From positions 1 through 64,000 of the forward strand of contig JAFECE010000007.1 of the NCBI GenBank assembly GCA_018242295.1: a DNA stretch of 64,000 bases. The letters run 5' to 3'. The position numbers and the translations under genes are program-made. Source of the stretch: Pseudomonadota bacterium. Its GTDB lineage: Bacteria > Pseudomonadota > Alphaproteobacteria > Rhizobiales > Hyphomicrobiaceae. This document shows positions 1 to 64,000 of this stretch, one piece after another. How positions within the stretch are numbered: position 1 is the first letter of the stretch; the number at the start of each line of letters is the position of its first letter. The notes beneath the pieces were generated by a model that ran no database searches, was not told the DNA's origin, and was given only the letters and a program-made list of their open reading frames with translations.

Positions 1-78
1 CCTTGCGGGGCGTTCGACTTGCATGTGTTAGGCCTGCCGCCAGCGTTCGTTCTGAGCCAGGATCAAACTCTCAAGTTG
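1..78 (-). rRNA. rrs: 16S ribosomal RNA, 5' end only
   Basis: The reverse complement reads into the universal 16S 5' sequence (AGAGTTTGATCCTGGCTCAG at 52-71), followed by the conserved AACGAACGCTGGCGG and the 'ACATGCAAGTCGAACG' block. Only about the first 78 nucleotides are inside the window; the rest lies beyond base 1. The mature 5' end is placed near 78 by analogy with E. coli and could be off by a few bases. Confidence 0.96.
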
Positions 79-294
79 AAAGATTTGATTCTGGTTTTTT
101 GGCTTGGAAGTTAATCCAAGGAATCATCTGCGTAACGGGCACCTTCACAACATGACGATCACTTCGGTTTCCCGAAACGAACATCACGGTGATGGTATTG
201 AAACGCAGAGTTCTCCAGAGTCTGTTATGACGATCAGTCTTTCGACCGAAAGTCCGCCAGGACCCCGCCGTCTGCGTTTCCCTTCCTTCAAATT

Positions 295-310
295 CAATTG
301 TCAAAGAGCA
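295..310 (-). promoter_or_regulatory. rrn boxA antitermination signal
   Basis: The minus strand reads TGCTCTTTGACAATTG. It matches the boxA core (TGCTCTTTAACA in E. coli) and the form usual in alphaproteobacterial rRNA leaders. It lies about 215 nt upstream of the 16S 5' end and inside the predicted leader, as expected for the site that loads the Nus antitermination complex. Confidence 0.8.
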
Positions 311-471
311 AAATTCAAAAATCGCGGACAACAACTCGACCCGCGGCGAACCGCCGGTTTTTTCGAGACGACGAGGTCCTTACCGGTATGTCCCGGCCAG
401 GAACCACGAGAGTTTCGAGAGTTTGATGCCCTGCGAGGGCGGCGAGGCCGTGTGGCCCGCCAACGAGGCTG

Positions 472-500
472 TTTAAACAACATACGGCCTTCGGTGTCAA
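472..500 (-). promoter_or_regulatory. Probable rRNA operon promoter
   Basis: On the minus strand there is a perfect -35 TTGACA (500-495), a 17-bp spacer and a -10 TTTAAA (477-472). An AT-rich run (501-530) sits upstream of the -35. Transcription would start near 465, about 155 nt before boxA. The -10 matches the consensus in four of six positions, so the assignment rests mainly on the -35, the spacing and the location. Confidence 0.5.
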
Positions 501-907
501 CACTGGTTTTAAAATTTCTTCAAAGAAAATCATTTGGCCCGAAAAACATAAGCTTTTCAGGCGATTAGAGTCATTCATTTTCCGCTGCCCCGTGTGGAAG
601 ACGCTCGAACGCCTTCTTCCGGGCCAGCCACAAACTGACTCACAACACCGATTTTCGACCGGATCCGGTAGCCGACGCGCCTAAGCGCCGTCCTTCGGGG
701 CCTGCCTTGACCATGCCCCGATTGTCTCACAAACGTGTGTCGAGTGTACGTCGCCGCGCCATAATGGGTTTTTCTCCCATTTGACGGCCCGGCGGCTGGT
801 CGTCTCGACGGGCGTAAACAGCGTGTTTGGCCACCTTCCGAGGTTAACCGCCCCGGAAACGGCGCGCTTTTCCGCTAAAGGGCTTGTAAGAGAGACCTCG
901 CGGGGCT

Positions 908-2998
908 GTGGGGGACCTGCCGAGAGTGCTTCAGAGTCGAAAGAAGATTTCGGCCGCGACTGACGGAGCCTTCGCCTCCGGCGACGACACGCGCCTTCTG
1001 CCCACAAATGCCTATGCCGGCCGCGGCGGCAGTTTCTTCCAGCATATCTACGAAGCCGAAAACCACGCCGAGCCGACCGCCGGCGGCCGTTTTCGCTGGA
1101 TTTTGAGCACCTGCCTGGCCGCCACCATCGGCGCCATGGCCATTCTTATCGTCGTCTACGGCTCGTCCGACGATGGCGACCGCTCGAACGACGGCCTCCT
1201 CCCGACCCTTAAGAGCCTCGGCGAAGGGGCACTCGTCCCGCAAATTGCTCTAACACCCAAAAACGCTGACGGCCTGAAGTGGGTGACGCCGAAGTCCGAT
1301 CGACTGCAGCTCACGACCGGCGCCCTCTCGACCCGCTACATCATCCACGAATCCTCGAAGAGCCGCCGCGACAGCCGCGAATATGTTCGCCAGAAGCCGT
1401 ACGCCCGCATCGTCGCCCGCCTTGCACCCGTTCCCTCGGAGGACAAAGACAAGATCCCGGCCTTCAATCCGTTCAAGCTCTACGGCAGCGGCCAACCGAC
1501 CGAACTGGGCGAAGATGCCGACGAAAACGCAGGAAGCGGACTGTCTCGATCGGATGTCTCGACAAAGGTCGTCGAACTTCTCGGCGGCATCCTACCGGAA
1601 GAGGACGGCCAGGAGCTCGACGCTCAGGAAGTCCAGGACATCGTCGAGCGCGGCGCCGAGGCTGGAAATGCCCGTGAAAAACTTGGCGACGGCTCCGGTC
1701 TTCCGCTCGATGGCGTCGCGGCTTCCGGCCCCGCGGTCCCGGCGCAAGGCACGGATTCCTGGCAGCCGAAAGCGGCAACCGCAGACAATTTGAACACGAC
1801 CGATATCTTCAAATCGGCCGAAGCGCCCGACGAACCCTCCGACGATCTCGAGGGCGGCCAGGTCCTTGTCGTCAAGGTCGGCCCGCAAGACACGCTCGCG
1901 AAAATCCTCGCGAAAGCCGGCGCCCCCGAATGGGACGTCCACAGCATGATCGAGGCTGGCCACTCGATCTTCTCAGAAAATGCGCTCGTTCCGGGCCAGG
2001 AAGTCCGCATAACGCTCATTCCCTCGCTGTCCGATCCGCGCAAGATGGAACCGGCGCGCTACTCGATCTTCTCCGATGGCCACGACCATCTCGTCACCGT
2101 CAGCCGCAGCGCCGCCGGCGAATTCGTCGGATCGTCGCAACCGCCCTTCGACGCCGAGCTTCAGCACATCGCCAATAGCGATGGCGACGATCCGCAGAAC
2201 GTTAGCCTCTATGCGAGCGTCTATTTCGCCGGCCTCAATCAAAGCCTGTCGGCCGAAACCATTTCGAAGGTCCTGAGCATCAACGCCTTCGATACCGACT
2301 TCCGCCGCCGCGTTCGCCCGGGCGATACACTCGAAATGTTCTTCGACATGAAGGACGATCCCTCGACCGATGGCCCCCCCGGCGAACTGCTTTACACGGC
2401 GATCTCGAGCGGCGGCGCCGTCTATAAATTCTATCGTTTCCGTTCGGCCGACGGCGTCATCGACTACTACGACGAAGACGGCAACAACTCGAAAAAGTTT
2501 CTCGTCCGCAAGCCCGTACGCGGCGAGGACGTGCGCCTCACTTCAGGCTTCGGCGTGCGCTTCCACCCGTTGCTCAACACACGAAAAATGCACACCGGCG
2601 TCGACTGGGCCTGCGCTCAAGGCACGCCGATTATCGCCGCCGGCAACGGCACGATCGAAGAAGTCGGACACAAAGGCTACTACGGCAATTACATCCGTAT
2701 TCGTCACGCCAACGGCTATCAGACCGCCTACGGCCACATGAGCCGCTTCGGCAACGTCACACCGGGCATGAAAGTCCGCCAGGGCCAAGTCATCGGCTTC
2801 GTCGGATCGACCGGCCTGTCATCAGGCCCGCACGTGCACTTCGAGGTGCTCGTCAACAATCGCTTCGTCGATCCGATGTCGATTCAGGTGCCGCGCGAAC
2901 GCAAGCTCGACGGCAAAGATCTCGCCGAGTTCCAGAAGGAACGCGCTCGTATTGAAGATCTGATGCGCCGCGCGCCCGTGATGACGAAGAACAAATAG
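908..2998 (+). CDS. Membrane-anchored M23 family metallopeptidase
   Basis: This 696-residue protein is probably a cell-wall endopeptidase or LytM-type amidase activator acting in the periplasm. The first 60 residues are cytoplasmic. A membrane segment lies at about 68-86. A long low-complexity region follows. A LysM/OapA-like stretch sits at about 320-370 (DTLAKILAKAGAPEWDV...). A C-terminal Peptidase_M23 domain covers about 545-660. The zinc-site motifs are present: HTGVDWA (H-x3-D) and GPHVHFEV (H-x-H), so it should be catalytically competent. The start is uncertain: a GTG at 908 gives the longest frame, and another in-frame GTG lies at 926; neither has a strong ribosome binding site. It is transcribed away from the rRNA operon. 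Confidence 0.9.
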   Translation: MGDLPRVLQSRKKISAATDGAFASGDDTRLLPTNAYAGRGGSFFQHIYEAENHAEPTAGGRFRWILSTCLAATIGAMAILIVVYGSSDDGDRSNDGLLPTLKSLGEGALVPQIALTPKNADGLKWVTPKSDRLQLTTGALSTRYIIHESSKSRRDSREYVRQKPYARIVARLAPVPSEDKDKIPAFNPFKLYGSGQPTELGEDADENAGSGLSRSDVSTKVVELLGGILPEEDGQELDAQEVQDIVERGAEAGNAREKLGDGSGLPLDGVAASGPAVPAQGTDSWQPKAATADNLNTTDIFKSAEAPDEPSDDLEGGQVLVVKVGPQDTLAKILAKAGAPEWDVHSMIEAGHSIFSENALVPGQEVRITLIPSLSDPRKMEPARYSIFSDGHDHLVTVSRSAAGEFVGSSQPPFDAELQHIANSDGDDPQNVSLYASVYFAGLNQSLSAETISKVLSINAFDTDFRRRVRPGDTLEMFFDMKDDPSTDGPPGELLYTAISSGGAVYKFYRFRSADGVIDYYDEDGNNSKKFLVRKPVRGEDVRLTSGFGVRFHPLLNTRKMHTGVDWACAQGTPIIAAGNGTIEEVGHKGYYGNYIRIRHANGYQTAYGHMSRFGNVTPGMKVRQGQVIGFVGSTGLSSGPHVHFEVLVNNRFVDPMSIQVPRERKLDGKDLAEFQKERARIEDLMRRAPVMTKNK

Positions 2999-3286
2999 CG
3001 CCGCTCGGCATGGCGACGATCCATGCGGACGTCATCAATCCGGATCTGCTCGCATTCGTGAAAAGCTGAAGCAAAATACGCATAGCGAATCTTTTGTGCC
3101 ACGCGCCGCCGTGCGTTTTGCGTTTGGGCGATTTCGAGAATAATCCCGCGCCTAAAATCCGCGGAAACTATTTGTGAATGCTCTGATGGAAAGCTGGTGT
3201 CGCCAGCAAATTTCGAATCGCGGAAAATGCTGGCGGGGTCTCATCAACCGTCCGCGGGGGACGACAACACCGAGGGAACAGGAACT

Positions 3287-3541
3287 ATGAAAACCTTAGC
3301 TGGATGTCTGATGGTCGCCGCGGGAGTTCTCCTCGCGCCAGTCGCAGCCAACGCGGGTGAGCGCGTCACCGATGCGGCACTGGGCGGATTGGCCGGAGCC
3401 GTCGTGTTCGGTCCCGTTGGTCTCGTCGCAGGCGGCGTGATCGGCTACACGGCAGGCCCGAACATCGCCTGCAAGATCGGAGCGAACAACTGCTACCGCC
3501 GCGCCCACTATCGCCGTTACCGCGATCGCACGCGCAATTAG
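3287..3541 (+). CDS. Small exported glycine-zipper-like protein
   Basis: This 84-residue protein has a classical signal peptide (MKTLAGCLMV... ending at about ANA-GE). A short Gly/Ala-rich stretch follows (LGGLAGAVVFGPVGLVAGGV) that resembles a glycine-zipper membrane hairpin. The tail is basic (RRAHYRRYRDRTRN) with two Cys residues. I chose ATG 3287 because it has AGGAA just upstream and creates the signal peptide; the frame is open further upstream but that part looks non-coding. The function is unknown; similar short proteins are common in Hyphomicrobiales. Confidence 0.65.
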   Translation: MKTLAGCLMVAAGVLLAPVAANAGERVTDAALGGLAGAVVFGPVGLVAGGVIGYTAGPNIACKIGANNCYRRAHYRRYRDRTRN

Positions 3542-3598
3542 TCCATCTCCACGTTTCGTGGCCGGCGCCACAAGCGTGCCGGCCTCGCAATTCACGGC

Positions 3599-4024
3599 TT
3601 ACATCTTGTTGCCTGCCTTCGTGTCCTGCTTCAGGAAGGCAATAATTTTGGCGCGCTCGCCTGCGTCCGACAGTCCGCTGAAGATTACGCCCATGTTGTT
3701 GCCCGGCACGACAGCGTTCGGATTCGCGATCCACTGATCGAGTATTTTCTCGTTCCACGTGATGCCCGAACTCTTGAGCGAGTCGGAATAAGCGAAGCCC
3801 GAAACGGTCCCTGCCTTCCGGCCGACGACGCCATAGAGCGTCGGACCCAATCGATTGTCGCCCTTGTCGAACGAATGACACTCGCGGCAATGGCCGTTGA
3901 AAGCGAGCTCCAGATCGTCGTTGGAGTTGTTTTGAGCGAGAACCGTCGCGGTCCAGCCGAGGTTGTAGATCGTAGCAGCCGTCGCGACGAGAACGCCCGC
4001 GGTGCAAATGGAAACCTTTTTCAT
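3599..4024 (-). CDS. Class I c-type cytochrome, exported
   Basis: This 141-residue periplasmic electron carrier has an N-terminal signal peptide (MKKVSICTAG... to about LAQ). One haem-binding CxxCH motif follows (CRECH). A likely axial Met sits in the loop VPGNNMGVIF. It is a clear paralogue of the cytochrome at 5231-5608: both share GRKAGTV/GRKAGSV, the 'Y/S-YS-LK-SGITW' block and 'LDQW--NP---VPG'. The two genes flank the metallophosphoesterase on opposite strands. I chose the ATG at 4024 because it begins the signal peptide; the frame is open for 68 more codons upstream without coding character. Confidence 0.88.
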   Translation of the reverse strand: MKKVSICTAGVLVATAATIYNLGWTATVLAQNNSNDDLELAFNGHCRECHSFDKGDNRLGPTLYGVVGRKAGTVSGFAYSDSLKSSGITWNEKILDQWIANPNAVVPGNNMGVIFSGLSDAGERAKIIAFLKQDTKAGNKM

Positions 4025-4281
4025 GCGCACCCGAATGAGGATAGGGGGAAGAACCGAGCGAGTTTTGATATGCTCGCCATATTCTAAAAACGTCTCAACA
4101 ATCCCACCGTTTCCCGCCCCATCCCTTACAAATGGGACAAGTACGCTCCGCCGACGGCCTGGAATTCCAGCCGGGACGAGACGTTCGCGGCCCACGCAAA
4201 GATCGCCGGGAATAAACAAAAGGGTCACCGAGTCTACCCTTCCGATCCGCCAAATGCGGCCTTCACGGAAAGGGATTTCTC

Positions 4282-5226
4282 ATGGGCGATAATGACCACA
4301 AAGACGGTTCGAACCGGCGGCATGCGCTGGAATGCATGATCTGGGCAGGCACGGGCGTCCTTTGGACAATTGCGGGCGGTGTTCCGAAGTCCTTGTCCTT
4401 GCTCGACGGCGCCGAAGCGGCCGAAGCCGCCAGGTCTGGCTTCACCTTCCTGCAGATTTCCGACAGTCACGTCGGCTTCAACAAGGCCGCGAATCCTCAC
4501 GCGCTCGAAACGCTTAAGGAAGCCATCGGCCGGATCGACGCGCTTCCCGCCAAGCCAGCCTTCATGCTCCACACCGGCGACATCACGCATAGCGCCAAGC
4601 CAACGGAATTCGACGACGCCAGCCAGATCATTGGTAGCACGGGCGTCAATGTCCACTACGTGCCTGGCGAACACGACATAACCGACGAAGTAACGCAGAA
4701 GGCTTATCTCGAACGCTACGGCAAAGGCACGAGCGGCGGCGGCTGGTATAGCTTCGATAGCAACGGCGTGCACTTCATTGGCCTGAACAACGTCGTCAAC
4801 CTGAAGAACTTCGGTCTGGGCTTTCTCGGCCACGAACAACTCGAATGGTTGGAAGATGATTTGCGACCGCTGTCGGCTTCAACGCCGATCGTCGTCTTCG
4901 CGCATATTCCTCTCTGGTCGGTCTATCCGAACTGGGGCTGGGGTACCGACGACGCATCAGTTGCCCTTGGTTATCTGAAGCGCTTTGGATCGGTGACCGT
5001 TCTCAACGGCCACATCCATCAGCTGATGCAGAAAGTCGAAGGCAACGTCACGTTCCATACCGCCCGCTCGACGGCATTTCCGCAGCCCGCGCCGGGCGCC
5101 GCACCTTCACCCGGACCCATGGTCGTGCCCGCCGAAAAACTTCGCGGCCTCTTAGGGATCACCAACGTCGCATTCAAGCGCAACGAGTCTCCCCTGGCCA
5201 TCACAGATACATCGCTCGCGGATTAA
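4282..5226 (+). CDS. Tat-exported calcineurin-like metallophosphoesterase
   Basis: This 314-residue enzyme has a twin-arginine-type N terminus (NRRHALECMIWAGTG) followed by the binuclear metallophosphoesterase fold. Visible motifs in order are ISDSH (D-x-H), HTGDITH, VPGEHD, FAHIPLW and LNGHIHQ. The usual GNHD/GNHE motif reads GEHD here, so the metal-bridging Asn is replaced by Glu. I recall the same change in relatives from Rhizobiales and Burkholderiales, so it is probably a subfamily trait. It is followed after 4 bp by a cytochrome c gene and then an ECF sigma/anti-sigma pair, so these four are probably one operon. The substrate is unknown. Confidence 0.85.
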   Translation: MGDNDHKDGSNRRHALECMIWAGTGVLWTIAGGVPKSLSLLDGAEAAEAARSGFTFLQISDSHVGFNKAANPHALETLKEAIGRIDALPAKPAFMLHTGDITHSAKPTEFDDASQIIGSTGVNVHYVPGEHDITDEVTQKAYLERYGKGTSGGGWYSFDSNGVHFIGLNNVVNLKNFGLGFLGHEQLEWLEDDLRPLSASTPIVVFAHIPLWSVYPNWGWGTDDASVALGYLKRFGSVTVLNGHIHQLMQKVEGNVTFHTARSTAFPQPAPGAAPSPGPMVVPAEKLRGLLGITNVAFKRNESPLAITDTSLAD

Positions 5227-5230
5227 TCTC

Positions 5231-5608
5231 ATGATATTTGCCCGTAAATTGCTTCCCGCTTTCCTCATGCTGATCGCGACAGTGTTTGGACAAGCACGAG
5301 CGCTGGCGGCTGGCGACGCGTCCCACGGCGAGCAGCTTTACCAAGGCTGCCAGGATTGCCACTCATTGGACACCAACGATGTCGGCCCCAAGCATCGCGG
5401 CGTCTTTGGCAGGAAAGCCGGCTCCGTCCCGGACTACAGCTATTCGGCAGCGCTCAAGACTTCAGGTATTACGTGGACGGACAATACGCTGGACCAATGG
5501 CTGACAAATCCGCAAAAGTTCGTACCGGGATCCAAGATGTTCTATCATCTCGATAGCGCTGCGGATCGCGCCGATGTCATCGAATATCTTAAGCAGCGTG
5601 CGAAATAA
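5231..5608 (+). CDS. Class I c-type cytochrome in the metallophosphoesterase operon
   Basis: This 125-residue periplasmic monohaem cytochrome has a signal peptide (to about ALA-AG), a haem motif CQDCH and a probable axial Met in VPGSKMFYHL. It starts 4 bp after the metallophosphoesterase stop, implying co-transcription. It is about half identical by eye to the divergent cytochrome at 3599-4024. The role is inferred as electron transfer to or from an unknown periplasmic partner, possibly connected to the signal sensed by the downstream sigma system. Confidence 0.88.
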   Translation: MIFARKLLPAFLMLIATVFGQARALAAGDASHGEQLYQGCQDCHSLDTNDVGPKHRGVFGRKAGSVPDYSYSAALKTSGITWTDNTLDQWLTNPQKFVPGSKMFYHLDSAADRADVIEYLKQRAK

Positions 5609-5661
5609 AAACGCAGATGCAGTTTCATCAGGCCCTGAACGGCTGACTTGAAAGCGTGGCG

Positions 5662-6204
5662 ATGGACGACCGGCAGCGATTTCGTGAAGTGGTCTTGCCC
5701 CATCTCGACGATGCGCTGTCGCTCGCCCGTTGGCTCACCGGGAACGTGACCGATGCCGAGGACGTGGTGCAGGATGCGTGCCTCAGAGCTTACCGCGCCA
5801 TCGCGACCGCAAAGGGCATCAACCCGAGAGCGTGGCTTCTCGCCATCGTGCGCAATACCGCGTTCACCTGGCTCGCCAAGAACCGGCCGAAAACCGCCGT
5901 GACTGCAAACGACGAAGCGCTATTTGAACGGGCCAGTCTAGAAATGGTCGATCCACAGGCGTCGCCCGAGACCATCCTGATCGGCAAGATCGATGCCGAG
6001 CAACTGCACAGCGCGATTGCAACGTTGCCCTTGCCCTATCGCCAGACACTGATCCTGCGAGAGATCGAAGAACTGAGCTATCAGGAGATCTCGAAGATTT
6101 TGTCGATTCCCATAGGCACCGTCATGTCCAGACTTGCGCGCGCGAGAAATCTGCTCATTCAGCGCCTCGTCATGGCTGGTAAGGGAAAGGCAGGCGCAGC
6201 ATGA
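5662..6204 (+). CDS. ECF-family RNA polymerase sigma factor
   Basis: This 180-residue sigma-70 family regulator of the extracytoplasmic-function type has region 2 (DAEDVVQDACLRAYRA) at about residues 30-50. Region 4, a helix-turn-helix (ELSYQEISKILSIPIGTVMS), is near the C terminus. I chose ATG 5662 over the GTG at 5656 because GAAAG lies 7 nt upstream of it. The gene overlaps the start of the next gene by 4 nt (ATGA), which is typical of a sigma/anti-sigma pair. It probably controls its own operon, including the upstream metallophosphoesterase and cytochrome genes. Confidence 0.9.
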   Translation: MDDRQRFREVVLPHLDDALSLARWLTGNVTDAEDVVQDACLRAYRAIATAKGINPRAWLLAIVRNTAFTWLAKNRPKTAVTANDEALFERASLEMVDPQASPETILIGKIDAEQLHSAIATLPLPYRQTLILREIEELSYQEISKILSIPIGTVMSRLARARNLLIQRLVMAGKGKAGAA

Positions 6205-7016
6205 ACAAACCGTCGGCGTGGTCCTCCCGTGAGGAATCTCTTCTGCTGCTGAATGCTTATCTGGATAACGAGCTGGACGCCGCTTCCGTTTTGGAGATCG
6301 AGCGCCGCATGGCAGCCGACCCGGCACTGAAGTTGGAACACGATCGCCTCGTACAACTGCGTGGCGTGCTTGCGTCGCAATTGAAAACGCAGACAGCTTC
6401 GAACGACCTGCGCCGGCGCATCGAAGAGATGGCCGAGGAAACGCCTCCCCCTGTTGTCCAGCGGCTCGCCACGCCGTCTCGCAATCGCATCCGCAGTTAC
6501 GCTTGGCGCGAAATGGCGGCCGCCGCCGCCCTCGCAGCGATCATTGCCGCGGGCGGCACCTACGCCTTTCTGCGCCCGAATTTGGGATCAAACGAAATCG
6601 CAGCGATCGTCGCCGGTCATCAGCGCGCCTTGCTAGCGGCCACGCCGTTTGATGTCGCGTCCAGTGACCGCCACACAGTGAAGCCGTGGTTCGACAGCAA
6701 GCTCGCGCTCTCCCCGCAAGTGATCGATCTGTCGAGCGCGGGATTTCCCCTCGCGGGCGGCCGCGTCGAGGTGATCGATGGCAAGCCCGTTCCAGTCCTC
6801 GTCTATCAGCGCCGCGCTCACATCATCAGCGTCGTTGCAATACCGCGGGCCGGACAGAAGGATACGACCGAGCCGTCGCTCGCAACAACGAATGACGGAT
6901 ATTTCGTCATCCAATGGCACGGCCGCGACTTCGACTATACCGTCGTCTCCGATCTTGCCGAAAACGAGCTCGACGAGTTCGTGAACCTCTGGCGCCATGC
7001 CGCGCGCGGCAACTAA
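6201..7016 (+). CDS. Anti-sigma factor, single-pass membrane protein
   Basis: This 271-residue protein is the probable partner of the preceding ECF sigma factor (ATGA overlap). The N-terminal cytoplasmic domain carries the anti-sigma-like motif NAYLDNELD at about residues 14-22, followed by helical sequence. I do not see the zinc-binding H-x3-C-x2-C of ZAS domains. A single membrane segment lies at about 110-126 (AAAAALAAIIAAGG). The C-terminal half is periplasmic. In this family the membrane protein holds the sigma factor until a periplasmic signal releases it; the signal here is unknown. Confidence 0.85.
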   Translation: MNKPSAWSSREESLLLLNAYLDNELDAASVLEIERRMAADPALKLEHDRLVQLRGVLASQLKTQTASNDLRRRIEEMAEETPPPVVQRLATPSRNRIRSYAWREMAAAAALAAIIAAGGTYAFLRPNLGSNEIAAIVAGHQRALLAATPFDVASSDRHTVKPWFDSKLALSPQVIDLSSAGFPLAGGRVEVIDGKPVPVLVYQRRAHIISVVAIPRAGQKDTTEPSLATTNDGYFVIQWHGRDFDYTVVSDLAENELDEFVNLWRHAARGN

Positions 7017-7025
7017 CGCGCCCCC

Positions 7026-7055
7026 ACCGTCATCCCGGCGCAGGCCGGGATCCAG
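7026..7055. repeat. Dispersed palindromic repeat, single arm
   Basis: The unit ACCGTCATCCCGGCGCAGGC followed by CGGGATCCAG is nearly identical to the left arm of the element at 14625-14759 and similar to 8726-8750. It lies right after the anti-sigma gene. It contains the internal palindrome CCCGGC/GCCGGG and may act as a REP-like 3' hairpin. Confidence 0.6.
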
Positions 7056-7251
7056 CCAAGCCTAGACGCGCAAGATGATGAACGTTGTCCGGGTTCGGCC
7101 TGACGAGGACATTGGCGCCACAGGCTCACTCCAAATCGGAATGCATACAGAACCGTAATAAAAACGGCGTTATTATGCCCTTGACGACGAAGCAAGTGAA
7201 CTCGACAAGCAAACTCTCGTCTGTCTCTTGCCGTCAGGTACCTCCCAAAAA

Positions 7252-8718
7252 ATGACAAATGAAATTGCTGATTTCCGCCTCGGCGAGCATGGGCGCTCGG
7301 TAGTGCTGCAGCAATCGGCGCAAAGAGTCATTCGACTGTGGGGTGCGGTAGCCGGTCGAGATTTATCGTTTCTTTTGTTGATTGGCGTCTGGCTGCTGGT
7401 CGCGGTGCCGCCTGCGCTTTTTCATGGATATCATTATGTTGAAGGACTAACCGTAAACATTGCGCAGAGCGCATTGGACGATGGCAATTGGCTCACGCCG
7501 CACCTCTACAATTTCCGCTTTATAGAGCGGCCAACGCTTTTATCCTGGCTCATAGCCGCAATAAGCCTGCCATCCGGCCATGTCGTTCCATTTATCGCCC
7601 GCCTCCCAATCGTTCTATCGCTTCTGGCAGGTGTTCTTTTGGTCTGGCGCGCCTTACGGCCGGTGGCAAGCGCCGAGGCGGCGGTGTTTGGGGCCGCGCT
7701 ATTTTTGGCGAGCCCCATCGTAATGCGATATTACGCGACGTCGGTGGCCGACCTCCCACTCGCGGTGATACTGTTCGGCGCCTTCCTCGTGTGGTGGCGT
7801 TCGTATGCCACCGGGCGAATTTCTGTTGGCCGCTGGATTGGTATTGGTGGGCTTCTGGCGGTAGCTGCTCTCCTGAAGGGCCCTCAGCCCGTTGCCTATT
7901 TCATGCTGGGCCTCCTTACGTTTGTCGTCATGTCATCGACGTGGTGGCAAATTCCGGGCCTTATTCTGGCTGGCCTTCTCGCAGCCATTCCCGCCGGCTC
8001 ATGGTACGCCTACGTTTTCGTGCCGGGTGATCAAAGCGAATGGCTGAGATACACACGGCTTGCCTCTAACGGCATCGCTCTCCCGCATCCGCTAGCCAAC
8101 GCCGCCGACTTCTTTCTCGAGACGCTTCCAGCGGCGTTCTTGGCCTGCGCCCTCCTTGTAACCGGCGCTAGGTCTGTCAAACAAACAGTCCCGCAAAATT
8201 TCATCCTTGCACTGAGCTGCTACGCTTTTGCGTGTACTTCGGTCATTCTCTTTTGGCCCGCCGAGGTCAATCCCCGCTATATCTTGCCGATGGTGCTGCC
8301 GCTATGCGTGCTCGGTGGCATCGCCTACGATGCTTTGTCCGAACGTCGGACAGTCCTCGTTGCGAGCGGCGTATGTTTTACGGTCGTCTTTTTGGGATAT
8401 GCCGCGGTCCATTCGATCGTCGATGGAGCGATCAAGCCAGCTTATATTCGTTCGAAAATTGCGGCTGCACAAATTGCTGAGCTCGTCCGCGATGCGCCGG
8501 CTCCGATTTATCGGACAAACATGTATGCGGGCCTGAATGAACTTGCTTATGGGCCCTTGAGGGTTACGACAATCGATCCAAACACGGTATCGACGATCGC
8601 AAAGCCCGCATGGGTCGTGGTTCCCGCAAAAGACGCGCCTGCAATGATTGCGCAAGGCAAAGGACGGACAAAATCCTTCCTGGCATTGGACCGCGCGATT
8701 TTGCTGAGATTGGAATAG
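7252..8718 (+). CDS. PMT/ArnT-family integral membrane glycosyltransferase
   Basis: This 488-residue polytopic protein has about ten or more hydrophobic segments. It carries the early ArnT/GT39-type motif region (DDGNWLTPHLYNFRFIERPT at about 75-95) facing the periplasm. Such enzymes transfer sugars from polyprenyl-phosphate donors onto lipid A, proteins or other acceptors; the donor and acceptor here cannot be told. A TTG at 7228 is an alternative start 8 codons upstream; neither has a strong ribosome binding site. It stands alone, with palindromic repeats on both sides. Confidence 0.75.
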   Translation: MTNEIADFRLGEHGRSVVLQQSAQRVIRLWGAVAGRDLSFLLLIGVWLLVAVPPALFHGYHYVEGLTVNIAQSALDDGNWLTPHLYNFRFIERPTLLSWLIAAISLPSGHVVPFIARLPIVLSLLAGVLLVWRALRPVASAEAAVFGAALFLASPIVMRYYATSVADLPLAVILFGAFLVWWRSYATGRISVGRWIGIGGLLAVAALLKGPQPVAYFMLGLLTFVVMSSTWWQIPGLILAGLLAAIPAGSWYAYVFVPGDQSEWLRYTRLASNGIALPHPLANAADFFLETLPAAFLACALLVTGARSVKQTVPQNFILALSCYAFACTSVILFWPAEVNPRYILPMVLPLCVLGGIAYDALSERRTVLVASGVCFTVVFLGYAAVHSIVDGAIKPAYIRSKIAAAQIAELVRDAPAPIYRTNMYAGLNELAYGPLRVTTIDPNTVSTIAKPAWVVVPAKDAPAMIAQGKGRTKSFLALDRAILLRLE

Positions 8719-8725
8719 GCCGACG

Positions 8726-8824
8726 CCCCGGTGTCATCCCCGCGAAGGCCGGATCCATCCAAGCTCAAACGTCTGAGATGTCGACTCTTGTCTGGGTGCC
8801 GACCTTCGTCGTCATGACGAAGGG
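8726..8824. repeat. Dispersed palindromic element with inverted ends (degenerate copy)
   Basis: The left part CCGGTGTCATCCCCGCGAAG and the right part (TGTCTGGGTGCCGACCTTCG, 8790-8809, then TCGTCATGACG) correspond to the two ends of the better-preserved element at 14625-14759. It sits in the 294-bp spacer between the glycosyltransferase and the DUF1254 gene. The rest of that spacer shows nothing recognisable apart from the AGGAG site at 9000-9004 that sets the next start. Confidence 0.55.
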
Positions 8825-9012
8825 AGTAGCCCTGCCGAGCTGCGCGGGATGATGCGGTACGCGGACAGAGCGGGGACACGCTTTTTAAAGGTTGTCTAAG
8901 GACCAGAAGCGGAAGACTTCGTTTACCCTGTGCAATTTGATCCCAGCACGATCGTAGGAAAACCGTAGTCTCCATCCCGGGCGTGGGGTTTGCGAGGGTA
9001 GGAGCCTACAAC

Positions 9013-10497
9013 ATGCTTGAAAGTTCTGCGCGAGGACGACGCGTTCTTATGAGCGCGCTCATTTCCGCTTCGTCCTTTGCCATAGTGGTCGGTCACGCGA
9101 CCGCGGTCAGAGCCCAAACCATCAGCCCGCAGGAAGCGCACGACATCGCCGTCAATGCGTACCTTTATTTCTATTCCCCCGTGACGATGGATTTGACCCG
9201 GAAGCAGCTGATCAATACGCCGCCCGGCAAGGGATCGATCGGCGGGCCAATGAATACCTTCGCAAATATAGACGCCTATCCGTCAGCCGACATGCGGACC
9301 GTTGTCCGCCCGAATTTCGATACGCTCTATTCGAGCGCCTGGCTCGATCTGACAAAAGAGCCTGTGGTTGTCTCGGTGCCCGATACGCATGGTCGATACT
9401 ACCTCCTACCGATGCTCGACATGTGGACGGATGTCTTTGCCTCACCCGGATGGCGAACCACCGGAACTGAAGCCGGCAACTTTGTCATCGTGCCTCCGGG
9501 TTGGAGACCCGATTTGAAAGAAAAGGTGATCGACGAGTTCAAGCTGCCCAAAGACACTCATCGTATCGATGCGCCGACGCCCTACGTCTGGATTATCGGC
9601 CGCACGAAAACTGATGGCCCGGCTGACTACGATGCGGTTCACCAGATCCAGGCGCGCTATAAGATCACGCCGCTGTCCGAGTGGGGAAAAACGCCGGCGC
9701 CCATCGAAGCCAAGATTGATCCAAGCGTCGATGTGAAGACGCCGCCGAAAACCCTCGTCGATACAATGCCTGCCGGCAAATTCTTTGCTTATGCCGCCGA
9801 ACTCTTGAAGCTGCATCCTCCGCACATCACGGACCAGCCCATCATCGCGCAGATGCGCCGGATCGGCATCGAACCGGGCAAGAGCTTCGACATCGCCAAA
9901 CTGGATCCCGCCGTTCAAAAGGCTCTTGAAACGGCGCCGCAGGACGCGCAGCAGCTCATCAAATGGAAGCTCCCGACACTGGCACGTGTGGCCAATGGCT
10001 GGTCGATGAACACCGATACGATGGGTGTCTACGGCAATTACTATCTGAAGCGCGCGCTGATTACCCAATATGGTCTTGGTGCCAACCTGCCCGAGGATGC
10101 GATCTATCCGGCAAACCTCGCTGACGATACGGGCAAGCCTCTCGATGGCGCCAATAAATACACGATCCATTTCGACAAGGCGACGATGCCGCCGGTCGAT
10201 GCCTTCTGGTCAATCACGCTCTACGATGATGAGGGATTTCAGGTCGCTAACAATCTAAATCGCTTCGCCGTGAGCAGCTGGATGCCCTTCAAGTTCAACG
10301 CGGACGGCTCACTCGATCTCTATTTTCAGAATGAGAGTCCCGGCGCCGATAAAGAAGCGAACTGGCTGCCGGCACCAAAAGGGCCATTCAATCTCACCAT
10401 GCGCCTCTACGCCCCCAAATCCGATGCGCTGACCGGCAAATGGAACCCGCCGCCGGTGGCACGGAGTCTAGGCATCGCGCCGGTGATAGCCCAGTAA
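9013..10497 (+). CDS. DUF1254/DUF1214 domain protein, exported
   Basis: This 494-residue protein has an N-terminal signal peptide ending near VRA-QT. A DUF1254 domain follows (about 60-190, with NFDTLYSSAW and VVSVPDTHGRYYLLPMLDMW). A C-terminal DUF1214 domain ends it (about 370-480, with FWSITLYDDEGF). These two domains normally occur together in periplasmic proteins of unknown biochemical function. I chose ATG 9013 because AGGAG lies 8 nt upstream; a GTG at 8983 would add ten unlikely residues. It is monocistronic. Confidence 0.85.
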   Translation: MLESSARGRRVLMSALISASSFAIVVGHATAVRAQTISPQEAHDIAVNAYLYFYSPVTMDLTRKQLINTPPGKGSIGGPMNTFANIDAYPSADMRTVVRPNFDTLYSSAWLDLTKEPVVVSVPDTHGRYYLLPMLDMWTDVFASPGWRTTGTEAGNFVIVPPGWRPDLKEKVIDEFKLPKDTHRIDAPTPYVWIIGRTKTDGPADYDAVHQIQARYKITPLSEWGKTPAPIEAKIDPSVDVKTPPKTLVDTMPAGKFFAYAAELLKLHPPHITDQPIIAQMRRIGIEPGKSFDIAKLDPAVQKALETAPQDAQQLIKWKLPTLARVANGWSMNTDTMGVYGNYYLKRALITQYGLGANLPEDAIYPANLADDTGKPLDGANKYTIHFDKATMPPVDAFWSITLYDDEGFQVANNLNRFAVSSWMPFKFNADGSLDLYFQNESPGADKEANWLPAPKGPFNLTMRLYAPKSDALTGKWNPPPVARSLGIAPVIAQ

Positions 10498-10711
10498 GGT
10501 CATACGCCCGCCGTCTCCGCGGGCGTTCCACCTTTCGAAAAGCGCAGCCCGAGCTCGTGCGCATTGTCAGTCCGGCAAGCTGCGGAGGATGATCCGCGCT
10601 TGCCTTAATACGACGTACGCGTCATTAATACCGGGTTCAGTTAACAGGATGGAAACTAAGAATTGCGTGCTCAAAAATGAGCAATTTCGCGCGCTCTCAG
10701 GGAGATTTGTG

Positions 10712-10936
10712 ATGAAAAAACTTTTCGCTCCGCTACTCGGTCTCGCTCTTCTTTCCATCGACCTCTCATCCGCGGCCTCACCTGCTCTTGCTCTTGGTGG
10801 CTGCGGCCCGAACCGTCATCGCAGCAGCGTAACCGGCCGCTGCATCTGGGGCGGGCAAAATCAAGCATGGTGTGTCAGGCATACGGGCCATCGCGCCGTT
10901 CGCGCGCCCAACGGAGAACTAATCTGCATTCGATAA
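10712..10936 (+). CDS. Small exported Cys-containing protein (GCGPNRHR type)
   Basis: This 74-residue protein has a signal peptide (MKKLFAPLLGLALLS... to about ALA). A short mature part follows with GCGPNRHRSSVTGRC and two further Cys residues (WCVR, LICIR), suggesting two disulfides. Proteins beginning GCG-hydrophobic/His-R after the signal are common in Hyphomicrobiales and have no known function. ATG 10712 is preferred because AGGGAGA lies just upstream and it creates the signal peptide. Confidence 0.7.
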   Translation: MKKLFAPLLGLALLSIDLSSAASPALALGGCGPNRHRSSVTGRCIWGGQNQAWCVRHTGHRAVRAPNGELICIR

Positions 10937-11033
10937 ACTCGCGCTCGCTTTAGCCGAACAGCGCGCCACGCTCGCACGTTCGCTAAGGGCCAAACTCGGA
11001 CGCGGCGCTCTTCGCATCGCGTCCGAATGTTCA

Positions 11034-13628
<2,595 letters not shown>

Positions 13629-13823
13629 GTCGCGTCCTCCAGCGCACTCTCACCACCCCATAAGGCCCGGAAAGAATGCCATGCGATTTGATATTTATCA
13701 TCCAGGCGCGGAAAAAGACCCAATGGTAGGCATCCCCACCGCCCCGTATGATAAACGCGATATAGGAGCGGGCCGCGCCCGAAAAAGGGGCGGCTTCGGC
13801 AAATCCGAGGGAAAATTCGCGGC

Positions 13824-14597
13824 ATGGCAAAGGTTGGTCCCGCAAGGATTGAAGCTCTTTATCGCTACCCGGTTAAGGGTTTGATGCCGGAACCGCTCGA
13901 AAGCGTTGCTTTGGCCCGGCTTGAAACCCTTCCCTTCGACCGCGCGTACGCAATCGAAAATGGCCCCGGCCCCTTCGATCCGGAAAACCCGCGCCATCTC
14001 TCGAAGATCCACTTCGTCATGCTGATGAAAAACGAGGAGCTGGCAACGCTCCGCACAGAGTTCGATGACACGACGTCCACGCTCGTTATCGCCAAGGCTG
14101 GCGTAGAGATCGCCCGTGGCGACCTCCGCACCGACGACGGCCGCCGCCGGATCGAAGACGCAATAGCGCACGTCGTAACCTCAGGCCTTCGCGGCAGGCC
14201 GCGAATTGTTTCGAGCCCCGGCCATAGCTTTTCCGACGTCGCCGCCAAATGCGTGCACATCGTCAATTCTGAAAGTGTCCAGGCGCTCGGCACGATGATC
14301 GGAGCCAAGGTCGATACGCGCCGCTTCCGCCCCAATCTCGTGGTCAGCGGGCTAGAGCCCTGGAGCGAACTCGATCTTGTCGGCAAGAAGATCCGCGTCA
14401 GCGGCGGCACCGTACTCAAGGTTTTCAAGCGGACCCAGCGTTGCGCAGCGACCAACGTAGATCCCGAGACCGGCATCCGCGATTTGAACATCCCCTCGTT
14501 TCTGTCGAAGACGCTCGGCCATTGCGATTTTGGTGTTTACGCCCGCGTCATTGACGGCGGCAACGTCCACCTCGGCGACAGCGTCGAAATCGGCTGA
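13824..14597 (+). CDS. MOSC domain-containing protein with N-terminal beta-barrel
   Basis: This 257-residue protein has the MOSC_N beta-barrel domain (1-110; IEALYRYPVKGLMPE) and a MOSC domain (about 120-257). The motif QRCAATNVDPETG carries the conserved Cys used in molybdenum-cofactor sulfur chemistry. Relatives include mARC/YcbX-type N-reductases and MOCOS C-terminal domains. A YcbX-like Moco-dependent reductase would usually have a C-terminal ferredoxin domain, which is absent here. It is divergent from clpB. Confidence 0.85.
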   Translation: MAKVGPARIEALYRYPVKGLMPEPLESVALARLETLPFDRAYAIENGPGPFDPENPRHLSKIHFVMLMKNEELATLRTEFDDTTSTLVIAKAGVEIARGDLRTDDGRRRIEDAIAHVVTSGLRGRPRIVSSPGHSFSDVAAKCVHIVNSESVQALGTMIGAKVDTRRFRPNLVVSGLEPWSELDLVGKKIRVSGGTVLKVFKRTQRCAATNVDPETGIRDLNIPSFLSKTLGHCDFGVYARVIDGGNVHLGDSVEIG

Positions 14598-14624
14598 CGC
14601 GACCCGGCCATCCCACACCCATCG

Positions 14625-14759
14625 CACCGTCATCCCGGCGAAGGCCGGGATCCATGCAACGGTCAGCGCGCATTCTGCCAGCGGCTCGCTCCGAGCAGCC
14701 CGCATCTCCCCAGCCTGCTGAAGCTTGTCTGAGTGCCGGCCTACGCCGGAATGACGGTG
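14625..14759. repeat. 135-bp palindromic element with 24-bp inverted ends
   Basis: The left end (14625-14648) and the reverse complement of the right end (14736-14759) differ at only two positions (CACCGTCAT[C/T]CCGGCG[A/T]AGGCCGG). The interior has no ORF. It lies between two convergent genes (MOSC and DUF4167). Related pieces occur at 7026-7055 and 8726-8824. It fits a MITE- or REP/BIME-like element; no target-site duplication was established. Confidence 0.7.
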
Positions 14760-14847
14760 GGGAGCTACGTCCCCATCAAGCCCCCCAAAAAAATTGCCGG
14801 CCACGGAGCCCGCAGCCGGCGAAAAATGCACGCAATGAAATTCGCGC

Positions 14848-15945
14848 TTATTCCTGATCTTCGTTCGCAGCGGCCGGAGGTGCGACCGGAGCCTCGGCGG
14901 GCTCCTCACGGCGCGGACGACGAACCGGCCGGCGAAGGAATGCCGGTTGTTCCTGCTCGATGGAGGCCGGAGCAGCCGCCGGCTGCGACTGACGTTCCGC
15001 GCGCTCAGGGCGTTCTGAGCGCTCAGGGCGTTCCGCACGTTCGGGACGCTCTGCACGCTCCGGACGCTCTGCTCGTTCTGCGCGTTCAACCCGTTCTGGC
15101 CGCTCGGACCGTTCTGCACGCTCCGCCACGGGCGCGCCGATGTTCGGCTGCTGGAAGCCGCCGCCAGGCGCTTCGCGGTCACCACCATGACCATTGCCAT
15201 TCGGCGCCTGATAACGTTCGCGCCGACGGAAACCGCCTTCGCCCTGATTGCCGTCGCCGCCATGAGAGCGCCGGTCGTCGCGGTAGCGGTCACCGCCGCC
15301 CTGTCCGTTGCGCTCATAGCGATCGCCACGGTCGCCCCGGAAGTCCTGACGGTCGCCACGGTCCCCGCGATCGCCCCGATCGAACCGCTGCTGGTCGCCG
15401 CGATCATGGCGGTCATTGCGGTTGTTGTTGAAGCGCTCGTGGCGCGGCGGACGGTTATCGTAGCGGTTCTGATTGTCGAAGTTCCGCGGCTGCTGTTGTT
15501 GCTGCGGGAAAGGCGGCTGCGCGTCCGGCTGTGCGCCGCCACCCTGACCAAGCTGCGGCTGCGCGCCGAACTCGTCACCATCCTCGTCGCCGAAGTCCTC
15601 GCTATCCGAACCCTCGGGACCGGCAAGCGAATGCGTCCGCGCGGCACCATTGCCCATGGGGTCAACGCCGCCCTGCTGCGCCATCTGCTCGCGATAGCCG
15701 AGAATGATGCGGTTATAGTGCTCAGCGTGCTGGAGATAATTCTCGGCCAGCACCGGATCGCCAGACGACAGCGCGTCACGCGCCAAGGTTATGTACTTCT
15801 CGGCGATGTGCGAGGGCGTGCCACGAATTTTCACATCCGGCCCCGAGCTCTCGAAACTGCGCATCAGGGGATTTTGCGATTTGCGGTTATTGTTATTGTT
15901 GTTGTTTCGACCGCGACCGCGACGGTTCTGTTGACCTTGCCTCAT
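14848..15945 (-). CDS. DUF4167 domain-containing protein with RNA-binding-like low-complexity tail
   Basis: This 365-residue protein has an Arg/Asn-rich N terminus (MRQGQQNRRGRGRNNNNN). The DUF4167 domain covers about 30-90 (GTPSHIAEKYITLARDA, SGDPVLAENYLQHAEHY). A long disordered region follows, rich in RGD/DRGDRG repeats. Tandem six-residue repeats (ERAERP, PERAER) fill about 280-330, and the C-terminal stretch is basic. Composition suggests nucleic-acid binding, but the function is not known. It belongs to the conserved rhizobial block prfA-prmC-DUF4167-clpB. The ATG at 15945 is chosen because it begins the conserved MRQGQQ sequence; GGGAG is close upstream. Confidence 0.85.
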   Translation of the reverse strand: MRQGQQNRRGRGRNNNNNNNRKSQNPLMRSFESSGPDVKIRGTPSHIAEKYITLARDALSSGDPVLAENYLQHAEHYNRIILGYREQMAQQGGVDPMGNGAARTHSLAGPEGSDSEDFGDEDGDEFGAQPQLGQGGGAQPDAQPPFPQQQQQPRNFDNQNRYDNRPPRHERFNNNRNDRHDRGDQQRFDRGDRGDRGDRQDFRGDRGDRYERNGQGGGDRYRDDRRSHGGDGNQGEGGFRRRERYQAPNGNGHGGDREAPGGGFQQPNIGAPVAERAERSERPERVERAERAERPERAERPERAERPERSERPERAERQSQPAAAPASIEQEQPAFLRRPVRRPRREEPAEAPVAPPAAANEDQE

Positions 15946-16372
15946 GGGCTCCCGTTCATGCTTGTTGATACGTTGCCAACGGCGCACGCTAATCTGTATG
16001 CGGCGCCATGGATCCTCCGATCCAATTCAATAAGTCGATTCTAAAGTCACCACTGCCCCACGGACCGCAGTCCCGGCTCTTGCCCCACTGCCTTGGGCAA
16101 AATCGCAGTAATCCCGTTCATCAACCCTGCAAAAGATACTAGAGCCGTCCTCAAAGGAGCTTTGTCAGCACACGCGCCGAGGAAAGAAGCCCGACACTCG
16201 CCACTCAACGGACTAACGGGTCCGAGAACGTTTGCGCTGATGATCTGAGATGGGAAGGCCGGGCTAATCGCCGCTTTAAGCGGTACGTCTGCTCCGGGCA
16301 CATCCGATCAAACTCTTCACCTCCGATACTACCCCGGAAACAAGTTTCCGCAAATAGAAATGATCGGTTAGG
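15946..16372. other. Spacer upstream of the DUF4167 gene
   Basis: I see no gene in these 427 bases. They should hold the promoter of the DUF4167 gene and the 3' end of the prmC transcript. A small inverted repeat CGGAAAC-AA-GTTTCCG at 16335-16350 lies just after prmC but has no T-tract. The ORF 16047-16301 has no ribosome binding site or family signature. Confidence 0.5.
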
Positions 16373-17275
16373 TTAGAGATGTATCTCCATTGCAACAGCG
16401 CGGGTATGTCCGCCGAGATCGAGGCGCCGCGCCAAAGGCCGGGCGCCGGCGGCCGCAAACAGCCCTTCCACGGCTTCCGCCTGGGTCGATCCGACCTCAA
16501 GGACTACCCTCACGGGTCGCAGCAATTCCAAGGTGTTACGGGCGATCTCGCGGTAGACATCCAGGCCATCCGCTCCGCCATCGAGGGCAAGAAGAGGATC
16601 GTAGTCCTTCACCTCCCGGTCGAGACCGGCAATCTCGTCTCTCACTATGTAAGGAGGATTTGAAACAACGAGGTCGAATGTGTTGCCACAGCTAGAGAGA
16701 CCAGATGTCGCAATGAACCGGATCCGGTCCGCAATGCCGAGGTTGACGGCATTCCGGCGAGCAACGTCGAGCGCAGCCGGGCTGACGTCGGTCGCCACCC
16801 CTGTCGCATCCGGAAGCTCGGCCAGCAACGTGCAAATAAGAATTCCCGAGCCCGTCCCGATGTCGGCAATGGTAAGGGCTCGCCCCGCAAGTCCGCTCGA
16901 CTTCACGACTTCCAGCGCAAGATCGACGACAGCCTCGGTATCGGGCCTCGGATCGAGAACGTCGGGCGTCACGATGAACTCGCGGCCATAGAATTCGCGG
17001 CGTCCAAGAATGCGCGATACAGGCTCGTGCGCGAGCCGGCGATTGGCGCCTTCGCTGACGATCGCCGCTGCTTCCCCGAGCGACCGCGTCGACGCCGACA
17101 GGAGCTGCGCCCCGTCGATCCCAAGCAGCCCCTGCAGCAGAAAACGGGCGTCGCGCTTCGGACTGTCCAAGCCCTCCTGAGTGAACGCGCGGGTCATTGC
17201 GGCCAAAGCCTCAGCGACGCTCTGTTCGGGCCAGAAATGTAAGAGCAGCGATTCCTCAGCGCCTCGCGACGGCAT
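16373..17275 (-). CDS. prmC: Release-factor glutamine N5-methyltransferase PrmC
   Basis: This 300-residue SAM-dependent enzyme methylates the GGQ glutamine of release factors. An N-terminal helical domain covers 1-90. The Rossmann methyltransferase domain has the SAM motif IADIGTGSGIL (136-146) and the catalytic NPPY at 206-209. It starts 1 nt after the prfA stop (TAA-G-ATG), so enzyme and substrate are co-translated in one operon. Confidence 0.96.
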   Translation of the reverse strand: MPSRGAEESLLLHFWPEQSVAEALAAMTRAFTQEGLDSPKRDARFLLQGLLGIDGAQLLSASTRSLGEAAAIVSEGANRRLAHEPVSRILGRREFYGREFIVTPDVLDPRPDTEAVVDLALEVVKSSGLAGRALTIADIGTGSGILICTLLAELPDATGVATDVSPAALDVARRNAVNLGIADRIRFIATSGLSSCGNTFDLVVSNPPYIVRDEIAGLDREVKDYDPLLALDGGADGLDVYREIARNTLELLRPVRVVLEVGSTQAEAVEGLFAAAGARPLARRLDLGGHTRAVAMEIHL

Positions 17276-17276
17276 C

Positions 17277-18353
17277 TTACGCCGCGCTCAATTCCGCGAG
17301 CATCGTCGCCTGATGATCGGTGATGAGCGCATCGATCAGCGGATCAAGGGCGCCCGCAATGACTTCGTCGAGATTGTAGAGCGTCAGGTTGATCCGATGA
17401 TCGGTGACCCGGCCTTGCGGAAAATTATAGGTCCTGATCCGCTGCGAGCGATCACCCGAGCCGACCTGCGATTTCCGCGCATCGGATCGTTCGTTCGCGG
17501 CCTTCTCGCGCTCCATTTCATAAACGCGGGCTTTGAGGACGTTCATCGCCAAACGGCGATTCTGATGCTGTGATTTCTCGGCCGACACGACGACGATGCC
17601 GGTCGGCAAATGCGTTATACGCACGGCGCTTTCCGTCTTGTTGACGTGCTGACCGCCCGCGCCGCCTGCCCGCATCGTATCGATGCGGATGTCTTCGGGC
17701 TTGATGTCGATGTCGATGTCTTCCGCTTCCGGCATGATCGCAACCGTCGCGGCGGAGGTGTGAATGCGCCCGCTCGCTTCCGTCGCCGGAACGCGCTGGA
17801 CGCGATGCACGCCGGATTCGAACTTTAGCCGCGCGAACACGCCCTGCCCCGTGATCGAGGCGATGATTTCCTTGTAGCCGCCGAGATCGTTCTCGGACGC
17901 TGAAATGACCTCCGTCTTCCAGCCCTTGAGATCGGCATAGCGCGTGTACATGCGAAAGAGATCCGCCGCGAACAGCGCCGCTTCGTCGCCACCCGTCCCG
18001 GCCCGGACTTCGAGAATCGCGCTTTTCTCGTCCGCCGCGTCTTTCGGGAGGAGCGCGATGCGAAGCTGCTGTTCGAGACCCGTGATGCGTTCCGCGAGTT
18101 CCGCGCGCTCGGCATAGGCGAGGTCGACCATATCCTTGTCGGCGCCCGGATCGCGTATCAGCTGCTCGAGATCCTTGTTCTCCGCCTCGGCTTTGCGCAG
18201 CGCATCGATCTGCGCCACGACCGGGCTCAGCTCCGAATATTCCTTGGTCAGCTTCACGTAGTCGGCTTGCGACACGCCGTGGTTCAGCTGATCCTGAATG
18301 GCGACCCAGCGCTCGGAAAGTCGGTCAAGTTTTTCGCGCGGCAGTGCTGACAT
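17277..18353 (-). CDS. prfA: Peptide chain release factor 1
   Basis: This 358-residue RF1 decodes UAA/UAG stop codons. It shows the RF1-type P-x-T recognition tripeptide (PAT at 189-191 in [13 protein letters not shown]). The catalytic GGQ is at 233-235 ([15 protein letters not shown]). ATG 18353 gives a length typical of RF1. A TTG at 18398 would add 15 residues of uncertain reality; neither start has a strong ribosome binding site. The gene is followed directly by prmC. Confidence 0.97.
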
Positions 18354-18471
18354 GTGTCCGATGAATTTCGCCGGCGGGGCCGCCGGTGGTTTAGCCAAAT
18401 GGGTTGATTGCTGGCCGCGAAAGAACCGCGGAGCGTCTGCGCGCCAAGGTCGGGCAGCAGATCGGGCCTAT

Positions 18472-19344
18472 CTAATACGAACCGCCGCTGATCCGCAATT
18501 TGTCCCCCCGCCTCGACCGGGGGTCATCGACTTCGATATATCTGAGGCCGTCGCGGACAGGGCCGTAATGCTCCTGGAAATAGCTGCTGACCCAGCGCAC
18601 GGCCGACCCGAACGGCCGCGAGACGGTCTCGAAAATGGACGAATGCATCATCAGCAAGAGGAGGCCGAGCGGCAGCGACAGGGCGTAAAGCGCGCGCTGT
18701 GGCCGCTGGCGGACCTGATTGAAGGCTTCTTGCGGCAGCCGCCGGGCTCCGTTTGCGATTGCGGACCCGGCGCGCATGAAGTTCCCCGCCGCCTGAATTC
18801 TCGCGGCCCGAACGGGTTGCGAGCGCTCACGCGGGCCAGCCTGTGCGACGGCGTGCGAACGGCCCTGCAAGCCCGCTGGCTCCGGCCGCGGTTGAAACGG
18901 CTGCGCCTGTGGAAATGGCTGTTGCGGCTGATACTGCGCCTGGGCGTACTGTAGCAGGCGTTCGCTGATGGCCGGCTGCCTCGGCGCCGGTGCGACGCTC
19001 GAAAAATATGCGATTAGACTTCCGATGGCATTGAGCGCCGGCCGGCCGTTGACGCCCGCCATCGACGTATACGTCATAACGATGGCGGAGGTGTCCTGCC
19101 ACTCCGGCAAATGCTCGACGTAACCCGTTTCCAGCGCTTCGATGACCTCGGGGCGGACCTGAAGATATTCCGCCGCCTGCGGCAGGGTCAGCCGCAGCGT
19201 CCGCCTGAGATCGATGAAGAATTGCCCGATGAGGGCCCGACTTTCGGCGATTTGTGTATTTTGGGCGGAATCCAAGCGCGCCGAGACCGGGCGCGCACGC
19301 TCATAACCCCCGACCGGAACGGTCTCAACAAAGCCGCGACGCAT
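18472..19344 (-). CDS. RodZ-like helix-turn-helix membrane protein
   Basis: This 290-residue protein has an N-terminal Xre/HTH_25-like helix-turn-helix (about 42-80; LTLPQAAEYLQVRPEVIEAL). A Gln/Pro-rich linker follows (about 130-170) with YQPQQPFPQAQPFQPRPEP. One membrane segment lies at about 228-246 (LYALSLPLGLLLLMM), with a short extracytoplasmic tail. This order resembles RodZ, but the C-terminal RodZ beta domain is not recognisable. It occupies a conserved position between ptsP and prfA. Function unknown; a shape or polarity role is only a guess. Confidence 0.65.
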   Translation of the reverse strand: MRRGFVETVPVGGYERARPVSARLDSAQNTQIAESRALIGQFFIDLRRTLRLTLPQAAEYLQVRPEVIEALETGYVEHLPEWQDTSAIVMTYTSMAGVNGRPALNAIGSLIAYFSSVAPAPRQPAISERLLQYAQAQYQPQQPFPQAQPFQPRPEPAGLQGRSHAVAQAGPRERSQPVRAARIQAAGNFMRAGSAIANGARRLPQEAFNQVRQRPQRALYALSLPLGLLLLMMHSSIFETVSRPFGSAVRWVSSYFQEHYGPVRDGLRYIEVDDPRSRRGDKLRISGGSY

Positions 19345-19446
19345 ACAACACCCGGCAACACGCGCCGGCCCCCCACAAATTAAGTATACTCTTGGCTAAA
19401 AATCCTTGTTTGTCAAAGGCCGCGCGTAAAAATCCGTTGGCAATCG

Positions 19447-21741
19447 CTAACCGTCGATCGCGACGCGTTCCCTTTCGGCGAATTGCTGCAAGGACATGCG
19501 CACGTCTTTCGAACCTTCTTTCAAAAGTTCGTCGATAAAGGCCGTCGCTTTTCCGGCATCGAGCGAAAGCACCATCGACTTGATCGGGCCGATGGATGCG
19601 GGCGCCATTGACAGCGATTTGAAGCCGAGAGCGATAAGCGTCATCGCTTCGAGCGGACTGCCCGCCATCTCGCCGCAGATCGTCACCGGCACACCATAGC
19701 GAACGGCCGACGTAATGAGCATCCGGAGTGCCCTGAGCGGCGCCGGCGCCAGCACATCGAAGCGACTCGCAACCCGTGCGTTCGTGCGGTCGGAAGCAAA
19801 CAGGAACTGCATCAGATCGTTCGACCCGACCGAAACGAAATCGACCCGCGACAGAAACGCGTCGAGTTCGAAGAGCAGCGCCGGAACCTCGAACATGGCA
19901 CCGACGAGCACGGACTCGGGAAGAGGATGGCCATGCTCGGTCAGGAACGCCTTTTCCCGCTCGATCAGCGCCCGGATCGCGCCGAGCTCGTAGCTCGCGG
20001 ACACCATCGGAATCATGACGCGGAGTTCGCGGCCCGCCGCCGCCTTGAGCAACGCGCGGATTTGCAGCCGGAACAGCTCGGGCCGGTCGAGCGCCATCCG
20101 GATCGCGCGCCAGCCCATTGCCGGATTTTCTTCCTTCGGCTGCCGGAGATACGGAAGAACCTTGTCGCCGCCGATATCGAGCGTGCGGAAGACAACGGGC
20201 TTGCCGCCCGCTTCCTCGATCACAGAACGGTAAAGCTGCGTCTGCCGGTCGAGACGGGGAAACGCCTCCGACAGCATGAACTGCAATTCGGTCCGATAGA
20301 GGCCGATGCCGTCGGCGCCCGATTCATCGAGATGAGGCAGGTCGACCAGAAGGCCGGCGTTCATCATCAAGGCGACCGGAACCCCATCCTTTGTGATCGC
20401 CGGACGATCGCGCAAAGACTGATAGCGCTTCTGCCGCCGTGCGCGGAAACGCACCTTGTCGGAATAGGCCGCAATGAGTTCGCCCGTGGGGCGGATATGA
20501 ACCTCGCCTGTGACCGCGTCGACAATGGCCGCGTCTCCCGCGGTAACCCTGTCCACGATGCCGCTCGCCTGCCCAATCGCCGCGATGCCGAGTGCCTTGG
20601 CGACGACCGCGACATGGCTCTGGCTCGATCCGTCCTCAACGACGAGACCGCGCAACCGGCTCCGGTCGTAATCAAGAAGCTCGGCAGGCCCCATCGTCCG
20701 CGCAACAAGGATCGCATCGGGCGGCAGGCCGCCGTCGTCTTCCGAACTTTTAAGGCGTCCCGCGAGCACGCGCAGCAGCCGGTCGGAGAGATCGTCGAGA
20801 TCGCGCTGCCGCTCGCGCCAGTATGCATCGTGCTGGCGCAGCATGCGCGTGCGCATGGCGTTTTGCACGCGCTCGACGGCCGCCTCCGCCGTCAACCCGC
20901 CTTCGACGGCCTCGCGCAAACGCCGGTGCCAGCCCTTGTCGTGCGCGAACATGCGATAGGCTTCGAGCACATCGCGATGCTCGCCGACGCTAGACAGATG
21001 CTCGTGCTCGAACATTTCGTCGATATTTTTTTGCAGTTTATCGAGCGCGAGATCGAGACGCTCGAGTTCGATCGCGGGGTTCTCCGCCATCAATTGCGTA
21101 ACGACGATGCGCGGCTCGTGCAGCACCACGTGGCCGAGCGCAATGCCCTCCGAAATCGGCTCGCCCTCGATCAGGCCCGGTTGCGAGCGCGACGCTTCGA
21201 TGGCGGCGACCGTACCGGCGACGGCGCCTGAAATGAGGTTTTCCGCAATGACCATCGCGGTCGCCTGCAGAACCTCGACATCCTCGTCGGAATATTCGCG
21301 AGGCGTCCGGTTCTGAATGACGAGCACGCCGAGAACCTGTCCCGAACGCGAGATCGGCACGGCGAGCAGCGAGTGGTAAATCTCTTCGCCCGTCTCTGGC
21401 CGGTAGGAGAACGCCGGATGGTTCGAAGCTTCCGGCTCGTTGACGGTCGTGCCGAGCTCCGACGCCCGCCCGACGAGACCCTCGCCCCGCTTCAGTCGGG
21501 TTGTATGGACTGAATCGGGATTGAGGCCTTCCGACGCGAAAAGCTCAAGCGAGCCGTCCTGACGCTTCAGATAGATCGAGCAGACCTCGGCGACCATCAC
21601 GCCCGCGATCTGCCGCACGATGCGGTCGAGCTTGTCCTGGCCTTCGCCGCCGTCGGACATGATCTCGCGCAAATGGCGCATGATCACCCGGAGCGAGGTT
21701 TCGCTCGGTAGGGGTCTCGGATCGTCGCGCCGCGCTATCAT
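19447..21741 (-). CDS. ptsP: Phosphoenolpyruvate-protein phosphotransferase of the nitrogen PTS (EI-Ntr)
   Basis: This 764-residue protein has an N-terminal GAF domain (about 20-170) joined to the enzyme I core. The phospho-accepting His376 lies in GSSQSHVAVVAKALGI. The TIM-barrel PEP-binding part includes IGLYRTELQFM and VSVGSNDLMQF. It uses PEP to phosphorylate NPr in the cytoplasm and, in other bacteria, links nitrogen and carbon status through glutamine binding to the GAF domain. It lies next to lysC, a conserved pairing in Rhizobiales. Confidence 0.96.
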   Translation of the reverse strand: MIARRDDPRPLPSETSLRVIMRHLREIMSDGGEGQDKLDRIVRQIAGVMVAEVCSIYLKRQDGSLELFASEGLNPDSVHTTRLKRGEGLVGRASELGTTVNEPEASNHPAFSYRPETGEEIYHSLLAVPISRSGQVLGVLVIQNRTPREYSDEDVEVLQATAMVIAENLISGAVAGTVAAIEASRSQPGLIEGEPISEGIALGHVVLHEPRIVVTQLMAENPAIELERLDLALDKLQKNIDEMFEHEHLSSVGEHRDVLEAYRMFAHDKGWHRRLREAVEGGLTAEAAVERVQNAMRTRMLRQHDAYWRERQRDLDDLSDRLLRVLAGRLKSSEDDGGLPPDAILVARTMGPAELLDYDRSRLRGLVVEDGSSQSHVAVVAKALGIAAIGQASGIVDRVTAGDAAIVDAVTGEVHIRPTGELIAAYSDKVRFRARRQKRYQSLRDRPAITKDGVPVALMMNAGLLVDLPHLDESGADGIGLYRTELQFMLSEAFPRLDRQTQLYRSVIEEAGGKPVVFRTLDIGGDKVLPYLRQPKEENPAMGWRAIRMALDRPELFRLQIRALLKAAAGRELRVMIPMVSASYELGAIRALIEREKAFLTEHGHPLPESVLVGAMFEVPALLFELDAFLSRVDFVSVGSNDLMQFLFASDRTNARVASRFDVLAPAPLRALRMLITSAVRYGVPVTICGEMAGSPLEAMTLIALGFKSLSMAPASIGPIKSMVLSLDAGKATAFIDELLKEGSKDVRMSLQQFAERERVAIDG

Positions 21742-21826
21742 GACCTTCCTGCCAGCCGTCCCGCGGCAAACCTGCCGCAGATTGTTTCATATCCGCAAAA
21801 GGACGGGGCTTGGAAGGGCGCCCCGC

Positions 21827-23089
21827 CTAATCGTTGTCAAGCCCGTAGGCTGAATGCAACGCCCGCACCGCAAGCTCCGCATACGCCGCTTCGATCAACA
21901 CGCTGACTTTGATCTCGGACGTCGAGATGGCGTGAATGTTGATGCCCTTTTCCGCCAGCGTCTTGAACATTTGCGACGCGACGCCTGCGTGGCTGCGCAT
22001 TCCGACGCCGATGACGGAAATTTTCACCACATCCGCGGAGCTCTTGATGTCGAAATGACCGATGTCCGCCTTGGCTTTCTTCAAGACATCGAGCGCGCGC
22101 GGCAGTTCAGCCGCCTGCACCGTAAAGGTCATGTCCGTATGTTTGCCGTCCGCGCCGACGTTCTGGACGATCATGTCGACGTTGATGTTCGCGTCTGCGA
22201 GCGGCCCGAAAATCCGCGCCGCGATACCCGGCTTATCGTCCACCTTGAGCAGGGTAACCTTGGCCTCGTCCTTGGCGTAGGCAATGCCGCTTACGACTTG
22301 CTGTTCCACGATCTCATCCTCGTCGCATACGATAGTTCCGATGTCTTCGATATTGTCCGGGCTGAAGGCCTTCATGCCTTCAGGCGCGACAAAACTCGAT
22401 AGGACACGCGTTTTCACCTTGTAGACCATAGCAAGCTCGACGGAGCGGGTTTGCAAAACCTTCGATCCGAGCGACGCCATCTCGAGCATTTCTTCATACG
22501 AGATCTTGGCGAGCCGCTTCGCTTTCGAAACGATGCGCGGGTCGGTCGTATAAACGCCGTCCACATCGGTATAGATGTCGCACACGTCGGCTTCGAGCGC
22601 GACCGCAATTGCAACGGCGCTCGTATCTGAGCCGCCGCGGCCAAGCGTCGAAATCCGATTCTCGTGCGGCTCTATTCCCTGAAATCCGGTAACGACGGCG
22701 ATTTCGCCGCCCACGATCGACTTTTTGATCTGGTCGCCCGGGATGTCGATGATACGGGCCGAGCCGTGCGCCGCATTCGTTTTAACTGGCACCTGCCAGC
22801 CGCTCCAGGAGCGCGCCCGAAGCCCCATCGCCTGCAGCGTGATCGCGAGAAGGCCCGCCGTCACTTGCTCGCCGGTCGCAACAACGGCGTCATATTCCCG
22901 CGCATCGTGCAAAGGGGAAGCCTCTTTAACCCAGGAAACGAGCTGGTTCGTCACCCCCGCCATGGCCGATACCACGACGGCGACCTTATTGCCGGCGTCG
23001 ACCTCCCGCTTGACGTGGCGGGCGACGTTGTGGATGCGCTCGATATTGGCGACAGAGGTCCCGCCAAATTTCATGACTACCGTCGCCAT
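21827..23089 (-). CDS. lysC: Aspartate kinase
   Basis: This 420-residue enzyme catalyses the first step of lysine, threonine and methionine synthesis (aspartate to 4-phospho-aspartate). It starts MATVVMKFGGTSVAN, the kinase signature. It contains GRGGSDTSAVAIAVALEAD, and ends in two ACT domains (from about 265) that normally bind feedback effectors. ATG 23089 is used because the conserved sequence begins there and AAGGAAA lies upstream. Confidence 0.97.
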   Translation of the reverse strand: MATVVMKFGGTSVANIERIHNVARHVKREVDAGNKVAVVVSAMAGVTNQLVSWVKEASPLHDAREYDAVVATGEQVTAGLLAITLQAMGLRARSWSGWQVPVKTNAAHGSARIIDIPGDQIKKSIVGGEIAVVTGFQGIEPHENRISTLGRGGSDTSAVAIAVALEADVCDIYTDVDGVYTTDPRIVSKAKRLAKISYEEMLEMASLGSKVLQTRSVELAMVYKVKTRVLSSFVAPEGMKAFSPDNIEDIGTIVCDEDEIVEQQVVSGIAYAKDEAKVTLLKVDDKPGIAARIFGPLADANINVDMIVQNVGADGKHTDMTFTVQAAELPRALDVLKKAKADIGHFDIKSSADVVKISVIGVGMRSHAGVASQMFKTLAEKGINIHAISTSEIKVSVLIEAAYAELAVRALHSAYGLDND

Positions 23090-23283
23090 CGGCGAAGTGC
23101 TTTCCTTGAGCAAACCCGCTCGGACCCGATCCGGGCCAAACGCGTATTAAGATTTGGATTGAGTCCGGCGCTTCTTAGCGGCTCGCGCGCCCCCCTGCAA
23201 CTGCCCCCGGCCGTCCAGCGACGCACAACCGCTTGACAATGAAGGCGCCCGGCTGGCGAGTAGTCCGAGGACCGGAGAAGAAA

Positions 23284-24063
23284 ATGATCGCACCGCAAAA
23301 ATCGGGACCGCAATCGGGGGCTGGCGACCGGACGCTCGACAGCGAAGAAGTTGAGCGGTTTTCCCGTCTCGCATCCGAATGGTGGGACCCGCGGGGCAAG
23401 TTTCGCCCCCTTCACCAGATCGGCCCTCCGCGTCTCTCGTTTATCCGGGACGCCGCCGTGAAACACTTCGGCCGCGACGCCAAGACCCTGCACCCGCTTT
23501 CGGGACTGACCGCCGTCGATATCGGCTGCGGCGGCGGCCTCGTCGCAGAGCCGCTGGCGCGCATAGGCGCGACCGTGACGGCCATCGATCCTTCGGAACG
23601 CAACATCGCGATTGCAAAATCGCACGCCGAATCCCAGAACCTCGCTATCGATTATCGCGCCACGCGCGTCGAAGACCTTGTTGCCGAAGGCCGCACGTTC
23701 GACATCGTCGCCTGCCTCGAAGTCGTCGAGCACGTCCCCGACCCCGCGAAGTTCATTGCCGAGTGCGCGTCCCTGGTCGCGCCCGGCGGTCTCGCCGTGT
23801 TCTCGACGCTGAACCGAACTCTAAAGTCTTGGGCGCTTGCTATCGTCGGAGCCGAGTACGTTCTCGGCTGGCTGCCGCGTGGCACGCATCAATGGGACCG
23901 CTTCATCACGCCGGAAGAGCTTCGGCGTTATGCCGAGGCTGCGGGCTTGGCTGACCCGCACCTCGAAGGCATCACCTATAATCCGTTGCAGGACGTATGG
24001 TCTCGAAATCCCGATACCAGCGTCAATTACCTGCTATCGGCTCGAAAACCGCGACCGGCCTGA
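23284..24063 (+). CDS. ubiG: Ubiquinone biosynthesis O-methyltransferase UbiG
   Basis: This 260-residue SAM-dependent enzyme carries out both O-methylations in ubiquinone biosynthesis. The family marker EVERFSRLASEWWDPRGKF is near the N terminus. SAM motif I is VDIGCGGGLVAEPLAR and the post-motif is VACLEVVEHVPDP. ATG 23284 has GGAGAAG just upstream; 17 further codons are open upstream but look non-coding. It diverges from lysC. Confidence 0.96.
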   Translation: MIAPQKSGPQSGAGDRTLDSEEVERFSRLASEWWDPRGKFRPLHQIGPPRLSFIRDAAVKHFGRDAKTLHPLSGLTAVDIGCGGGLVAEPLARIGATVTAIDPSERNIAIAKSHAESQNLAIDYRATRVEDLVAEGRTFDIVACLEVVEHVPDPAKFIAECASLVAPGGLAVFSTLNRTLKSWALAIVGAEYVLGWLPRGTHQWDRFITPEELRRYAEAAGLADPHLEGITYNPLQDVWSRNPDTSVNYLLSARKPRPA

Positions 24064-24140
24064 TTGACCGGGCGGGTGATCGATCGGCGCGTTACGGCGT
24101 TGAACAGGACGGACAGAGCGACGCGAGGGGAGCGACAGCA

Positions 24141-24794
24141 ATGTTTCCGATTGGTGACGACGATTCCGAAGTAACCGCTGTTCCGATTGTCACGTACGTA
24201 CTGATTGCAGCCAACATCCTTTTCTTTCTTTTCGAACTCAGCGCCGGCGATCAATTCGTCGAGAACTGGGCGTTCATTCCGAGCCACTTCAGGGAGAGCC
24301 CGGCGACGGAATGGCCGACGATCTTCACCGCCATGTTCATGCACGGAGGCTGGATGCATCTCTTCGGCAATATGCTCTACCTCTATATCTTCGGCGATAA
24401 CGTCGAAGATAACTTTGGCCACGTAAAATACCTCGTCTTTTATCTCGTCGCAGGCATTGCCGCGACGTTCGCGCAGTATGTCTTCAACGAAGGCTCAAGC
24501 ATCCCGAACGTCGGCGCCTCGGGCGCAATCGCCGGCGTGCTCGGCGCCTACATTCTGATGTTCCCGCAATCGCGCGTCGACGTGCTCGTCGTTCGCCAGG
24601 TCATCTCGATGCCGGCGGTTGTCGTCATCGGCTTCTGGATCGTCCTGCAGCTTTTCAGCGGCGTCGGCTCCATCGCCAACACCGGAGCCGATGTCGGCGG
24701 CGTCGCCTACATGGCCCACGTCGGCGGCTTTGCAGCGGGCTTCGTGATCGCCTTATTGTTCGGACGACGCAGCGGTCCATCGGCGAGCGCGTGA
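24141..24794 (+). CDS. Rhomboid-family intramembrane serine protease
   Basis: This 217-residue protein has six or so membrane segments. The catalytic Ser128 lies in GASGAIAG and His193 in MAHVGGFAAG. MHGGWMHLFGNMLYLYIFGD (67-86) matches the conserved H-x2-H-N region of rhomboids. It should cleave other membrane proteins inside the bilayer; no substrate is suggested by the context. ATG 24141 is set by GAGGGGAG just upstream. Confidence 0.9.
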   Translation: MFPIGDDDSEVTAVPIVTYVLIAANILFFLFELSAGDQFVENWAFIPSHFRESPATEWPTIFTAMFMHGGWMHLFGNMLYLYIFGDNVEDNFGHVKYLVFYLVAGIAATFAQYVFNEGSSIPNVGASGAIAGVLGAYILMFPQSRVDVLVVRQVISMPAVVVIGFWIVLQLFSGVGSIANTGADVGGVAYMAHVGGFAAGFVIALLFGRRSGPSASA

Positions 24795-24820
24795 TGCGTC
24801 TCTCCTGCGCAGATTAAGAA

Positions 24821-24849
24821 AGCGAGCCGGAACCGAGTTCCGGCTCGCT
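24821..24849 (-). terminator. Hairpin between convergent genes, probable terminator
   Basis: A perfect 13-bp stem (AGCGAGCCGGAAC pairs with GTTCCGGCTCGCT) with a 3-nt loop lies between the rhomboid gene and the antiporter gene. On the minus strand the stem is followed by TTTCTTAAT, so it suits termination of the antiporter transcript best. Confidence 0.65.
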
Positions 24850-24886
24850 CCTGAACTCCGAAAGCCTTGCCGCGCGTGAAGCCGCG

Positions 24887-26167
24887 TCACCGGTTCTTCA
24901 GCATCGCCCGCTGCCGCAACGGCCTCAGCACCAGGATCGCGAGAACAGCCGCCAGGATGTTCATCGCCGCTGCCGTGTAGAACACCGCGTGCCAGCTCCC
25001 CGTCGTCTTCGTCAGGATGCTCGAGAACGGCACGAGCAGAGCCGCCGTTCCCTTCGCCGTGTAGAGAAGCCCGGCATTCGTCGTCGCGAATTTCGAGCCG
25101 AACGTATCGCCGCACGTCGCAGGGAAGAGACTGTAGATTTCGCCCCACGCAAAGAACACGAGACCCGTCAGCAGCACGAACGTGAATGGATCGTGCCCGA
25201 AGTGTCCGAGGGCGAGAATGCCGAGGCCTTCGATGCCGAAGGCGATGAACATCGTCGTCTCACGCCCGATCTTGTCTGAGACCCAGCCGAAGAACGGCCG
25301 CGTCACGCCATTGAGAACCCGGTCGAGCGAGAGCGCGAACGTCAGCGCCGGCAGCGTGATGCCGAGCAGGGAAACCGGCACGTCCGCAACCTTGAAATCT
25401 TTCGCGATGGGCGCGAGCTGCGCCGTGGCCATCAGGCCGCCGGCAGCCATCATCACGAACATCAGATACATGATCCAGAAGATCGGAGACTTGAGCATCT
25501 CGACCGGCGTGAATGACCGCCGCGACGTGACCAGCAACGTCGGTTGCACGCCGTGCGCCTCTTTCGGCGGCGCCCGGAGAACGAACGATGCAACGATGAT
25601 GACCGCCGATTGCAAGATTCCGAAATAGAGAAATGCCGCTTCGTAGCCCTCCCCGGCAATGACCTTCGAAATGGGAATGATCGTCAGTGCCGATCCCATT
25701 CCAAAACCCGCAGCCGTCACGCCTGCGGCAAAGCCGCGCCGGTCGGGAAACCATTTGAGCGCATTGCCGACGCACGTGCCGTAGACCGAGCCCGCGCCAA
25801 CGCCGCCGATCGCCTGTGCGACATAGAGCATCGCGAGCGAATCCGCGTAGGAGTTCATCACCCAGGCGATGCCGACGAGGAGGCCTCCGAACAGCACCAG
25901 CGGTCGCGGCCCGAACTTGTCTTCGAGATAGCCCTCGAACGGAATAAGCCACGTTTCCGTCAGCACAAAAATGGTGAATGCCCATTGGATGGCCGCCAAT
26001 TCCCAACCGAATTTGGTGGCCATGGGATTGACGAAGAGTGTCCAACCGTATTGCAGGTTGGCGATCATCGTCATGCACAGCACACCAAGAATAAGCTGCA
26101 GCCAGCGCTTCGTGTTTTGCGCGGCAAAGCTTGAAGCCGGAGCGCTGGACTCCGCTTGAGCAGTCAT
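24887..26167 (-). CDS. oxlT: Oxalate/formate antiporter family MFS transporter
   Basis: This 426-residue inner-membrane protein has twelve hydrophobic segments and belongs to the OFA branch of the major facilitator superfamily. Hallmarks are LQYGWTLFVNPMATKFGW after the first segment, EDKFGPRPL in loop 2-3 and GNALKWFPDRRGFAAG in loop 4-5. The family exchanges oxalate for formate or takes up related carboxylates. It diverges from the PanE2-like reductase with the oxalyl-CoA synthetase-like ligase beyond, which supports oxalate as the substrate. ATG 26167 has GAGGGGGA upstream; the longer frame starting at 26203 is less likely. Confidence 0.85.
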   Translation of the reverse strand: MTAQAESSAPASSFAAQNTKRWLQLILGVLCMTMIANLQYGWTLFVNPMATKFGWELAAIQWAFTIFVLTETWLIPFEGYLEDKFGPRPLVLFGGLLVGIAWVMNSYADSLAMLYVAQAIGGVGAGSVYGTCVGNALKWFPDRRGFAAGVTAAGFGMGSALTIIPISKVIAGEGYEAAFLYFGILQSAVIIVASFVLRAPPKEAHGVQPTLLVTSRRSFTPVEMLKSPIFWIMYLMFVMMAAGGLMATAQLAPIAKDFKVADVPVSLLGITLPALTFALSLDRVLNGVTRPFFGWVSDKIGRETTMFIAFGIEGLGILALGHFGHDPFTFVLLTGLVFFAWGEIYSLFPATCGDTFGSKFATTNAGLLYTAKGTAALLVPFSSILTKTTGSWHAVFYTAAAMNILAAVLAILVLRPLRQRAMLKNR

Positions 26168-26325
26168 CGGGACGTCCCCCTCGGGCTTGTAATTTTTTTT
26201 CATTTCGCACTAAAAGCGCTCACACATAAATCGCGAAAAATTACGCCCGGCAAGCGGAGCGTTGGCGCGATCTGCCAACAAAGATCTTGCTGCACCGCCA
26301 CTAAGACGTGAGGAATCCAAACTCG

Positions 26326-27330
26326 ATGAAAATTTGTGTCGTTGGAGCTGGCGGCATCGGCGGCTTGCTCGCTGCACGCTTGGCGCAATCGGGCGAAGAA
26401 GTCACTGTTATTGCGCGCGGTCCTCATCTCGCAGCGATCCGCGCAAACGGTCTGAAGCTCATTGAAGAGGACGGCCGCGAGAACGTCTCGCGCATCGCTG
26501 CGACCGATAAAATCGCGGAGGTCTCGGCGCAGAATCTCATCATCCTCGGCATGAAAGCGCATCAAGTCGCAGCTGTCGTTCGCGATCTTCCCGCGATGTA
26601 TGGCCGCGATACCGCCGTTCTCACCGCACAAAACGGCATTCCCTGGTGGTACTTTCTGCGCGTTCCGGGACCGCACGAGGGAAGACGGCTTGAGAGTGTC
26701 GATCCGAATGGGGTCATTGCCGACAATCTGCCCGCAGAACGTGTGATCGGCAGCGTCGTCTATCCTGCCGCCGAAATAACAGAGCCGGGCGTCATCAAGC
26801 ATATCGAAGGCAATCGCTTCTCGATCGCGGAAATTAATAACTCGAAAACTGAGCGTATCGTCCGCATTTCCGAGACGCTGCAGAAGGCCGGCTTCAAAGC
26901 TCCGGTGGCCGGGGACATTCGCGCCGAGATCTGGACGAAGCTTTGGGGAAACCTGAGTTTCAATCCCATCAGTGCGCTGACACATGCTACTCTTGAGGAT
27001 ATCTGCAAGTTTCAGCCGACCCGCGACGCCGCTGCGCGCCTCATGCGCGAAGCCCAATCCGTCGGCGAGGCGCTCGGCGTTCGATTCCGCATTCCGCTGG
27101 AGAAGCGGATCGCCGGCGCCGAAGCCGTCGGTCCGCATAAAACGTCGATGCTTCAAGACGTCGAGGCCGGCCGGGCCATAGAAGCCGATGCGCTGATCGG
27201 TTCGGTGATCGAACTCGGCCGGGTTGCCAACGTTCCTACCCCACAGATCGAGACGGTATATGCCTGCGTCAAGCTGCTGGCGGCAACGCTCGCGCACGAG
27301 GGCGGCCGTCTGAAAGTCGAAAAAGCCTGA
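26326..27330 (+). CDS. panE2: PanE2-like ketopantoate-reductase family protein, probable oxalyl-CoA reductase
   Basis: This 334-residue NADP(H)-dependent dehydrogenase of the ApbA/PanE family has the nucleotide motif VGAGGIGG at the N terminus. It also has EIWTKLWGNLSFNPISALT, which carries the catalytic Lys and the conserved Asn/Ser of the family. In Methylobacterium extorquens a PanE2 paralogue is known to reduce oxalyl-CoA to glyoxylate. The neighbours here (OxlT-type antiporter, oxalyl-CoA synthetase-like ligase) favour that role over pantothenate synthesis. True ketopantoate reductase remains the alternative. ATG 26326 has AGGAA 10 nt upstream. Confidence 0.72.
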   Translation: MKICVVGAGGIGGLLAARLAQSGEEVTVIARGPHLAAIRANGLKLIEEDGRENVSRIAATDKIAEVSAQNLIILGMKAHQVAAVVRDLPAMYGRDTAVLTAQNGIPWWYFLRVPGPHEGRRLESVDPNGVIADNLPAERVIGSVVYPAAEITEPGVIKHIEGNRFSIAEINNSKTERIVRISETLQKAGFKAPVAGDIRAEIWTKLWGNLSFNPISALTHATLEDICKFQPTRDAAARLMREAQSVGEALGVRFRIPLEKRIAGAEAVGPHKTSMLQDVEAGRAIEADALIGSVIELGRVANVPTPQIETVYACVKLLAATLAHEGGRLKVEKA

Positions 27331-27370
27331 CAACGGCGCCAGACGGCGACGCACCGGAGAGACAGCTGAA

Positions 27371-28891
27371 ATGACAACGAGCATGACCCTGCACGATCTT
27401 CTTAAGGCGGGCGAAGACCAAGCCCCCGCGATCAGAGCTTCGGGCGCCGAGCCATTAACCTATGCGGGCTTTCGCACGCTCGTCATGCGGACGATCGCGC
27501 GCCTCAACGACTTCGGAATTGGCCGCGGCGACCGCGTCGCCATCGTCCTCCCGAACGGACCTGAAATGGCGACTGCGTTCGTCGCCACCGCATCGGCAGC
27601 CACCGTCGCACCGCTCAATCCAGGCTATCGCGCCGACGAGTTCGACTTCTACATGTCGGACATCAACACGAAGGCGCTCATCGTCGAAGAGGGCAGCACC
27701 TCCCCCGCGGTTGGAGTGGCTGAAAAGCGGGGCATTACCGTCATCACGTTGAAGTCCGATCCCGCCCATGGCGCCGGCGCCTTCACGCTTTCGGCCGAAA
27801 CTGGACGCGAGCAGCCTGCCCGACCCGGACCGGCAGAAAGCGACGATACGGCGCTGATCCTGCACACGTCCGGCACGACGTCGCGTCCCAAGATCGTGCC
27901 GCTCACCCACGCGAACGTCGCAGCCTCTGCATCGAACATCGCGACCGCACTGAACCTCGCAAGCGGCGATCGCGCGCTCAACATCATGCCGCTCTTCCAC
28001 ATTCATGGGCTGATCGCGGGCGTCCTCGCGCCACTATCGCGCGGTGGCTCGATCTTCTGCACGCCCGGCTTCAACGCGCTGAAGTTTTTCTCTGCAATGG
28101 AAGAGGCCGCGCCCACCTGGTACACGGCGGTGCCGACGATGCACCAGGCGATCGTCGGCCGCGCCAGCCACAACCGCGAAATCATCGCGCGCCATAAGCT
28201 GCGCTTCATTCGATCGTCATCGTCGTCGCTGCCGCCGCAGGTGATTACGGAACTTGAAGCCGCCTTCGGTGCACCCGTCGTCGAAGCCTACGGCATGACC
28301 GAAGCGGCGCATCAGATGGCGTCGAACCCGATCGGCGGCACGCGGAAGCCCGGTACGGTCGGCATCGCCGCCGGACCCGAGGTCGCCATCATGGACCCGG
28401 ACGGCAATCTGCTGGCGGCGGGCGAGACGGGCGAAATCGTCATTCGCGGCGGCAACGTCACGGCCGGCTACGAGAACAATGACAAGGCCAACGCCGAAGC
28501 CTTTACGAACGGCTGGTTCCGGACGGGCGACCAGGGCACCATCGACACCGGCGGCTACATCACGATTACCGGACGCCTGAAGGAGATCATCAATCGCGGC
28601 GGCGAGAAGGTATCGCCGCGCGAGGTCGACGAAGTTCTGATGGATCACCCGGCCGTGCTGCAGGTCGTGACGTTTGCCGTGCCGCACGACAAGCTCGGCG
28701 AGGACGTCGCCGCCGCCGTCGTCCTCCGCGAAGGCAAGCAGGCGACGGAACGGGAGCTCCGCGATTTCGCCAGCGAGCACCTCGCGAACTTCAAGGTTCC
28801 GCGCAAAATCCTGCTGCTTCCCGAGATTCCGAAGGGCGCAACGGGCAAGCTCCAGCGCATCGGCCTCGCGCAGAAGCTCGGTCTCGCCTGA
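27371..28891 (+). CDS. AMP-dependent acyl-CoA ligase, probable oxalate-CoA ligase
   Basis: This 506-residue ANL-superfamily enzyme has the AMP-binding signature LHTSGTTSRPKIVPLTH at about 157-173. MPLFHIHGLIAGVLAPLSRG, TWYTAVPTMHQAI, SSSSSLPP and YGMTEAAHQMASNPIGGTRKPG closely resemble plant AAE3 and yeast Pcs60 oxalyl-CoA synthetases. GRLKEIINRGGEKVSP is the A8 hinge, and the C-terminal catalytic Lys is in PKGATGKLQRI. It would activate oxalate with ATP and CoA, feeding the reductase 40 bp upstream in the same operon. GGAGAGA precedes the start. Confidence 0.8.
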   Translation: MTTSMTLHDLLKAGEDQAPAIRASGAEPLTYAGFRTLVMRTIARLNDFGIGRGDRVAIVLPNGPEMATAFVATASAATVAPLNPGYRADEFDFYMSDINTKALIVEEGSTSPAVGVAEKRGITVITLKSDPAHGAGAFTLSAETGREQPARPGPAESDDTALILHTSGTTSRPKIVPLTHANVAASASNIATALNLASGDRALNIMPLFHIHGLIAGVLAPLSRGGSIFCTPGFNALKFFSAMEEAAPTWYTAVPTMHQAIVGRASHNREIIARHKLRFIRSSSSSLPPQVITELEAAFGAPVVEAYGMTEAAHQMASNPIGGTRKPGTVGIAAGPEVAIMDPDGNLLAAGETGEIVIRGGNVTAGYENNDKANAEAFTNGWFRTGDQGTIDTGGYITITGRLKEIINRGGEKVSPREVDEVLMDHPAVLQVVTFAVPHDKLGEDVAAAVVLREGKQATERELRDFASEHLANFKVPRKILLLPEIPKGATGKLQRIGLAQKLGLA

Positions 28892-28913
28892 ATATCGAGC
28901 CAACACTATGACG

Positions 28914-28946
28914 AAAAACGCCCGGCGCGAGGCCGGGCGTTTTTTT
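28914..28946 (+). terminator. Strong intrinsic terminator after the ligase gene
   Basis: A perfect 13-bp inverted repeat (AAAAACGCCCGGC / GCCGGGCGTTTTT) with a 5-nt loop runs into a T-tract on the plus strand. A matching A-tract lies on the other side, so it can work in both directions. It ends the reductase-ligase operon and also the convergent MFS gene. Confidence 0.9.
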
Positions 28947-28970
28947 ATGCTTGGATGCTGAGAGAGGCGT

Positions 28971-30287
28971 TCAGCGCTCGTTCGATTCGAGCTGCCTGCT
29001 CATCGCCAGCGCCAGCAGCGTGCAGACGGCGCCCGAGAGCAGATATCCGCCCGCCGCCATCAGACCGAACTGGCTCGACAGATAGAGCGCGACGAGCGGC
29101 GCAAACCCGGCGCCGACGAGCCACGCGAGGTCGGTGGTCAGCGCCGATCCCGTGTAACGGTAGGCCTTCGCGAAGTTGGACGCGACCGCACCGGAAGACT
29201 GTCCGAATGACAGTCCGAGCAGAATGAAGCCCGACACCATGAAGATCACTTCTCCGACGTCGCCGCCATTGAGAAGCTGAGGTGCGAAGCCGCTGAACGC
29301 TGCGATGGCTGCCGCGGTCGCGGAGAGCAGGTTTCTGCGACCAACCCGGTCGGCCACATATCCCGAGAGGACAATCGTCACGAGACCGACCATCGCACCG
29401 ATGAGCTCGATAACGAGAAAGCGCGTCGGGCTCTGGTCCGTGTAGAGGAACACCCAGGAGAGCGGGAACACCGTGACCATGTGAAAAAGCGCGAAGCTCG
29501 CGAGCGGCGCGAACGCACCGATGACGATATGCGCGCCCTCAGCTCGGATCGTCTCGCCGATGGGCTTCGGCTCGAGTTCCTTCTTCTCGAAGTGTTCGGT
29601 GAATTCCGGCGTCACGACCATACGCAGACGTGCGAAGAGCGCAACGACGTTGATCGCGAAGGCCACGAAGAACGGAAAGCGCCAGCCCCAATCGAGGAAA
29701 TCTTCGCTTGAAAGGTTAGACGCGAAATAAGCAAAAAGAGCGGCCGCAACCATCAACCCGAGCGGCGCACCAAGCTGCGGGATCATGGCGTACCAGCCAC
29801 GCCGGTTTTCAGGCGCATTCATCGCGAGCAGCGCAGGCAGGCCGTCCCACTCGCCGCCGAGCGCCAGACCCTGGCCGATCCGGAACGCCGCGAGAAGCAG
29901 AGCCGAGACCCAGCCCAACTGCTCGTAACCCGGAAGAAAGGCGATCGCGACTGTCGAACTGCCGAGCAGGAAAAGGGTGATCGTCAGCTTCACGCCTTTG
30001 CCGTAGGCGCGATCGATGGCCATGAATATGACGGTGCCGATGGGCCGGGCGACGAAAGCGAGCGCGAAGATCGCAAACGAATAGAGCGTGCCGGTCAGCG
30101 CATCGAGATGCGGAAAGACGAGCTTCGGAAACACGATGACCGAGGCGATGGCGTAAACGAAGAAATCGAAAAATTCCGAAGTCCGTCCGATGATGACCCC
30201 GATGGCGATCTCGCCGGGATCAACGTGGCCGTGCCGGGCATTTACGATTCGCGCGTCGCGTTCGAACGTGGCTGAAGCTCCACTCAT
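28971..30287 (-). CDS. MHS-family MFS transporter (metabolite:proton symporter)
   Basis: This 438-residue polytopic membrane protein has the layout and motifs of the MHS branch. They are GRTSEFFDFFVYAIASVIVF in the first segment, FVARPIGTVIFMAIDRAYGK in loop 2-3 and LAAFRIGQGLALGGEWDGLP in segment 4-5. Members transport organic acids such as citrate, ketoglutarate or shikimate with protons. The substrate is not evident; closeness to the oxalate genes makes a small carboxylate likely but it is transcribed separately. A 66-bp element shared with the cydA upstream region lies 66-131 nt before its start. Confidence 0.85.
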   Translation of the reverse strand: MSGASATFERDARIVNARHGHVDPGEIAIGVIIGRTSEFFDFFVYAIASVIVFPKLVFPHLDALTGTLYSFAIFALAFVARPIGTVIFMAIDRAYGKGVKLTITLFLLGSSTVAIAFLPGYEQLGWVSALLLAAFRIGQGLALGGEWDGLPALLAMNAPENRRGWYAMIPQLGAPLGLMVAAALFAYFASNLSSEDFLDWGWRFPFFVAFAINVVALFARLRMVVTPEFTEHFEKKELEPKPIGETIRAEGAHIVIGAFAPLASFALFHMVTVFPLSWVFLYTDQSPTRFLVIELIGAMVGLVTIVLSGYVADRVGRRNLLSATAAAIAAFSGFAPQLLNGGDVGEVIFMVSGFILLGLSFGQSSGAVASNFAKAYRYTGSALTTDLAWLVGAGFAPLVALYLSSQFGLMAAGGYLLSGAVCTLLALAMSRQLESNER

Positions 30288-30352
30288 CGGCCGTTATTGC
30301 TCCTTGAACGATGCCCGGCTCTGCGCGCAATGCGTCCGCGAGCCCCTAAGCT

Positions 30353-30418
30353 AGCTTCTTGTCCCGGTCCCAACGGCGAGGGCATTGGGCAAATTGTCCA
30401 ATGTGCCGGATGCCGCAG
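30353..30418 (-). repeat. 66-bp upstream element, copy A (before the MHS transporter)
   Basis: Read on the minus strand toward the transporter, this 66-bp segment matches 31985-32050 at 60 of 66 positions. It contains ATTGGACAATTTGCCCAAT, in which ATTGG and CCAAT form an inverted repeat with a 9-bp centre, and GTTGGGACCGGGACAAGAAG. The rest of the 335-bp spacer (30288-30622) shows no gene. Confidence 0.75.
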
Positions 30419-30622
30419 CATCGACGCGCGATCATCTTTCGCACCCTTAGTTGCCGGGCAAAGACCAATTCGAGAAAGGCGTTATAGAGGTCTTTAGCGG
30501 GATACGCACGAGCGCATGCGGCGAACCGATTCACGTTGCAATTCGGAGCTGCGGCGGGAAGACCTTTGCGAGGGAACTCGCCGGCTTGCAGAGCCACTCT
30601 CCGGCATTCGGCCGTCACGCCG

Positions 30623-30907
30623 TCAGCGATCGGAAGCACGCTTGCCCGCTCCGGGAAGTATCGGTCCGGGAACAGGCGAAGGACCAAGCTGGTTGCCGGC
30701 CGGTCCGTCTTTCAAATAGTCGCGGCGATGAGAATTCGGTCGATCGATCGGAACGACCGGCGCCGTCCGGTAGGACTTTTCGGCTTCTTTCTGAATTCGG
30801 ATACTTTCGGGCTCCCAATCGGCGAAGGCTGAGATGCCGAATGGGGCGATTCCGAGAACCGCGATCAAGACCGCAATCCCGCCCCGCTTTCGCTTTAGCA
30901 ATCGCAT
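30623..30907 (-). CDS. Small predicted exported protein
   Basis: This is a possible 94-residue protein with a basic start (MRLLKRKRGG), a hydrophobic stretch (IAVLIAVLGIAPFGISAFA) ending in a signal-peptidase-like ALA/AFA site, and a polar Pro-rich mature part (WEPESIRIQKEAEKSYRT). AGGAG and CAGG lie just before ATG 30907. No family is recognised. The signal peptide and ribosome binding site argue for a real gene, but the overlapping plus-strand ORF means certainty is limited. Bases 30908-31180 beyond it hold nothing I can identify. Confidence 0.45.
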   Translation of the reverse strand: MRLLKRKRGGIAVLIAVLGIAPFGISAFADWEPESIRIQKEAEKSYRTAPVVPIDRPNSHRRDYLKDGPAGNQLGPSPVPGPILPGAGKRASDR

Positions 30908-31180
30908 CCTGAGGCTCCTCAACTCAAGCTCTCGGAAGCGCCTCCCATCGCGGAAAATATTTTAAACGCCGTCCAATTCAAAAACGTTCGGCGATGACGA
31001 GATGCGCATACTCAATTTTGATGAAAGCCATCGTAGAACGCGCGAATAGGGGCGTGACCTAAAGTTCAAAAATCCATTCACGAATGGTCAACTAGTTTTT
31101 GACACTTTACTCTCAAAACACTGAAAAATCATACAAAGTTTCCGTCATACTCAATTCAAGCAATTTCTAATTCTGGGCTC

Positions 31181-31306
31181 ATGGAAAAATTCTCCGATCC
31201 TCCCGACGACCGCGACAAGCCTCCAGTAAACAATCCACTCATGTTGGCGCTGTTGTGCGCTGTTCTCGTTGGCCTTGCCACGTGGACCATTTTTCTCGTT
31301 CGCTGA
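31181..31306 (+). CDS. Putative 41-residue single-pass membrane protein
   Basis: A short frame encodes MEKFSDPPDDRDKPPVNNPL followed by one hydrophobic segment (MLALLCAVLVGLATWTIFLV) and Arg-stop. The charged, Pro-rich cytoplasmic start and clean membrane helix look like a real small membrane protein. No strong ribosome binding site is visible, so it may be fortuitous. Confidence 0.35.
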   Translation: MEKFSDPPDDRDKPPVNNPLMLALLCAVLVGLATWTIFLVR

Positions 31307-31475
31307 CACTTCTCCTGCAAAACGATCACGATCGGCGATGGGGTAGATAATCCGGCCCGGAACCTGCGAGCCTTGGCGCGCGTCTGCCATGCTCCGCTTG
31401 CGCCATCCTATGGTTTCCCCATGTAAATGAAATGGGTAGAAGCCGCTGCGCCGCCCGCGAAGAGGAGTTCGAGCA

Positions 31476-31745
31476 ATGAAAAACGTCATTATCCTTGCGG
31501 CTGCTGCCACACTGGTCCTGGCGGCGCCCGTGCTGGCCCAGTCGACGAGCGGTTCACAATCTTCGGGCAGGTCGGACACAATCATCCGCACGCCACCGAG
31601 CACTTCGAACGGCACCGGATCGGGGACATCGGGTAGCGTCGGATCGCCGACGCCGAATTATCCAGGCCGCGTGCGCGACTTCAACAACCCGTCAACGACC
31701 GACTTTAATATCCGGAATAGAGCCATCGGCGTACCCCGGCGATAG
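31476..31745 (+). CDS. Small exported Ser/Thr/Gly-rich protein
   Basis: This 89-residue protein has a textbook signal peptide (MKNVIILAAAATLVLAAPVLA-Q). The mature part is short, disordered and rich in Ser, Thr, Gly and Pro (SGSQSSGRSDTIIRTPPSTS, then PNYPGRVRDFNNPSTTDF). AGAGGAG precedes the start at 9 nt. No family or function is recognised. It lies between two copies of the 66-bp element. Confidence 0.6.
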   Translation: MKNVIILAAAATLVLAAPVLAQSTSGSQSSGRSDTIIRTPPSTSNGTGSGTSGSVGSPTPNYPGRVRDFNNPSTTDFNIRNRAIGVPRR

Positions 31746-31928
31746 TCGCATTGTCACAATTACCCTCGTTTGAATTTTTATTTGTCCATTCGCTCGTCTT
31801 GAGCGAATAAATCGATGCTCGGCTGTTGATTCCCGAAAACATGTTCTCTATTTAGCCGTTCATTAAGTCCGAGCAGATGACGCTCTTTCGTAGCGGCTGC
31901 GATAGGTTCACGGTGTCCGACACTATTT

Positions 31929-32113
31929 CGAGTTGAAGGCAACGGACGTGCGGATGTTGTTCCGGTACCAAGGCGGAAGCAAAACTGCGGCATCCGCCAG
32001 ATTGGACAATTTACCCAATGTCCTAGCGGTTGGGACCGGGACAAGAAGCTCGCGAACGAGTTGAAGGCAAAGGACGTGCGAACGTTGCGCGTTCGGATAC
32101 CGAGGCGGAAACA
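31929..32113. repeat. Pair of diverged direct repeats before cydA
   Basis: The segments 31929-31978 and 32057-32110 both read CGAGTTGAAGGCAA[C/A]GGACGTGCG... and end TACC[A/G]AGGCGGAA; the second has four extra bases. The 66-bp element (31985-32050) lies between them. The second copy reaches the cydA start codon and supplies its GAGGCGG ribosome binding site. The rest of 31746-32112 shows nothing else recognisable. Confidence 0.65.
31985..32050 (+). repeat. 66-bp upstream element, copy B (before cydA)
   Basis: This is the second copy of the element at 30353-30418, in inverted orientation in the window but pointing toward its downstream gene in the same way. It starts 128 bp and ends 63 bp before the cydA ATG. 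It includes ATTGGACAATTTACCCAAT with the ATTGG/CCAAT arms and GTTGGGACCGGGACAAGAAG. Confidence 0.75.
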
Positions 32114-33546
32114 TGGACACTGGCGCGGCATCGACGACCGCTCTCGAGCTAGCGCGCTTGCAGTTCGCCTTTACGGTTTCTTTTCACATCCTCTTTCCAG
32201 CGCTCACGATCGGGCTAGCGAGCTATCTGGTCACGCTTGAAGGTCTATGGCTATGGACGCAGCAACCTAGATTTCGCGAGCTTTATTATTTCTGGGCAAA
32301 GGTATTCGCGATCAATTTCGCCATGGGCGTCGTCTCTGGGATCGTCATGGCGTACCAGTTCGGCACCAACTGGAGCTTCTTCTCGACGTTCGCCGGTGGC
32401 GTCACTGGACCCCTGCTCGCCTATGAAGTCCTGACCGCCTTTTTTCTGGAAGCGGGATTTCTCGGCGTGATGCTGTTCGGCTGGCAAAGAGTCGGCCCCG
32501 GCCTCCATTTTTTCTCGACGATAATGGTCGCCACCGGAACGCTGATTTCGACGGTCTGGATTCTCGCGTCCAACAGCTGGATGCAAACGCCCGCGGGCTT
32601 CGCCGTGATGGACGGCCGCGTCGTCCCCACCGACTGGCTCAAGGTCATCTTCAACCCGTCCTTCCCTTATAGGCTCCTGCACATGACCGCGGCCGCCTAC
32701 CTGGCGACAGGACTTTTCGTCGGCGCCGCTGCCGCTTGGCACATGCTCAAGGGCCGCTCAACGCCCGCAATTCGCACGATGTTCTCGATGGCGATGTGGC
32801 TGATCTTGGTGCTGACGCCGATCCAGATTTTCATCGGCGATCAGCACGGATTGAACACGCTCGAATATCAACCGGCCAAGATCGCGGCTATCGAAGGGCA
32901 TTGGGAAAACGTACCCGGGGAAAGCGTCCCGCTGATACTTTTCGGCTGGCCTGACATGTCGGCTGAGAAGACGCATTACGCCGTCGAAGTCCCATTTCTC
33001 GGAAGCCTCATCCTGACGCACCGGCTCTACGGCGAGATTCCGGGCCTGAAGCAATTTCCGCCGAACGACCGTCCGAACTCGGCGATTGTCTTCTGGACGT
33101 TCCGCGTCATGGTGGGCCTCGGCGTCCTCATGCTCGCTCTCGGCCTCTGGGGTCTATGGCAGCGGTGGAAAGCTGATCTCTATGGCTCGAAGCCCTTCCT
33201 TCGCTTTGCCATGTGGATGGGACCAGCAGGCCTGCTCGCACTTTTGGCCGGCTGGATAACCACCGAAGTCGGACGTCAGCCGTGGGTCGTCTACAATGTG
33301 ATGCGCACCGCGGAAGGTGTCTCGAACCACTCCGTTCTCGCGCTCTCGATCTCGCTGATCCTGTTTGTCGTCGTCTATTGCGTCGTCTTCGGCGTCGGCC
33401 TCGGCTACATGCTCAAGGTCGTCGCGAAAGGCCCCGACGAAGGTGGCGGCCCACCGATGGATGAAGACAATCTCTTCCACCGTCCCGCCCGTCCGATGTC
33501 GGCCGCGAGCGGCAACATCGACGTTCCGACTGCGACAGGGAATTGA
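32113..33546 (+). CDS. cydA: Cytochrome bd-type ubiquinol oxidase subunit I (CIO type)
   Basis: This 477-residue integral membrane subunit binds the three haems and oxidises ubiquinol. It shows RLQFAFTVSFHILFPALTIG (His of haem b595) and RLLHMTAAAYLATG (His of haem b558). GDQHGLNTLEYQPAKIAAIEG marks the start of the quinol loop, and GWITTEVGRQPWVVY follows later. The quinol loop is short, as in CioA cyanide-insensitive oxidases rather than E. coli bd-I. It overlaps cydB by 4 nt. High oxygen affinity and resistance to cyanide or sulfide are family properties. Confidence 0.95.
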   Translation: MDTGAASTTALELARLQFAFTVSFHILFPALTIGLASYLVTLEGLWLWTQQPRFRELYYFWAKVFAINFAMGVVSGIVMAYQFGTNWSFFSTFAGGVTGPLLAYEVLTAFFLEAGFLGVMLFGWQRVGPGLHFFSTIMVATGTLISTVWILASNSWMQTPAGFAVMDGRVVPTDWLKVIFNPSFPYRLLHMTAAAYLATGLFVGAAAAWHMLKGRSTPAIRTMFSMAMWLILVLTPIQIFIGDQHGLNTLEYQPAKIAAIEGHWENVPGESVPLILFGWPDMSAEKTHYAVEVPFLGSLILTHRLYGEIPGLKQFPPNDRPNSAIVFWTFRVMVGLGVLMLALGLWGLWQRWKADLYGSKPFLRFAMWMGPAGLLALLAGWITTEVGRQPWVVYNVMRTAEGVSNHSVLALSISLILFVVVYCVVFGVGLGYMLKVVAKGPDEGGGPPMDEDNLFHRPARPMSAASGNIDVPTATGN

Positions 33547-34559
33547 CCGCCATGGGTATCGATCTCCCGCTTATCTGGGCTCTCATCATCGGCTTCGGCC
33601 TCATGATGTACGTCATCATGGATGGCTTCGACCTCGGAGTGGGAATCCTGTTCCCGTTCATTCCCGCCCGCGACGAACGCGACTTGATGGTGAATACCGT
33701 CGCTCCCGTCTGGGACGGCAACGAGACTTGGCTGGTCCTCGGCGGCGCAGCCCTGCTTGCGGCCTTCCCGCTCGCCTATTCGGTCGTTCTGAGCGCCCTC
33801 TATTTGCCGATCGTCGTGATGCTCCTCGGATTGATCCTGCGCGGCGTCGCCTTCGAATTCCGCATGAACGCCGACCGGGGTCCAAGGCACACGTGGGACA
33901 CGGTGTTTGCTTGCGGCTCCTACATCGCGACGTTCTGCCAGGGCCTCATTCTCGGGGCCTTCATCCAGGGTTTCGTGGTCTCCAAAAATGCCTTCGCCGG
34001 CGGCGCGCTCGATTGGCTGACCCCCTTCAGCATCTTCACGGGATTTGCATTGCTCTTCGCTTACGCGCTCCTCGGCGCGACATGGCTCATCATCAAAACC
34101 GACGGAGATCTGCAGGAACGCATGCGCGCTCTTGCGCAACCGATCGCCATCACCCTGTTTGTTGCGATCGTGATCGTCAGCATCTGGACGCCGCTTGCAC
34201 ATCCGGAGATAGCGGCGCGCTGGTTTTCCTTCCCCAACATCATCCTTTTTTCGCCGGTTCCGGTACTCGTGGTCCTGGCGACGCTCGCGCTGCTTTGGGC
34301 AGTCAACCGCGATTCCCACGCGTTGCCGTTTATCTTGGCGCTGGCGCTCGTTTTCCTGGGCTATAGCGGTCTGGTCATCAGCCTGTGGCCGAACATCATT
34401 CCGCCGTCCATTTCCATCTGGGACGCGGCCGGACCACCGCAGAGTATGGGATTCGCGCTTGTCGGAGCGCTTTTCATCATCCCCTTCATCCTCGTCTACA
34501 CGGCATGGGCGTACAGCGTGTTCCGCGGCAAAGTGAGAGCCGGGGAAGGCTATCATTGA
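33543..34559 (+). CDS. cydB: Cytochrome bd-type ubiquinol oxidase subunit II
   Basis: This 338-residue membrane subunit structurally supports CydA. It starts MTAMGIDLPLIWALIIGFGL and contains YVIMDGFDLGVGILFPF, WDGNETWLVLGGAALLAAFP and FEFRMNADRG, all CydB/CioB hallmarks. The ATG overlaps the cydA stop, and its stop overlaps the TTG of the DUF2474 gene, so the three are translationally coupled. cydDC assembly genes are not in this window. Confidence 0.95.
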   Translation: MTAMGIDLPLIWALIIGFGLMMYVIMDGFDLGVGILFPFIPARDERDLMVNTVAPVWDGNETWLVLGGAALLAAFPLAYSVVLSALYLPIVVMLLGLILRGVAFEFRMNADRGPRHTWDTVFACGSYIATFCQGLILGAFIQGFVVSKNAFAGGALDWLTPFSIFTGFALLFAYALLGATWLIIKTDGDLQERMRALAQPIAITLFVAIVIVSIWTPLAHPEIAARWFSFPNIILFSPVPVLVVLATLALLWAVNRDSHALPFILALALVFLGYSGLVISLWPNIIPPSISIWDAAGPPQSMGFALVGALFIIPFILVYTAWAYSVFRGKVRAGEGYH

Positions 34560-34705
34560 GGCCGGACGGCACAGGGATTGAGAAACCTTCTTGGCTTCGC
34601 CGTATCGGCTGGCTCCTGTTGCTGTGGGTCGCCGGTGTGGCGACGGTCGGCATCGTCGCCATCGTGATCCGGGTCTTCATGACCGCTGCCGGCCTGAAGA
34701 CCTGA
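34556..34705 (+). CDS. DUF2474 small membrane subunit of the bd oxidase operon
   Basis: This 49-residue protein has one membrane helix: WLRRIGWLLLLWVAGVATVG, then IVAIVIRVFM. It matches the DUF2474 family, which is found after cioAB genes and is thought to be a CydX-like small subunit. The start is a TTG whose last two bases lie in the cydB stop (TTGA overlap), with GGGGAAGG six bases upstream. No ATG or GTG fits as well. Confidence 0.75.
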   Translation: MRPDGTGIEKPSWLRRIGWLLLLWVAGVATVGIVAIVIRVFMTAAGLKT

Positions 34706-34787
34706 TATCCGCGCGTGTCTCGAATTTGCGCATTTGAGAGAACTGCTGACCAGGGAACCAGCTAACGAGACCTGGCTAAACCCGGCG

Positions 34788-35318
34788 CTACGCCAGCGGC
34801 ATCGCGAGGTGCGAGAAATCGCCCGTGACGCGCTCATAGATCTCGCGTTTGAACGGCACGATCAGTTCCGGCACGGTCTCGATCGGCGCCCACTTCCAAG
34901 TGTCGAACTCGGCTTTCGTGCCTTCCTTCGGGGCGATGTCGATTTCGCTGTCCTCCCCGAGGAAGCGCATCGCGAACCATTTCTGCCGCTGGCCGCGATA
35001 CCGGCCTTTCAGTGCGATCCCGAGCAAACCGTCAGGAAGCTGATAGCTCAGCCACTCCGGATGCTCGCCGATGACCTGAACGTTCGTCACCCCGGTCTCT
35101 TCGCGAAGCTCGCGAAGAGCCGCGATCCGCGGCGCTTCGAACTTCTCGATACCGCCCTGAGGCATCTGCCAGATATACGCCTGCTCTTCGCCGGCCCACT
35201 TCGGACGGCGCCGCCCGACCCACACCAACCCATCACGGTTGATCAGCATGATGCCGACGCAAATCCGCAACGGCAGCGCGCCGTGGCTAAGCTGGGAAAG
35301 ATCTGGCAACGTCGACAT
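34788..35318 (-). CDS. rppH: RNA pyrophosphohydrolase (Nudix), copy 1
   Basis: This 176-residue Nudix hydrolase probably removes pyrophosphate from mRNA 5' ends, triggering decay, or hydrolyses dinucleoside polyphosphates. RppH features are [27 protein letters not shown], the Nudix box with RELREETGV, and RGQRQKWFAMRFLGEDSEID. The C-terminal VPFKREIYERV is also typical. It is about half identical by eye to copy 2 at 35478-36005, 159 bp upstream on the same strand. Confidence 0.9.
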   Translation of the reverse strand: MSTLPDLSQLSHGALPLRICVGIMLINRDGLVWVGRRRPKWAGEEQAYIWQMPQGGIEKFEAPRIAALRELREETGVTNVQVIGEHPEWLSYQLPDGLLGIALKGRYRGQRQKWFAMRFLGEDSEIDIAPKEGTKAEFDTWKWAPIETVPELIVPFKREIYERVTGDFSHLAMPLA

Positions 35319-35477
35319 ACAGCCGGACCTATTGAAAACTCTTGCGCTCAGACTGCGCCTTGATTCGCCTATCGTACAGAAATTCGTAGCAGTCTTATGA
35401 CATTAGACTGTCATATTGAGGACCAAACGCCACAAACCCGGCTTTTTGTCCAGTATTTGCAGAAGATTCGCCGAGCG

Positions 35478-36005
35478 CTACGGGCGGCTGGCCTGCGCTA
35501 GAGGAGCGAATTCGAGAAGAACATCCCGGTAAACTTCACGCTTGAACGGCACGATGAGATCGAGAAGATCGCCAGCCCGCGCCCAGCGCCATTCCGCAAA
35601 CTCAGGCTCCCCCTTGGCAGGCAAGATGTTGATTTCGCTATCGTCTCCAGTGAATCGAAAGGCGAACCATTTTTGTTTCTGGCCGCGATACTTGCCGCCC
35701 CAGGCGTGCCCGATGAGATTGTCGGGAAGGTCGTAGGTTAGCCATTTCGACAGTTCGCCGATCTGATCGGCCGAGACGATCGCCGTCTCTTCGAAGAGTT
35801 CGCGCCGCGCCGCAGCCGCCGGGTCCTCGCCCGCATCGATGCCGCCCTGCGGCATCTGCCACCACATCCCCCGGCCTTCCGCGTCGCCAGGAATGTCGGC
35901 GCGTCGGCCGACCCAGACGAGACCTTCGCGATTGATGACCATCAGACCTACGCACGGACGATACGGCAGCTTCTCCGCGAGGGCCTTCTTTGATTGATCC
36001 GGCAT
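35478..36005 (-). CDS. rppH: RNA pyrophosphohydrolase (Nudix), copy 2
   Basis: This 175-residue paralogue of the neighbouring gene has the same layout: [50 protein letters not shown] and [11 protein letters not shown]. Its Nudix box is [10 protein letters not shown], so the last Gly of the consensus is Ala. The catalytic Glu residues are intact. GGGATGAG precedes the ATG. One copy next to ctpA is usual in Rhizobiales; the second copy is the unusual feature. Confidence 0.9.
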
Positions 36006-36052
36006 AGCTCATCCCACATTGAACGAAGCCCAATTGAACGGGCCCAATAGCA

Positions 36053-36079
36053 TGAAGGGCGCCGCATGGGCGCCCTTCA
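36053..36079 (-). terminator. Hairpin after ctpA, possible terminator
   Basis: A perfect 11-bp inverted repeat (TGAAGGGCGCC / GGCGCCCTTCA) with a 5-nt loop lies 25 bp after the ctpA stop and before the Nudix gene. There is no long T-tract on the minus strand, so termination may be partial. Confidence 0.5.
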
Positions 36080-36103
36080 AAACCTCGGCTCGGAAAGCCG
36101 CTT

Positions 36104-37540
36104 TTAGTTCGGCGTGACCTTCTTGTCGTCATCGGACGGAACCGGCGCCTTGTTGTCCGAACCGGACTTCGGCGCAGGGGTCGCCGCAGGCGTCGAAGGC
36201 GCCGCGCTCGACGTCTCCGGACCCTTCGCGGTGCCGTGCAGGAAGTTGATAGCGTACTGGAGCTGCGTGTCCTTTTCCGCTTCCTTGGCGACGTAGGACG
36301 ATGAGCCCGAAGGTTCGGCCAGATCGTCATCCTTCGTCTGGTCGGTGCCGTCGGGATTTTTCAGATGGCCCCGAAGGCTCGCTTCGCCGCGCGGCTTCTC
36401 GGCTGCGATCTTGTCCTTCATGTCATCCGGCACTGCTTCTTCGACGTTGATATCCGGCTCGATGCCCTTGGCCTGGATCGACCGGTTCGACGGCGTGTAG
36501 TAGCGGGCCGTCGTCAAGCGGATGGCGCCGTTCGCTCCGAGCGGAATGATCGTCTGCACGGAACCCTTGCCGAACGAACGCGTGCCGATGATCGTCGCGC
36601 GCTTATGATCCTGCAGGGCACCCGCAACGATTTCCGAAGCCGAAGCCGAACCGCCATTGATCAGAACGACGATTTTCTTGCCATCCGAGATGTCGCCCGG
36701 ACGTGCGTTCGCGCGCTGCGTTTCCTCGTTGTTGCGGCCCTTCGTAAGCACGATCGCGCCCTGCTCGAGGAAGTCATCCGATACCGCGATCGCCTGATCG
36801 AGGAGACCGCCCGGATTGTTGCGCAGGTCGATGATGTAACCCTTGATGTTGGGTCCGATCTGCTTGTCGAGCGTCTCGACGGCCTTCACCAGGTTGGCGT
36901 GCGTCTGCTCGTTGAACGTCGTGACCTTGACGTAGCCGATATCGCCTTCCGCGTGCGACTTGACGGCGTTGATGCGGATCACGTCGCGCACGACCTTGAC
37001 GTCGAACGGCTCATCCTTGCCCTTGCGCACGACCGTCAGCATGATCGGCGTATTGACCGGACCGCGCATCTTTTCGACCGCCTGCTCGAGCGTCAGGCCG
37101 GAGATCGCTTCGTTGTCGAGATGGGTGATGAGGTCGTTTGCCATCAGGCCAGCCTTGGCGGCGGGCGTGTCGTCGATGGGCGAGACGACCTTGATGACAC
37201 CATTCTCCATGGTGACCTCGATGCCGAGGCCCCCGAATTCGCCGCGCGTCTGAACCTGCATGTCCCGGAAATTCTTCGGGCTCATATAGGACGAATGCGG
37301 ATCGAGCGACGCCAGCATGCCGTTGATCGCAGCTTCGATGAGCGCAGTATCATCGGGCTTTTCGACATAATCGGAACGAACGCGTTCGAGCACGTCGCCG
37401 AAGAGATCGAGCTGCTTGTAAAGCTCGGAGTTCTGCGACGACGTTGCCGAGTACGTCTGCGTGACGTTCAGCAGCGTGGTCGCGCCGGCCAAACCTGCCA
37501 TCAGCAGGAATGTCCAGAATGCATAGTCTGTCTTGCGCAT
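36104..37540 (-). CDS. ctpA: Carboxy-terminal processing protease (S41)
   Basis: This 478-residue serine protease is anchored by an N-terminal membrane segment (YAFWTFLLMAGLAG). A PDZ domain covers about 80-165 (GGLGIEVTMENGVIKVVSPI). The S41 catalytic domain has the nucleophile in NGGSASASEIVAGAL and the Lys in TRSFGKGSVQT. A Pro/Ser/Asp-rich tail ends the protein. It trims periplasmic proteins and, in related bacteria, cell-wall hydrolases. Its ATG overlaps the envC stop (TAATG). Confidence 0.95.
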   Translation of the reverse strand: MRKTDYAFWTFLLMAGLAGATTLLNVTQTYSATSSQNSELYKQLDLFGDVLERVRSDYVEKPDDTALIEAAINGMLASLDPHSSYMSPKNFRDMQVQTRGEFGGLGIEVTMENGVIKVVSPIDDTPAAKAGLMANDLITHLDNEAISGLTLEQAVEKMRGPVNTPIMLTVVRKGKDEPFDVKVVRDVIRINAVKSHAEGDIGYVKVTTFNEQTHANLVKAVETLDKQIGPNIKGYIIDLRNNPGGLLDQAIAVSDDFLEQGAIVLTKGRNNEETQRANARPGDISDGKKIVVLINGGSASASEIVAGALQDHKRATIIGTRSFGKGSVQTIIPLGANGAIRLTTARYYTPSNRSIQAKGIEPDINVEEAVPDDMKDKIAAEKPRGEASLRGHLKNPDGTDQTKDDDLAEPSGSSSYVAKEAEKDTQLQYAINFLHGTAKGPETSSAAPSTPAATPAPKSGSDNKAPVPSDDDKKVTPN

Positions 37541-39144
37541 TAGCCTTGTACCTTCTGCTGACCTGATGCCCACCAGGGATCGGGATCTATAGGACGCCCA
37601 TCTTTACGAAGTTCAACATATAAAACAGGTCCGCTCACCGGCGCGGATGTGGAATTCTTTTGCCCACCACTCATTGTACCGACGGGCTCCGCGGTCAGCA
37701 CGAACTGTCCCGGCTGGACGTCGATCTGAGACAAACCCGCGAGCAGGACATGATAGCCATCGCCAGCGTTAATGATCAAGAGTTGCCCGTAGCTGCGGAA
37801 CTCTCCGGCGTAGACAACCCAGCCGTCGCACGGTGACGTAACCTGCGCCGACGGGCGCGTTTCAATGACCATGCCCTTCGACTGGCCGCCGAATTGGGTC
37901 TTTTCCCCGAACGTCAGCGCGCGCCGCCCTTGTGCCGGTAACGGCAGTTTTCCTCGCGCATCCGAGAACGGGATCGCAGGCTTGATTCGCCCCGGGCTAC
38001 CCGGAATGAGCGATGCCCCGCCCGGCTCCAATTCCACCATCGCGACCTTGTTGGTATTGCCCGCGCCGGTGTTCGCTGTGGCCGGCGCTGACGGCGGCGT
38101 GGCAGTGGGCATTTTTGTGGATAACGCCGCCGGTATCAGCCCAGCTGTAGGCGGTTGGCTACCTGCGGAGGCGGCGACAGCGCCCGTCGCCTTTGCGGCC
38201 GTATCGCCATCCTGCTCGGGCGGCGGCGGTGTAATGATCTGCGGTCCGCTTGCCTGTCCCCGGCCCTGAGACGCATCCGCCTGACGACGCGTCTTGAGCT
38301 CGTCGTTGTAGGCGCCAAGCCCGGTCTGCTGCGTCACCGTCGTATCGAGACGGTTGATCAGTTCCGATAGGTTGGTGACGCTTTTCGTGATGTCGGCGGT
38401 CGCAACGCGCACGGACTGGAGCTCCGACTGGCGATCGGCGAGCGTCTGCTTCTTCACCTCCATGAGGCTCGCGAGACGCGTGCGCGCCTCATTGAGACGG
38501 TCGGTCTCGGCCTGAAGCCGCGCGCCTTCCGTGCGGATGTTCCCCATCACGCGTTGTAGATCCGCGAGCTGCACCCCGAGAGCGACCGCCTTGTCGCGAA
38601 GGTCCGGAAACGCCGACGACAGCAGCATCGCGCTGCGGACCATCTTCAAGGCATCCTCGCGCCGCGTCACGAGAACCGGCGGCGGATTGCGCCCCATGCG
38701 TTGCAAAGCCGTGAGCAATCCCGAGATCTGCCCATGCCGTTGCGCGAGCGAACCCTTGACGACACGCTCCTGCTCTTCGAGTTCCGATAAACGGCCCTCG
38801 ATCGACGTCATCTGCGCTTCGCTGCGTTGGATAAGCGCCGCCGTCTCGACGAGACGGCCGTTCAACCGCTCGCGCTCGGCGCTGAGCTGGGAGACATCCG
38901 ACTGGATCGTCAGCTCTTTGGCGGCGTTGGTATCGAGCTCACGTTTTTTCTCTTCGAGCACCTTCCGCGCAGCGGCTGGATCCGAAGGCACCGCCTCCTG
39001 GGCGGCAAGATGGAAAGGAGAGGCGGCGACCGACAGCATCAGCGCGCCGGCCAGCCCGCGGCGGGCCACGCTATTGAAGCGAGGCCGTCTGATCCGCGAC
39101 GACGGTTTGTTCTTTGACACGGGGCCTCGGCTCAATGGACGCAA
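37540..39144 (-). CDS. envC: EnvC-like murein hydrolase activator (LytM factor)
   Basis: This periplasmic protein has up to 534 residues. A signal-like segment lies at about 30-48 (GLAGALMLSVAAS). Long coiled coils cover about 60-265. A Pro/Ala-rich linker leads to a C-terminal LytM domain (about 420-530; SPCDGWVVYAGEFRSYGQLL, SGPVLYVELRKDGRPIDP). The zinc ligands of active M23 enzymes are replaced (KGMVIE where H-x3-D is expected, YVELR where H-x-H is expected). It should therefore activate amidases rather than cut peptidoglycan itself, as EnvC does. The start is uncertain: TTG at 39144 or GTG at 39120. Confidence 0.88.
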   Translation of the reverse strand: MRPLSRGPVSKNKPSSRIRRPRFNSVARRGLAGALMLSVAASPFHLAAQEAVPSDPAAARKVLEEKKRELDTNAAKELTIQSDVSQLSAERERLNGRLVETAALIQRSEAQMTSIEGRLSELEEQERVVKGSLAQRHGQISGLLTALQRMGRNPPPVLVTRREDALKMVRSAMLLSSAFPDLRDKAVALGVQLADLQRVMGNIRTEGARLQAETDRLNEARTRLASLMEVKKQTLADRQSELQSVRVATADITKSVTNLSELINRLDTTVTQQTGLGAYNDELKTRRQADASQGRGQASGPQIITPPPPEQDGDTAAKATGAVAASAGSQPPTAGLIPAALSTKMPTATPPSAPATANTGAGNTNKVAMVELEPGGASLIPGSPGRIKPAIPFSDARGKLPLPAQGRRALTFGEKTQFGGQSKGMVIETRPSAQVTSPCDGWVVYAGEFRSYGQLLIINAGDGYHVLLAGLSQIDVQPGQFVLTAEPVGTMSGGQKNSTSAPVSGPVLYVELRKDGRPIDPDPWWASGQQKVQG

Positions 39145-39365
39145 ATCGCGAAAGTGCGCGGGGTCGGGATCGCCCGAGCCGGACCAGCGAATGATGCGTC
39201 GGAAAAATTAAGGGATTTGCGGAGGAGAGCAAATTTCAAATGCGTAATGCTTAGCAGGCCGAACGTTTTTCCACCCGCGTCCGCTGCGGGCTTAACCACT
39301 TGTACATTGCCGGCCGGAGGCGGAAGGCGTAAGCAAAAACTTCGGTCTTGCTTCGGATAAGAGTA

Positions 39366-39554
39366 ATGCAAACTTTTCTCTATCATGCCACTACAGTTGC
39401 TGTTTTTGCCGTTCTCATCGTGCTGCTTCTGGGTTTCTGGAACATGATGAAGGGCCAGAACCCTAATCGAAGCCAGAAGCTGATGCGGTGGCGCGTAGGC
39501 CTCCAGTTTGTCGCGATCCTCATTATTCTTGCCTACGTCTTTGTGACCCACTAA
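39366..39554 (+). CDS. HIG1-domain twin transmembrane protein
   Basis: This 62-residue protein has two membrane helices. The first covers about 8-28 (TTVAVFAVLIVLLLGFW). A polar loop follows with NPNRSQKLMRWRV, the HIG_1_N signature. The second helix covers about 44-60. Such proteins accompany respiratory complexes in mitochondria and alphaproteobacteria. AAGAG lies just before the ATG. It sits directly before the cobalamin adenosyltransferase gene, a common order in Rhizobiales. Confidence 0.85.
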   Translation: MQTFLYHATTVAVFAVLIVLLLGFWNMMKGQNPNRSQKLMRWRVGLQFVAILIILAYVFVTH

Positions 39555-39619
39555 AGGCGGGCCGCCGCGACGGACGTCGGCACTTTTACCCTGAACGAGC
39601 CAAACCAGGTTTCACACCA

Positions 39620-40201
39620 ATGGTCGTACTCAACCGCATTTATACAAAGACCGGCGACGCCGGCACGACCGCGTTAGGAACAGGCGAGCGCGTCCCAAAG
39701 ACGTCTCCCCGGATCGCGGCATACGGCACGGTCGACGAGACCAATGCCGTCATCGGCGTCGCGCGCACCCAATTGGCGGGCGCCGAGCCGGACGTGGATG
39801 CAATGCTGCTCCGGGTCCAGAACGATCTCTTCGATCTCGGCGCCGATCTCTGCGTGCCCGATAAAGGCCAGAAACTGCCCTACGAGCCGCTGCGCATCGC
39901 CGATACGCAGGTGGCGCGCCTGGAAAGCGAGATCGACCAGATGAATTCCGAACTCGAACCCTTAAGATCTTTCGTTCTACCAGGAGGCAGCCCCGCAGGC
40001 GCGGCACTTCACGTCGCACGGACGGTTTCGCGCAGGGCCGAACGGAAAATGGTCGAACTTGCAGCCCTCCCCGACGAGCCCGTGAGCGCCGCCGCCCTTA
40101 AGTACATCAACAGGCTGTCGGACTTCCTGTTCGTCGCCAGCCGGTACGTCAACAACCGGGGCAAAGGCGACATCCTGTGGGTGCCCGGTAAGAACCGTTG
40201 A
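39620..40201 (+). CDS. Cob(I)alamin adenosyltransferase, PduO type
   Basis: This 193-residue enzyme makes adenosylcobalamin from ATP and cob(I)alamin. The N-terminal ATP motif is YTKTGDAGTTALGTGERVPK. The central motif is AAYGTVDETNAVIGVAR, and the C-terminal block is RRAERKMVELA, followed by KYINRLSDFLFVASRYVN. The trimeric PduO family needs no separate reductase domain. It would supply the B12 coenzyme for mutases such as methylmalonyl-CoA or ethylmalonyl-CoA mutase. No cobalamin riboswitch is visible upstream. Confidence 0.93.
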   Translation: MVVLNRIYTKTGDAGTTALGTGERVPKTSPRIAAYGTVDETNAVIGVARTQLAGAEPDVDAMLLRVQNDLFDLGADLCVPDKGQKLPYEPLRIADTQVARLESEIDQMNSELEPLRSFVLPGGSPAGAALHVARTVSRRAERKMVELAALPDEPVSAAALKYINRLSDFLFVASRYVNNRGKGDILWVPGKNR

Positions 40202-40293
40202 CCGAAGAGCAATAACGCGAGAGACCCCGCGGGATCCTCGCCGGTAGGACTGCACGGGCCTCAAAACCCGGGTCACCGCGACGCAGGCGGCGA

Positions 40294-40322
40294 TTGACTT
40301 GCGAAAAACCCACCCGTAGCTT
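40294..40322 (+). promoter_or_regulatory. Possible promoter for the etf operon
   Basis: TTGACT (40294-40299), a 17-bp spacer and TAGCTT (40317-40322) lie about 150 bp before etfB. The -35 is good and the -10 modest. It is in the only sizeable gap in this gene series. Confidence 0.35.
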
Positions 40323-40475
40323 GGCCCTTCGCAGCTGCGAGAACACTTTTTCTGCCATCGAGCAGGCCGCTCTTTCGGTTTGCACGGTCAGGCAGTTGCC
40401 GCGCTGCAAGAACCTGCGTTCGGCCAAAGCGCGGGAAACAACAACAAGGGAGCGCCAGTCATCCTGGCGAATGAG

Positions 40476-41231
40476 ATGAAGATCGTTGTCCCGGTCAAGC
40501 GCGTCGTCGACTACAACGTCAAGATTCGCGTCAAACCGGACGGTTCCGGCATCGACTTAGCTAACGTTAAAATGTCGATGAACCCATTCGATGAAATCGC
40601 GATCGAAGAGGCCGTGCGCCTCAAAGAAAAGAGCGGCGCCAAGGAAGTCGTCGCCGTCTCGATCGGCTCGGCGAAAGCGCAGGACACGCTCCGCACCGCG
40701 CTCGCCATCGGCGCCGATCGCGCCATTCTCATCGAAGTCCCGGAAGGCACAAACGTCGAGCCCCTCGCCGTCGCAAAGCTGCTGAAAGCGCTTGTCGCGG
40801 CCGAAACGCCCGACCTTGTCATTCTCGGCAAACAAGCCATAGACGACGACAGCAATCAGACCGGCCAGATGCTCGCGAGCTTGCTCGACTGGCCGCAGGC
40901 CACTTTCGCGTCGAAGGTCGTCCCGGATGGAGGCGCGATCTCCGTGACTCGCGAAGTCGACGGCGGCCTCGAAACGATCAAGGTCAATTTGCCGGCAGTC
41001 GTTACGACCGACCTGCGCCTGAACGAGCCACGCTATCCCTCGCTTCCCAACATCATGAAGGCCAAGAAAAAGCCGCTCGATGTCAAGAAGCCGGAAGACT
41101 TCGGCGTCGATATCGCGCCGCGTCTCAAAGTACTGAAGACAAGCGAACCGGCAACGCGTAAAGCCGGTGTCAAAGTTGGCAGCGTTGCCGAACTGGTTGA
41201 GAAGCTGAAAAGCGAAGCGGGAGTTCTCTAA
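40476..41231 (+). CDS. etfB: Electron transfer flavoprotein beta subunit
   Basis: This 251-residue subunit binds AMP and half of the interface with FAD. It starts [20 protein letters not shown]. It carries [20 protein letters not shown] and [20 protein letters not shown], the ETF-beta signature. It accepts electrons from acyl-CoA and other dehydrogenases and passes them to ETF-quinone oxidoreductase. The stop overlaps the etfA start (TAATG), so the subunits are made together. Confidence 0.97.
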
Positions 41232-42175
41232 TGTCGACACTTCTCCTCGCTGAACTTTCGGACAACACACTCTCTCCCGCAACGGCCAAAGCCCTTTCCG
41301 CGGCGAAGGATCTTGGCGGAGACGTCCACATTCTGGTTGCAGGCTCCGACGTTGGTAGCGCCGCCGAGTCCGCAGCCAAGCTTGCAGGCGTCTCGAAGGT
41401 TCTCGTCGCGGATGCACCTCACCTGGCCAAAGGCCTCGCCGAGGAAGTGACGGCGACAATCCTCGCGATCGCGAAGGATTATTCGGCCATCGTCGCTCCG
41501 GCGACCGCCTCTGGTAAGAACATCCTGCCGCGCGTCGCCGCCAAGCTCGACGTCATGCAGATTTCAGACATCACCAAAGTCGTTTCGCCCGATACGTTCG
41601 AGCGCCCGATCTACGCCGGCAACGCCATCCAGACGGTTCAAGCAACCGATCCGACGAAGGTCATCACCATTCGCACGTCTGCGTTTCCGGCCGCCGGCGA
41701 AGGCGGCTCGGCTGCAATCGAAAAGGTCGCCGTTCCGGCCGCCGTCGGCATTTCGACGTTCGAAAAGGCCGAGCTGTCGAAGTCCGATCGCCCTGAGCTG
41801 ACATCGGCGAAGATCATCATCTCCGGCGGCCGCGGTATGGCCAACGGCGACAACTTCACCAAGTACATCGCCCCCGTCGCCGATCGTCTCGGCGCCGCCA
41901 TGGGCGCCTCACGCGCAGCCGTCGACGCGGGCTTCGTCCCGAACGACTGGCAGGTCGGACAAACCGGCAAGGTGGTCGCCCCGGATCTCTACATCGCCGT
42001 CGGAATTTCAGGCGCTATTCAGCATCTCGCCGGCATGAAGGACTCCAAAGTCATTGTCGCGATCAACAAGGACGGCGAAGCGCCGATCTTCCAGGTCGCG
42101 GACTACGGGCTCGTCGCGGACCTGTTCCAGGCCCTGCCCGAACTCGACGCTGAACTGCAAAAAGCCGGACGCTGA
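41231..42175 (+). CDS. etfA: Electron transfer flavoprotein alpha subunit
   Basis: This 314-residue FAD-binding subunit has an N-terminal ETF domain. The C-terminal FAD domain shows [13 protein letters not shown] and [19 protein letters not shown], then [20 protein letters not shown]. It is full length and translationally coupled to etfB. Confidence 0.97.
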
Positions 42176-42205
42176 GCAAACTTTCATCCCTAAGGACATC
42201 CGTTC

Positions 42206-43135
42206 ATGGTGCAAGTTCAGAAGCTGATGGAAAAAGGCAAGGTTGGTGTGAAACCTGCCCGAACGATCAGCAAAGTCGGCATCATTGGCGCCGGCCAGAT
42301 GGGCAGCGGCATCGCACACGTCGCGGCACTTTCGGGCTACACGGTCGCGCTCAACGACCTGAAGCGGGAGTCCTTCGACCACGGCCTGGAAGTGGTCAAT
42401 AAGAACATGGCCCGCCAGATCGCCAAAGGCCTGATCAAGGAAGTAGATCGCGACACGGCCCTTGAGCGCATCAGCTTCGCGCCGTCACTCGAAGACTTCG
42501 GCGATTGCGATCTCGTTATCGAAGCAGCAACCGAAGACGAAGCCCTGAAGCACAAGATCTTCGCCGCGCTTTGCCCGCACTTGAAGCCGACGGCGCTGCT
42601 CGCCTCGAACACGTCGTCGATTTCGATTACCCGTCTCGCAGCGACGACCGACCGTCCCGAAGACTTCATCGGCATGCACTTCATGAACCCCGTGCCGGTC
42701 ATGGAGCTCGTCGAACTCATTCGCGGCATCGCCACCGGCGACGAGACATTCGCGACCGCTCGCGTCTTCGTCGAAAGCCTCGGCAAGACGACGGCCGTTT
42801 CGGAAGATTTCCCGGCCTTCATCGTCAATCGCATTCTGCTGCCGATGATCAATGAAGCCGTCTACACGCTCTATGAGGGCGTCGGCACGGTCGATGCCAT
42901 CGATAAGGCGCTGCGGCTCGGCGCGCACCATCCGATGGGACCGCTGGAACTCGCCGACTTCATCGGTCTCGATACCTGCCTGAGCGTCATGCAGGTTCTC
43001 TATGAAGGTCTGTCGGACTCGAAATATCGCCCCTGTCCGCTACTCGTGAAATACGTCGAAGCCGGTTGGCTCGGTCGCAAGACGAAGCGAGGCTTCTACG
43101 ATTATCGCGGCGAGAAGCCGGTCCCGACCCGATAA
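42206..43135 (+). CDS. hbd: 3-hydroxybutyryl-CoA dehydrogenase
   Basis: This 309-residue NAD(P)-dependent enzyme interconverts acetoacetyl-CoA and 3-hydroxybutyryl-CoA. The nucleotide motif IGAGQMGSGIAHVAALSGY is at about 26-44, then ASNTSSISI. HFMNPVPVMELVELI contains the catalytic His, and GRKTKRGFYDY is at the end. It has about 20 residues before the usual start of the fold. It follows etfA after 30 bp with TAAGGA, so it is probably in the same operon, linking ETF to C4-acyl-CoA metabolism. Confidence 0.95.
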   Translation: MVQVQKLMEKGKVGVKPARTISKVGIIGAGQMGSGIAHVAALSGYTVALNDLKRESFDHGLEVVNKNMARQIAKGLIKEVDRDTALERISFAPSLEDFGDCDLVIEAATEDEALKHKIFAALCPHLKPTALLASNTSSISITRLAATTDRPEDFIGMHFMNPVPVMELVELIRGIATGDETFATARVFVESLGKTTAVSEDFPAFIVNRILLPMINEAVYTLYEGVGTVDAIDKALRLGAHHPMGPLELADFIGLDTCLSVMQVLYEGLSDSKYRPCPLLVKYVEAGWLGRKTKRGFYDYRGEKPVPTR

Positions 43136-43140
43136 GGGTT

Positions 43141-43938
43141 TTACCCAAACAGTTTTCCGAACATTTCGCCAATCTTGGCCTGCTCGACCAGCGCCGTCAG
43201 TCCCGGATAGACGACGAGCCAAGACATCGCGCCAAGAAAAAGCGTGACGCCGATCGCAATCGGCCAGGACATTCCCCAAAATCTCTTATGACTCGCCGCG
43301 ACGAATGCGAGGATGGCGGCGAACCCAAACATCGTCAACGCTTGCGCGACTTCTTGCAGATCGATGTTTGCGCCGGTCTTCACCACCGCCAACGCGATCG
43401 TAAGCGCGGTGAGCGAGATGGCAATCGACAGCAGCGCCCCGTAACTGACGCTCAAAACGCACAGCTTTACGTATGACATCGGCGAACGCGGCAGCGTGCC
43501 GAGTGCACGGCAGATGTAATATTGGATGGGTGTCAGGATCGCCATCCCGACGTACTGTACGGCCTCGTTGGCGATAACGGCCCCGCTGTTCGCGGTATTG
43601 GGAACATCGAACAGCGCCGAGAAAAACCTTGGCATAATCACGTAAGCAAGCGTCAGCTGGGCGCCGACCGTCGCTGTCAGAAAGCCCCAATGCGATCGGT
43701 AAGTCGGATCGTCCGTCAGCCGGATGATCGTATTGACCGGACTGACCAAGAAAGAAATCGCGACGGCAAATATCCCCTTGCCGCGACGGGAACTGAGAAA
43801 CTCCGATGTAAGCGCGCTCCAGCCCTCTTGCCCGCTATGAATCGGCGCGGCCGCGCCGCAGCCGCTGCAAAACTTACCCTGCAACGCGGTTCCGCATTGG
43901 ACGCAAAATCCCGAGCCTGCCGCTTCCGTCCCCGCCAT
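43141..43938 (-). CDS. Zinc-ribbon polytopic membrane protein
   Basis: This 265-residue protein has an N-terminal zinc ribbon with two CxxC knuckles ([16 protein letters not shown]). Five or six membrane segments follow. The motifs [18 protein letters not shown] and [20 protein letters not shown] are notable but not tied to a family I can name; it resembles Yip1-like membrane proteins. The ATG at 43938 is preferred over the TTG at 43947. It is convergent with hbd, 5 bp away. Function unknown. Confidence 0.6.
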
Positions 43939-44065
43939 GACCGCCAACCCCGTGCTGCCCCGAGCGGCGATTCTTCTATCACGACAGTGTAAAGCCAGAA
44001 ACTGGCGCGCCGATCCGTTCGGGGTTATGCAGCCGTTTCACGGATGTTCGGAACAAGAGAAGAAT

Positions 44066-44824
44066 ATGGCTGACATTTCACGCGTGGCGCTGGTGACCGG
44101 CGCGGGATCGGGCATCGGACAGGCTGTTGCACTGAAGCTGCAGGCTGCAGGATTCGACGTCGCCCTTCTCGGACGGCGCGTATCGGAGCTTGAGAAAACG
44201 GCCGCGGCAGCCGCACCAAGCGGCGGCCGGTTCCTGCTCACGCCTGCCGATGTCGCCGATGAAAAAGCCGTCCACGCCGCTTTTAAAAAGACATCGGAAG
44301 CTTTCGGCCGCCTCGATCTCCTGTTCAATAACGCTGGAACGTTCACGCAGGGCGTTCCACTCGAAGATCTAGCCGTCGAAGAATGGAAACGCGTTGTCGA
44401 CGTCAACCTGACGGGTCCCTTTCTCTGCGCGCGCGAAGCCATCCGCATCATGAAGGCGCAAACCCCGAAGGGCGGACGGATCATCAACAATGGCTCGATA
44501 TCGGCGCAAGTGCCCCGCCCCTTTTCGGCCGCTTACACGGCGACGAAACATGCCATCACCGGCCTGACGAAATCCATTTCGCTCGACGGCCGCGCCGACA
44601 ACATCGCCTGCTCGCAGATCGATATCGGCAATGCCGCGACGGAGGTGACCGCAAAAATGGCGAGCGGCATTCTGCAAGCCGATGGCCGCGTGATGGTCGA
44701 ACCGCGGATGGACGTCGAACACGTCGCCGATGCCGTGCTTTACATCGCCAATCTTCCACTCGATGCCAATGTCCAGTCGATGACGTTGATGGCAACGGCG
44801 ATGCCGTTCATCGGCCGCGGCTGA
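44066..44824 (+). CDS. Short-chain dehydrogenase/reductase
   Basis: This 252-residue NAD(P)-dependent oxidoreductase has TGAGSGIG at the N terminus, NNAG in the middle, the catalytic Ser in NNGSIS and Tyr-Lys in AAYTATKHA. It is complete, and AAGAGAAG precedes the ATG. The substrate is unknown; there is no functional link to its neighbours. Confidence 0.85.
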
Positions 44825-44831
44825 GAGCTGA

Positions 44832-45491
44832 TCAGCTTGGGCGAGCAGGGAACTCGGCCGTCGACCAGAGAAGCCATAGCGCCACAAGCAAGAGCCCGAT
44901 CGCCAAAAGACGGTTCACCGTCCGCACGCGACCGGCGTCTTGGAGCAAAGGCCGTGCGCGCGACGCCAGCACGACGATCCCGCCGTGAACGATCGTTGCA
45001 ATGGCCACATACGCGACCGTAAGCGTTACGGTTTGCGGCAGTAGCGCCAGATCGGGATCGATGAACTGCGGCAGCATCGCGATGTAAAAGACAGCCGCCT
45101 TCGGGTTGAGAACATTCGTCAGAAACCCGCGAACGAAATATCGTCCGGCCGTGGCGTTGTCGTTACTGGCCTCCACTGTCTCTTCGCCGCGCCAGACGTC
45201 GTAGGCCAGCCAGACCATATAGAGCACGCCCGCCCACCGGAAAAATTCGTACAGCATTCGGGATTGCGAAATGATCGCTGTGACGCCGAGAGCTGCAAGC
45301 AAACCGACGAGAAGAAGACCGGAAGCAACTCCGGCAACGGCCGTGAAGCCGGCGCGACGGCCGTCGGCCAGCGTCAAAACGGCGAGATATGTCATGTTCG
45401 GGCCGGGCGTCAGCTCGATCAGGAAAGAGAGCCAGACAAACGCGAGTGGCACGCCAAAAATTGCAAGCTCCTGAAGAGCGCCCGCCGTCAC
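44832..45491 (-). CDS. LysE/RhtB-family amino-acid exporter
   Basis: This 219-residue inner-membrane protein has six helices and the family signature LIELTPGPNMTYLAVLTLAD near the N terminus, with FVRGFLTNVLNPKAAVFYIA in the middle. The family exports amino acids and related metabolites. The GTG start overlaps the stop of the upstream HAD gene by 4 nt (GTGA), so it is the third gene of an argB-HAD-lysE operon. Confidence 0.88.
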   Translation of the reverse strand: MTAGALQELAIFGVPLAFVWLSFLIELTPGPNMTYLAVLTLADGRRAGFTAVAGVASGLLLVGLLAALGVTAIISQSRMLYEFFRWAGVLYMVWLAYDVWRGEETVEASNDNATAGRYFVRGFLTNVLNPKAAVFYIAMLPQFIDPDLALLPQTVTLTVAYVAIATIVHGGIVVLASRARPLLQDAGRVRTVNRLLAIGLLLVALWLLWSTAEFPARPS

Positions 45492-46246
45492 GGTTGCTTA
45501 GACGCCGTTGGCGCCGAAACCTCATCGACGAGGAATTTCGTCAGATCGCGCGTCAAATAATGGACGTGATCGGGAAGCTCGCGCCATTCCCGGATTTTCA
45601 ATTGCGCAGGATGGTCGATGTAGTCGGAATGAACGAGCACGGTCGTCATGCCAAGCGTCGATGCCGGCAGGAGGTTATGCGGCATATCCTCGAACATCGC
45701 CGCTTGCCCTGCCGGAACAGCATGCAGCTTCAGCATCCGGTCGAAGGCTTCGGGCTCAGGCTTCGGAACATATTCAATTGCCGCGATATCGCAGATGTCA
45801 TCGAAGAGATCGAGCACGCCGAGCTTGCGGGCGACATTCTCCGCGTGAACGCGCGAGCCGTTGGTAAAAATGAGCCGTCGTCCCGGAAGCGCGGCGATCG
45901 CGGCGGCGAGATCCGGCAGCACCGGCACGACCGAAAGATCGATGTCGTGCACGTACTCGAGAAACGGACCAGGCGGCAGCTTGTGCACTTTCATCAGTCC
46001 GGCGAGCGTCGTGCCGAACTGCCGGTAGTAAGCTTTCTGCAGGTGCCGCGCATGCTCGCGCGGAACGCCGATCGCCTTGGCGATGTATTCGCTCATCCTG
46101 AGATCGACCTGCGAGAAGAGATTGCAGGACGCCGGATATAGCGTGTTGTCGAGGTCGAAAATCCAGGTATCGACGTGACTGAAGCCGCGCTTTGCCGCAA
46201 CCTGCGCAAGCTTCGGCAAATCCGACGTTGAGGCGAATGCCGCCAT
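45488..46246 (-). CDS. HAD-superfamily pyrimidine 5'-nucleotidase
   Basis: This 252-residue cytoplasmic phosphatase has the HAD motif I in TWIFDLDNTLYPA (D-x-D), motif II in LIFTNGS and motif IV in MFEDMPHNLLPA. KPEPEAFDRM supplies the Lys. These are the features of Sdt1/PyrN-type pyrimidine nucleotidases. ATG 46246 shares a base with the argB stop (TGATG), and its own stop overlaps the lysE start. Confidence 0.88.
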   Translation of the reverse strand: MAAFASTSDLPKLAQVAAKRGFSHVDTWIFDLDNTLYPASCNLFSQVDLRMSEYIAKAIGVPREHARHLQKAYYRQFGTTLAGLMKVHKLPPGPFLEYVHDIDLSVVPVLPDLAAAIAALPGRRLIFTNGSRVHAENVARKLGVLDLFDDICDIAAIEYVPKPEPEAFDRMLKLHAVPAGQAAMFEDMPHNLLPASTLGMTTVLVHSDYIDHPAQLKIREWRELPDHVHYLTRDLTKFLVDEVSAPTASKQP

Positions 46247-47202
46247 CAACTCTTGCCCCGCTTGCGCTCCGCACGTTTCACGAGCGTACCGACGCCATGT
46301 TCGGTGAAGAGTTCGAGAAGAACGCAGTGCGGCACGCGACCGTCAATGACGACGACGCCCTCGACGCCCGCTTCGACGACCTCGATGCAGCCCTCAATCT
46401 TCGGAATCATGCCGCCCGAAATCGCCCCGCTCTTGATCATCGCGCGAGCGTCCTCGATCGTGAGGCTCGGAATGAGCTGCCTGTTCTCGTCGAGAACGCC
46501 GGAAACATCCGTCAGCAGCAGCAGCCGCTTTGCCTGCATGCGTGCCGCCAGCGCCGATGCAAACGTGTCGGCATTGACGTTCAGCGTCTCGCCGTCACGG
46601 CCGATGGCGACAGGCGCGATCACCGGAATGAGATCGGATTTCGAGATGACCTCGACGATGTGCGGATTGACCTCCAGCGGATCGCCGACATACCCGATGT
46701 CGATCTCCTTCATCTCGTTCGACTGAGGATCCGGCATTTGCGTGATCTTCTTCGCGACCATCAGGTTGGCGTCTTTGCCGGAGATACCGACCGCCTTGCC
46801 GCCCTGCCGGTTGATCGCGGAAACGATCTCCTTGTTGATCTTGCCGGAAAGCACCATCTCGACGACCTCGACGGTCGCCTTGTCGGTCACGCGCAGCCCG
46901 TTGATGAAATCCGACTTGATCTCGAGCTTGCCCAGCATGCTGCCGATCTGCGGCCCGCCGCCGTGCACGACGATCGGATTGATGCCGGATTGCTTCAGGT
47001 AAACGATGTCCTGCGCGAAGGCTTTGAAAAGCTCCTCGTCGCCCATCGCGTTGCCGCCGAATTTTATGACGACGGTCTTTTCATCGTACAGAATGAGATG
47101 CGGGATGGCTTCGGCAAGGATCCGCGCCTGCTGATGTGCACTCAGAGGCTTTTCGGCCGGGGCTGCGGCGGTATTTTCCGAGAGACTTTTCGTTGACGTC
47201 AC
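46246..47202 (-). CDS. argB: Acetylglutamate kinase
   Basis: This 318-residue enzyme catalyses the second step of arginine synthesis (N-acetylglutamate to its 5-phosphate). It shows VVIKFGGNAM, VVHGGGPQIGSMLGKL, LLLLTDVSGVLD and SGGMIPKIEGC. It begins with a GTG preceded by GGGGGAG. The conserved neighbour engB is 2.2 kb upstream with the Clp_N gene placed between them on the other strand. Confidence 0.96.
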   Translation of the reverse strand: MTSTKSLSENTAAAPAEKPLSAHQQARILAEAIPHLILYDEKTVVIKFGGNAMGDEELFKAFAQDIVYLKQSGINPIVVHGGGPQIGSMLGKLEIKSDFINGLRVTDKATVEVVEMVLSGKINKEIVSAINRQGGKAVGISGKDANLMVAKKITQMPDPQSNEMKEIDIGYVGDPLEVNPHIVEVISKSDLIPVIAPVAIGRDGETLNVNADTFASALAARMQAKRLLLLTDVSGVLDENRQLIPSLTIEDARAMIKSGAISGGMIPKIEGCIEVVEAGVEGVVVIDGRVPHCVLLELFTEHGVGTLVKRAERKRGKS

Positions 47203-47483
47203 AGGCTCCCCCTTTTGCCATTCCGATCGCGCCGGCGGGGAGCCGGTCGCCTCGTCGCGGTCTTATAGCTTCTCGGCAAAATGCCTCAACGGATTTCCCG
47301 GTCTTTGCCACATCCGGGCGTTACTGACGCAGGCAATCGTGGGCACCTGGGGACGAAAGTCATTCTGCCGTCCCAAGGGTCATGACCTTGCTATAGCCTT
47401 GCCATGAGTATGTACTTTCGGCACGTTAATGCATTGAGTCCTGGCCAGTCCTGCCCGTTTTGGCCTTCAGTTCAGGAGACATC

Positions 47484-49457
47484 GTGGGCGTGACGGCCAC
47501 AGATATTGCTCAAATTCCGATGTCGTCCGATCTCGGCGCCACGCTGGCGCGGGGAGCCGATTTTGCGGGCTCAAGCGGCGCGGCGGAGGTTTCGCTCGAG
47601 CATTTGCTTGCCGCCCTTTGTGACGATCCTGACGCCAGCGCCGTGCTCGACGCGAGCCAAATCGACGGCGCCCGGCTGAAAGCCGATGTCATCGCGCGCG
47701 TGCTGGCAAGCACGCAACCGTCTCCTAACCCTCAAGATTCGCTGGGCGTATCGAAAGACGTCCGCCGCATTCTGGAAGCCGCTGCGGCTGCCGCGCGCGG
47801 AAGCCGCAGGCGGGACATTAACGGTGCCATCGTGCTCGCCGCCATCGTCGGCGACGCGCGCAGCATGGCGGCCGAAATTCTCGAAGCCCACGGTTTGACG
47901 TTCGACAACGCCATCCGTGCTCTGCAAGCGGCATTGGCCGCCCCGCGTGAAGCGCCCGCACCCGCACAGCCGGCGCCGCCCGTAGCTGATGATGTGCTCG
48001 CCCGCGCCCGCGAACGCGTTCAATCGCGCGCGGCACCCTCCTTGCGCGAAATCATGAAGGATATGCCGCGGCCGTCGCCCCCGGTTGCACCGTATCCGGC
48101 TCCCGCGGCTGAAGAGCCGACGCCGCCGCTGCCTGAGATCCCGTCGGCACCGGCAGCCGACCCGGCTCCGCTGCAGCCGTCCCTCAGCATCGACGCCCCC
48201 ACCGAACCTCCGTTCGAATCCGATTCGCCGCCTGCTTCCGAAGCTCACTCGCCTTCGCTGCCCGCCTCGCTCGATCCGAGGCTGCCGATCGGCGGCGAGC
48301 GCGAGGCGCAACAACGAACCGAGCCGAGCTTCGGTGATACGAATTTCGGCGGTCCGAGTTTGGGCCGCCCGTCAGTCGCGAACACGACAGCGCCGCCTGT
48401 CTCCTCCGCGCCCCAACCATCCCTGCGCCAACCATCCGCGCCCGAGCCATCGCTCCCTCTGCCTGCACGGCCGATTGGACCACATGGATCATCCGCCGCC
48501 CCAGCGCCGGAGCAGCCTGCTGCCTATCCGCGGCCTTATCCGGGAGGCCCAATCCCGCGGGAAGCGAGCCCCATTCCGCCTCCTGAAATATTCGCGGACC
48601 TACCGCCGCGGCCACAGCCATCGCGCGTGCAACCGCCCCCCATTCCGCCCGGCGGCCCCATGCCCGGTAGCCCCGGCGGTATGCGAATGCGCGTGCCGGT
48701 GCCTTCGAGCCCCCCGATGGGGCCCGGTACGCCAATCGGTCCGCCAATGGGTGCGCCCATTAGGGCACCGTTGGGCATGCCCGGTCAGAGGCCCAATCCA
48801 AATCTCGGTCATGATCCAGCGCTCCGCTCGGGCCCGGCGATGGGTGCTCCGGCGCAGCAGCGGCCGGCCCCGCAAGGCAAGCAGCGCCGCAAAGCCAAAG
48901 GCGCAAAGGGCCCGAATGTCGAAGCCGGACAACTCGCGGAAAACATTCCGCGCTCGATGCGTGTCGGAAAGACCTCGCGCGCCGAAATCCGGATCGCTAA
49001 AGCCTCGGTGAAGGCACTGACGGAAGGCCTCGATGGCGACGGCAAGGTCTGGCAGCACTCCATCGCCGTCACCAAGGCGATGTCGGTTCGCCTGCGTGCG
49101 CCGGAAGGCGGCTTCTTCATCGAGTCCGCATCGCCGGAAACGCAGTGGATCGAAAGCAACCTTGGCTACGCGAGCGATGATTTCGCGAGCTGGCGCTTTC
49201 TGATCACGCCGCAAACGCGCGGCTGGTCGAGCTTGCAGATCATCGTCTCGGCGCGAACAATCGGCGCGGATGGCGTTGCCGCGGAAACGGCGCTTCCAGA
49301 TCAGCTCGTCGAGGTGAAGGTTCGCGCCAACATCGCCCGCGCGTTCGCCCGGCTTACGGGGTGGACGGTTGCCGCTATCCTCGGCGGCGCGCTCGCGACT
49401 TTCGGCGAAGCCGGTATGGGAACGGCGACGTCCCTAATCCGGAAGTTCCTGCACTGA
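47484..49457 (+). CDS. Clp N-domain protein with proline-rich linker and C-terminal membrane segment, no ATPase
   Basis: This 657-residue protein has a Clp_N-like repeat domain at about 10-145 (ARGADFAGSSGAAEVSLEHL, LAALCDDPDASAVLDA). It has no Walker motifs. About 300 residues follow (150-460) that are very rich in Pro, Ala and Ser. A basic stretch (KQRRKAKGAKG) comes next, then a compact C-terminal domain (about 480-620; SMRVGKTSRAEIRIAKA, MSVRLRAPEGGFFIESAS). A Gly/Ala-rich hydrophobic end (WTVAAILGGALATFGEAG) may enter the membrane. GTG 47484 is chosen because AGGAG lies 5 nt upstream; a TTG at 47460 is the other choice. Function unknown; it may recruit substrates or partners as the Clp N-domain does. 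Confidence 0.65.
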   Translation: MGVTATDIAQIPMSSDLGATLARGADFAGSSGAAEVSLEHLLAALCDDPDASAVLDASQIDGARLKADVIARVLASTQPSPNPQDSLGVSKDVRRILEAAAAAARGSRRRDINGAIVLAAIVGDARSMAAEILEAHGLTFDNAIRALQAALAAPREAPAPAQPAPPVADDVLARARERVQSRAAPSLREIMKDMPRPSPPVAPYPAPAAEEPTPPLPEIPSAPAADPAPLQPSLSIDAPTEPPFESDSPPASEAHSPSLPASLDPRLPIGGEREAQQRTEPSFGDTNFGGPSLGRPSVANTTAPPVSSAPQPSLRQPSAPEPSLPLPARPIGPHGSSAAPAPEQPAAYPRPYPGGPIPREASPIPPPEIFADLPPRPQPSRVQPPPIPPGGPMPGSPGGMRMRVPVPSSPPMGPGTPIGPPMGAPIRAPLGMPGQRPNPNLGHDPALRSGPAMGAPAQQRPAPQGKQRRKAKGAKGPNVEAGQLAENIPRSMRVGKTSRAEIRIAKASVKALTEGLDGDGKVWQHSIAVTKAMSVRLRAPEGGFFIESASPETQWIESNLGYASDDFASWRFLITPQTRGWSSLQIIVSARTIGADGVAAETALPDQLVEVKVRANIARAFARLTGWTVAAILGGALATFGEAGMGTATSLIRKFLH

Positions 49458-49459
49458 CG

Positions 49460-50116
49460 TCACTGGCCGTGCGATTCCAGAAGCTGCGCAATCGTCCCGC
49501 GCAACGTCTCGAATCCGAGACCCTTTTCCGACGACGTCGCGATGATGGACGGAAAGGCCGCCGGACGCTTCGCGAGTGCCGCCAGCGTGCGCGCCTTCAC
49601 CGTCTCGAGTTCCGTCGGCTTGATCTTGTCGGCCTTGGTCAGAACGACCTGATAGGAGACAGCCGCACCGTCGAGCAGATTGAGGATTTCATCGTCCGGC
49701 GGCTTCAGCCCGTGCCGCGCATCGATGAGCAGGAACACTCTGAGAAGCGTTCGCCGGCCGGCGAGATATGCGCGGATCACCTTGTTCCAGGCTGCGACCT
49801 TTTCCTTCGGCGCTTCCGCAAATCCGTAGCCGGGCATATCGACGAGAAAGAGATCGGCTTCCGGATCGGTGAAGAAATTCAGCTCCTGCGTTCGCCCCGG
49901 CGTGTTCGATGCGCGTGCGAGCCGCAGCTGGCCGACAAGCGCGTTGATGAGGCTCGACTTGCCGACGTTAGAACGGCCCGCAAACGCTATCTCCGGCCGG
50001 TCATCGGGAGGCAGGTGATCGAGATCGGGCGTGCCGCGCGCGAACGTCCAGGCGCGCGTGAAAAGACGACGGCCGTTTTCGATCTGATCAGCCGATAAGG
50101 TCTCAGCGTCTGTCAT
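49460..50116 (-). CDS. engB: Ribosome-biogenesis GTPase EngB/YsxC
   Basis: This 218-residue GTP-binding protein is needed for large-subunit assembly. It has G1 [12 protein letters not shown]3 [11 protein letters not shown] and G4 LTKADKIK. It lies directly after yidC as in most alphaproteobacteria. It is convergent with the Clp_N gene with a 2-bp gap. Confidence 0.95.
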
Positions 50117-50132
50117 GTGGAGATCCGATTAA

Positions 50133-50155
50133 GGGCGGCTTGTGACGAGCCGCCC
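50133..50155 (-). terminator. Hairpin between yidC and engB
   Basis: GGGCGGCT (50133-50140) and AGCCGCCC (50148-50155) form an 8-bp GC-rich stem with a 7-nt loop. It lies after the yidC stop and before the engB ribosome binding region. On the minus strand it is followed by TTAATC, so it may be a weak terminator or an RNA-processing site inside the operon. Confidence 0.4.
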
Positions 50156-50164
50156 CCGGCAAAC

Positions 50165-52045
50165 TTATTTGCCTGGGCCGCCGCTCGCCCCGAACAATCG
50201 TAAGAGCGGGGCAAACGTCCGCTTGAGATTATCGAACAGATGAATCTCGGCGCCGTTCTTCTTGTTGATCGCCATCTGCTGGCAGATGGAAAGCGTGTTG
50301 CTCCACGCCCAGTAGATCACGAGACCTGCCGGGAAACTCGCCAGCAGGAAGGTGAACATCACCGGCATCCACTGGAAGATCTGCTGCTGAATGGGGTCCG
50401 GCTGCGGCGGGTTGAGTTGCATCTGAACCCACATGGTGAGACCCATAATGAGCGGCCACGCGCCGATATGCAGGAATTCCGGCGCGGCGAACGGCAGAAG
50501 CCCGAAGAGATTGAAGATCGACGTCGGATCCGGCGCGGAAAGATCGTGGATCCAGCCAAAGAACGGCGCATGGCGCATGTCGATGGTGACGAACAGCACC
50601 TTATAGAGCGCGAAGAAGACCGGGATCTGCAGCAAGATCGGCCAACAGCCCGCAAGCGGATTGATCTTCTCCTTGCGATAGAGCTCGAAGATCTCTTTCT
50701 GCTGCCGCTGCGGATCGTCCTTATGCAGCTCTCTGAGCCGCTGCATTTCCGGCTGCATCTTCTTCATCCGCGCCATGCTCTCGTACTGCTTGTTGGCAAG
50801 CGGGAAGAAGGCCGCCTTCACGAGCACCGTCAGGACGAGAATGGTGATGCCGAAGTTGTGCACGATCCCGTTGATGAACTCCATCAAACGGAAGAGCGGA
50901 CGCGTGATGAAGTAGAACCATCCCCAGTCGATCATCCGGTCGAAGCGCAGGATATTGAGCGCATTCTCGTAGCCGTCGATCAGAGAAGCTTTCTTGGCGC
51001 CGGCAAACAGATGTGCCTCGGTTCCCTTCCGCATTCCGGGAGGAACCGAAATCGCGCCTCGCAGATAGTCGGTCTGGAACGCATCCTTGCCGCCCGGATC
51101 GCGCGCGGGAAGCGCGGAGTATGTCGCGCGATAGGGCGCCGTCTGATCCGGAACCAGCGATGTCGCCCAGTACTTGTCCGTAATGCCGAGCCAGCCGCCA
51201 ATCACATTGTCGAACGTGGTCGGGACACCGCTTTTGACGGCGTCGGCGAACCTGAACTCCTGCAGGCCGTGGTCGCCGGAAACGCCGACGAGGCCTTCAT
51301 GCAGAACCGAGAAGACCTGCGACGGCGGATGACCGCTACGGTGCACGCGCGCGTAGGGCATCAACGTGACGTCTGCATTGGTCTTGTTCTCGAACTCGTC
51401 GACGACCTTGAACATGTAGTCCTTGTCGACCGAGATGGTGCGATGGAAGACGACGCCCTGGCCGTTGTCCCACGTCAGGCTGACCGGCGTTTCGGGCGTC
51501 AATGTCGTGCCACCGGCAACCGTCCAATTCGTGTCGCGATCCGGCACCTTGATCGCCGAGCCGGCCTGCGGCACCCATCCGAATTCCGCGAAATAGGGGT
51601 CCACCGAGCCGGCAGGCGACAGCAGCGTGACCTTCGGACTATTGGGATCGATCGTCTCGCGATATTGCGACAGCACCAGATCGTCGATACGTCCGCTCTT
51701 CAGATCGATCGAACCCTCAAGCGAAGGCGTCGCGATTTGAATACGCGGCGACTCCTTCAGAATTTCGTCGCGCGTCAGCGCTTTGGCAGGCTGCGGCTGG
51801 CCGCTTGCGCCTGGAACCGTTGCCGCCGGTGGAGCGACCGGCGCGTTGGCAACGTTCGGCGGCGCTTCCGTGTTTGAAGTGCCCTTGTTCTGAGCGTCGA
51901 TCTCTTTGTTGAATTCCTGACGCGCCTGCTCGTGCTGAATTTGAGGGCGCGCAAAAAAGTACTGCCATCCCATGAGCACCAGGATCGATAGCACCACGGC
52001 GAGGATCAAATTGTTCTGGTCTTTGGGATCGTTGGGAGAGCTCAT
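50165..52045 (-). CDS. yidC: Membrane protein insertase YidC
   Basis: This 626-residue inner-membrane protein inserts and folds membrane proteins, alone or with SecYEG. One N-terminal helix lies at about 12-30 (LILAVVLSILVLMGW). A large periplasmic domain covers about 90-370. The conserved 60KD_IMP core has NFGITILVLTVLVKAAFFPL, NPLAGCWPILLQIPVFFALY and LNPPQPDPIQQQIFQWMPVM. ATG 52045 has TGAGGA upstream; the longer frame from 52084 is not conserved. It is part of rpmH-rnpA-yidC-engB. Confidence 0.97.
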   Translation of the reverse strand: MSSPNDPKDQNNLILAVVLSILVLMGWQYFFARPQIQHEQARQEFNKEIDAQNKGTSNTEAPPNVANAPVAPPAATVPGASGQPQPAKALTRDEILKESPRIQIATPSLEGSIDLKSGRIDDLVLSQYRETIDPNSPKVTLLSPAGSVDPYFAEFGWVPQAGSAIKVPDRDTNWTVAGGTTLTPETPVSLTWDNGQGVVFHRTISVDKDYMFKVVDEFENKTNADVTLMPYARVHRSGHPPSQVFSVLHEGLVGVSGDHGLQEFRFADAVKSGVPTTFDNVIGGWLGITDKYWATSLVPDQTAPYRATYSALPARDPGGKDAFQTDYLRGAISVPPGMRKGTEAHLFAGAKKASLIDGYENALNILRFDRMIDWGWFYFITRPLFRLMEFINGIVHNFGITILVLTVLVKAAFFPLANKQYESMARMKKMQPEMQRLRELHKDDPQRQQKEIFELYRKEKINPLAGCWPILLQIPVFFALYKVLFVTIDMRHAPFFGWIHDLSAPDPTSIFNLFGLLPFAAPEFLHIGAWPLIMGLTMWVQMQLNPPQPDPIQQQIFQWMPVMFTFLLASFPAGLVIYWAWSNTLSICQQMAINKKNGAEIHLFDNLKRTFAPLLRLFGASGGPGK

Positions 52046-52135
52046 CAAATCCTCAGGGCGCGGTGCCGGTGGCAGGGGCCTCATTCAGGCCGAAGCGATG
52101 GCGGAAACTGGTCATAAAAGGAAGGGGACACCCCG

Positions 52136-52531
52136 TCACGCTGAACCTTTTTTAACAGCGCGGGCTGGCCGGCTATGGTGCAGTGCCGACATGGCCTGCG
52201 TAACGTCGCCGAGAAGCAATGCAAAGGGCCGGTCGAGGGCGGCGCGCCGGGCAACCACGACATAGTCGCACGCCCCGAGCGTTCGTTGCTTAAGATCTGC
52301 CGCGAAAGCGGCCTTCAGGCGCCGCCGGATACGGTTACGGGCAACGGCGTTGCCGATCTTTTTCGTAATTGTGAATCCGAAGCGCGGACCCTCGCCGGCG
52401 CGATTGATGACATCGGGCCGTTGACGCATTTCAATCAGAAATGCCGGCGTCGATGAGCGTCGGCCGCCGCGCACAGCCAGAAATTCGGAGCGCGCCTTGA
52501 GCGTGGGCAGGATTGGAATGACAGCCTCCAA
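52136..52531 (-). CDS. rnpA: Ribonuclease P protein component
   Basis: This small basic protein (up to 131 residues) assists the catalytic RNA in trimming tRNA 5' ends. It shows GPRFGFTITKKIGNAVARNR, the RNase P signature, then IRRRLKAAF. The only usual start codon is a TTG at 52531. However GGAGG lies inside the first codons, 5 bases before an in-frame ATT at 52519, so initiation at ATT (127 residues) is possible. It lies 42 bp after rpmH. Confidence 0.93.
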   Translation of the reverse strand: MEAVIPILPTLKARSEFLAVRGGRRSSTPAFLIEMRQRPDVINRAGEGPRFGFTITKKIGNAVARNRIRRRLKAAFAADLKQRTLGACDYVVVARRAALDRPFALLLGDVTQAMSALHHSRPARAVKKGSA

Positions 52532-52573
52532 AGCCGCGACAATGCGACAGCGGGGCCTTGGCGCTAGACCTGA

Positions 52574-52708
52574 CTAGGCCGAAAGACGCTTACGGCCCTT
52601 CGAACGACGGCGTGCCAGTACCTTCTGACCACCGGCCGTCAGCATACGCTTGCGAAATCCGTGGCGGCGCTTGCGAACAAGGCGGCTCGGTTGATATGTG
52701 CGCTTCAC
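52574..52708 (-). CDS. rpmH: 50S ribosomal protein L34
   Basis: The minus strand encodes a complete 44-residue L34: it begins [20 protein letters not shown] and ends [13 protein letters not shown]. It starts with GTG preceded by GGAGAG and stops with TAG. The order rpmH-rnpA-yidC is the normal one. Confidence 0.97.
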
Positions 52709-52848
52709 GGAACTCTCCGTCCAAGTCTCTTAAGGCCGCATCCAGCGACGGACGACCGGCATATTGCTTATTTATCCGAGACTTACCAATACACATCGCC
52801 CGCGGCTCAAGACCCCGGCAGAGTGCAGATATCTCGGGAATTCGCGCC

Positions 52849-52877
52849 CTTATAGTCGGGCCCATGTGGCAAGTCAA
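52849..52877 (-). promoter_or_regulatory. Probable rpmH promoter
   Basis: The minus strand has TTGACT (52877-52872), a 17-bp spacer and TATAAG (52854-52849). Transcription would begin near 52842, leaving a leader of about 130 nt before rpmH. The remaining bases of the 52709-53129 gap show no other feature; they also hold the undefined promoter of the divergent flavoprotein gene. Confidence 0.6.
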
Positions 52878-53129
52878 CGAGGCGGAACCTGACAGCTCCA
52901 CGGCCGTCGCAAGAATTCGGCTGCGACCACCGCCCTGAGGATTTTTGGCGAGAAATGACGTCTCCGATCCCCTGAGCGCTTGCTAGCAGGGGATAGCGGC
53001 GGATCTCCGGCATCAAAAGCGCCCGCGGCATATTAAACTATGCCGATCACACCGTTGGAAGAGAGCCGCGTCCGTTTTCGCCGGACGCAGCACAAGTCCA
53101 ACCCAATTCCATTTTCTGGACCCCGCCTT

Positions 53130-54584
53130 ATGCCCAAGGACACGGCCGAAGAGACCCCTCAGAGCCAAAAGATCGAAACTGATTTTTGCATCATCGGTGC
53201 AGGCGCTGGTGGCTTGGCTCTCGCCACGGCCGCGGCCGCGTTCGGCCAGCGCGTGGTGCTGATCGAAAAACATAAAATGGGTGGCGACAGCCTTAACTAT
53301 GGAGGCATAGCGTCAAAAGCGCTGCTGGTCGCCGGCAAACGCGCGCACGCCATGCGCACGGCATCGCTGTTCGGCGTCCGCGGCGTCGAACCCCTAATCG
53401 ACCACGCGGCGGTCAACCACTACATCGAGGACGTCGCCGCAAAAATTTCTCCGAATTCGTCCGTCGAGCGTCTCACTGGCCTAGGCATCCGCATCATCGC
53501 CGCAACGGCAAAATTCATCGACCGCGCGACGGTCGCGGCAGGCGACTTCCGGATTTCCGCACACCGGTTCGTCATTGCTACTGGCTCATCTCCCGTCATC
53601 CCACCCATTCCGGGCCTGGCGGACGTTCCCTATTTCACGAACGAAACGATCTTCGAGCAAAAAACCCTTATTCCGCATCTCATCATCATCGGCGCCGGAG
53701 CGACCGGCCTCGAGCTGGCGCAAGCCTACCGCCGTCTCGGCTCACGCGTCACCGTGCTCGACAAAGCCCACGCGCTCGGAGACGAAGACCCCGAGCTTGC
53801 AGTCGTGCTGCTGACGCGCCTCTCCCGCGAAGGCATCGTCATCCGCGAAGGCGTGCACATAAAGCGCGTCTCGGGAACCTCCGAAAAAATCACCGTCGAA
53901 CTTCAAACCGATGACGCGCCAGAAACCATCGAAGGCACCGCGGTACTCGTCACCGCCGGACGCAAGGCCAACATCGCCGATCTCGGCCTGGATGCTGCGG
54001 GCATAAGGGTTGCGCAGAACGCCATCAAAGTTAACGGCGGCTTGCGAACGACCAACAGCCGGGTCTTTGCGATTGGCGACGCGACCGGCGCCCCGAGATA
54101 CGCTCATATTGCCGCCGAACACGCCGAAGTCGTTTTGCGGCGATCACTCTTCCGCTGGCCGGCGAGAACCAAGGACCGGCACGCGCCGCGCGTCGTCTTC
54201 ACTGATCCGGAACTCGCAACCGTCGGCTTCAGCGAAACCGAGGCTCGCGCCAAGTTCGGCCGGATAAACGTGCTTCGCTGGCCCTATCACGAGAATGACC
54301 GGGCCGAGATCGAACACGAGACCGACGGGCACATTAAGGTCATTACGTCGAAAAGCGGGAAAATCTTGAGCGCAGGCATCGTCGGAGCCGGGGCTGGCGA
54401 GTTGATTCAGATGTGGTCGCTCGCCATATCTCAGGGCCATAATATAAAGGCGATGACCGAATGGGTTTCGCCCTATCCGACGCTTTCGGAGATCAATAAG
54501 AAAGCGGCATTCCGTTACTTTGCAACAACCCCCAGTAACCCCTTTTTGCGCAAAGTCATCGCGTTACTGGCAAAGCTCGGTTAA
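53130..54584 (+). CDS. Pyridine-nucleotide disulfide reductase homologue lacking both redox cysteines
   Basis: This 484-residue flavoprotein has the dihydrolipoamide dehydrogenase / mercuric reductase fold. FAD motif CIIGAGAGGLALA is at 20-32, and the NAD(P) motif is IIIGAGATGLELAQAYRRLG. The second FAD motif is RVFAIGDATG, and a C-terminal dimer domain ends it. The active-site stretch is GGDSLNYGGIASKALL, where C-x4-C is replaced by Ser54 and Gly59. The usual HPT-x-SE near the C terminus reads YPTLSE, so the catalytic His is also gone. It cannot act as a disulfide reductase; it may be an NAD(P)H:quinone or other oxidase-type flavoenzyme. Start 53130 is preferred for length; ATG 53040 is an alternative. 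A histidine kinase gene follows after 31 bp. Confidence 0.85.
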   Translation: MPKDTAEETPQSQKIETDFCIIGAGAGGLALATAAAAFGQRVVLIEKHKMGGDSLNYGGIASKALLVAGKRAHAMRTASLFGVRGVEPLIDHAAVNHYIEDVAAKISPNSSVERLTGLGIRIIAATAKFIDRATVAAGDFRISAHRFVIATGSSPVIPPIPGLADVPYFTNETIFEQKTLIPHLIIIGAGATGLELAQAYRRLGSRVTVLDKAHALGDEDPELAVVLLTRLSREGIVIREGVHIKRVSGTSEKITVELQTDDAPETIEGTAVLVTAGRKANIADLGLDAAGIRVAQNAIKVNGGLRTTNSRVFAIGDATGAPRYAHIAAEHAEVVLRRSLFRWPARTKDRHAPRVVFTDPELATVGFSETEARAKFGRINVLRWPYHENDRAEIEHETDGHIKVITSKSGKILSAGIVGAGAGELIQMWSLAISQGHNIKAMTEWVSPYPTLSEINKKAAFRYFATTPSNPFLRKVIALLAKLG

Positions 54585-54615
54585 TGATCTCCGCCAATGG
54601 AGAAGCTCGATCCCG

Positions 54616-56130
54616 GTGCAGCGCGCGATTACCAACGATAGCAATCCAAAGACTGGCGAACGGACGGCGAATACCTCTCTCGCCGGGGTGCCGTGGCGTG
54701 CCGTCTCGCGCTTCTGGGAACGCCGCGGTCTTCCCGCCAAGCTGATCATCCTGACGGCCGCATTCGTGCTCCTCGCCGAAGCGCTGATCTTTCTCCCGTC
54801 CATTGCAAGTTATCGTGTGACCTGGTTGCAAGAGCGGCTGACGGCAGCACAACTTGCAGCTCTCACATCCGATGCTTTCCCAGGCGGGCAGATCCCGTCC
54901 GCTCTTCGCGCCGATCTCCTCCGCACCGCGCAGGTACGGGCAATCGCATCGCGCACCGAAGGCGAGCGCCGCATGGTGTTTCCGCCCGAAGGCGATCTCA
55001 ATATCGATTACGTCTACTATTTGCCGCCCGAGCCCGACAACTTCTGGGACAGCCTGACAACGCGGCTTCAACAGGCCAAGGATGCGGTGACGACGCTTCT
55101 CTCGAGCGACCGCACCATTCGCGTTATCGGCCACAGCGGTCCCGATAACGCCAACCTGATCGAGATCGTCATTCCAGAAGCGCCTCTCAAGGCGGCGATG
55201 ATCCGCTACGGCATGAACATCCTCTGGCTGTCGATCATTCTGTCGCTGCTGACCGCGGTCGTCGTCTATTTCGCGCTAAGCCGCCTGTTCGTGAAGCCAC
55301 TGACGCGCATCACGAGCAACATGCTGCACTTCGCGGAAAACCCCGAAGACCAGAGCCGCATCATGCCCGACACCGGGCGCAGCGATGAGATCGGCGTCGC
55401 CGAACGCGAGCTTGCGAGCATGCAGCGGCAGCTCGCGAGTTTGCTCGCCCAGAAGAACCGCCTCGCTCAACTCGGCATGGCCGTCTCCAAGATCAACCAT
55501 GACCTGCGCAACATGCTTGCGAATGCGCAGCTGATATCGGACCGGCTTGTCGATCTCCCCGACCCGACCGTGCAGCGCTTCGTGCCGAAACTCATCGCCT
55601 CGCTCGATCGCGCCATTCAGTTCTGCAATTCGTCGCTGCAATTCGGCGGCGTTTCCGAAGCCGCCCCGCGCCGCGAGCTGATGCAGCTGAAGCCGTTGCT
55701 CGAAGAGGTCGCAGACAGCCAGGGCCTGCCGCGCGAGGGCTCGGTGGCGTTCGTCAACGACATCGACGCATCACTGCGGATCGACGCCGACCGGGAGCAC
55801 CTGTTCCGCGTCTTGAGCAATCTCATCCGCAACGCCGTGCAGGCGATCGAAAGTGTTGAAGGTAAAACCGACGGCGAGGTCCGCCTCGCCGCTCACCGCG
55901 AGGGGCGCAAGGTCATCATCGACGTGATGGATAACGGGGCCGGCATTCCGCAGAAAGCGCGGGAAAATCTATTCAAGGCTTTCCAGGCCTCGACGAAGAA
56001 GGGCGGCACCGGCCTCGGGCTCGTCATCGCGGCTGAGCTTGTACAGGCCCACGGCGGCGCACTGACGCTTGTCGACAGCAAAAAGGGCGCGCATTTCCGC
56101 ATCGAGCTGCCCGATCGCCCCGTCGATTGA
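54616..56130 (+). CDS. Membrane sensor histidine kinase
   Basis: This 504-residue kinase has membrane helices at about 42-62 and 201-222 around a periplasmic domain of roughly 140 residues with no family I recognise. A HAMP-like stretch follows, then the dimerisation helix with His295 in KINHDLRNML. The ATPase domain has NLIRNAVQAI (N box), DNGAGIP (G1) and GGTGLGLVIA (G2). No response regulator lies beside it, so it is an orphan in this window. GTG 54616 is chosen because GGAGAAG lies 10 nt upstream. It is probably co-transcribed with the cysteine-less flavoprotein. Confidence 0.85.
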   Translation: MQRAITNDSNPKTGERTANTSLAGVPWRAVSRFWERRGLPAKLIILTAAFVLLAEALIFLPSIASYRVTWLQERLTAAQLAALTSDAFPGGQIPSALRADLLRTAQVRAIASRTEGERRMVFPPEGDLNIDYVYYLPPEPDNFWDSLTTRLQQAKDAVTTLLSSDRTIRVIGHSGPDNANLIEIVIPEAPLKAAMIRYGMNILWLSIILSLLTAVVVYFALSRLFVKPLTRITSNMLHFAENPEDQSRIMPDTGRSDEIGVAERELASMQRQLASLLAQKNRLAQLGMAVSKINHDLRNMLANAQLISDRLVDLPDPTVQRFVPKLIASLDRAIQFCNSSLQFGGVSEAAPRRELMQLKPLLEEVADSQGLPREGSVAFVNDIDASLRIDADREHLFRVLSNLIRNAVQAIESVEGKTDGEVRLAAHREGRKVIIDVMDNGAGIPQKARENLFKAFQASTKKGGTGLGLVIAAELVQAHGGALTLVDSKKGAHFRIELPDRPVD

Positions 56131-56344
56131 CGCGCGAACTTTCAGACCATCGCGCCGCATTATCCTGGCCCTGTGCGCTCCATGGGATTTCCGCCAGGAA
56201 CCGAGATCCGGGGGAGCGCGGCGACACGTCCATCACGCACTGTTGCGAAGCACTTGCGCTCGGCTGCGCGACCCACTAGAGAGGGTGGCTTCGCCGCCCG
56301 GCCGCACCGCCGGACGGGGCCAAGCCCCGATGCGGACGAACAAA

Positions 56345-56421
56345 GCGCCGGTAGCTCAGTTGGATAGAGCACCAGACTACGAATCTGGGGGTCGTGGGTT
56401 CGAATCCTTCCCGGCGCGCCA
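56345..56421 (+). tRNA. tRNA-Arg (anticodon ACG)
   Basis: The 77-nt gene has acceptor arms GCGCCGG/CCGGCGC, D-arm sequence GTAGCTCAGTTGGATAGAGC, anticodon stem CCAGA/TCTGG around CTACGAA (anticodon ACG), T-loop GGTTCGAATCC and an encoded CCA. A-to-I editing of the first anticodon base would let it read CGU, CGC and CGA. The sequence character changes after it, as often seen where elements integrate at tRNA 3' ends. Confidence 0.97.
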
Positions 56422-56841
56422 AAGAAATCAAAAGCTTAGCAAGATTTCGTATTCCGCAGATTTTACACAGCGGAACCCCAGCGGAACATTGCATTGCGCT
56501 AGTTCCGAATTGCTGCAGTACACCACTCCGCCAGTATCCTTTCCCAGCGCGCTGGATGCCTCGCTCGCATCAGAGTGGAGGGGTGAGCCGGCAAAAATAC
56601 CGGCAGGCGAAAGTACAACGTCGCTCAAAGCGGTCCGAGCCAAGGCAAAGAAGGTGGGCACGTGACGTCTTCCGCCACCGCGACAGATAGGTCAGCCATT
56701 TTCGACGAGTCCCAAGGAGAGCCAAACTCGATTTCGATCCTTGGGAGGACGATCTTAAGGCCATTCCGGCGGGCTACGCGATAAAAAGCCCATCGGTAAA
56801 GAAGCATTCACGTCGCCGATGATATAGAAGCGAGTTGAGCA
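56422..56841. other. Gene-poor spacer after tRNA-Arg
   Basis: These 420 bases contain only short overlapping ORFs with no recognisable domain, no good ribosome binding sites and no integrase signature. They may be the eroded end of an integrated element. I looked for a second copy of the tRNA 3' end (GGTTCGAATCCTTCCCGGCG) further on in the window and saw none. Confidence 0.5.
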
Positions 56842-57588
56842 TCACGCTTCAAACGGCAACCATTGTTCAGTCTCATAGTCGAACCAGCGATCTATTTTGG
56901 TTCCGTCCCAACTCAGTTGAATGTGTCGGCCCTGAACTGGGATTTTTACGACATCAGGGAACAGGGCCGCTACGCACTTCCCACCTTTGTGGCGCACGCT
57001 TGGATAGAGAATGCCATTTCCGTTTCGCTCTCGAATAGCTTTTGCGAAGGCTTGCGGCGCGGGGTAGGAAGCGGGGTCAGGATCGAGATATTGGGGCCAA
57101 GATCCATCGGTCAGGTCGTACAGTACTCGATCAACTTTGCCGATGTATTCCCGATAATCGTCCGAAGTCGGCGCGTCGCTCGTGGCAGCATGAAATTTCG
57201 CTTTGTGATACGCAACTTCTCTTAGCGCGGTTTCAAACTTGTTCGCGGCGTAGTAGACACCAAAGGTTCCATCTGTGAACCTGCTGGCCCAGCTCGGACT
57301 GAAATGCGAGAACGGTGCCATGACGATCGACGCGCCAGGCCCAGAAACGCGCCGAGCTTTTGGAATATTGCTGATTTCGCCGGCCTCTTCTCGAAGTCGA
57401 GGATTCGTAAGGCCCTCCAGCGCAAAAAGCGCGTCCCAGTCTTCCTTCGGCGAAACGCGCTCAAAAAGATTGATGGGCGGATATTTCGTAGGGATCAAAC
57501 GATGAGCGCATTGCCATTTTACCCTTCGGGTGGCAACGCGCTCAAGATCATCAGAATTGAAAAGTTCTTGCTGTTTCGGCTTCGTCAC
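56842..57588 (-). CDS. RES-domain toxin
   Basis: This 248-residue protein matches the RES family of NAD+-consuming toxins. Arg is in HRLIPTKYPP, Glu in FGVYYAANKFETALREVAYH and Ser in GNGILYPSVRHKGG; these are the named residues of the family. It starts with a GTG overlapping the antitoxin stop by 4 nt (GTGA), with AGGGGTGG upstream. RES toxins deplete NAD+ by phosphorolysis or hydrolysis when not bound by their antitoxin. It is longer at the N terminus (about 55 residues) than minimal RES proteins. Confidence 0.85.
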   Translation of the reverse strand: MTKPKQQELFNSDDLERVATRRVKWQCAHRLIPTKYPPINLFERVSPKEDWDALFALEGLTNPRLREEAGEISNIPKARRVSGPGASIVMAPFSHFSPSWASRFTDGTFGVYYAANKFETALREVAYHKAKFHAATSDAPTSDDYREYIGKVDRVLYDLTDGSWPQYLDPDPASYPAPQAFAKAIRERNGNGILYPSVRHKGGKCVAALFPDVVKIPVQGRHIQLSWDGTKIDRWFDYETEQWLPFEA

Positions 57589-58001
57589 CAACCACCCCTG
57601 GCCGTGTCGAGGTAATCTCGAACGAGAGCAAGATCGGTAATCTGACCGCTCATCATTCGGTCAAGGGCTGACTCGCCCCCGAATGCGAGGTTGGGCGCCG
57701 TTACCCAGCGATCAGCGTTCTTGGGGTCTCGGTAGAGAATCTCCAGCGACTTGAAAATGCCGAGAATGTAGCTGAGCCGCGTCGCAAGATCGTACGAATG
57801 CGCCGAACTTCCAATCTCATTCCGTTTCCACTTAAAGAAGGTTGGTCGTGCGGGTTGGCCAAGCAGCACCATCGCCTGGTCGTTACCGACTTCCCAGACC
57901 TTCATAATTTCGAAAAAAGCCCTGAGGCCGGCGGCGATCTCGTCCGTCGATACCTTCTTGGGAACCGATGTTTTCAGAAATGTTTGCATGGGTGGCTTCA
58001 T
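57585..58001 (-). CDS. Xre/MbcA/ParS-type antitoxin (DUF2384)
   Basis: This 138-residue protein has an N-terminal helical DNA-binding-like region (about 20-70; STDEIAAGLRAFFEIMKVWE). The C-terminal DUF2384 toxin-binding domain has ATRLSYILGIFKSLEILY, then PNLAFGGESALDRMMSGQIT, DLALVRDYLD. Order and overlap with the RES gene are standard for RES-Xre pairs. The operon is probably repressed by its own antitoxin. ATG 58001 is chosen; ATG 57989 is possible. The longer frame upstream to 58619 is not coding-like. Confidence 0.85.
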   Translation of the reverse strand: MKPPMQTFLKTSVPKKVSTDEIAAGLRAFFEIMKVWEVGNDQAMVLLGQPARPTFFKWKRNEIGSSAHSYDLATRLSYILGIFKSLEILYRDPKNADRWVTAPNLAFGGESALDRMMSGQITDLALVRDYLDTARGGW

Positions 58002-58424
58002 CCTGCCGCTATCTCTAATGACACTATAGAAGCCGATTTGTCTAGATTGAGACTCTTCACGAAATTGTAAATGAACAGCTTCCCGCAAGGTTCCCTCACC
58101 GCGGGTGTTTGAAGCAAAACACATTTTCACAAATTCCAACTTCCATTTATGGCCCCAAGCGGACGATCGCGACCTAGATCGTCGCTTCGACCTCAAAGAC
58201 GAATCGCCGTCGATGAACCGCCAAATTTCCGTCCCCTGTAAGAACAGCTGGTGAGGAGTTCCAAGTATGTGACTGAAGCGCAACCACCTAATTTTCAATC
58301 CGCGATCGTAGGATCGCTGAAAACACTGATTGTTGACATATGCAGTGAACATACTATTCCTGCCCCCAGAGTCTGAATACGATCGCCGTGCCGCGAGGCG
58401 TCGCGGCCGCAGTTGGGGAAGCGA
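58002..58424. other. Spacer between the RES-Xre operon and the barrel gene
   Basis: No gene is seen in these 423 bases. They must hold both divergent promoters. An inverted repeat GTCT-N6-AGAC (58040-58053) just upstream of the antitoxin start is a weak candidate operator. The rest looks plain. Confidence 0.45.
58333..58360 (+). promoter_or_regulatory. Possible promoter of the outer-membrane barrel gene
   Basis: A perfect TTGACA (58333-58338) is followed after 16 bp by TATTCC (58355-58360), about 65 bp before the start codon at 58425. The -10 is weak. Confidence 0.35.
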
Positions 58425-59288
58425 ATGCGAAATGTGATGGCATTGAGTTGCGTGCTGATAACCACAACCATGATTAATTCGGCGAACCCAGCGCACGCCG
58501 GCAACGACGCCAACTTCGTGCTCTACAATCAGCACATGGAGGAGAAGGGGGAGACCGAAATTGAGGTCTTCTCCGACTTCGCGCACGTCGGAGATGGTGA
58601 GAGGGATTACACCGCGCAACTCTTTGAAATCGAATACGGCGTCACAGATCTGTGGACGACCTCCGTCTATCTAGAAGGCGCGAAGACCTACGGGGAGAAC
58701 TACGACTACGCCAGTTTCCGGTTTGAGAATCGGGTTCGGCTGTTCAGAGAGGAAACGTTCTTCAATCCTGTGCTCTACGCCGAATACGAGCAGAAAGAGC
58801 CGGAAAGCCGCTATATTCTCTCTGTTGTCGGACGGAAGGACACGCCGGAAGGACCGTCAGAGACGGAACACGAGCTCGAAACAAAGCTCATTGTTGGACA
58901 CGACATCACAGATCGTTTCAACGTCGCCTTCAACTGGATCAATGAGATCAAGTTCGATAACGGGCTCTGGTCCTTCGGTTACGCTGCCGGGCTCAATTAC
59001 GTGCTCATAAAATCAGGATTGGAGACGGAAGAAGAGGCTCGCGAAAAATCTAGATCCGAAAGTTGGGATCTCGAAAAGCTGACACTCGGCGTTGAATTTT
59101 ATGGCGGTCTCGGCGATTCGGCACGTGGCCTAACGGCCGCCCCCGATAAGACGGAGCAATACGCGGGCGTCAATCTGCAAGCCGAATTTGAAAGTCATTT
59201 TCATGCCGGGATCGGCGGCGCATTTGGTCTCACGAAGGAAAGCCAAGATGCAATCCTCCGCCTGACGGCCGGCTACGAATTCGAATAA
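58425..59288 (+). CDS. Exported beta-barrel-like protein of unknown function
   Basis: This 287-residue protein has a signal peptide (MRNVMALSCVLITTTMINSA... ending near AHA-GN). The mature part is made of alternating amphipathic strands rich in Tyr, Phe and Glu (FEIEYGVTDLWTTSVYLEGA; RLFREETFFNPVLYAEYE), ending in RLTAGYEFE. That is typical of an outer-membrane barrel. GGGGAAG precedes the ATG. It is followed after 26 bp by the cupredoxin gene, so the two are likely one operon. A role with metals is inferred only from the neighbours. Confidence 0.65.
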   Translation: MRNVMALSCVLITTTMINSANPAHAGNDANFVLYNQHMEEKGETEIEVFSDFAHVGDGERDYTAQLFEIEYGVTDLWTTSVYLEGAKTYGENYDYASFRFENRVRLFREETFFNPVLYAEYEQKEPESRYILSVVGRKDTPEGPSETEHELETKLIVGHDITDRFNVAFNWINEIKFDNGLWSFGYAAGLNYVLIKSGLETEEEAREKSRSESWDLEKLTLGVEFYGGLGDSARGLTAAPDKTEQYAGVNLQAEFESHFHAGIGGAFGLTKESQDAILRLTAGYEFE

Positions 59289-59314
59289 CATCCAACACGA
59301 TCAGGAGTGTCCCG

Positions 59315-59674
59315 ATGAGCAGGCTTCCTCGCTTAGTTCGACTGGTTCTCGCCACCGGCGCTTGCGTACCGATTGCGGCGAGCCCGTACGTATCAGCACA
59401 AGCCGCTGATGCAGTGGAAATTGCGGTGTCGATCAAGGATCATAAGTTTGAACCGGCGCAGATAAAGGTTGCAGCGGGAAAAGCCATCAAACTGACCGTC
59501 AACAACCTCGACGCCACTCCTGAAGAATTCGAGAGCAAGGCCTTATCGATCGAGAAAGTCGTTGCAGGCAAAGGATTGGCCGTTGTCCGTATCAGGCCGC
59601 TTGCCAAGGGCACTTATAATTTCGTCGGCGAATACCACGAAGACACTGCGAAGGGCACGCTCGATGCTGAATAA
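59315..59674 (+). CDS. Periplasmic cupredoxin-like protein without classical copper ligands
   Basis: This 119-residue protein has a signal peptide ending near AQA-AD. A single cupredoxin_1-type beta-sandwich follows (IAVSIKDHKFEPAQIKV, LTVNNLDATPEEFESKAL, GTYNFVGEYHEDTAKG). The mature part has no Cys and no Met; His remains only in DHKFEP and EYHED. Proteins of this type often lie beside FTR1/EfeU iron permeases or metal-efflux genes, but no permease is present here. AGGAG lies 7 nt before the ATG. Bases 59675-59921 after it show no gene; a short frame there may be a remnant. Confidence 0.75.
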   Translation: MSRLPRLVRLVLATGACVPIAASPYVSAQAADAVEIAVSIKDHKFEPAQIKVAAGKAIKLTVNNLDATPEEFESKALSIEKVVAGKGLAVVRIRPLAKGTYNFVGEYHEDTAKGTLDAE

Positions 59675-59921
59675 CTGAGCTTCGGAACCAACGTACGCGG
59701 TTGGAAAGAGCGACGGAGCGCAAGCGCGATCATTTTTGCGACATTATCAAACTCTGCGGGGGCCAATCTCTCCGGTGCTCGAATCTTCGCCCACCTCAGT
59801 TGCGCCGAATCTCAGAAGCGCGAACCTGTCCGGCGCGCGCCTCGGCACCGAGCGCAATCAATTCAAGATACCAGCGCTCGAGAAATGGATGCCGTCAGAC
59901 CCGCGTGCGAGCGAAGCAATC

Positions 59922-60776
59922 TTACTGGCCAACGTCAAATGAGTATCCAGCCCCAACTCTAACGGTTACGTTGGATGTCCGGCTGTCCGGCTCGTAGTAG
60001 GTGTCCGTAGGGTCTGGCGATGACTTGCCATAGTCGAATTTGGTCCATTCGACACCAGCATTCACGTGAATGTTCTTGGTCAGAGCGTAATCGTCCGATG
60101 CTCCTAGTTTGTATGTCGTCGCCTGCCCCAAAGACAGAGACGAGCCAACAATTCCGGCATCAGGAATGCTCGCAATAGCAACTTGGGAATCAAACGTTTT
60201 ACCAACCAATCCGTCGACCGAAAAAACCATCCTGCTCCAGGGCGAGTACTGGAATAGTAAGCCGGCTCCGTAATATCCGTTCGAATAGTCCTCACCAGCA
60301 TTCACCTTACGATCCCAATCATGCCAACCTATTCCGAAGAACGGTGTGAGCATCGCATCGCGACGAAGCTCGAAACCCTTGCCTACTCGAAAATCAAAAT
60401 CCTTCACGGTCGCGCCGTCTTTGGCCACGACCGATCCATATCCGCCGCCTCCAATATACGCGCCTTTATAATCTGTCTTACCGTCGCTCCAGGAGAATTG
60501 TGCCTGCAAATATAAATTTTCTACGAACCAATTTTTCATCAGAGAGGCTGATACGCCCAAGCCAGGTACCCATCCTGACTCCGAGTCCAGAGGCGCACCA
60601 AAATCATCTTTCTCTTTGTAGGCGAAGTGAGTGTCGACAAACTGAATGCCGACTTGATTATTGGAATTAATGATATCGCTGCCTGCATGGGCACATTGAG
60701 CACCCAGCGCGAACATCAATACCGAACCCATCAAGGCCTTCAAGGCGGTGAACCTGAATGCTCTCCACGTCGACAT
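59922..60776 (-). CDS. Predicted outer-membrane beta-barrel protein
   Basis: This 284-residue protein has a signal peptide (ALKALMGSVLMFALGAQCAHA). At least eight amphipathic strands with loops follow. Examples are GIQFVDTHFAYKEK, WFVENLYLQAQFSW and LTPFFGIGWHDWDRKV, then MVFSVDGLVGKTFD and VTVRVGAGYSFDVGQ. The layout resembles 8-to-12-stranded OmpA/OmpW-type barrels with no enzyme motif that I can see. GGGGG lies 6 nt before the ATG. Function unknown. Confidence 0.65.
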   Translation of the reverse strand: MSTWRAFRFTALKALMGSVLMFALGAQCAHAGSDIINSNNQVGIQFVDTHFAYKEKDDFGAPLDSESGWVPGLGVSASLMKNWFVENLYLQAQFSWSDGKTDYKGAYIGGGGYGSVVAKDGATVKDFDFRVGKGFELRRDAMLTPFFGIGWHDWDRKVNAGEDYSNGYYGAGLLFQYSPWSRMVFSVDGLVGKTFDSQVAIASIPDAGIVGSSLSLGQATTYKLGASDDYALTKNIHVNAGVEWTKFDYGKSSPDPTDTYYEPDSRTSNVTVRVGAGYSFDVGQ

Positions 60777-61123
60777 AAACTGCCCCCATCGTCTCGGCGA
60801 TCACGACTAACAAACGACAACGGACCTGAAATTGATTCGTGAAAGGCTAGTAGTCAGCCATATGGCTGATCTGAGGCTTACGCCTGTCTTTAGCTTGGGG
60901 GCACCAGGGGATAGGACACTATATGGATCGGCCGTTCTACGTTGGAAGTTCAGCAAGAAGCTGCGGGCGTTTTATCCTTCAAGCGTCGACTTGATGCTTT
61001 TCAGATTGTATGTCCTGCCACGCCCATTCAAGAAACCAATGGCAGCCAAACGCACGCTGATCGCGCGCGTGCGCGCACTCGATGCGGACGCAAAAAGATT
61101 ACCGACAAATTGCAGACGCGCAT
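60777..61123. other. Spacer without a recognised gene
   Basis: This 347-base stretch holds the promoter region of the barrel gene (minus strand) and short ORFs (for example 60832-61173, plus) with no family features or ribosome binding sites. A purine/pyrimidine run GCGCGCGTGCGCGCACTCGA occurs at about 61063-61082. I see nothing else. Confidence 0.5.
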
Positions 61124-61309
61124 TTACGCGGCCAGCAGATCCTTTTTGTCGAAGCCGCTTTGTACGATCCTAATGCGCGCCGGATCGTAGCTTCGCGCCA
61201 ACGCAAATGCCTCTGCCGGCGATCCTGAGAGCCACGTCTCGAAGTCAGCTTCCTCGGACATCTGTTCGCGGTTGACCGAGTCTGTAAGCCCGTTCGGCGC
61301 TGTCGTCAT
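61124..61309 (-). pseudogene. Truncated SOS-response-associated peptidase (SRAP/YedK/HMCES) remnant
   Basis: The frame ending at 61124 encodes FMTTAPN, then SEEADFETWLSGSPAEAFAL and ARSYDPARIRIVQSGFDKKD. It matches the C-terminal third of SRAP proteins, which bind abasic sites in single-stranded DNA. The catalytic N-terminal Cys2 part and the 'MPVIL' stretch before EEADF are missing. No complete gene lies upstream because the sensor kinase gene ends at 61356. It is a decayed fragment, typical of a recombination scar. Confidence 0.65.
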
Positions 61310-61355
61310 GAAGCCGTCCGCTTTCCAAGCCTGACTGGACGAACGTGGTGCTGCC

Positions 61356-62720
61356 TTATTGACAATCACCCCGCAACGCCGCCGGGAGCGCAAGCACGAC
61401 GCAAAGGCCGCCCATACTTGACTTTTGCAGATTCACATCGCCGCCATAGAGCCGCGCCAAATCACGGACGATAGCAAGTCCAAGACCAGAGCCGGCCTCG
61501 CGGGAATCCCATCGTTCGCCAATATCAAAAACCACCTCGAATGCCTCAGGCGGCAGCCCGTTTCCATCATCTTCGACGTTCAGATTGAAGGTTTTGTCGG
61601 AAACCAGCCCATGACACCACACACGAACATGCGATTTGGCATGCTTGCATGCGTTGTCGACAACGTTTGCCAGCATTTCGTTAAAGTCCTCGGGATCGCA
61701 AGCAACCAATAGGCCATCCGAAACATCGACCGCTATCTCTACACCACTCTGGCCGTACAACCGGCGAAGGGCCTTGACGACTTCTTCTGAGCACTTGCGA
61801 ACGCCAGCTACCGTGCCTGGAACTGAGCGCACGGCGACGGCACGGGCCCGTGCCGTCTGATAATCAATCTGTGTTTGCATCTTACGGCACTGGGCGAGGA
61901 TAGTTGCCGATGATTGCGGCAAGCCCTGTTCCTCGATGCGGTATGCTTCATCCGCCAATACGGCGAGAGGCGTCTTTAATCCGTGTGCCAAATTTCCGGC
62001 TTGTGTCCGCGCCCTCTGTATCAGCTCAGACGTCGATACGAGCAGCGCATTCAGATCATCCACCAACGGCAGAACTTCCAAAGGGTATGTGCCCTCAAGT
62101 TTCCTGGAAGCACCGGTTCGCACATTCGCCAGAGAGGTTCGCAAGGCATTTAGCGGTTTCAGGGCGTATAAGATCAGGAGTGCCGCGCCGAGAATCATTG
62201 AAAGCGCAAACACCGTCAAAGCCCACGACAGAATGCCGTGAAATCGAGACACGACATCATCTACGTGACGTTCATCGGTCCCGACAACAAAGCGTATCGG
62301 TGGGTCGCGGGGCGATGCCCAAACAAGGCGCTCCGCAATAAGAACATTGCCGGTCGGTCCCGCAAAGGTGCCGGTATGAGTGCCGATATCTGTCGGTGTA
62401 TCCGCCGCGATTGAAAGCATCTTGCCCGCGAGCGAAGCCGATCTCGCGAGAACATTGCCCGATCTCTTAATTTCCCAATAATAGCCGGACATCGGGATAT
62501 CGTAGCGGGGGTCGCTTAGACGGTGCTTGAGCAGTGGTGGCCCATCGGTCTTGAATTCCGTCTCGTGAAGGAGCTCGTCGAGGTGCTCATAGATCTCCGA
62601 ATAGAACTGGTTGATCACATGGCGCTTGAAAACATCCGATAGAATGAAGCCTGCCGCAATCATACCAATGGTGATCCAGAGCGTGGCGGCTAAGATCAGC
62701 CGGTATTTCAAACTTGTCAT
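61356..62720 (-). CDS. Sensor histidine kinase of a metal-type two-component system
   Basis: This 454-residue inner-membrane kinase of the PhoQ/QseC-like group has a first helix at about 8-28 and a periplasmic domain of about 130 residues. A second helix covers about 165-187, followed by a HAMP linker. The phospho-accepting His246 lies in NLAHGLKTPL. The ATPase domain has NVVDNACKHA (N box), DDGNGLP (G1) and GSGLGLAIV (G2). It starts 5 bp after its response regulator gene. The neighbouring divergent RND adaptor suggests that it senses a metal or toxic compound in the periplasm. Confidence 0.93.
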   Translation of the reverse strand: MTSLKYRLILAATLWITIGMIAAGFILSDVFKRHVINQFYSEIYEHLDELLHETEFKTDGPPLLKHRLSDPRYDIPMSGYYWEIKRSGNVLARSASLAGKMLSIAADTPTDIGTHTGTFAGPTGNVLIAERLVWASPRDPPIRFVVGTDERHVDDVVSRFHGILSWALTVFALSMILGAALLILYALKPLNALRTSLANVRTGASRKLEGTYPLEVLPLVDDLNALLVSTSELIQRARTQAGNLAHGLKTPLAVLADEAYRIEEQGLPQSSATILAQCRKMQTQIDYQTARARAVAVRSVPGTVAGVRKCSEEVVKALRRLYGQSGVEIAVDVSDGLLVACDPEDFNEMLANVVDNACKHAKSHVRVWCHGLVSDKTFNLNVEDDGNGLPPEAFEVVFDIGERWDSREAGSGLGLAIVRDLARLYGGDVNLQKSSMGGLCVVLALPAALRGDCQ

Positions 62721-62725
62721 GCCGC

Positions 62726-63406
62726 TCAGTCCATCCGGTACCCGAGACCGCGCACGGTCGTAATGACCTCCGAACCGAGTTTTCGCCGCAGACGGCTTAC
62801 GTAGACTTCGATGGTATTCGACTCCCGACTGTCATCAAGAGCGTAGAGATGATCGATGAGCTCGGCCTGCGACACGACGCGGCCAACGCGGTACATGAAG
62901 TAGGTTAGCATCTTAAGTTCGCTTGCCGTCAATTCGATGGGCTTGCCATTGAGCAAGACCCGGCTCGAAGCAGTATCAAGGGAGATGCCGTGATGGGTTA
63001 TCAGCGGACTTGCAATTCCTGAGGCGCGGCGGATCAGCGCCTTGAGTCGTGCGGCAACCTCGGGAATGTGGAAAGGCTTGGTGATATAATCATCCGCGCC
63101 CGCGTTCAGACCGTCCACCTTTTCCGCCCATGCACCTCGCGCGGTGAGAATCAAGACAGGCATCTTGCAGTCGCTCGCGCGCCACCGCTTGAGAACGTCG
63201 AGACCTTGAATCTGGGGAAGGCCGAGGTCGAGGATTACCGCGGCATACGCATCTTCCATACCCATAGCGTAGCCATCAGTCCCATTGTCAGCGCGCTCAA
63301 CAGTAAAGCCTGCTCGCGCAAGACCGGTTACAAGTCGATCGGCGATTTCATCATCATCTTCGATCAGCAGTATGCGAATGGGCTTCTCCTGCGGTTCAGG
63401 CTCCAT
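62726..63406 (-). CDS. OmpR/PhoB-family response regulator
   Basis: This 226-residue transcription factor has a receiver domain with acidic residues IEDDDE (15-20), phospho-acceptor Asp60 in VILDLGLP, and the Lys in YITKPFHIPE. A winged-helix DNA-binding domain follows (about 130-226; SELKMLTYFMYRVGRVVSQA, IEVYVSRLRRKLG). It is encoded just before its kinase and diverges from the RND adaptor gene. The tandem 11-mers in the 125-bp spacer are its likely binding site. Confidence 0.95.
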   Translation of the reverse strand: MEPEPQEKPIRILLIEDDDEIADRLVTGLARAGFTVERADNGTDGYAMGMEDAYAAVILDLGLPQIQGLDVLKRWRASDCKMPVLILTARGAWAEKVDGLNAGADDYITKPFHIPEVAARLKALIRRASGIASPLITHHGISLDTASSRVLLNGKPIELTASELKMLTYFMYRVGRVVSQAELIDHLYALDDSRESNTIEVYVSRLRRKLGSEVITTVRGLGYRMD

Positions 63407-63442
63407 AACACGATCAGCCTGAAACGAACCTGAAAAATCGTC

Positions 63443-63486
63443 GTCAGGTTTACTGCAGCTTCAATTCAGCTTCCTTTCAGGTTGGC
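63443..63486 (+). promoter_or_regulatory. Four tandem 11-bp repeats, probable response-regulator binding site
   Basis: Four consecutive 11-mers begin at 63443, 63454, 63465 and 63476: GTCAGGTTTAC, TGCAGCTTCAA, TTCAGCTTCCT, TTCAGGTTGGC. Their common core is TTCAG[G/C]TT. Direct repeats at an 11-bp period are how PhoB/OmpR-type dimers read DNA. The array ends 45 bp before the RND adaptor ATG. Confidence 0.6.
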
Positions 63487-63531
63487 ATCGCATGTCTCAC
63501 CAGTCGGCATCGTCGGCAAAAAGGCACATCG

Positions 63532-64000
63532 ATGAGTCGAACAAAATTCATCCCTCACATTCTAGTCTCTGTAACGCTAATCGCGCCGGTAAGCGCAGGC
63601 GCAAAGGACGTCCGCATTACCCCAGAGCAGATCCGGCATCTCAACATCCAGATTGAGCAGGCGCAACACGCCAGCATGGAAACGGTCGCTGTCCTGTCCG
63701 GCACCGTGGTTCCTCCTTTAAATTCGCGTCTCGTCGCATCCGCACCTTTCGCAGGAACCGTCACGGAAGTGCATGTGCTGCCGGGACAGCACATCAGCAA
63801 AGGCTCGCCTCTGATCACGGTTTCCAGCCGCGAGTTGCTTGATGCTCAGAGCCAGCTCGCTCAATCCGAAGCGGAGCTGCTGGCGGCTGAAGCAATCGCG
63901 CGACGACGACGCGCCCTTGCGGACAAGAATTTTCAGAATCCAACACTGGCGGATGAAGCCGAGGCGCAGGCTGCAAAAGTGCGCGCCGTCCTTGACCAGC
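63532..64000 (+). CDS. RND efflux periplasmic adaptor subunit, 5' part
   Basis: The open frame runs off the window after 156 codons. It begins MSRTKFIPHILVSVTLIAPV (signal peptide ending near AGA-KD). RITPEQIRHLNIQIEQA follows, then VLSGTVVPPLNSRLVASAPF and AGTVTEVHVLPGQHISKGSP (a lipoyl-like half motif). The start of the coiled-coil hairpin is LDAQSQLAQSEAELLAAEA. This is the CzcB/CusB type of membrane-fusion protein that links an RND pump to its outer-membrane channel, usually for metal ions. AAGG lies 8 nt before the ATG. The pump gene should lie beyond the window. Confidence 0.88.
   Translation, partial: MSRTKFIPHILVSVTLIAPVSAGAKDVRITPEQIRHLNIQIEQAQHASMETVAVLSGTVVPPLNSRLVASAPFAGTVTEVHVLPGQHISKGSPLITVSSRELLDAQSQLAQSEAELLAAEAIARRRRALADKNFQNPTLADEAEAQAAKVRAVLDQ

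Follow-up and report, generated by a model that had tools for sequence, protein, structure and literature searches.

A Hyphomicrobium-like bacterium appears to carry a compact oxalate-assimilation module, in which neighboring genes for an antiporter, a dehydrogenase and a ligase would together take up oxalate, activate it with CoA and reduce it to glyoxylate as a co-substrate, a reading to which we assign a probability of roughly 0.78. The genes lie in a window of 64,000 nucleotides (the whole stretch of DNA analyzed), where the three open reading frames that the initial annotation had recorded at 24887-28946 were read from the sequence and found in place, and each gene belongs to the family named for it (an OFA-type antiporter, a PanE2-like dehydrogenase and an AAE3/Pcs60-like ligase). 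The route is already known in kind from Methylobacterium extorquens; what differs here is that neither Oxc nor Frc reaches its model cut-off anywhere in the genome.

Organization of the locus

The antiporter gene is divergent beside the dehydrogenase-ligase pair (Table 1), an arrangement that is kept in the two closest relatives (loci L038 and L039). Alignment with relatives set the conserved start of the dehydrogenase at ATG 26326, not GTG 26308, while for the antiporter ATG 26169 is the more likely start, because ATG 26203 is missing in L039. The divergent gap contains one 8-base inverted repeat with a spacer of 38 bases, and a scan of 24700-30800, gap included, found no match to a sigma-70-type promoter. 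Downstream of the ligase, at about 28914-28944, a terminator scan identified a strong intrinsic terminator, and the RNA fold of 28885-28955 had an energy of -28.5 kcal/mol (z -3.64), with 0 of 200 shuffles equally stable. The MHS-type MFS transporter gene that follows (282.1 bits to TIGR00883, under the cut-off of 443.45) neighbors the pair in 2 of the 80 loci fetched (the best of 573), namely L038 and L039, and its membership in the module is unproven.

Table 1. Features of the putative oxalate module and its surroundings
Feature	Coordinates	Strand	Basis
OFA-family oxalate/formate antiporter (OxlT-like)	24887..26203	-	TIGR04259, OxlT residues, start alignment
Short divergent intergenic region, antiporter/dehydrogenase	26204..26325	.	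Direct reading; aligned with L038, L039
PanE2/ApbA2-type oxalyl-CoA reductase (CoA-acylating glyoxylate dehydrogenase), by homology	26326..27330	+	Domains, identities, tree
ANL-family oxalyl-CoA synthetase (AAE3/Pcs60-like), by homology	27371..28891	+	AtAAE3 5ie0 identity, tree
Intrinsic terminator closing the panE2-ligase unit	28914..28944	+	Terminator scan, RNA fold
MHS-type MFS transporter, neighbor	28971..30287	-	TIGR00883 below cut-off; in L038, L039

A mobile or phage origin of the module was considered and rejected on ligase identities and ordinary base composition. Specifically, the G+C content of 1-kb windows over the module is 56-65%, like that of the surroundings; the best plasmid ligases, among 25 of 31 records listed, were 68.6% (Methylobacterium bullatum, on a 2.8 Mb replicon) and 60.3% identical (a Rhodobacteraceae plasmid), and the best phage match, among 5 of 15 listed, was 38.9% identical.

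Assignment of the three proteins

The antiporter exceeds the cut-off of the curated equivalog model for oxalate/formate antiporters (TIGR04259, 645.8 bits versus 335) and scores 252.2 bits against the OxlT structure 8hpj. In OxlT, oxalate is bound by Arg272 and Lys355, together with Gln34 and Thr38, according to the available part of PMC10070484. Both charged residues are identical in the alignment (R302 and K384), as are the equivalents of Q34, Y35, T38, N268, W324 and Y328 (Q51, Y52, T55, N298, W353 and Y357), while Y150 and W352 are replaced by F167 and Y381; a lactate transporter in the same alignment has Cys at the Lys355 position. Oxalate/formate exchange is the putative function of the antiporter.

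The ligase combines AMP-binding and AMP-binding_C domains, and its four best relatives of solved structure are all oxalyl-CoA synthetases (5ie0, 429.8 bits; 6qjz, 412.5; 8aff, 378.1; and the shorter 8atd, 269.3), with 45.5% identity to Arabidopsis AtAAE3 (5ie0) over 492 aligned residues. A FadD-like or malonyl-CoA synthetase-like identity was rejected on bit scores (221.7 to FadD13, 218.7 to malonyl-CoA synthetase) and on the tree. The latter, a placement proposed with the initial annotation, groups the ligase with the AAE3 of plants and the Pcs60 of yeast (SH-aLRT 98), with FadD13 and six paralogues outside, in a quick reconstruction without bootstrap whose flagged long branches (L185, L186, Pcs60 and FadD13) include some that meet one another. 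AtAAE3 residues His214, Arg286, Ser289 and His319, which we take to line the acyl pocket, correspond to H210, R281, S284 and H314 and are invariant across 18 bacterial rows, the window protein included. Oxalate is the predicted substrate of the ligase.

The dehydrogenase carries ApbA (PF02558, 95 bits) and ApbA_C (PF08546, 108.5 bits) domains and passes NF005089, a model named 2-dehydropantoate 2-reductase (446.9 bits versus a cut-off of 223), which counts against the module. That it serves as the cell's sole ketopantoate reductase is nonetheless unlikely, given a separate KPR-family gene over cut-off (C7:56972-57856, 207.7 bits), whose product is only 24.1% identical to it, compared with 59.8% for the PanE2-type protein of Methylorubrum zatmanii and 50.9% for that of Cupriavidus metallidurans. 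The companion tree, of 39 rows, nests it between Methylobacterium and Cupriavidus rows, hence on the side of Methylobacterium PanE2 and away from housekeeping KPR, the latter represented by a single row flagged as a long branch and M. zatmanii standing in for AM1. Residues N103, K205, S274 and E286, whose KPR counterparts are presumably catalytic, are invariant in 38 rows, and P106, W108, Y109 and F110 are invariant too but gapped in the KPR-family protein of the same genome. Purified M. extorquens PanE forms NADPH from glyoxylate, CoA and NADP, with a Km for glyoxylate of 0.36 mM (available text of PMC9485241), and PanE2 has been employed as an oxalyl-CoA reductase (PMC8411744, in the part available). 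By homology, the dehydrogenase would catalyze the NADP(H)- and CoA-dependent interconversion of glyoxylate and oxalyl-CoA that PMC9485241 shows for PanE of strain AM1.

It is conceivable, albeit distinctly unlikely, that some other short acid, such as malonate, glycolate or a 2-oxo acid, is the true substrate of the ligase and the dehydrogenase, with the antiporter an accidental neighbor. The ligase falls short of the cut-off in all 25 NCBIfam models shown for it, which also counts against the module, and tripartite tricarboxylate transporters, a TauE-type exporter and an FAH-family hydrolase occur near the pair in many loci. Such a reading sits poorly, however, with the twofold higher score of the ligase to oxalyl-CoA than to malonyl-CoA synthetase and its grouping with AAE3/Pcs60, with the retained R272/K355 equivalents of the antiporter, and with the activity measured for a PanE2 relative. 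ANL ligases are normally driven toward the thioester by pyrophosphate hydrolysis, which argues against operation of the module in reverse, from glyoxylate through oxalyl-CoA to oxalate with recovery of ATP and export of the oxalate. Reverse operation, which we consider very improbable indeed, would accord with the PanE reaction being described as reversible and assayed in the oxidative direction (PMC9485241, available text) and with OFA transporters being exchangers (PMC10070484, likewise), but the Cupriavidus necator homologue supports growth on oxalate (PMC7486775, available text).

Absence of Oxc and Frc and the metabolic setting of the host

The initial annotation had judged Oxc and Frc to be lacking from within the window, and this holds across the whole genome (99.99% complete), where the best matches fall well below cut-off (Oxc, 197.3 bits versus 739.4 for TIGR03254; Frc, 160.8 versus 504.2 for TIGR03253). 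With the gene families in agreement, its proposal of an assimilation route apart from the classical one is likewise largely supported.

The same genome encodes markers of methylotrophy, including MCH of the H4MPT pathway (383.7 bits) and three PQQ alcohol dehydrogenases over cut-off, together with crotonyl-CoA carboxylase/reductase (Ccr, 625.1 bits), and gave no match to isocitrate lyase (ICL) at E 1e-40 or to glyoxylate carboligase (Gcl) at E 1e-150. Serine-cycle genes were sought near mch and none was found among the nine proteins scanned, seven of which match PQQ- or H4MPT-associated families and two nothing at E 1e-40. Entry of glyoxylate into the serine cycle is plausible, because H4MPT and PQQ-dehydrogenase genes are present and neither Gcl nor ICL was matched at these thresholds.

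Among 46 distinct ligase-bearing genomes, 40 had no Oxc or Frc over cut-off, G304 and G272, identical in coordinates, being counted once and the 18 genomes reached via loci coming without a completeness figure. In Vineibacter (G299) and the two Caldovatus genomes (G311, G314), an Oxc-like gene lies next to an Frc-like one, each scoring under its cut-off, so that 37 rather than 40 of the 46 lack even such pairs.

Recurrence of the ligase-PanE2 pair

The pairing of ligase and PanE2-type genes is not due to chance. Of the 80 loci fetched (the best of 573, a selection that favors close relatives), 48 have at least 5 kb on both flanks, and in 46 of these the ligase has a PanE2-type gene on its own strand at a distance of no more than 6.5 kb; the remaining 32 are shorter than 5 kb on at least one flank. 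A second sample, of loci from the order, held the pair in 25 of 28. Locus counts used bit-score thresholds of our own setting (Oxc 400, Frc 300, antiporter 250, PanE2 150) and excluded a cut-off antiporter fragment of 166 bits (L106). The labels of three loci (L046, L092, L098) suggest mislabelled or contaminated bins. Within the best 80, the two genes were at most 200 bases apart in 43 of 67 cases and had other genes between them in 24. Plasmid-borne relatives of PanE2 have as neighbors oxlT and an NAD(P) transhydrogenase in Azospirillum, gcl-hyi and a transhydrogenase in Phyllobacterium, and a transhydrogenase in Skermanella. The ligase orthologue is missing from four genomes of the same genus, another point that counts against the module.

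The antiporter, which is on the opposite strand, is seldom near the pair elsewhere (only 16 of the best 80 of 573 loci, and 4 of 28 in the second sample), and this too counts against a three-gene module. It also bears on a reading with the same chemistry and another purpose, namely that the pair clears oxalate made inside the cell or leaking in, as detoxification or salvage, rather than serving nutrition. Consistent with this, 64 of the 80 genome_contigs loci (short contigs included) and 24 of the 28 order loci have no OFA antiporter of at least 250 bits, and most ligase holders are without Oxc over cut-off. We nevertheless regard clearance as unlikely here, though deserving of more weight than the other alternatives, as an oxalate-type antiporter stands divergent beside the pair in the window and is kept there in L038 and L039; nutritional assimilation remains our preferred reading for this locus.

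Discussion

Schneider et al. (2012) reportedly described oxalate assimilation by Methylobacterium extorquens AM1 through PanE2, an oxalyl-CoA reductase, with an oxalyl-CoA synthetase reportedly involved as well, and the dehydrogenase described here is of the family of that reductase. An antiporter (63-64% identity), a PanE2-type protein (59-60%) and a ligase (71%) are likewise united in one locus in both M. zatmanii (L060) and Methylobacterium sp. Leaf123 (L055), although there the antiporter is co-oriented with the pair, whereas it is divergent in the window. Further, six of the seven distinct Methylobacterium-type holders (G174, G272, G117, G196, G300 and G303) have both Oxc and Frc over cut-off, unlike the window genome, which has neither; the seventh, sp. 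J-076 (G310), is without them. In the four frc-oxc stretches read, these genes are apart from the pair and have their own antiporters.

As predicted for our dehydrogenase, C. necator ApbA2 is a CoA-acylating glyoxylate dehydrogenase of the PanE2 type, sharing 51% identity with its M. extorquens counterpart; its deletion slows growth on oxalate, so that it is needed for the full rate, while loss of frc-oxc abolishes that growth (PMC7486775, in the part available). The loss of frc can also be read differently, as oxalate activation is lost there too. In contrast to the present genome, ApbA2 works beside frc-oxc and glyoxylate passes to the Gcl glycerate pathway, and the available text of PMC7486775 makes no mention of a ligase in that system. 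The ligase is homologous to the plant and yeast AAE3/Pcs60 oxalyl-CoA synthetases, yet the product of Arabidopsis AAE3 is reportedly linked to an oxalyl-CoA decarboxylase (PMC8004701), while the partner here is a reductase. With classical OxlT-Frc-Oxc degradation the module shares an OFA antiporter with oxalate-binding residues, but activation would fall to an ATP-dependent ligase instead of CoA transfer.

In the scheme we propose, the antiporter would import oxalate, probably in exchange for formate, which we infer to be the counter-ion and which would be a product of the methylotroph's C1 oxidation. The ligase would convert oxalate to oxalyl-CoA at the cost of ATP, and the reductase would use NADPH to yield glyoxylate and free CoA. 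Given that Oxc and Frc stay under their cut-offs and that ICL and Gcl are unmatched at the thresholds applied, the glyoxylate produced would be drawn into glycine/serine metabolism or the formation of malate. Without Oxc and Frc, the host probably gains no energy or reducing power from oxalate, so that oxalate is more probably co-assimilated or salvaged than used by itself for growth, with energy and reducing power presumably supplied by another substrate, such as methanol. Oxalate may thus top up the glyoxylate otherwise regenerated by the ethylmalonyl-CoA pathway, a regeneration that import would bypass.

Beyond this genome, we tentatively suggest, in a proposal slightly easier to doubt than to accept, that the ligase-PanE2 pair forms an oxalate salvage core that stands by itself and is widespread, operating mostly in genomes without oxalate oxidation and with exchangeable transporters, and that in isocitrate-lyase-negative methylotrophs, this host among them, external oxalate supplies glyoxylate anaplerotically during growth on C1 compounds, in place of the ethylmalonyl-CoA pathway. 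A recent genomic survey of oxalate users assembled the toolkit of one route from Oxc, Frc and OxlT, and that of the other from Gcl, hydroxypyruvate reductase and serine-glyoxylate transaminase; by word counts, its main text names oxalyl-CoA reductase, while "synthetase" and "PanE" are absent from it (PMC12927642, in the part available). If the pair assimilates oxalate without Oxc and Frc, surveys of this kind would miss many possible oxalate users, including methylotrophs and Burkholderiales, and environmental oxalate would be linked, in a testable manner, to C1 growth through the supply of glyoxylate.

Components of the module

All three genes that the initial annotation had proposed at 24887-28946 were found in the window, and a terminator closes the dehydrogenase-ligase unit. 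Alignment with the loci of two named genomes (L038 and L039) favoured the listed start of the dehydrogenase and, for the antiporter, the ATG at 26169.

Features of the putative oxalate module
Feature	Coordinates	Strand	Assignment
Antiporter	26203..24887	minus	TIGR04259 oxalate/formate antiporter, 645.8 bits (cut-off 335)
PanE2-type dehydrogenase	ATG 26326 to 27330	plus	both ApbA domains
AAE3/Pcs60-like ligase	27371-28891	plus	both AMP-binding domains
Terminator hairpin and T run	28914-28944		closes dehydrogenase-ligase unit

Over residues 32-427, the antiporter was alignable with OxlT from Oxalobacter (8hpj). Among the oxalate-site residues of OxlT, as named in PMC10070484, the alignment placed identical residues at Arg272, Lys355, Gln34, Tyr35, Thr38, Asn268, Trp324, and Tyr328, with Tyr150 replaced by Phe and Trp352 by Tyr; an aligned lactate transporter carries Cys at the Lys355 position. 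For the ligase, the top four solved-structure matches were oxalyl-CoA synthetases, and it shares 45.5% identity with Arabidopsis AAE3 (224 of 492 aligned residues). Its proposed resemblance to AAE3/Pcs60 was borne out in a tree of 39 rows, built by a quick method and with long branches flagged, in which a single group (SH-aLRT 98) unites the bacterial ligases with plant AAE3 and yeast Pcs60, while FadD13 and six same-order paralogues (33-38% identity) fall outside.

PanE of Methylobacterium extorquens AM1, when purified, forms NADPH from glyoxylate, CoA, and NADP, with a Km of 0.36 mM (PMC9485241), and PMC8411744 employed PanE2 as oxalyl-CoA reductase. According to PMC7486775, Cupriavidus necator ApbA2 shares 51% identity with the protein of M. 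extorquens, and its deletion lengthens the doubling time on oxalate from 6.5 h to 10 h. The window dehydrogenase shares 59.8% identity with its counterpart in Methylorubrum zatmanii, 50.9% with one from Cupriavidus metallidurans, and 24.1% with the other ketopantoate reductase (KPR)-family protein of its own genome. Its assignment to the PanE2 type was supported by a tree, in which it nests between the Methylorubrum and Cupriavidus rows. Because KPR is represented by a single row on a long branch, we read this sequence tree as showing kinship with PanE2 types, rather than a tested boundary.

Recurrence and neighborhood of the ligase-PanE2 pair

The named-genome scan comprised 80 loci, the best 80 of 573, to which all counts in this paragraph refer. 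Among the 48 loci in which the ligase is flanked on each side by 5 kb or more, 46 had a PanE2-type gene within 6.5 kb of it, as did 67 of 80 when short contigs were included; all 67 were on the ligase strand, 43 of them at 200 bases or less. Other neighbors within 6.5 kb were an OFA antiporter (16/80), TctC of a tripartite tricarboxylate transporter (29/80; for example, L041, L058, and L083), a TauE-type exporter (18/80), and a FAH-family hydrolase (29/80), with the last three labels each taken from one representative. The frequency of the tripartite transporter and FAH-family neighbors suggests exchangeable uptake systems and some hydrolase role. An MHS-type transporter (28971-30287 in the window) lies downstream of the window ligase in convergent orientation, an arrangement shared by just L038 and L039 (2/80 loci), and G+C dips to 0.527 at 31000-31999, between this gene and a cytochrome bd gene. 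Three loci labeled Akkermansia, Chloroflexi, and Synechocystis (L046, L092, and L098) are of proteobacterial type and probably represent contaminated or mislabeled bins.

Among 297 genomes drawn from the window's order, 29, including its own, carried the ligase at 57% identity or more. A PanE2-type gene lay within 200 bases of it in 25 of the 28 others; the fetched stretches of L140, L141, and L164 held the ligase without one. Two gene orders were seen: PanE2-ligase, as in the window and the Methylobacterium type, versus ligase-PanE2, in 21 of the 28. PanE2 was upstream in four of the 28 loci, exactly the four with an antiporter; where it was downstream, the stretch read held none.

On plasmids, NAD(P) transhydrogenase genes occur near PanE2 relatives in Azospirillum (L181, with oxlT), Phyllobacterium (L182, with gcl and hyi close by), and Skermanella (L184), and could supply NADPH; these neighborhoods fit an NADPH-using step towards glyoxylate. 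A Cupriavidus plasmid stretch with a PanE2 relative was without annotation. On a Rhodobacteraceae SC52 plasmid (L183), the pair has as neighbors an ABC transporter encoded by four genes, a gene for a FadR-type regulator, and a FAH-family gene.

Relation to the classical oxalate route

The absence of oxalyl-CoA decarboxylase (Oxc) and formyl-CoA transferase (Frc) noted for the window extended to the whole own genome, where neither had a match over the cut-off. We examined 51 genomes, comprising 47 rows with the ligase orthologue (two being one genome) and four same-genus genomes without it. Oxc exceeded the cut-off in 7 of 51 rows, and Frc in the same seven, representing six distinct genomes, all holders of the ligase; three of the six are named, each as Methylobacterium or Methylorubrum. 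Both were below the cut-off or absent in 40 of 46 distinct holders. These 40 include Vineibacter and two Caldovatus, where Oxc-like and Frc-like genes of weaker score lie side by side, as well as Methylobacterium sp. J-076, of a genus otherwise carrying Oxc/Frc. Across the 297-genome order sample, Oxc exceeded the cut-off in 59, namely 4 of 29 holders versus 55 of 268 others; therefore, the ligase is not tied to Oxc. Neither Oxc (400 bits) nor Frc (300 bits) was found at any of 108 ligase loci (80 + 28), and four Methylobacterium-type frc-oxc stretches, which do contain antiporters, matched neither PanE2 nor the ligase at E 1e-10.

The oxalate-to-glyoxylate chemistry is already known in kind from M. 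extorquens; oxalate assimilation in strain AM1, described by Schneider et al. in 2012, reportedly includes an oxalyl-CoA synthetase. Among the matches listed in a search of titles and abstract openings, with subscription journals mostly outside it, we found nothing on the ligase-PanE2 pair in Oxc/Frc-free genomes.

Host setting and proposed function

The assembly (4.05 Mb, 11 contigs, 99.99% complete) has as its nearest named relative a Hyphomicrobium sp. bin (L038), 97% identical in all three proteins (best 80 of 573). Methenyl-H4MPT cyclohydrolase (MCH), three PQQ alcohol dehydrogenases exceeding the cut-off, and the PQQ- and H4MPT-associated genes surrounding mch are a methylotroph's equipment. 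Crotonyl-CoA carboxylase/reductase (Ccr) was also found; isocitrate lyase (ICL) had no match at E 1e-40 and glyoxylate carboligase (Gcl) none at E 1e-150. The closest Hyphomicrobium relative (G297, the genome of L038) has an ICL family match. Over the 51 rows, ICL occurred in 17, Gcl in 8, MCH in 25, and Ccr in 34; as these vary among holders, a methylotroph background is no general feature of genomes with the pair.

In the working we propose, the antiporter would take up oxalate, the ligase would activate it at the cost of ATP, and the dehydrogenase would reduce oxalyl-CoA to glyoxylate with NADPH. Since ICL was not found, the cell would otherwise depend for glyoxylate on the ethylmalonyl-CoA pathway, which oxalate may allow it to bypass; the antiporter's natural counter-ion would be formate, which arises during C1 oxidation as an intermediate. 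In C. necator, loss of frc-oxc ends growth on oxalate, which the authors ascribe to lost reducing power (PMC7486775); lost activation of oxalate by Frc would explain this equally well, and the analogy to the present genome is weak. With Oxc and Frc absent, energy from oxalate is probably out of this cell's reach, and the module is likely to serve either salvage or the co-assimilation of oxalate while methanol or another substrate supplies the energy for growth.
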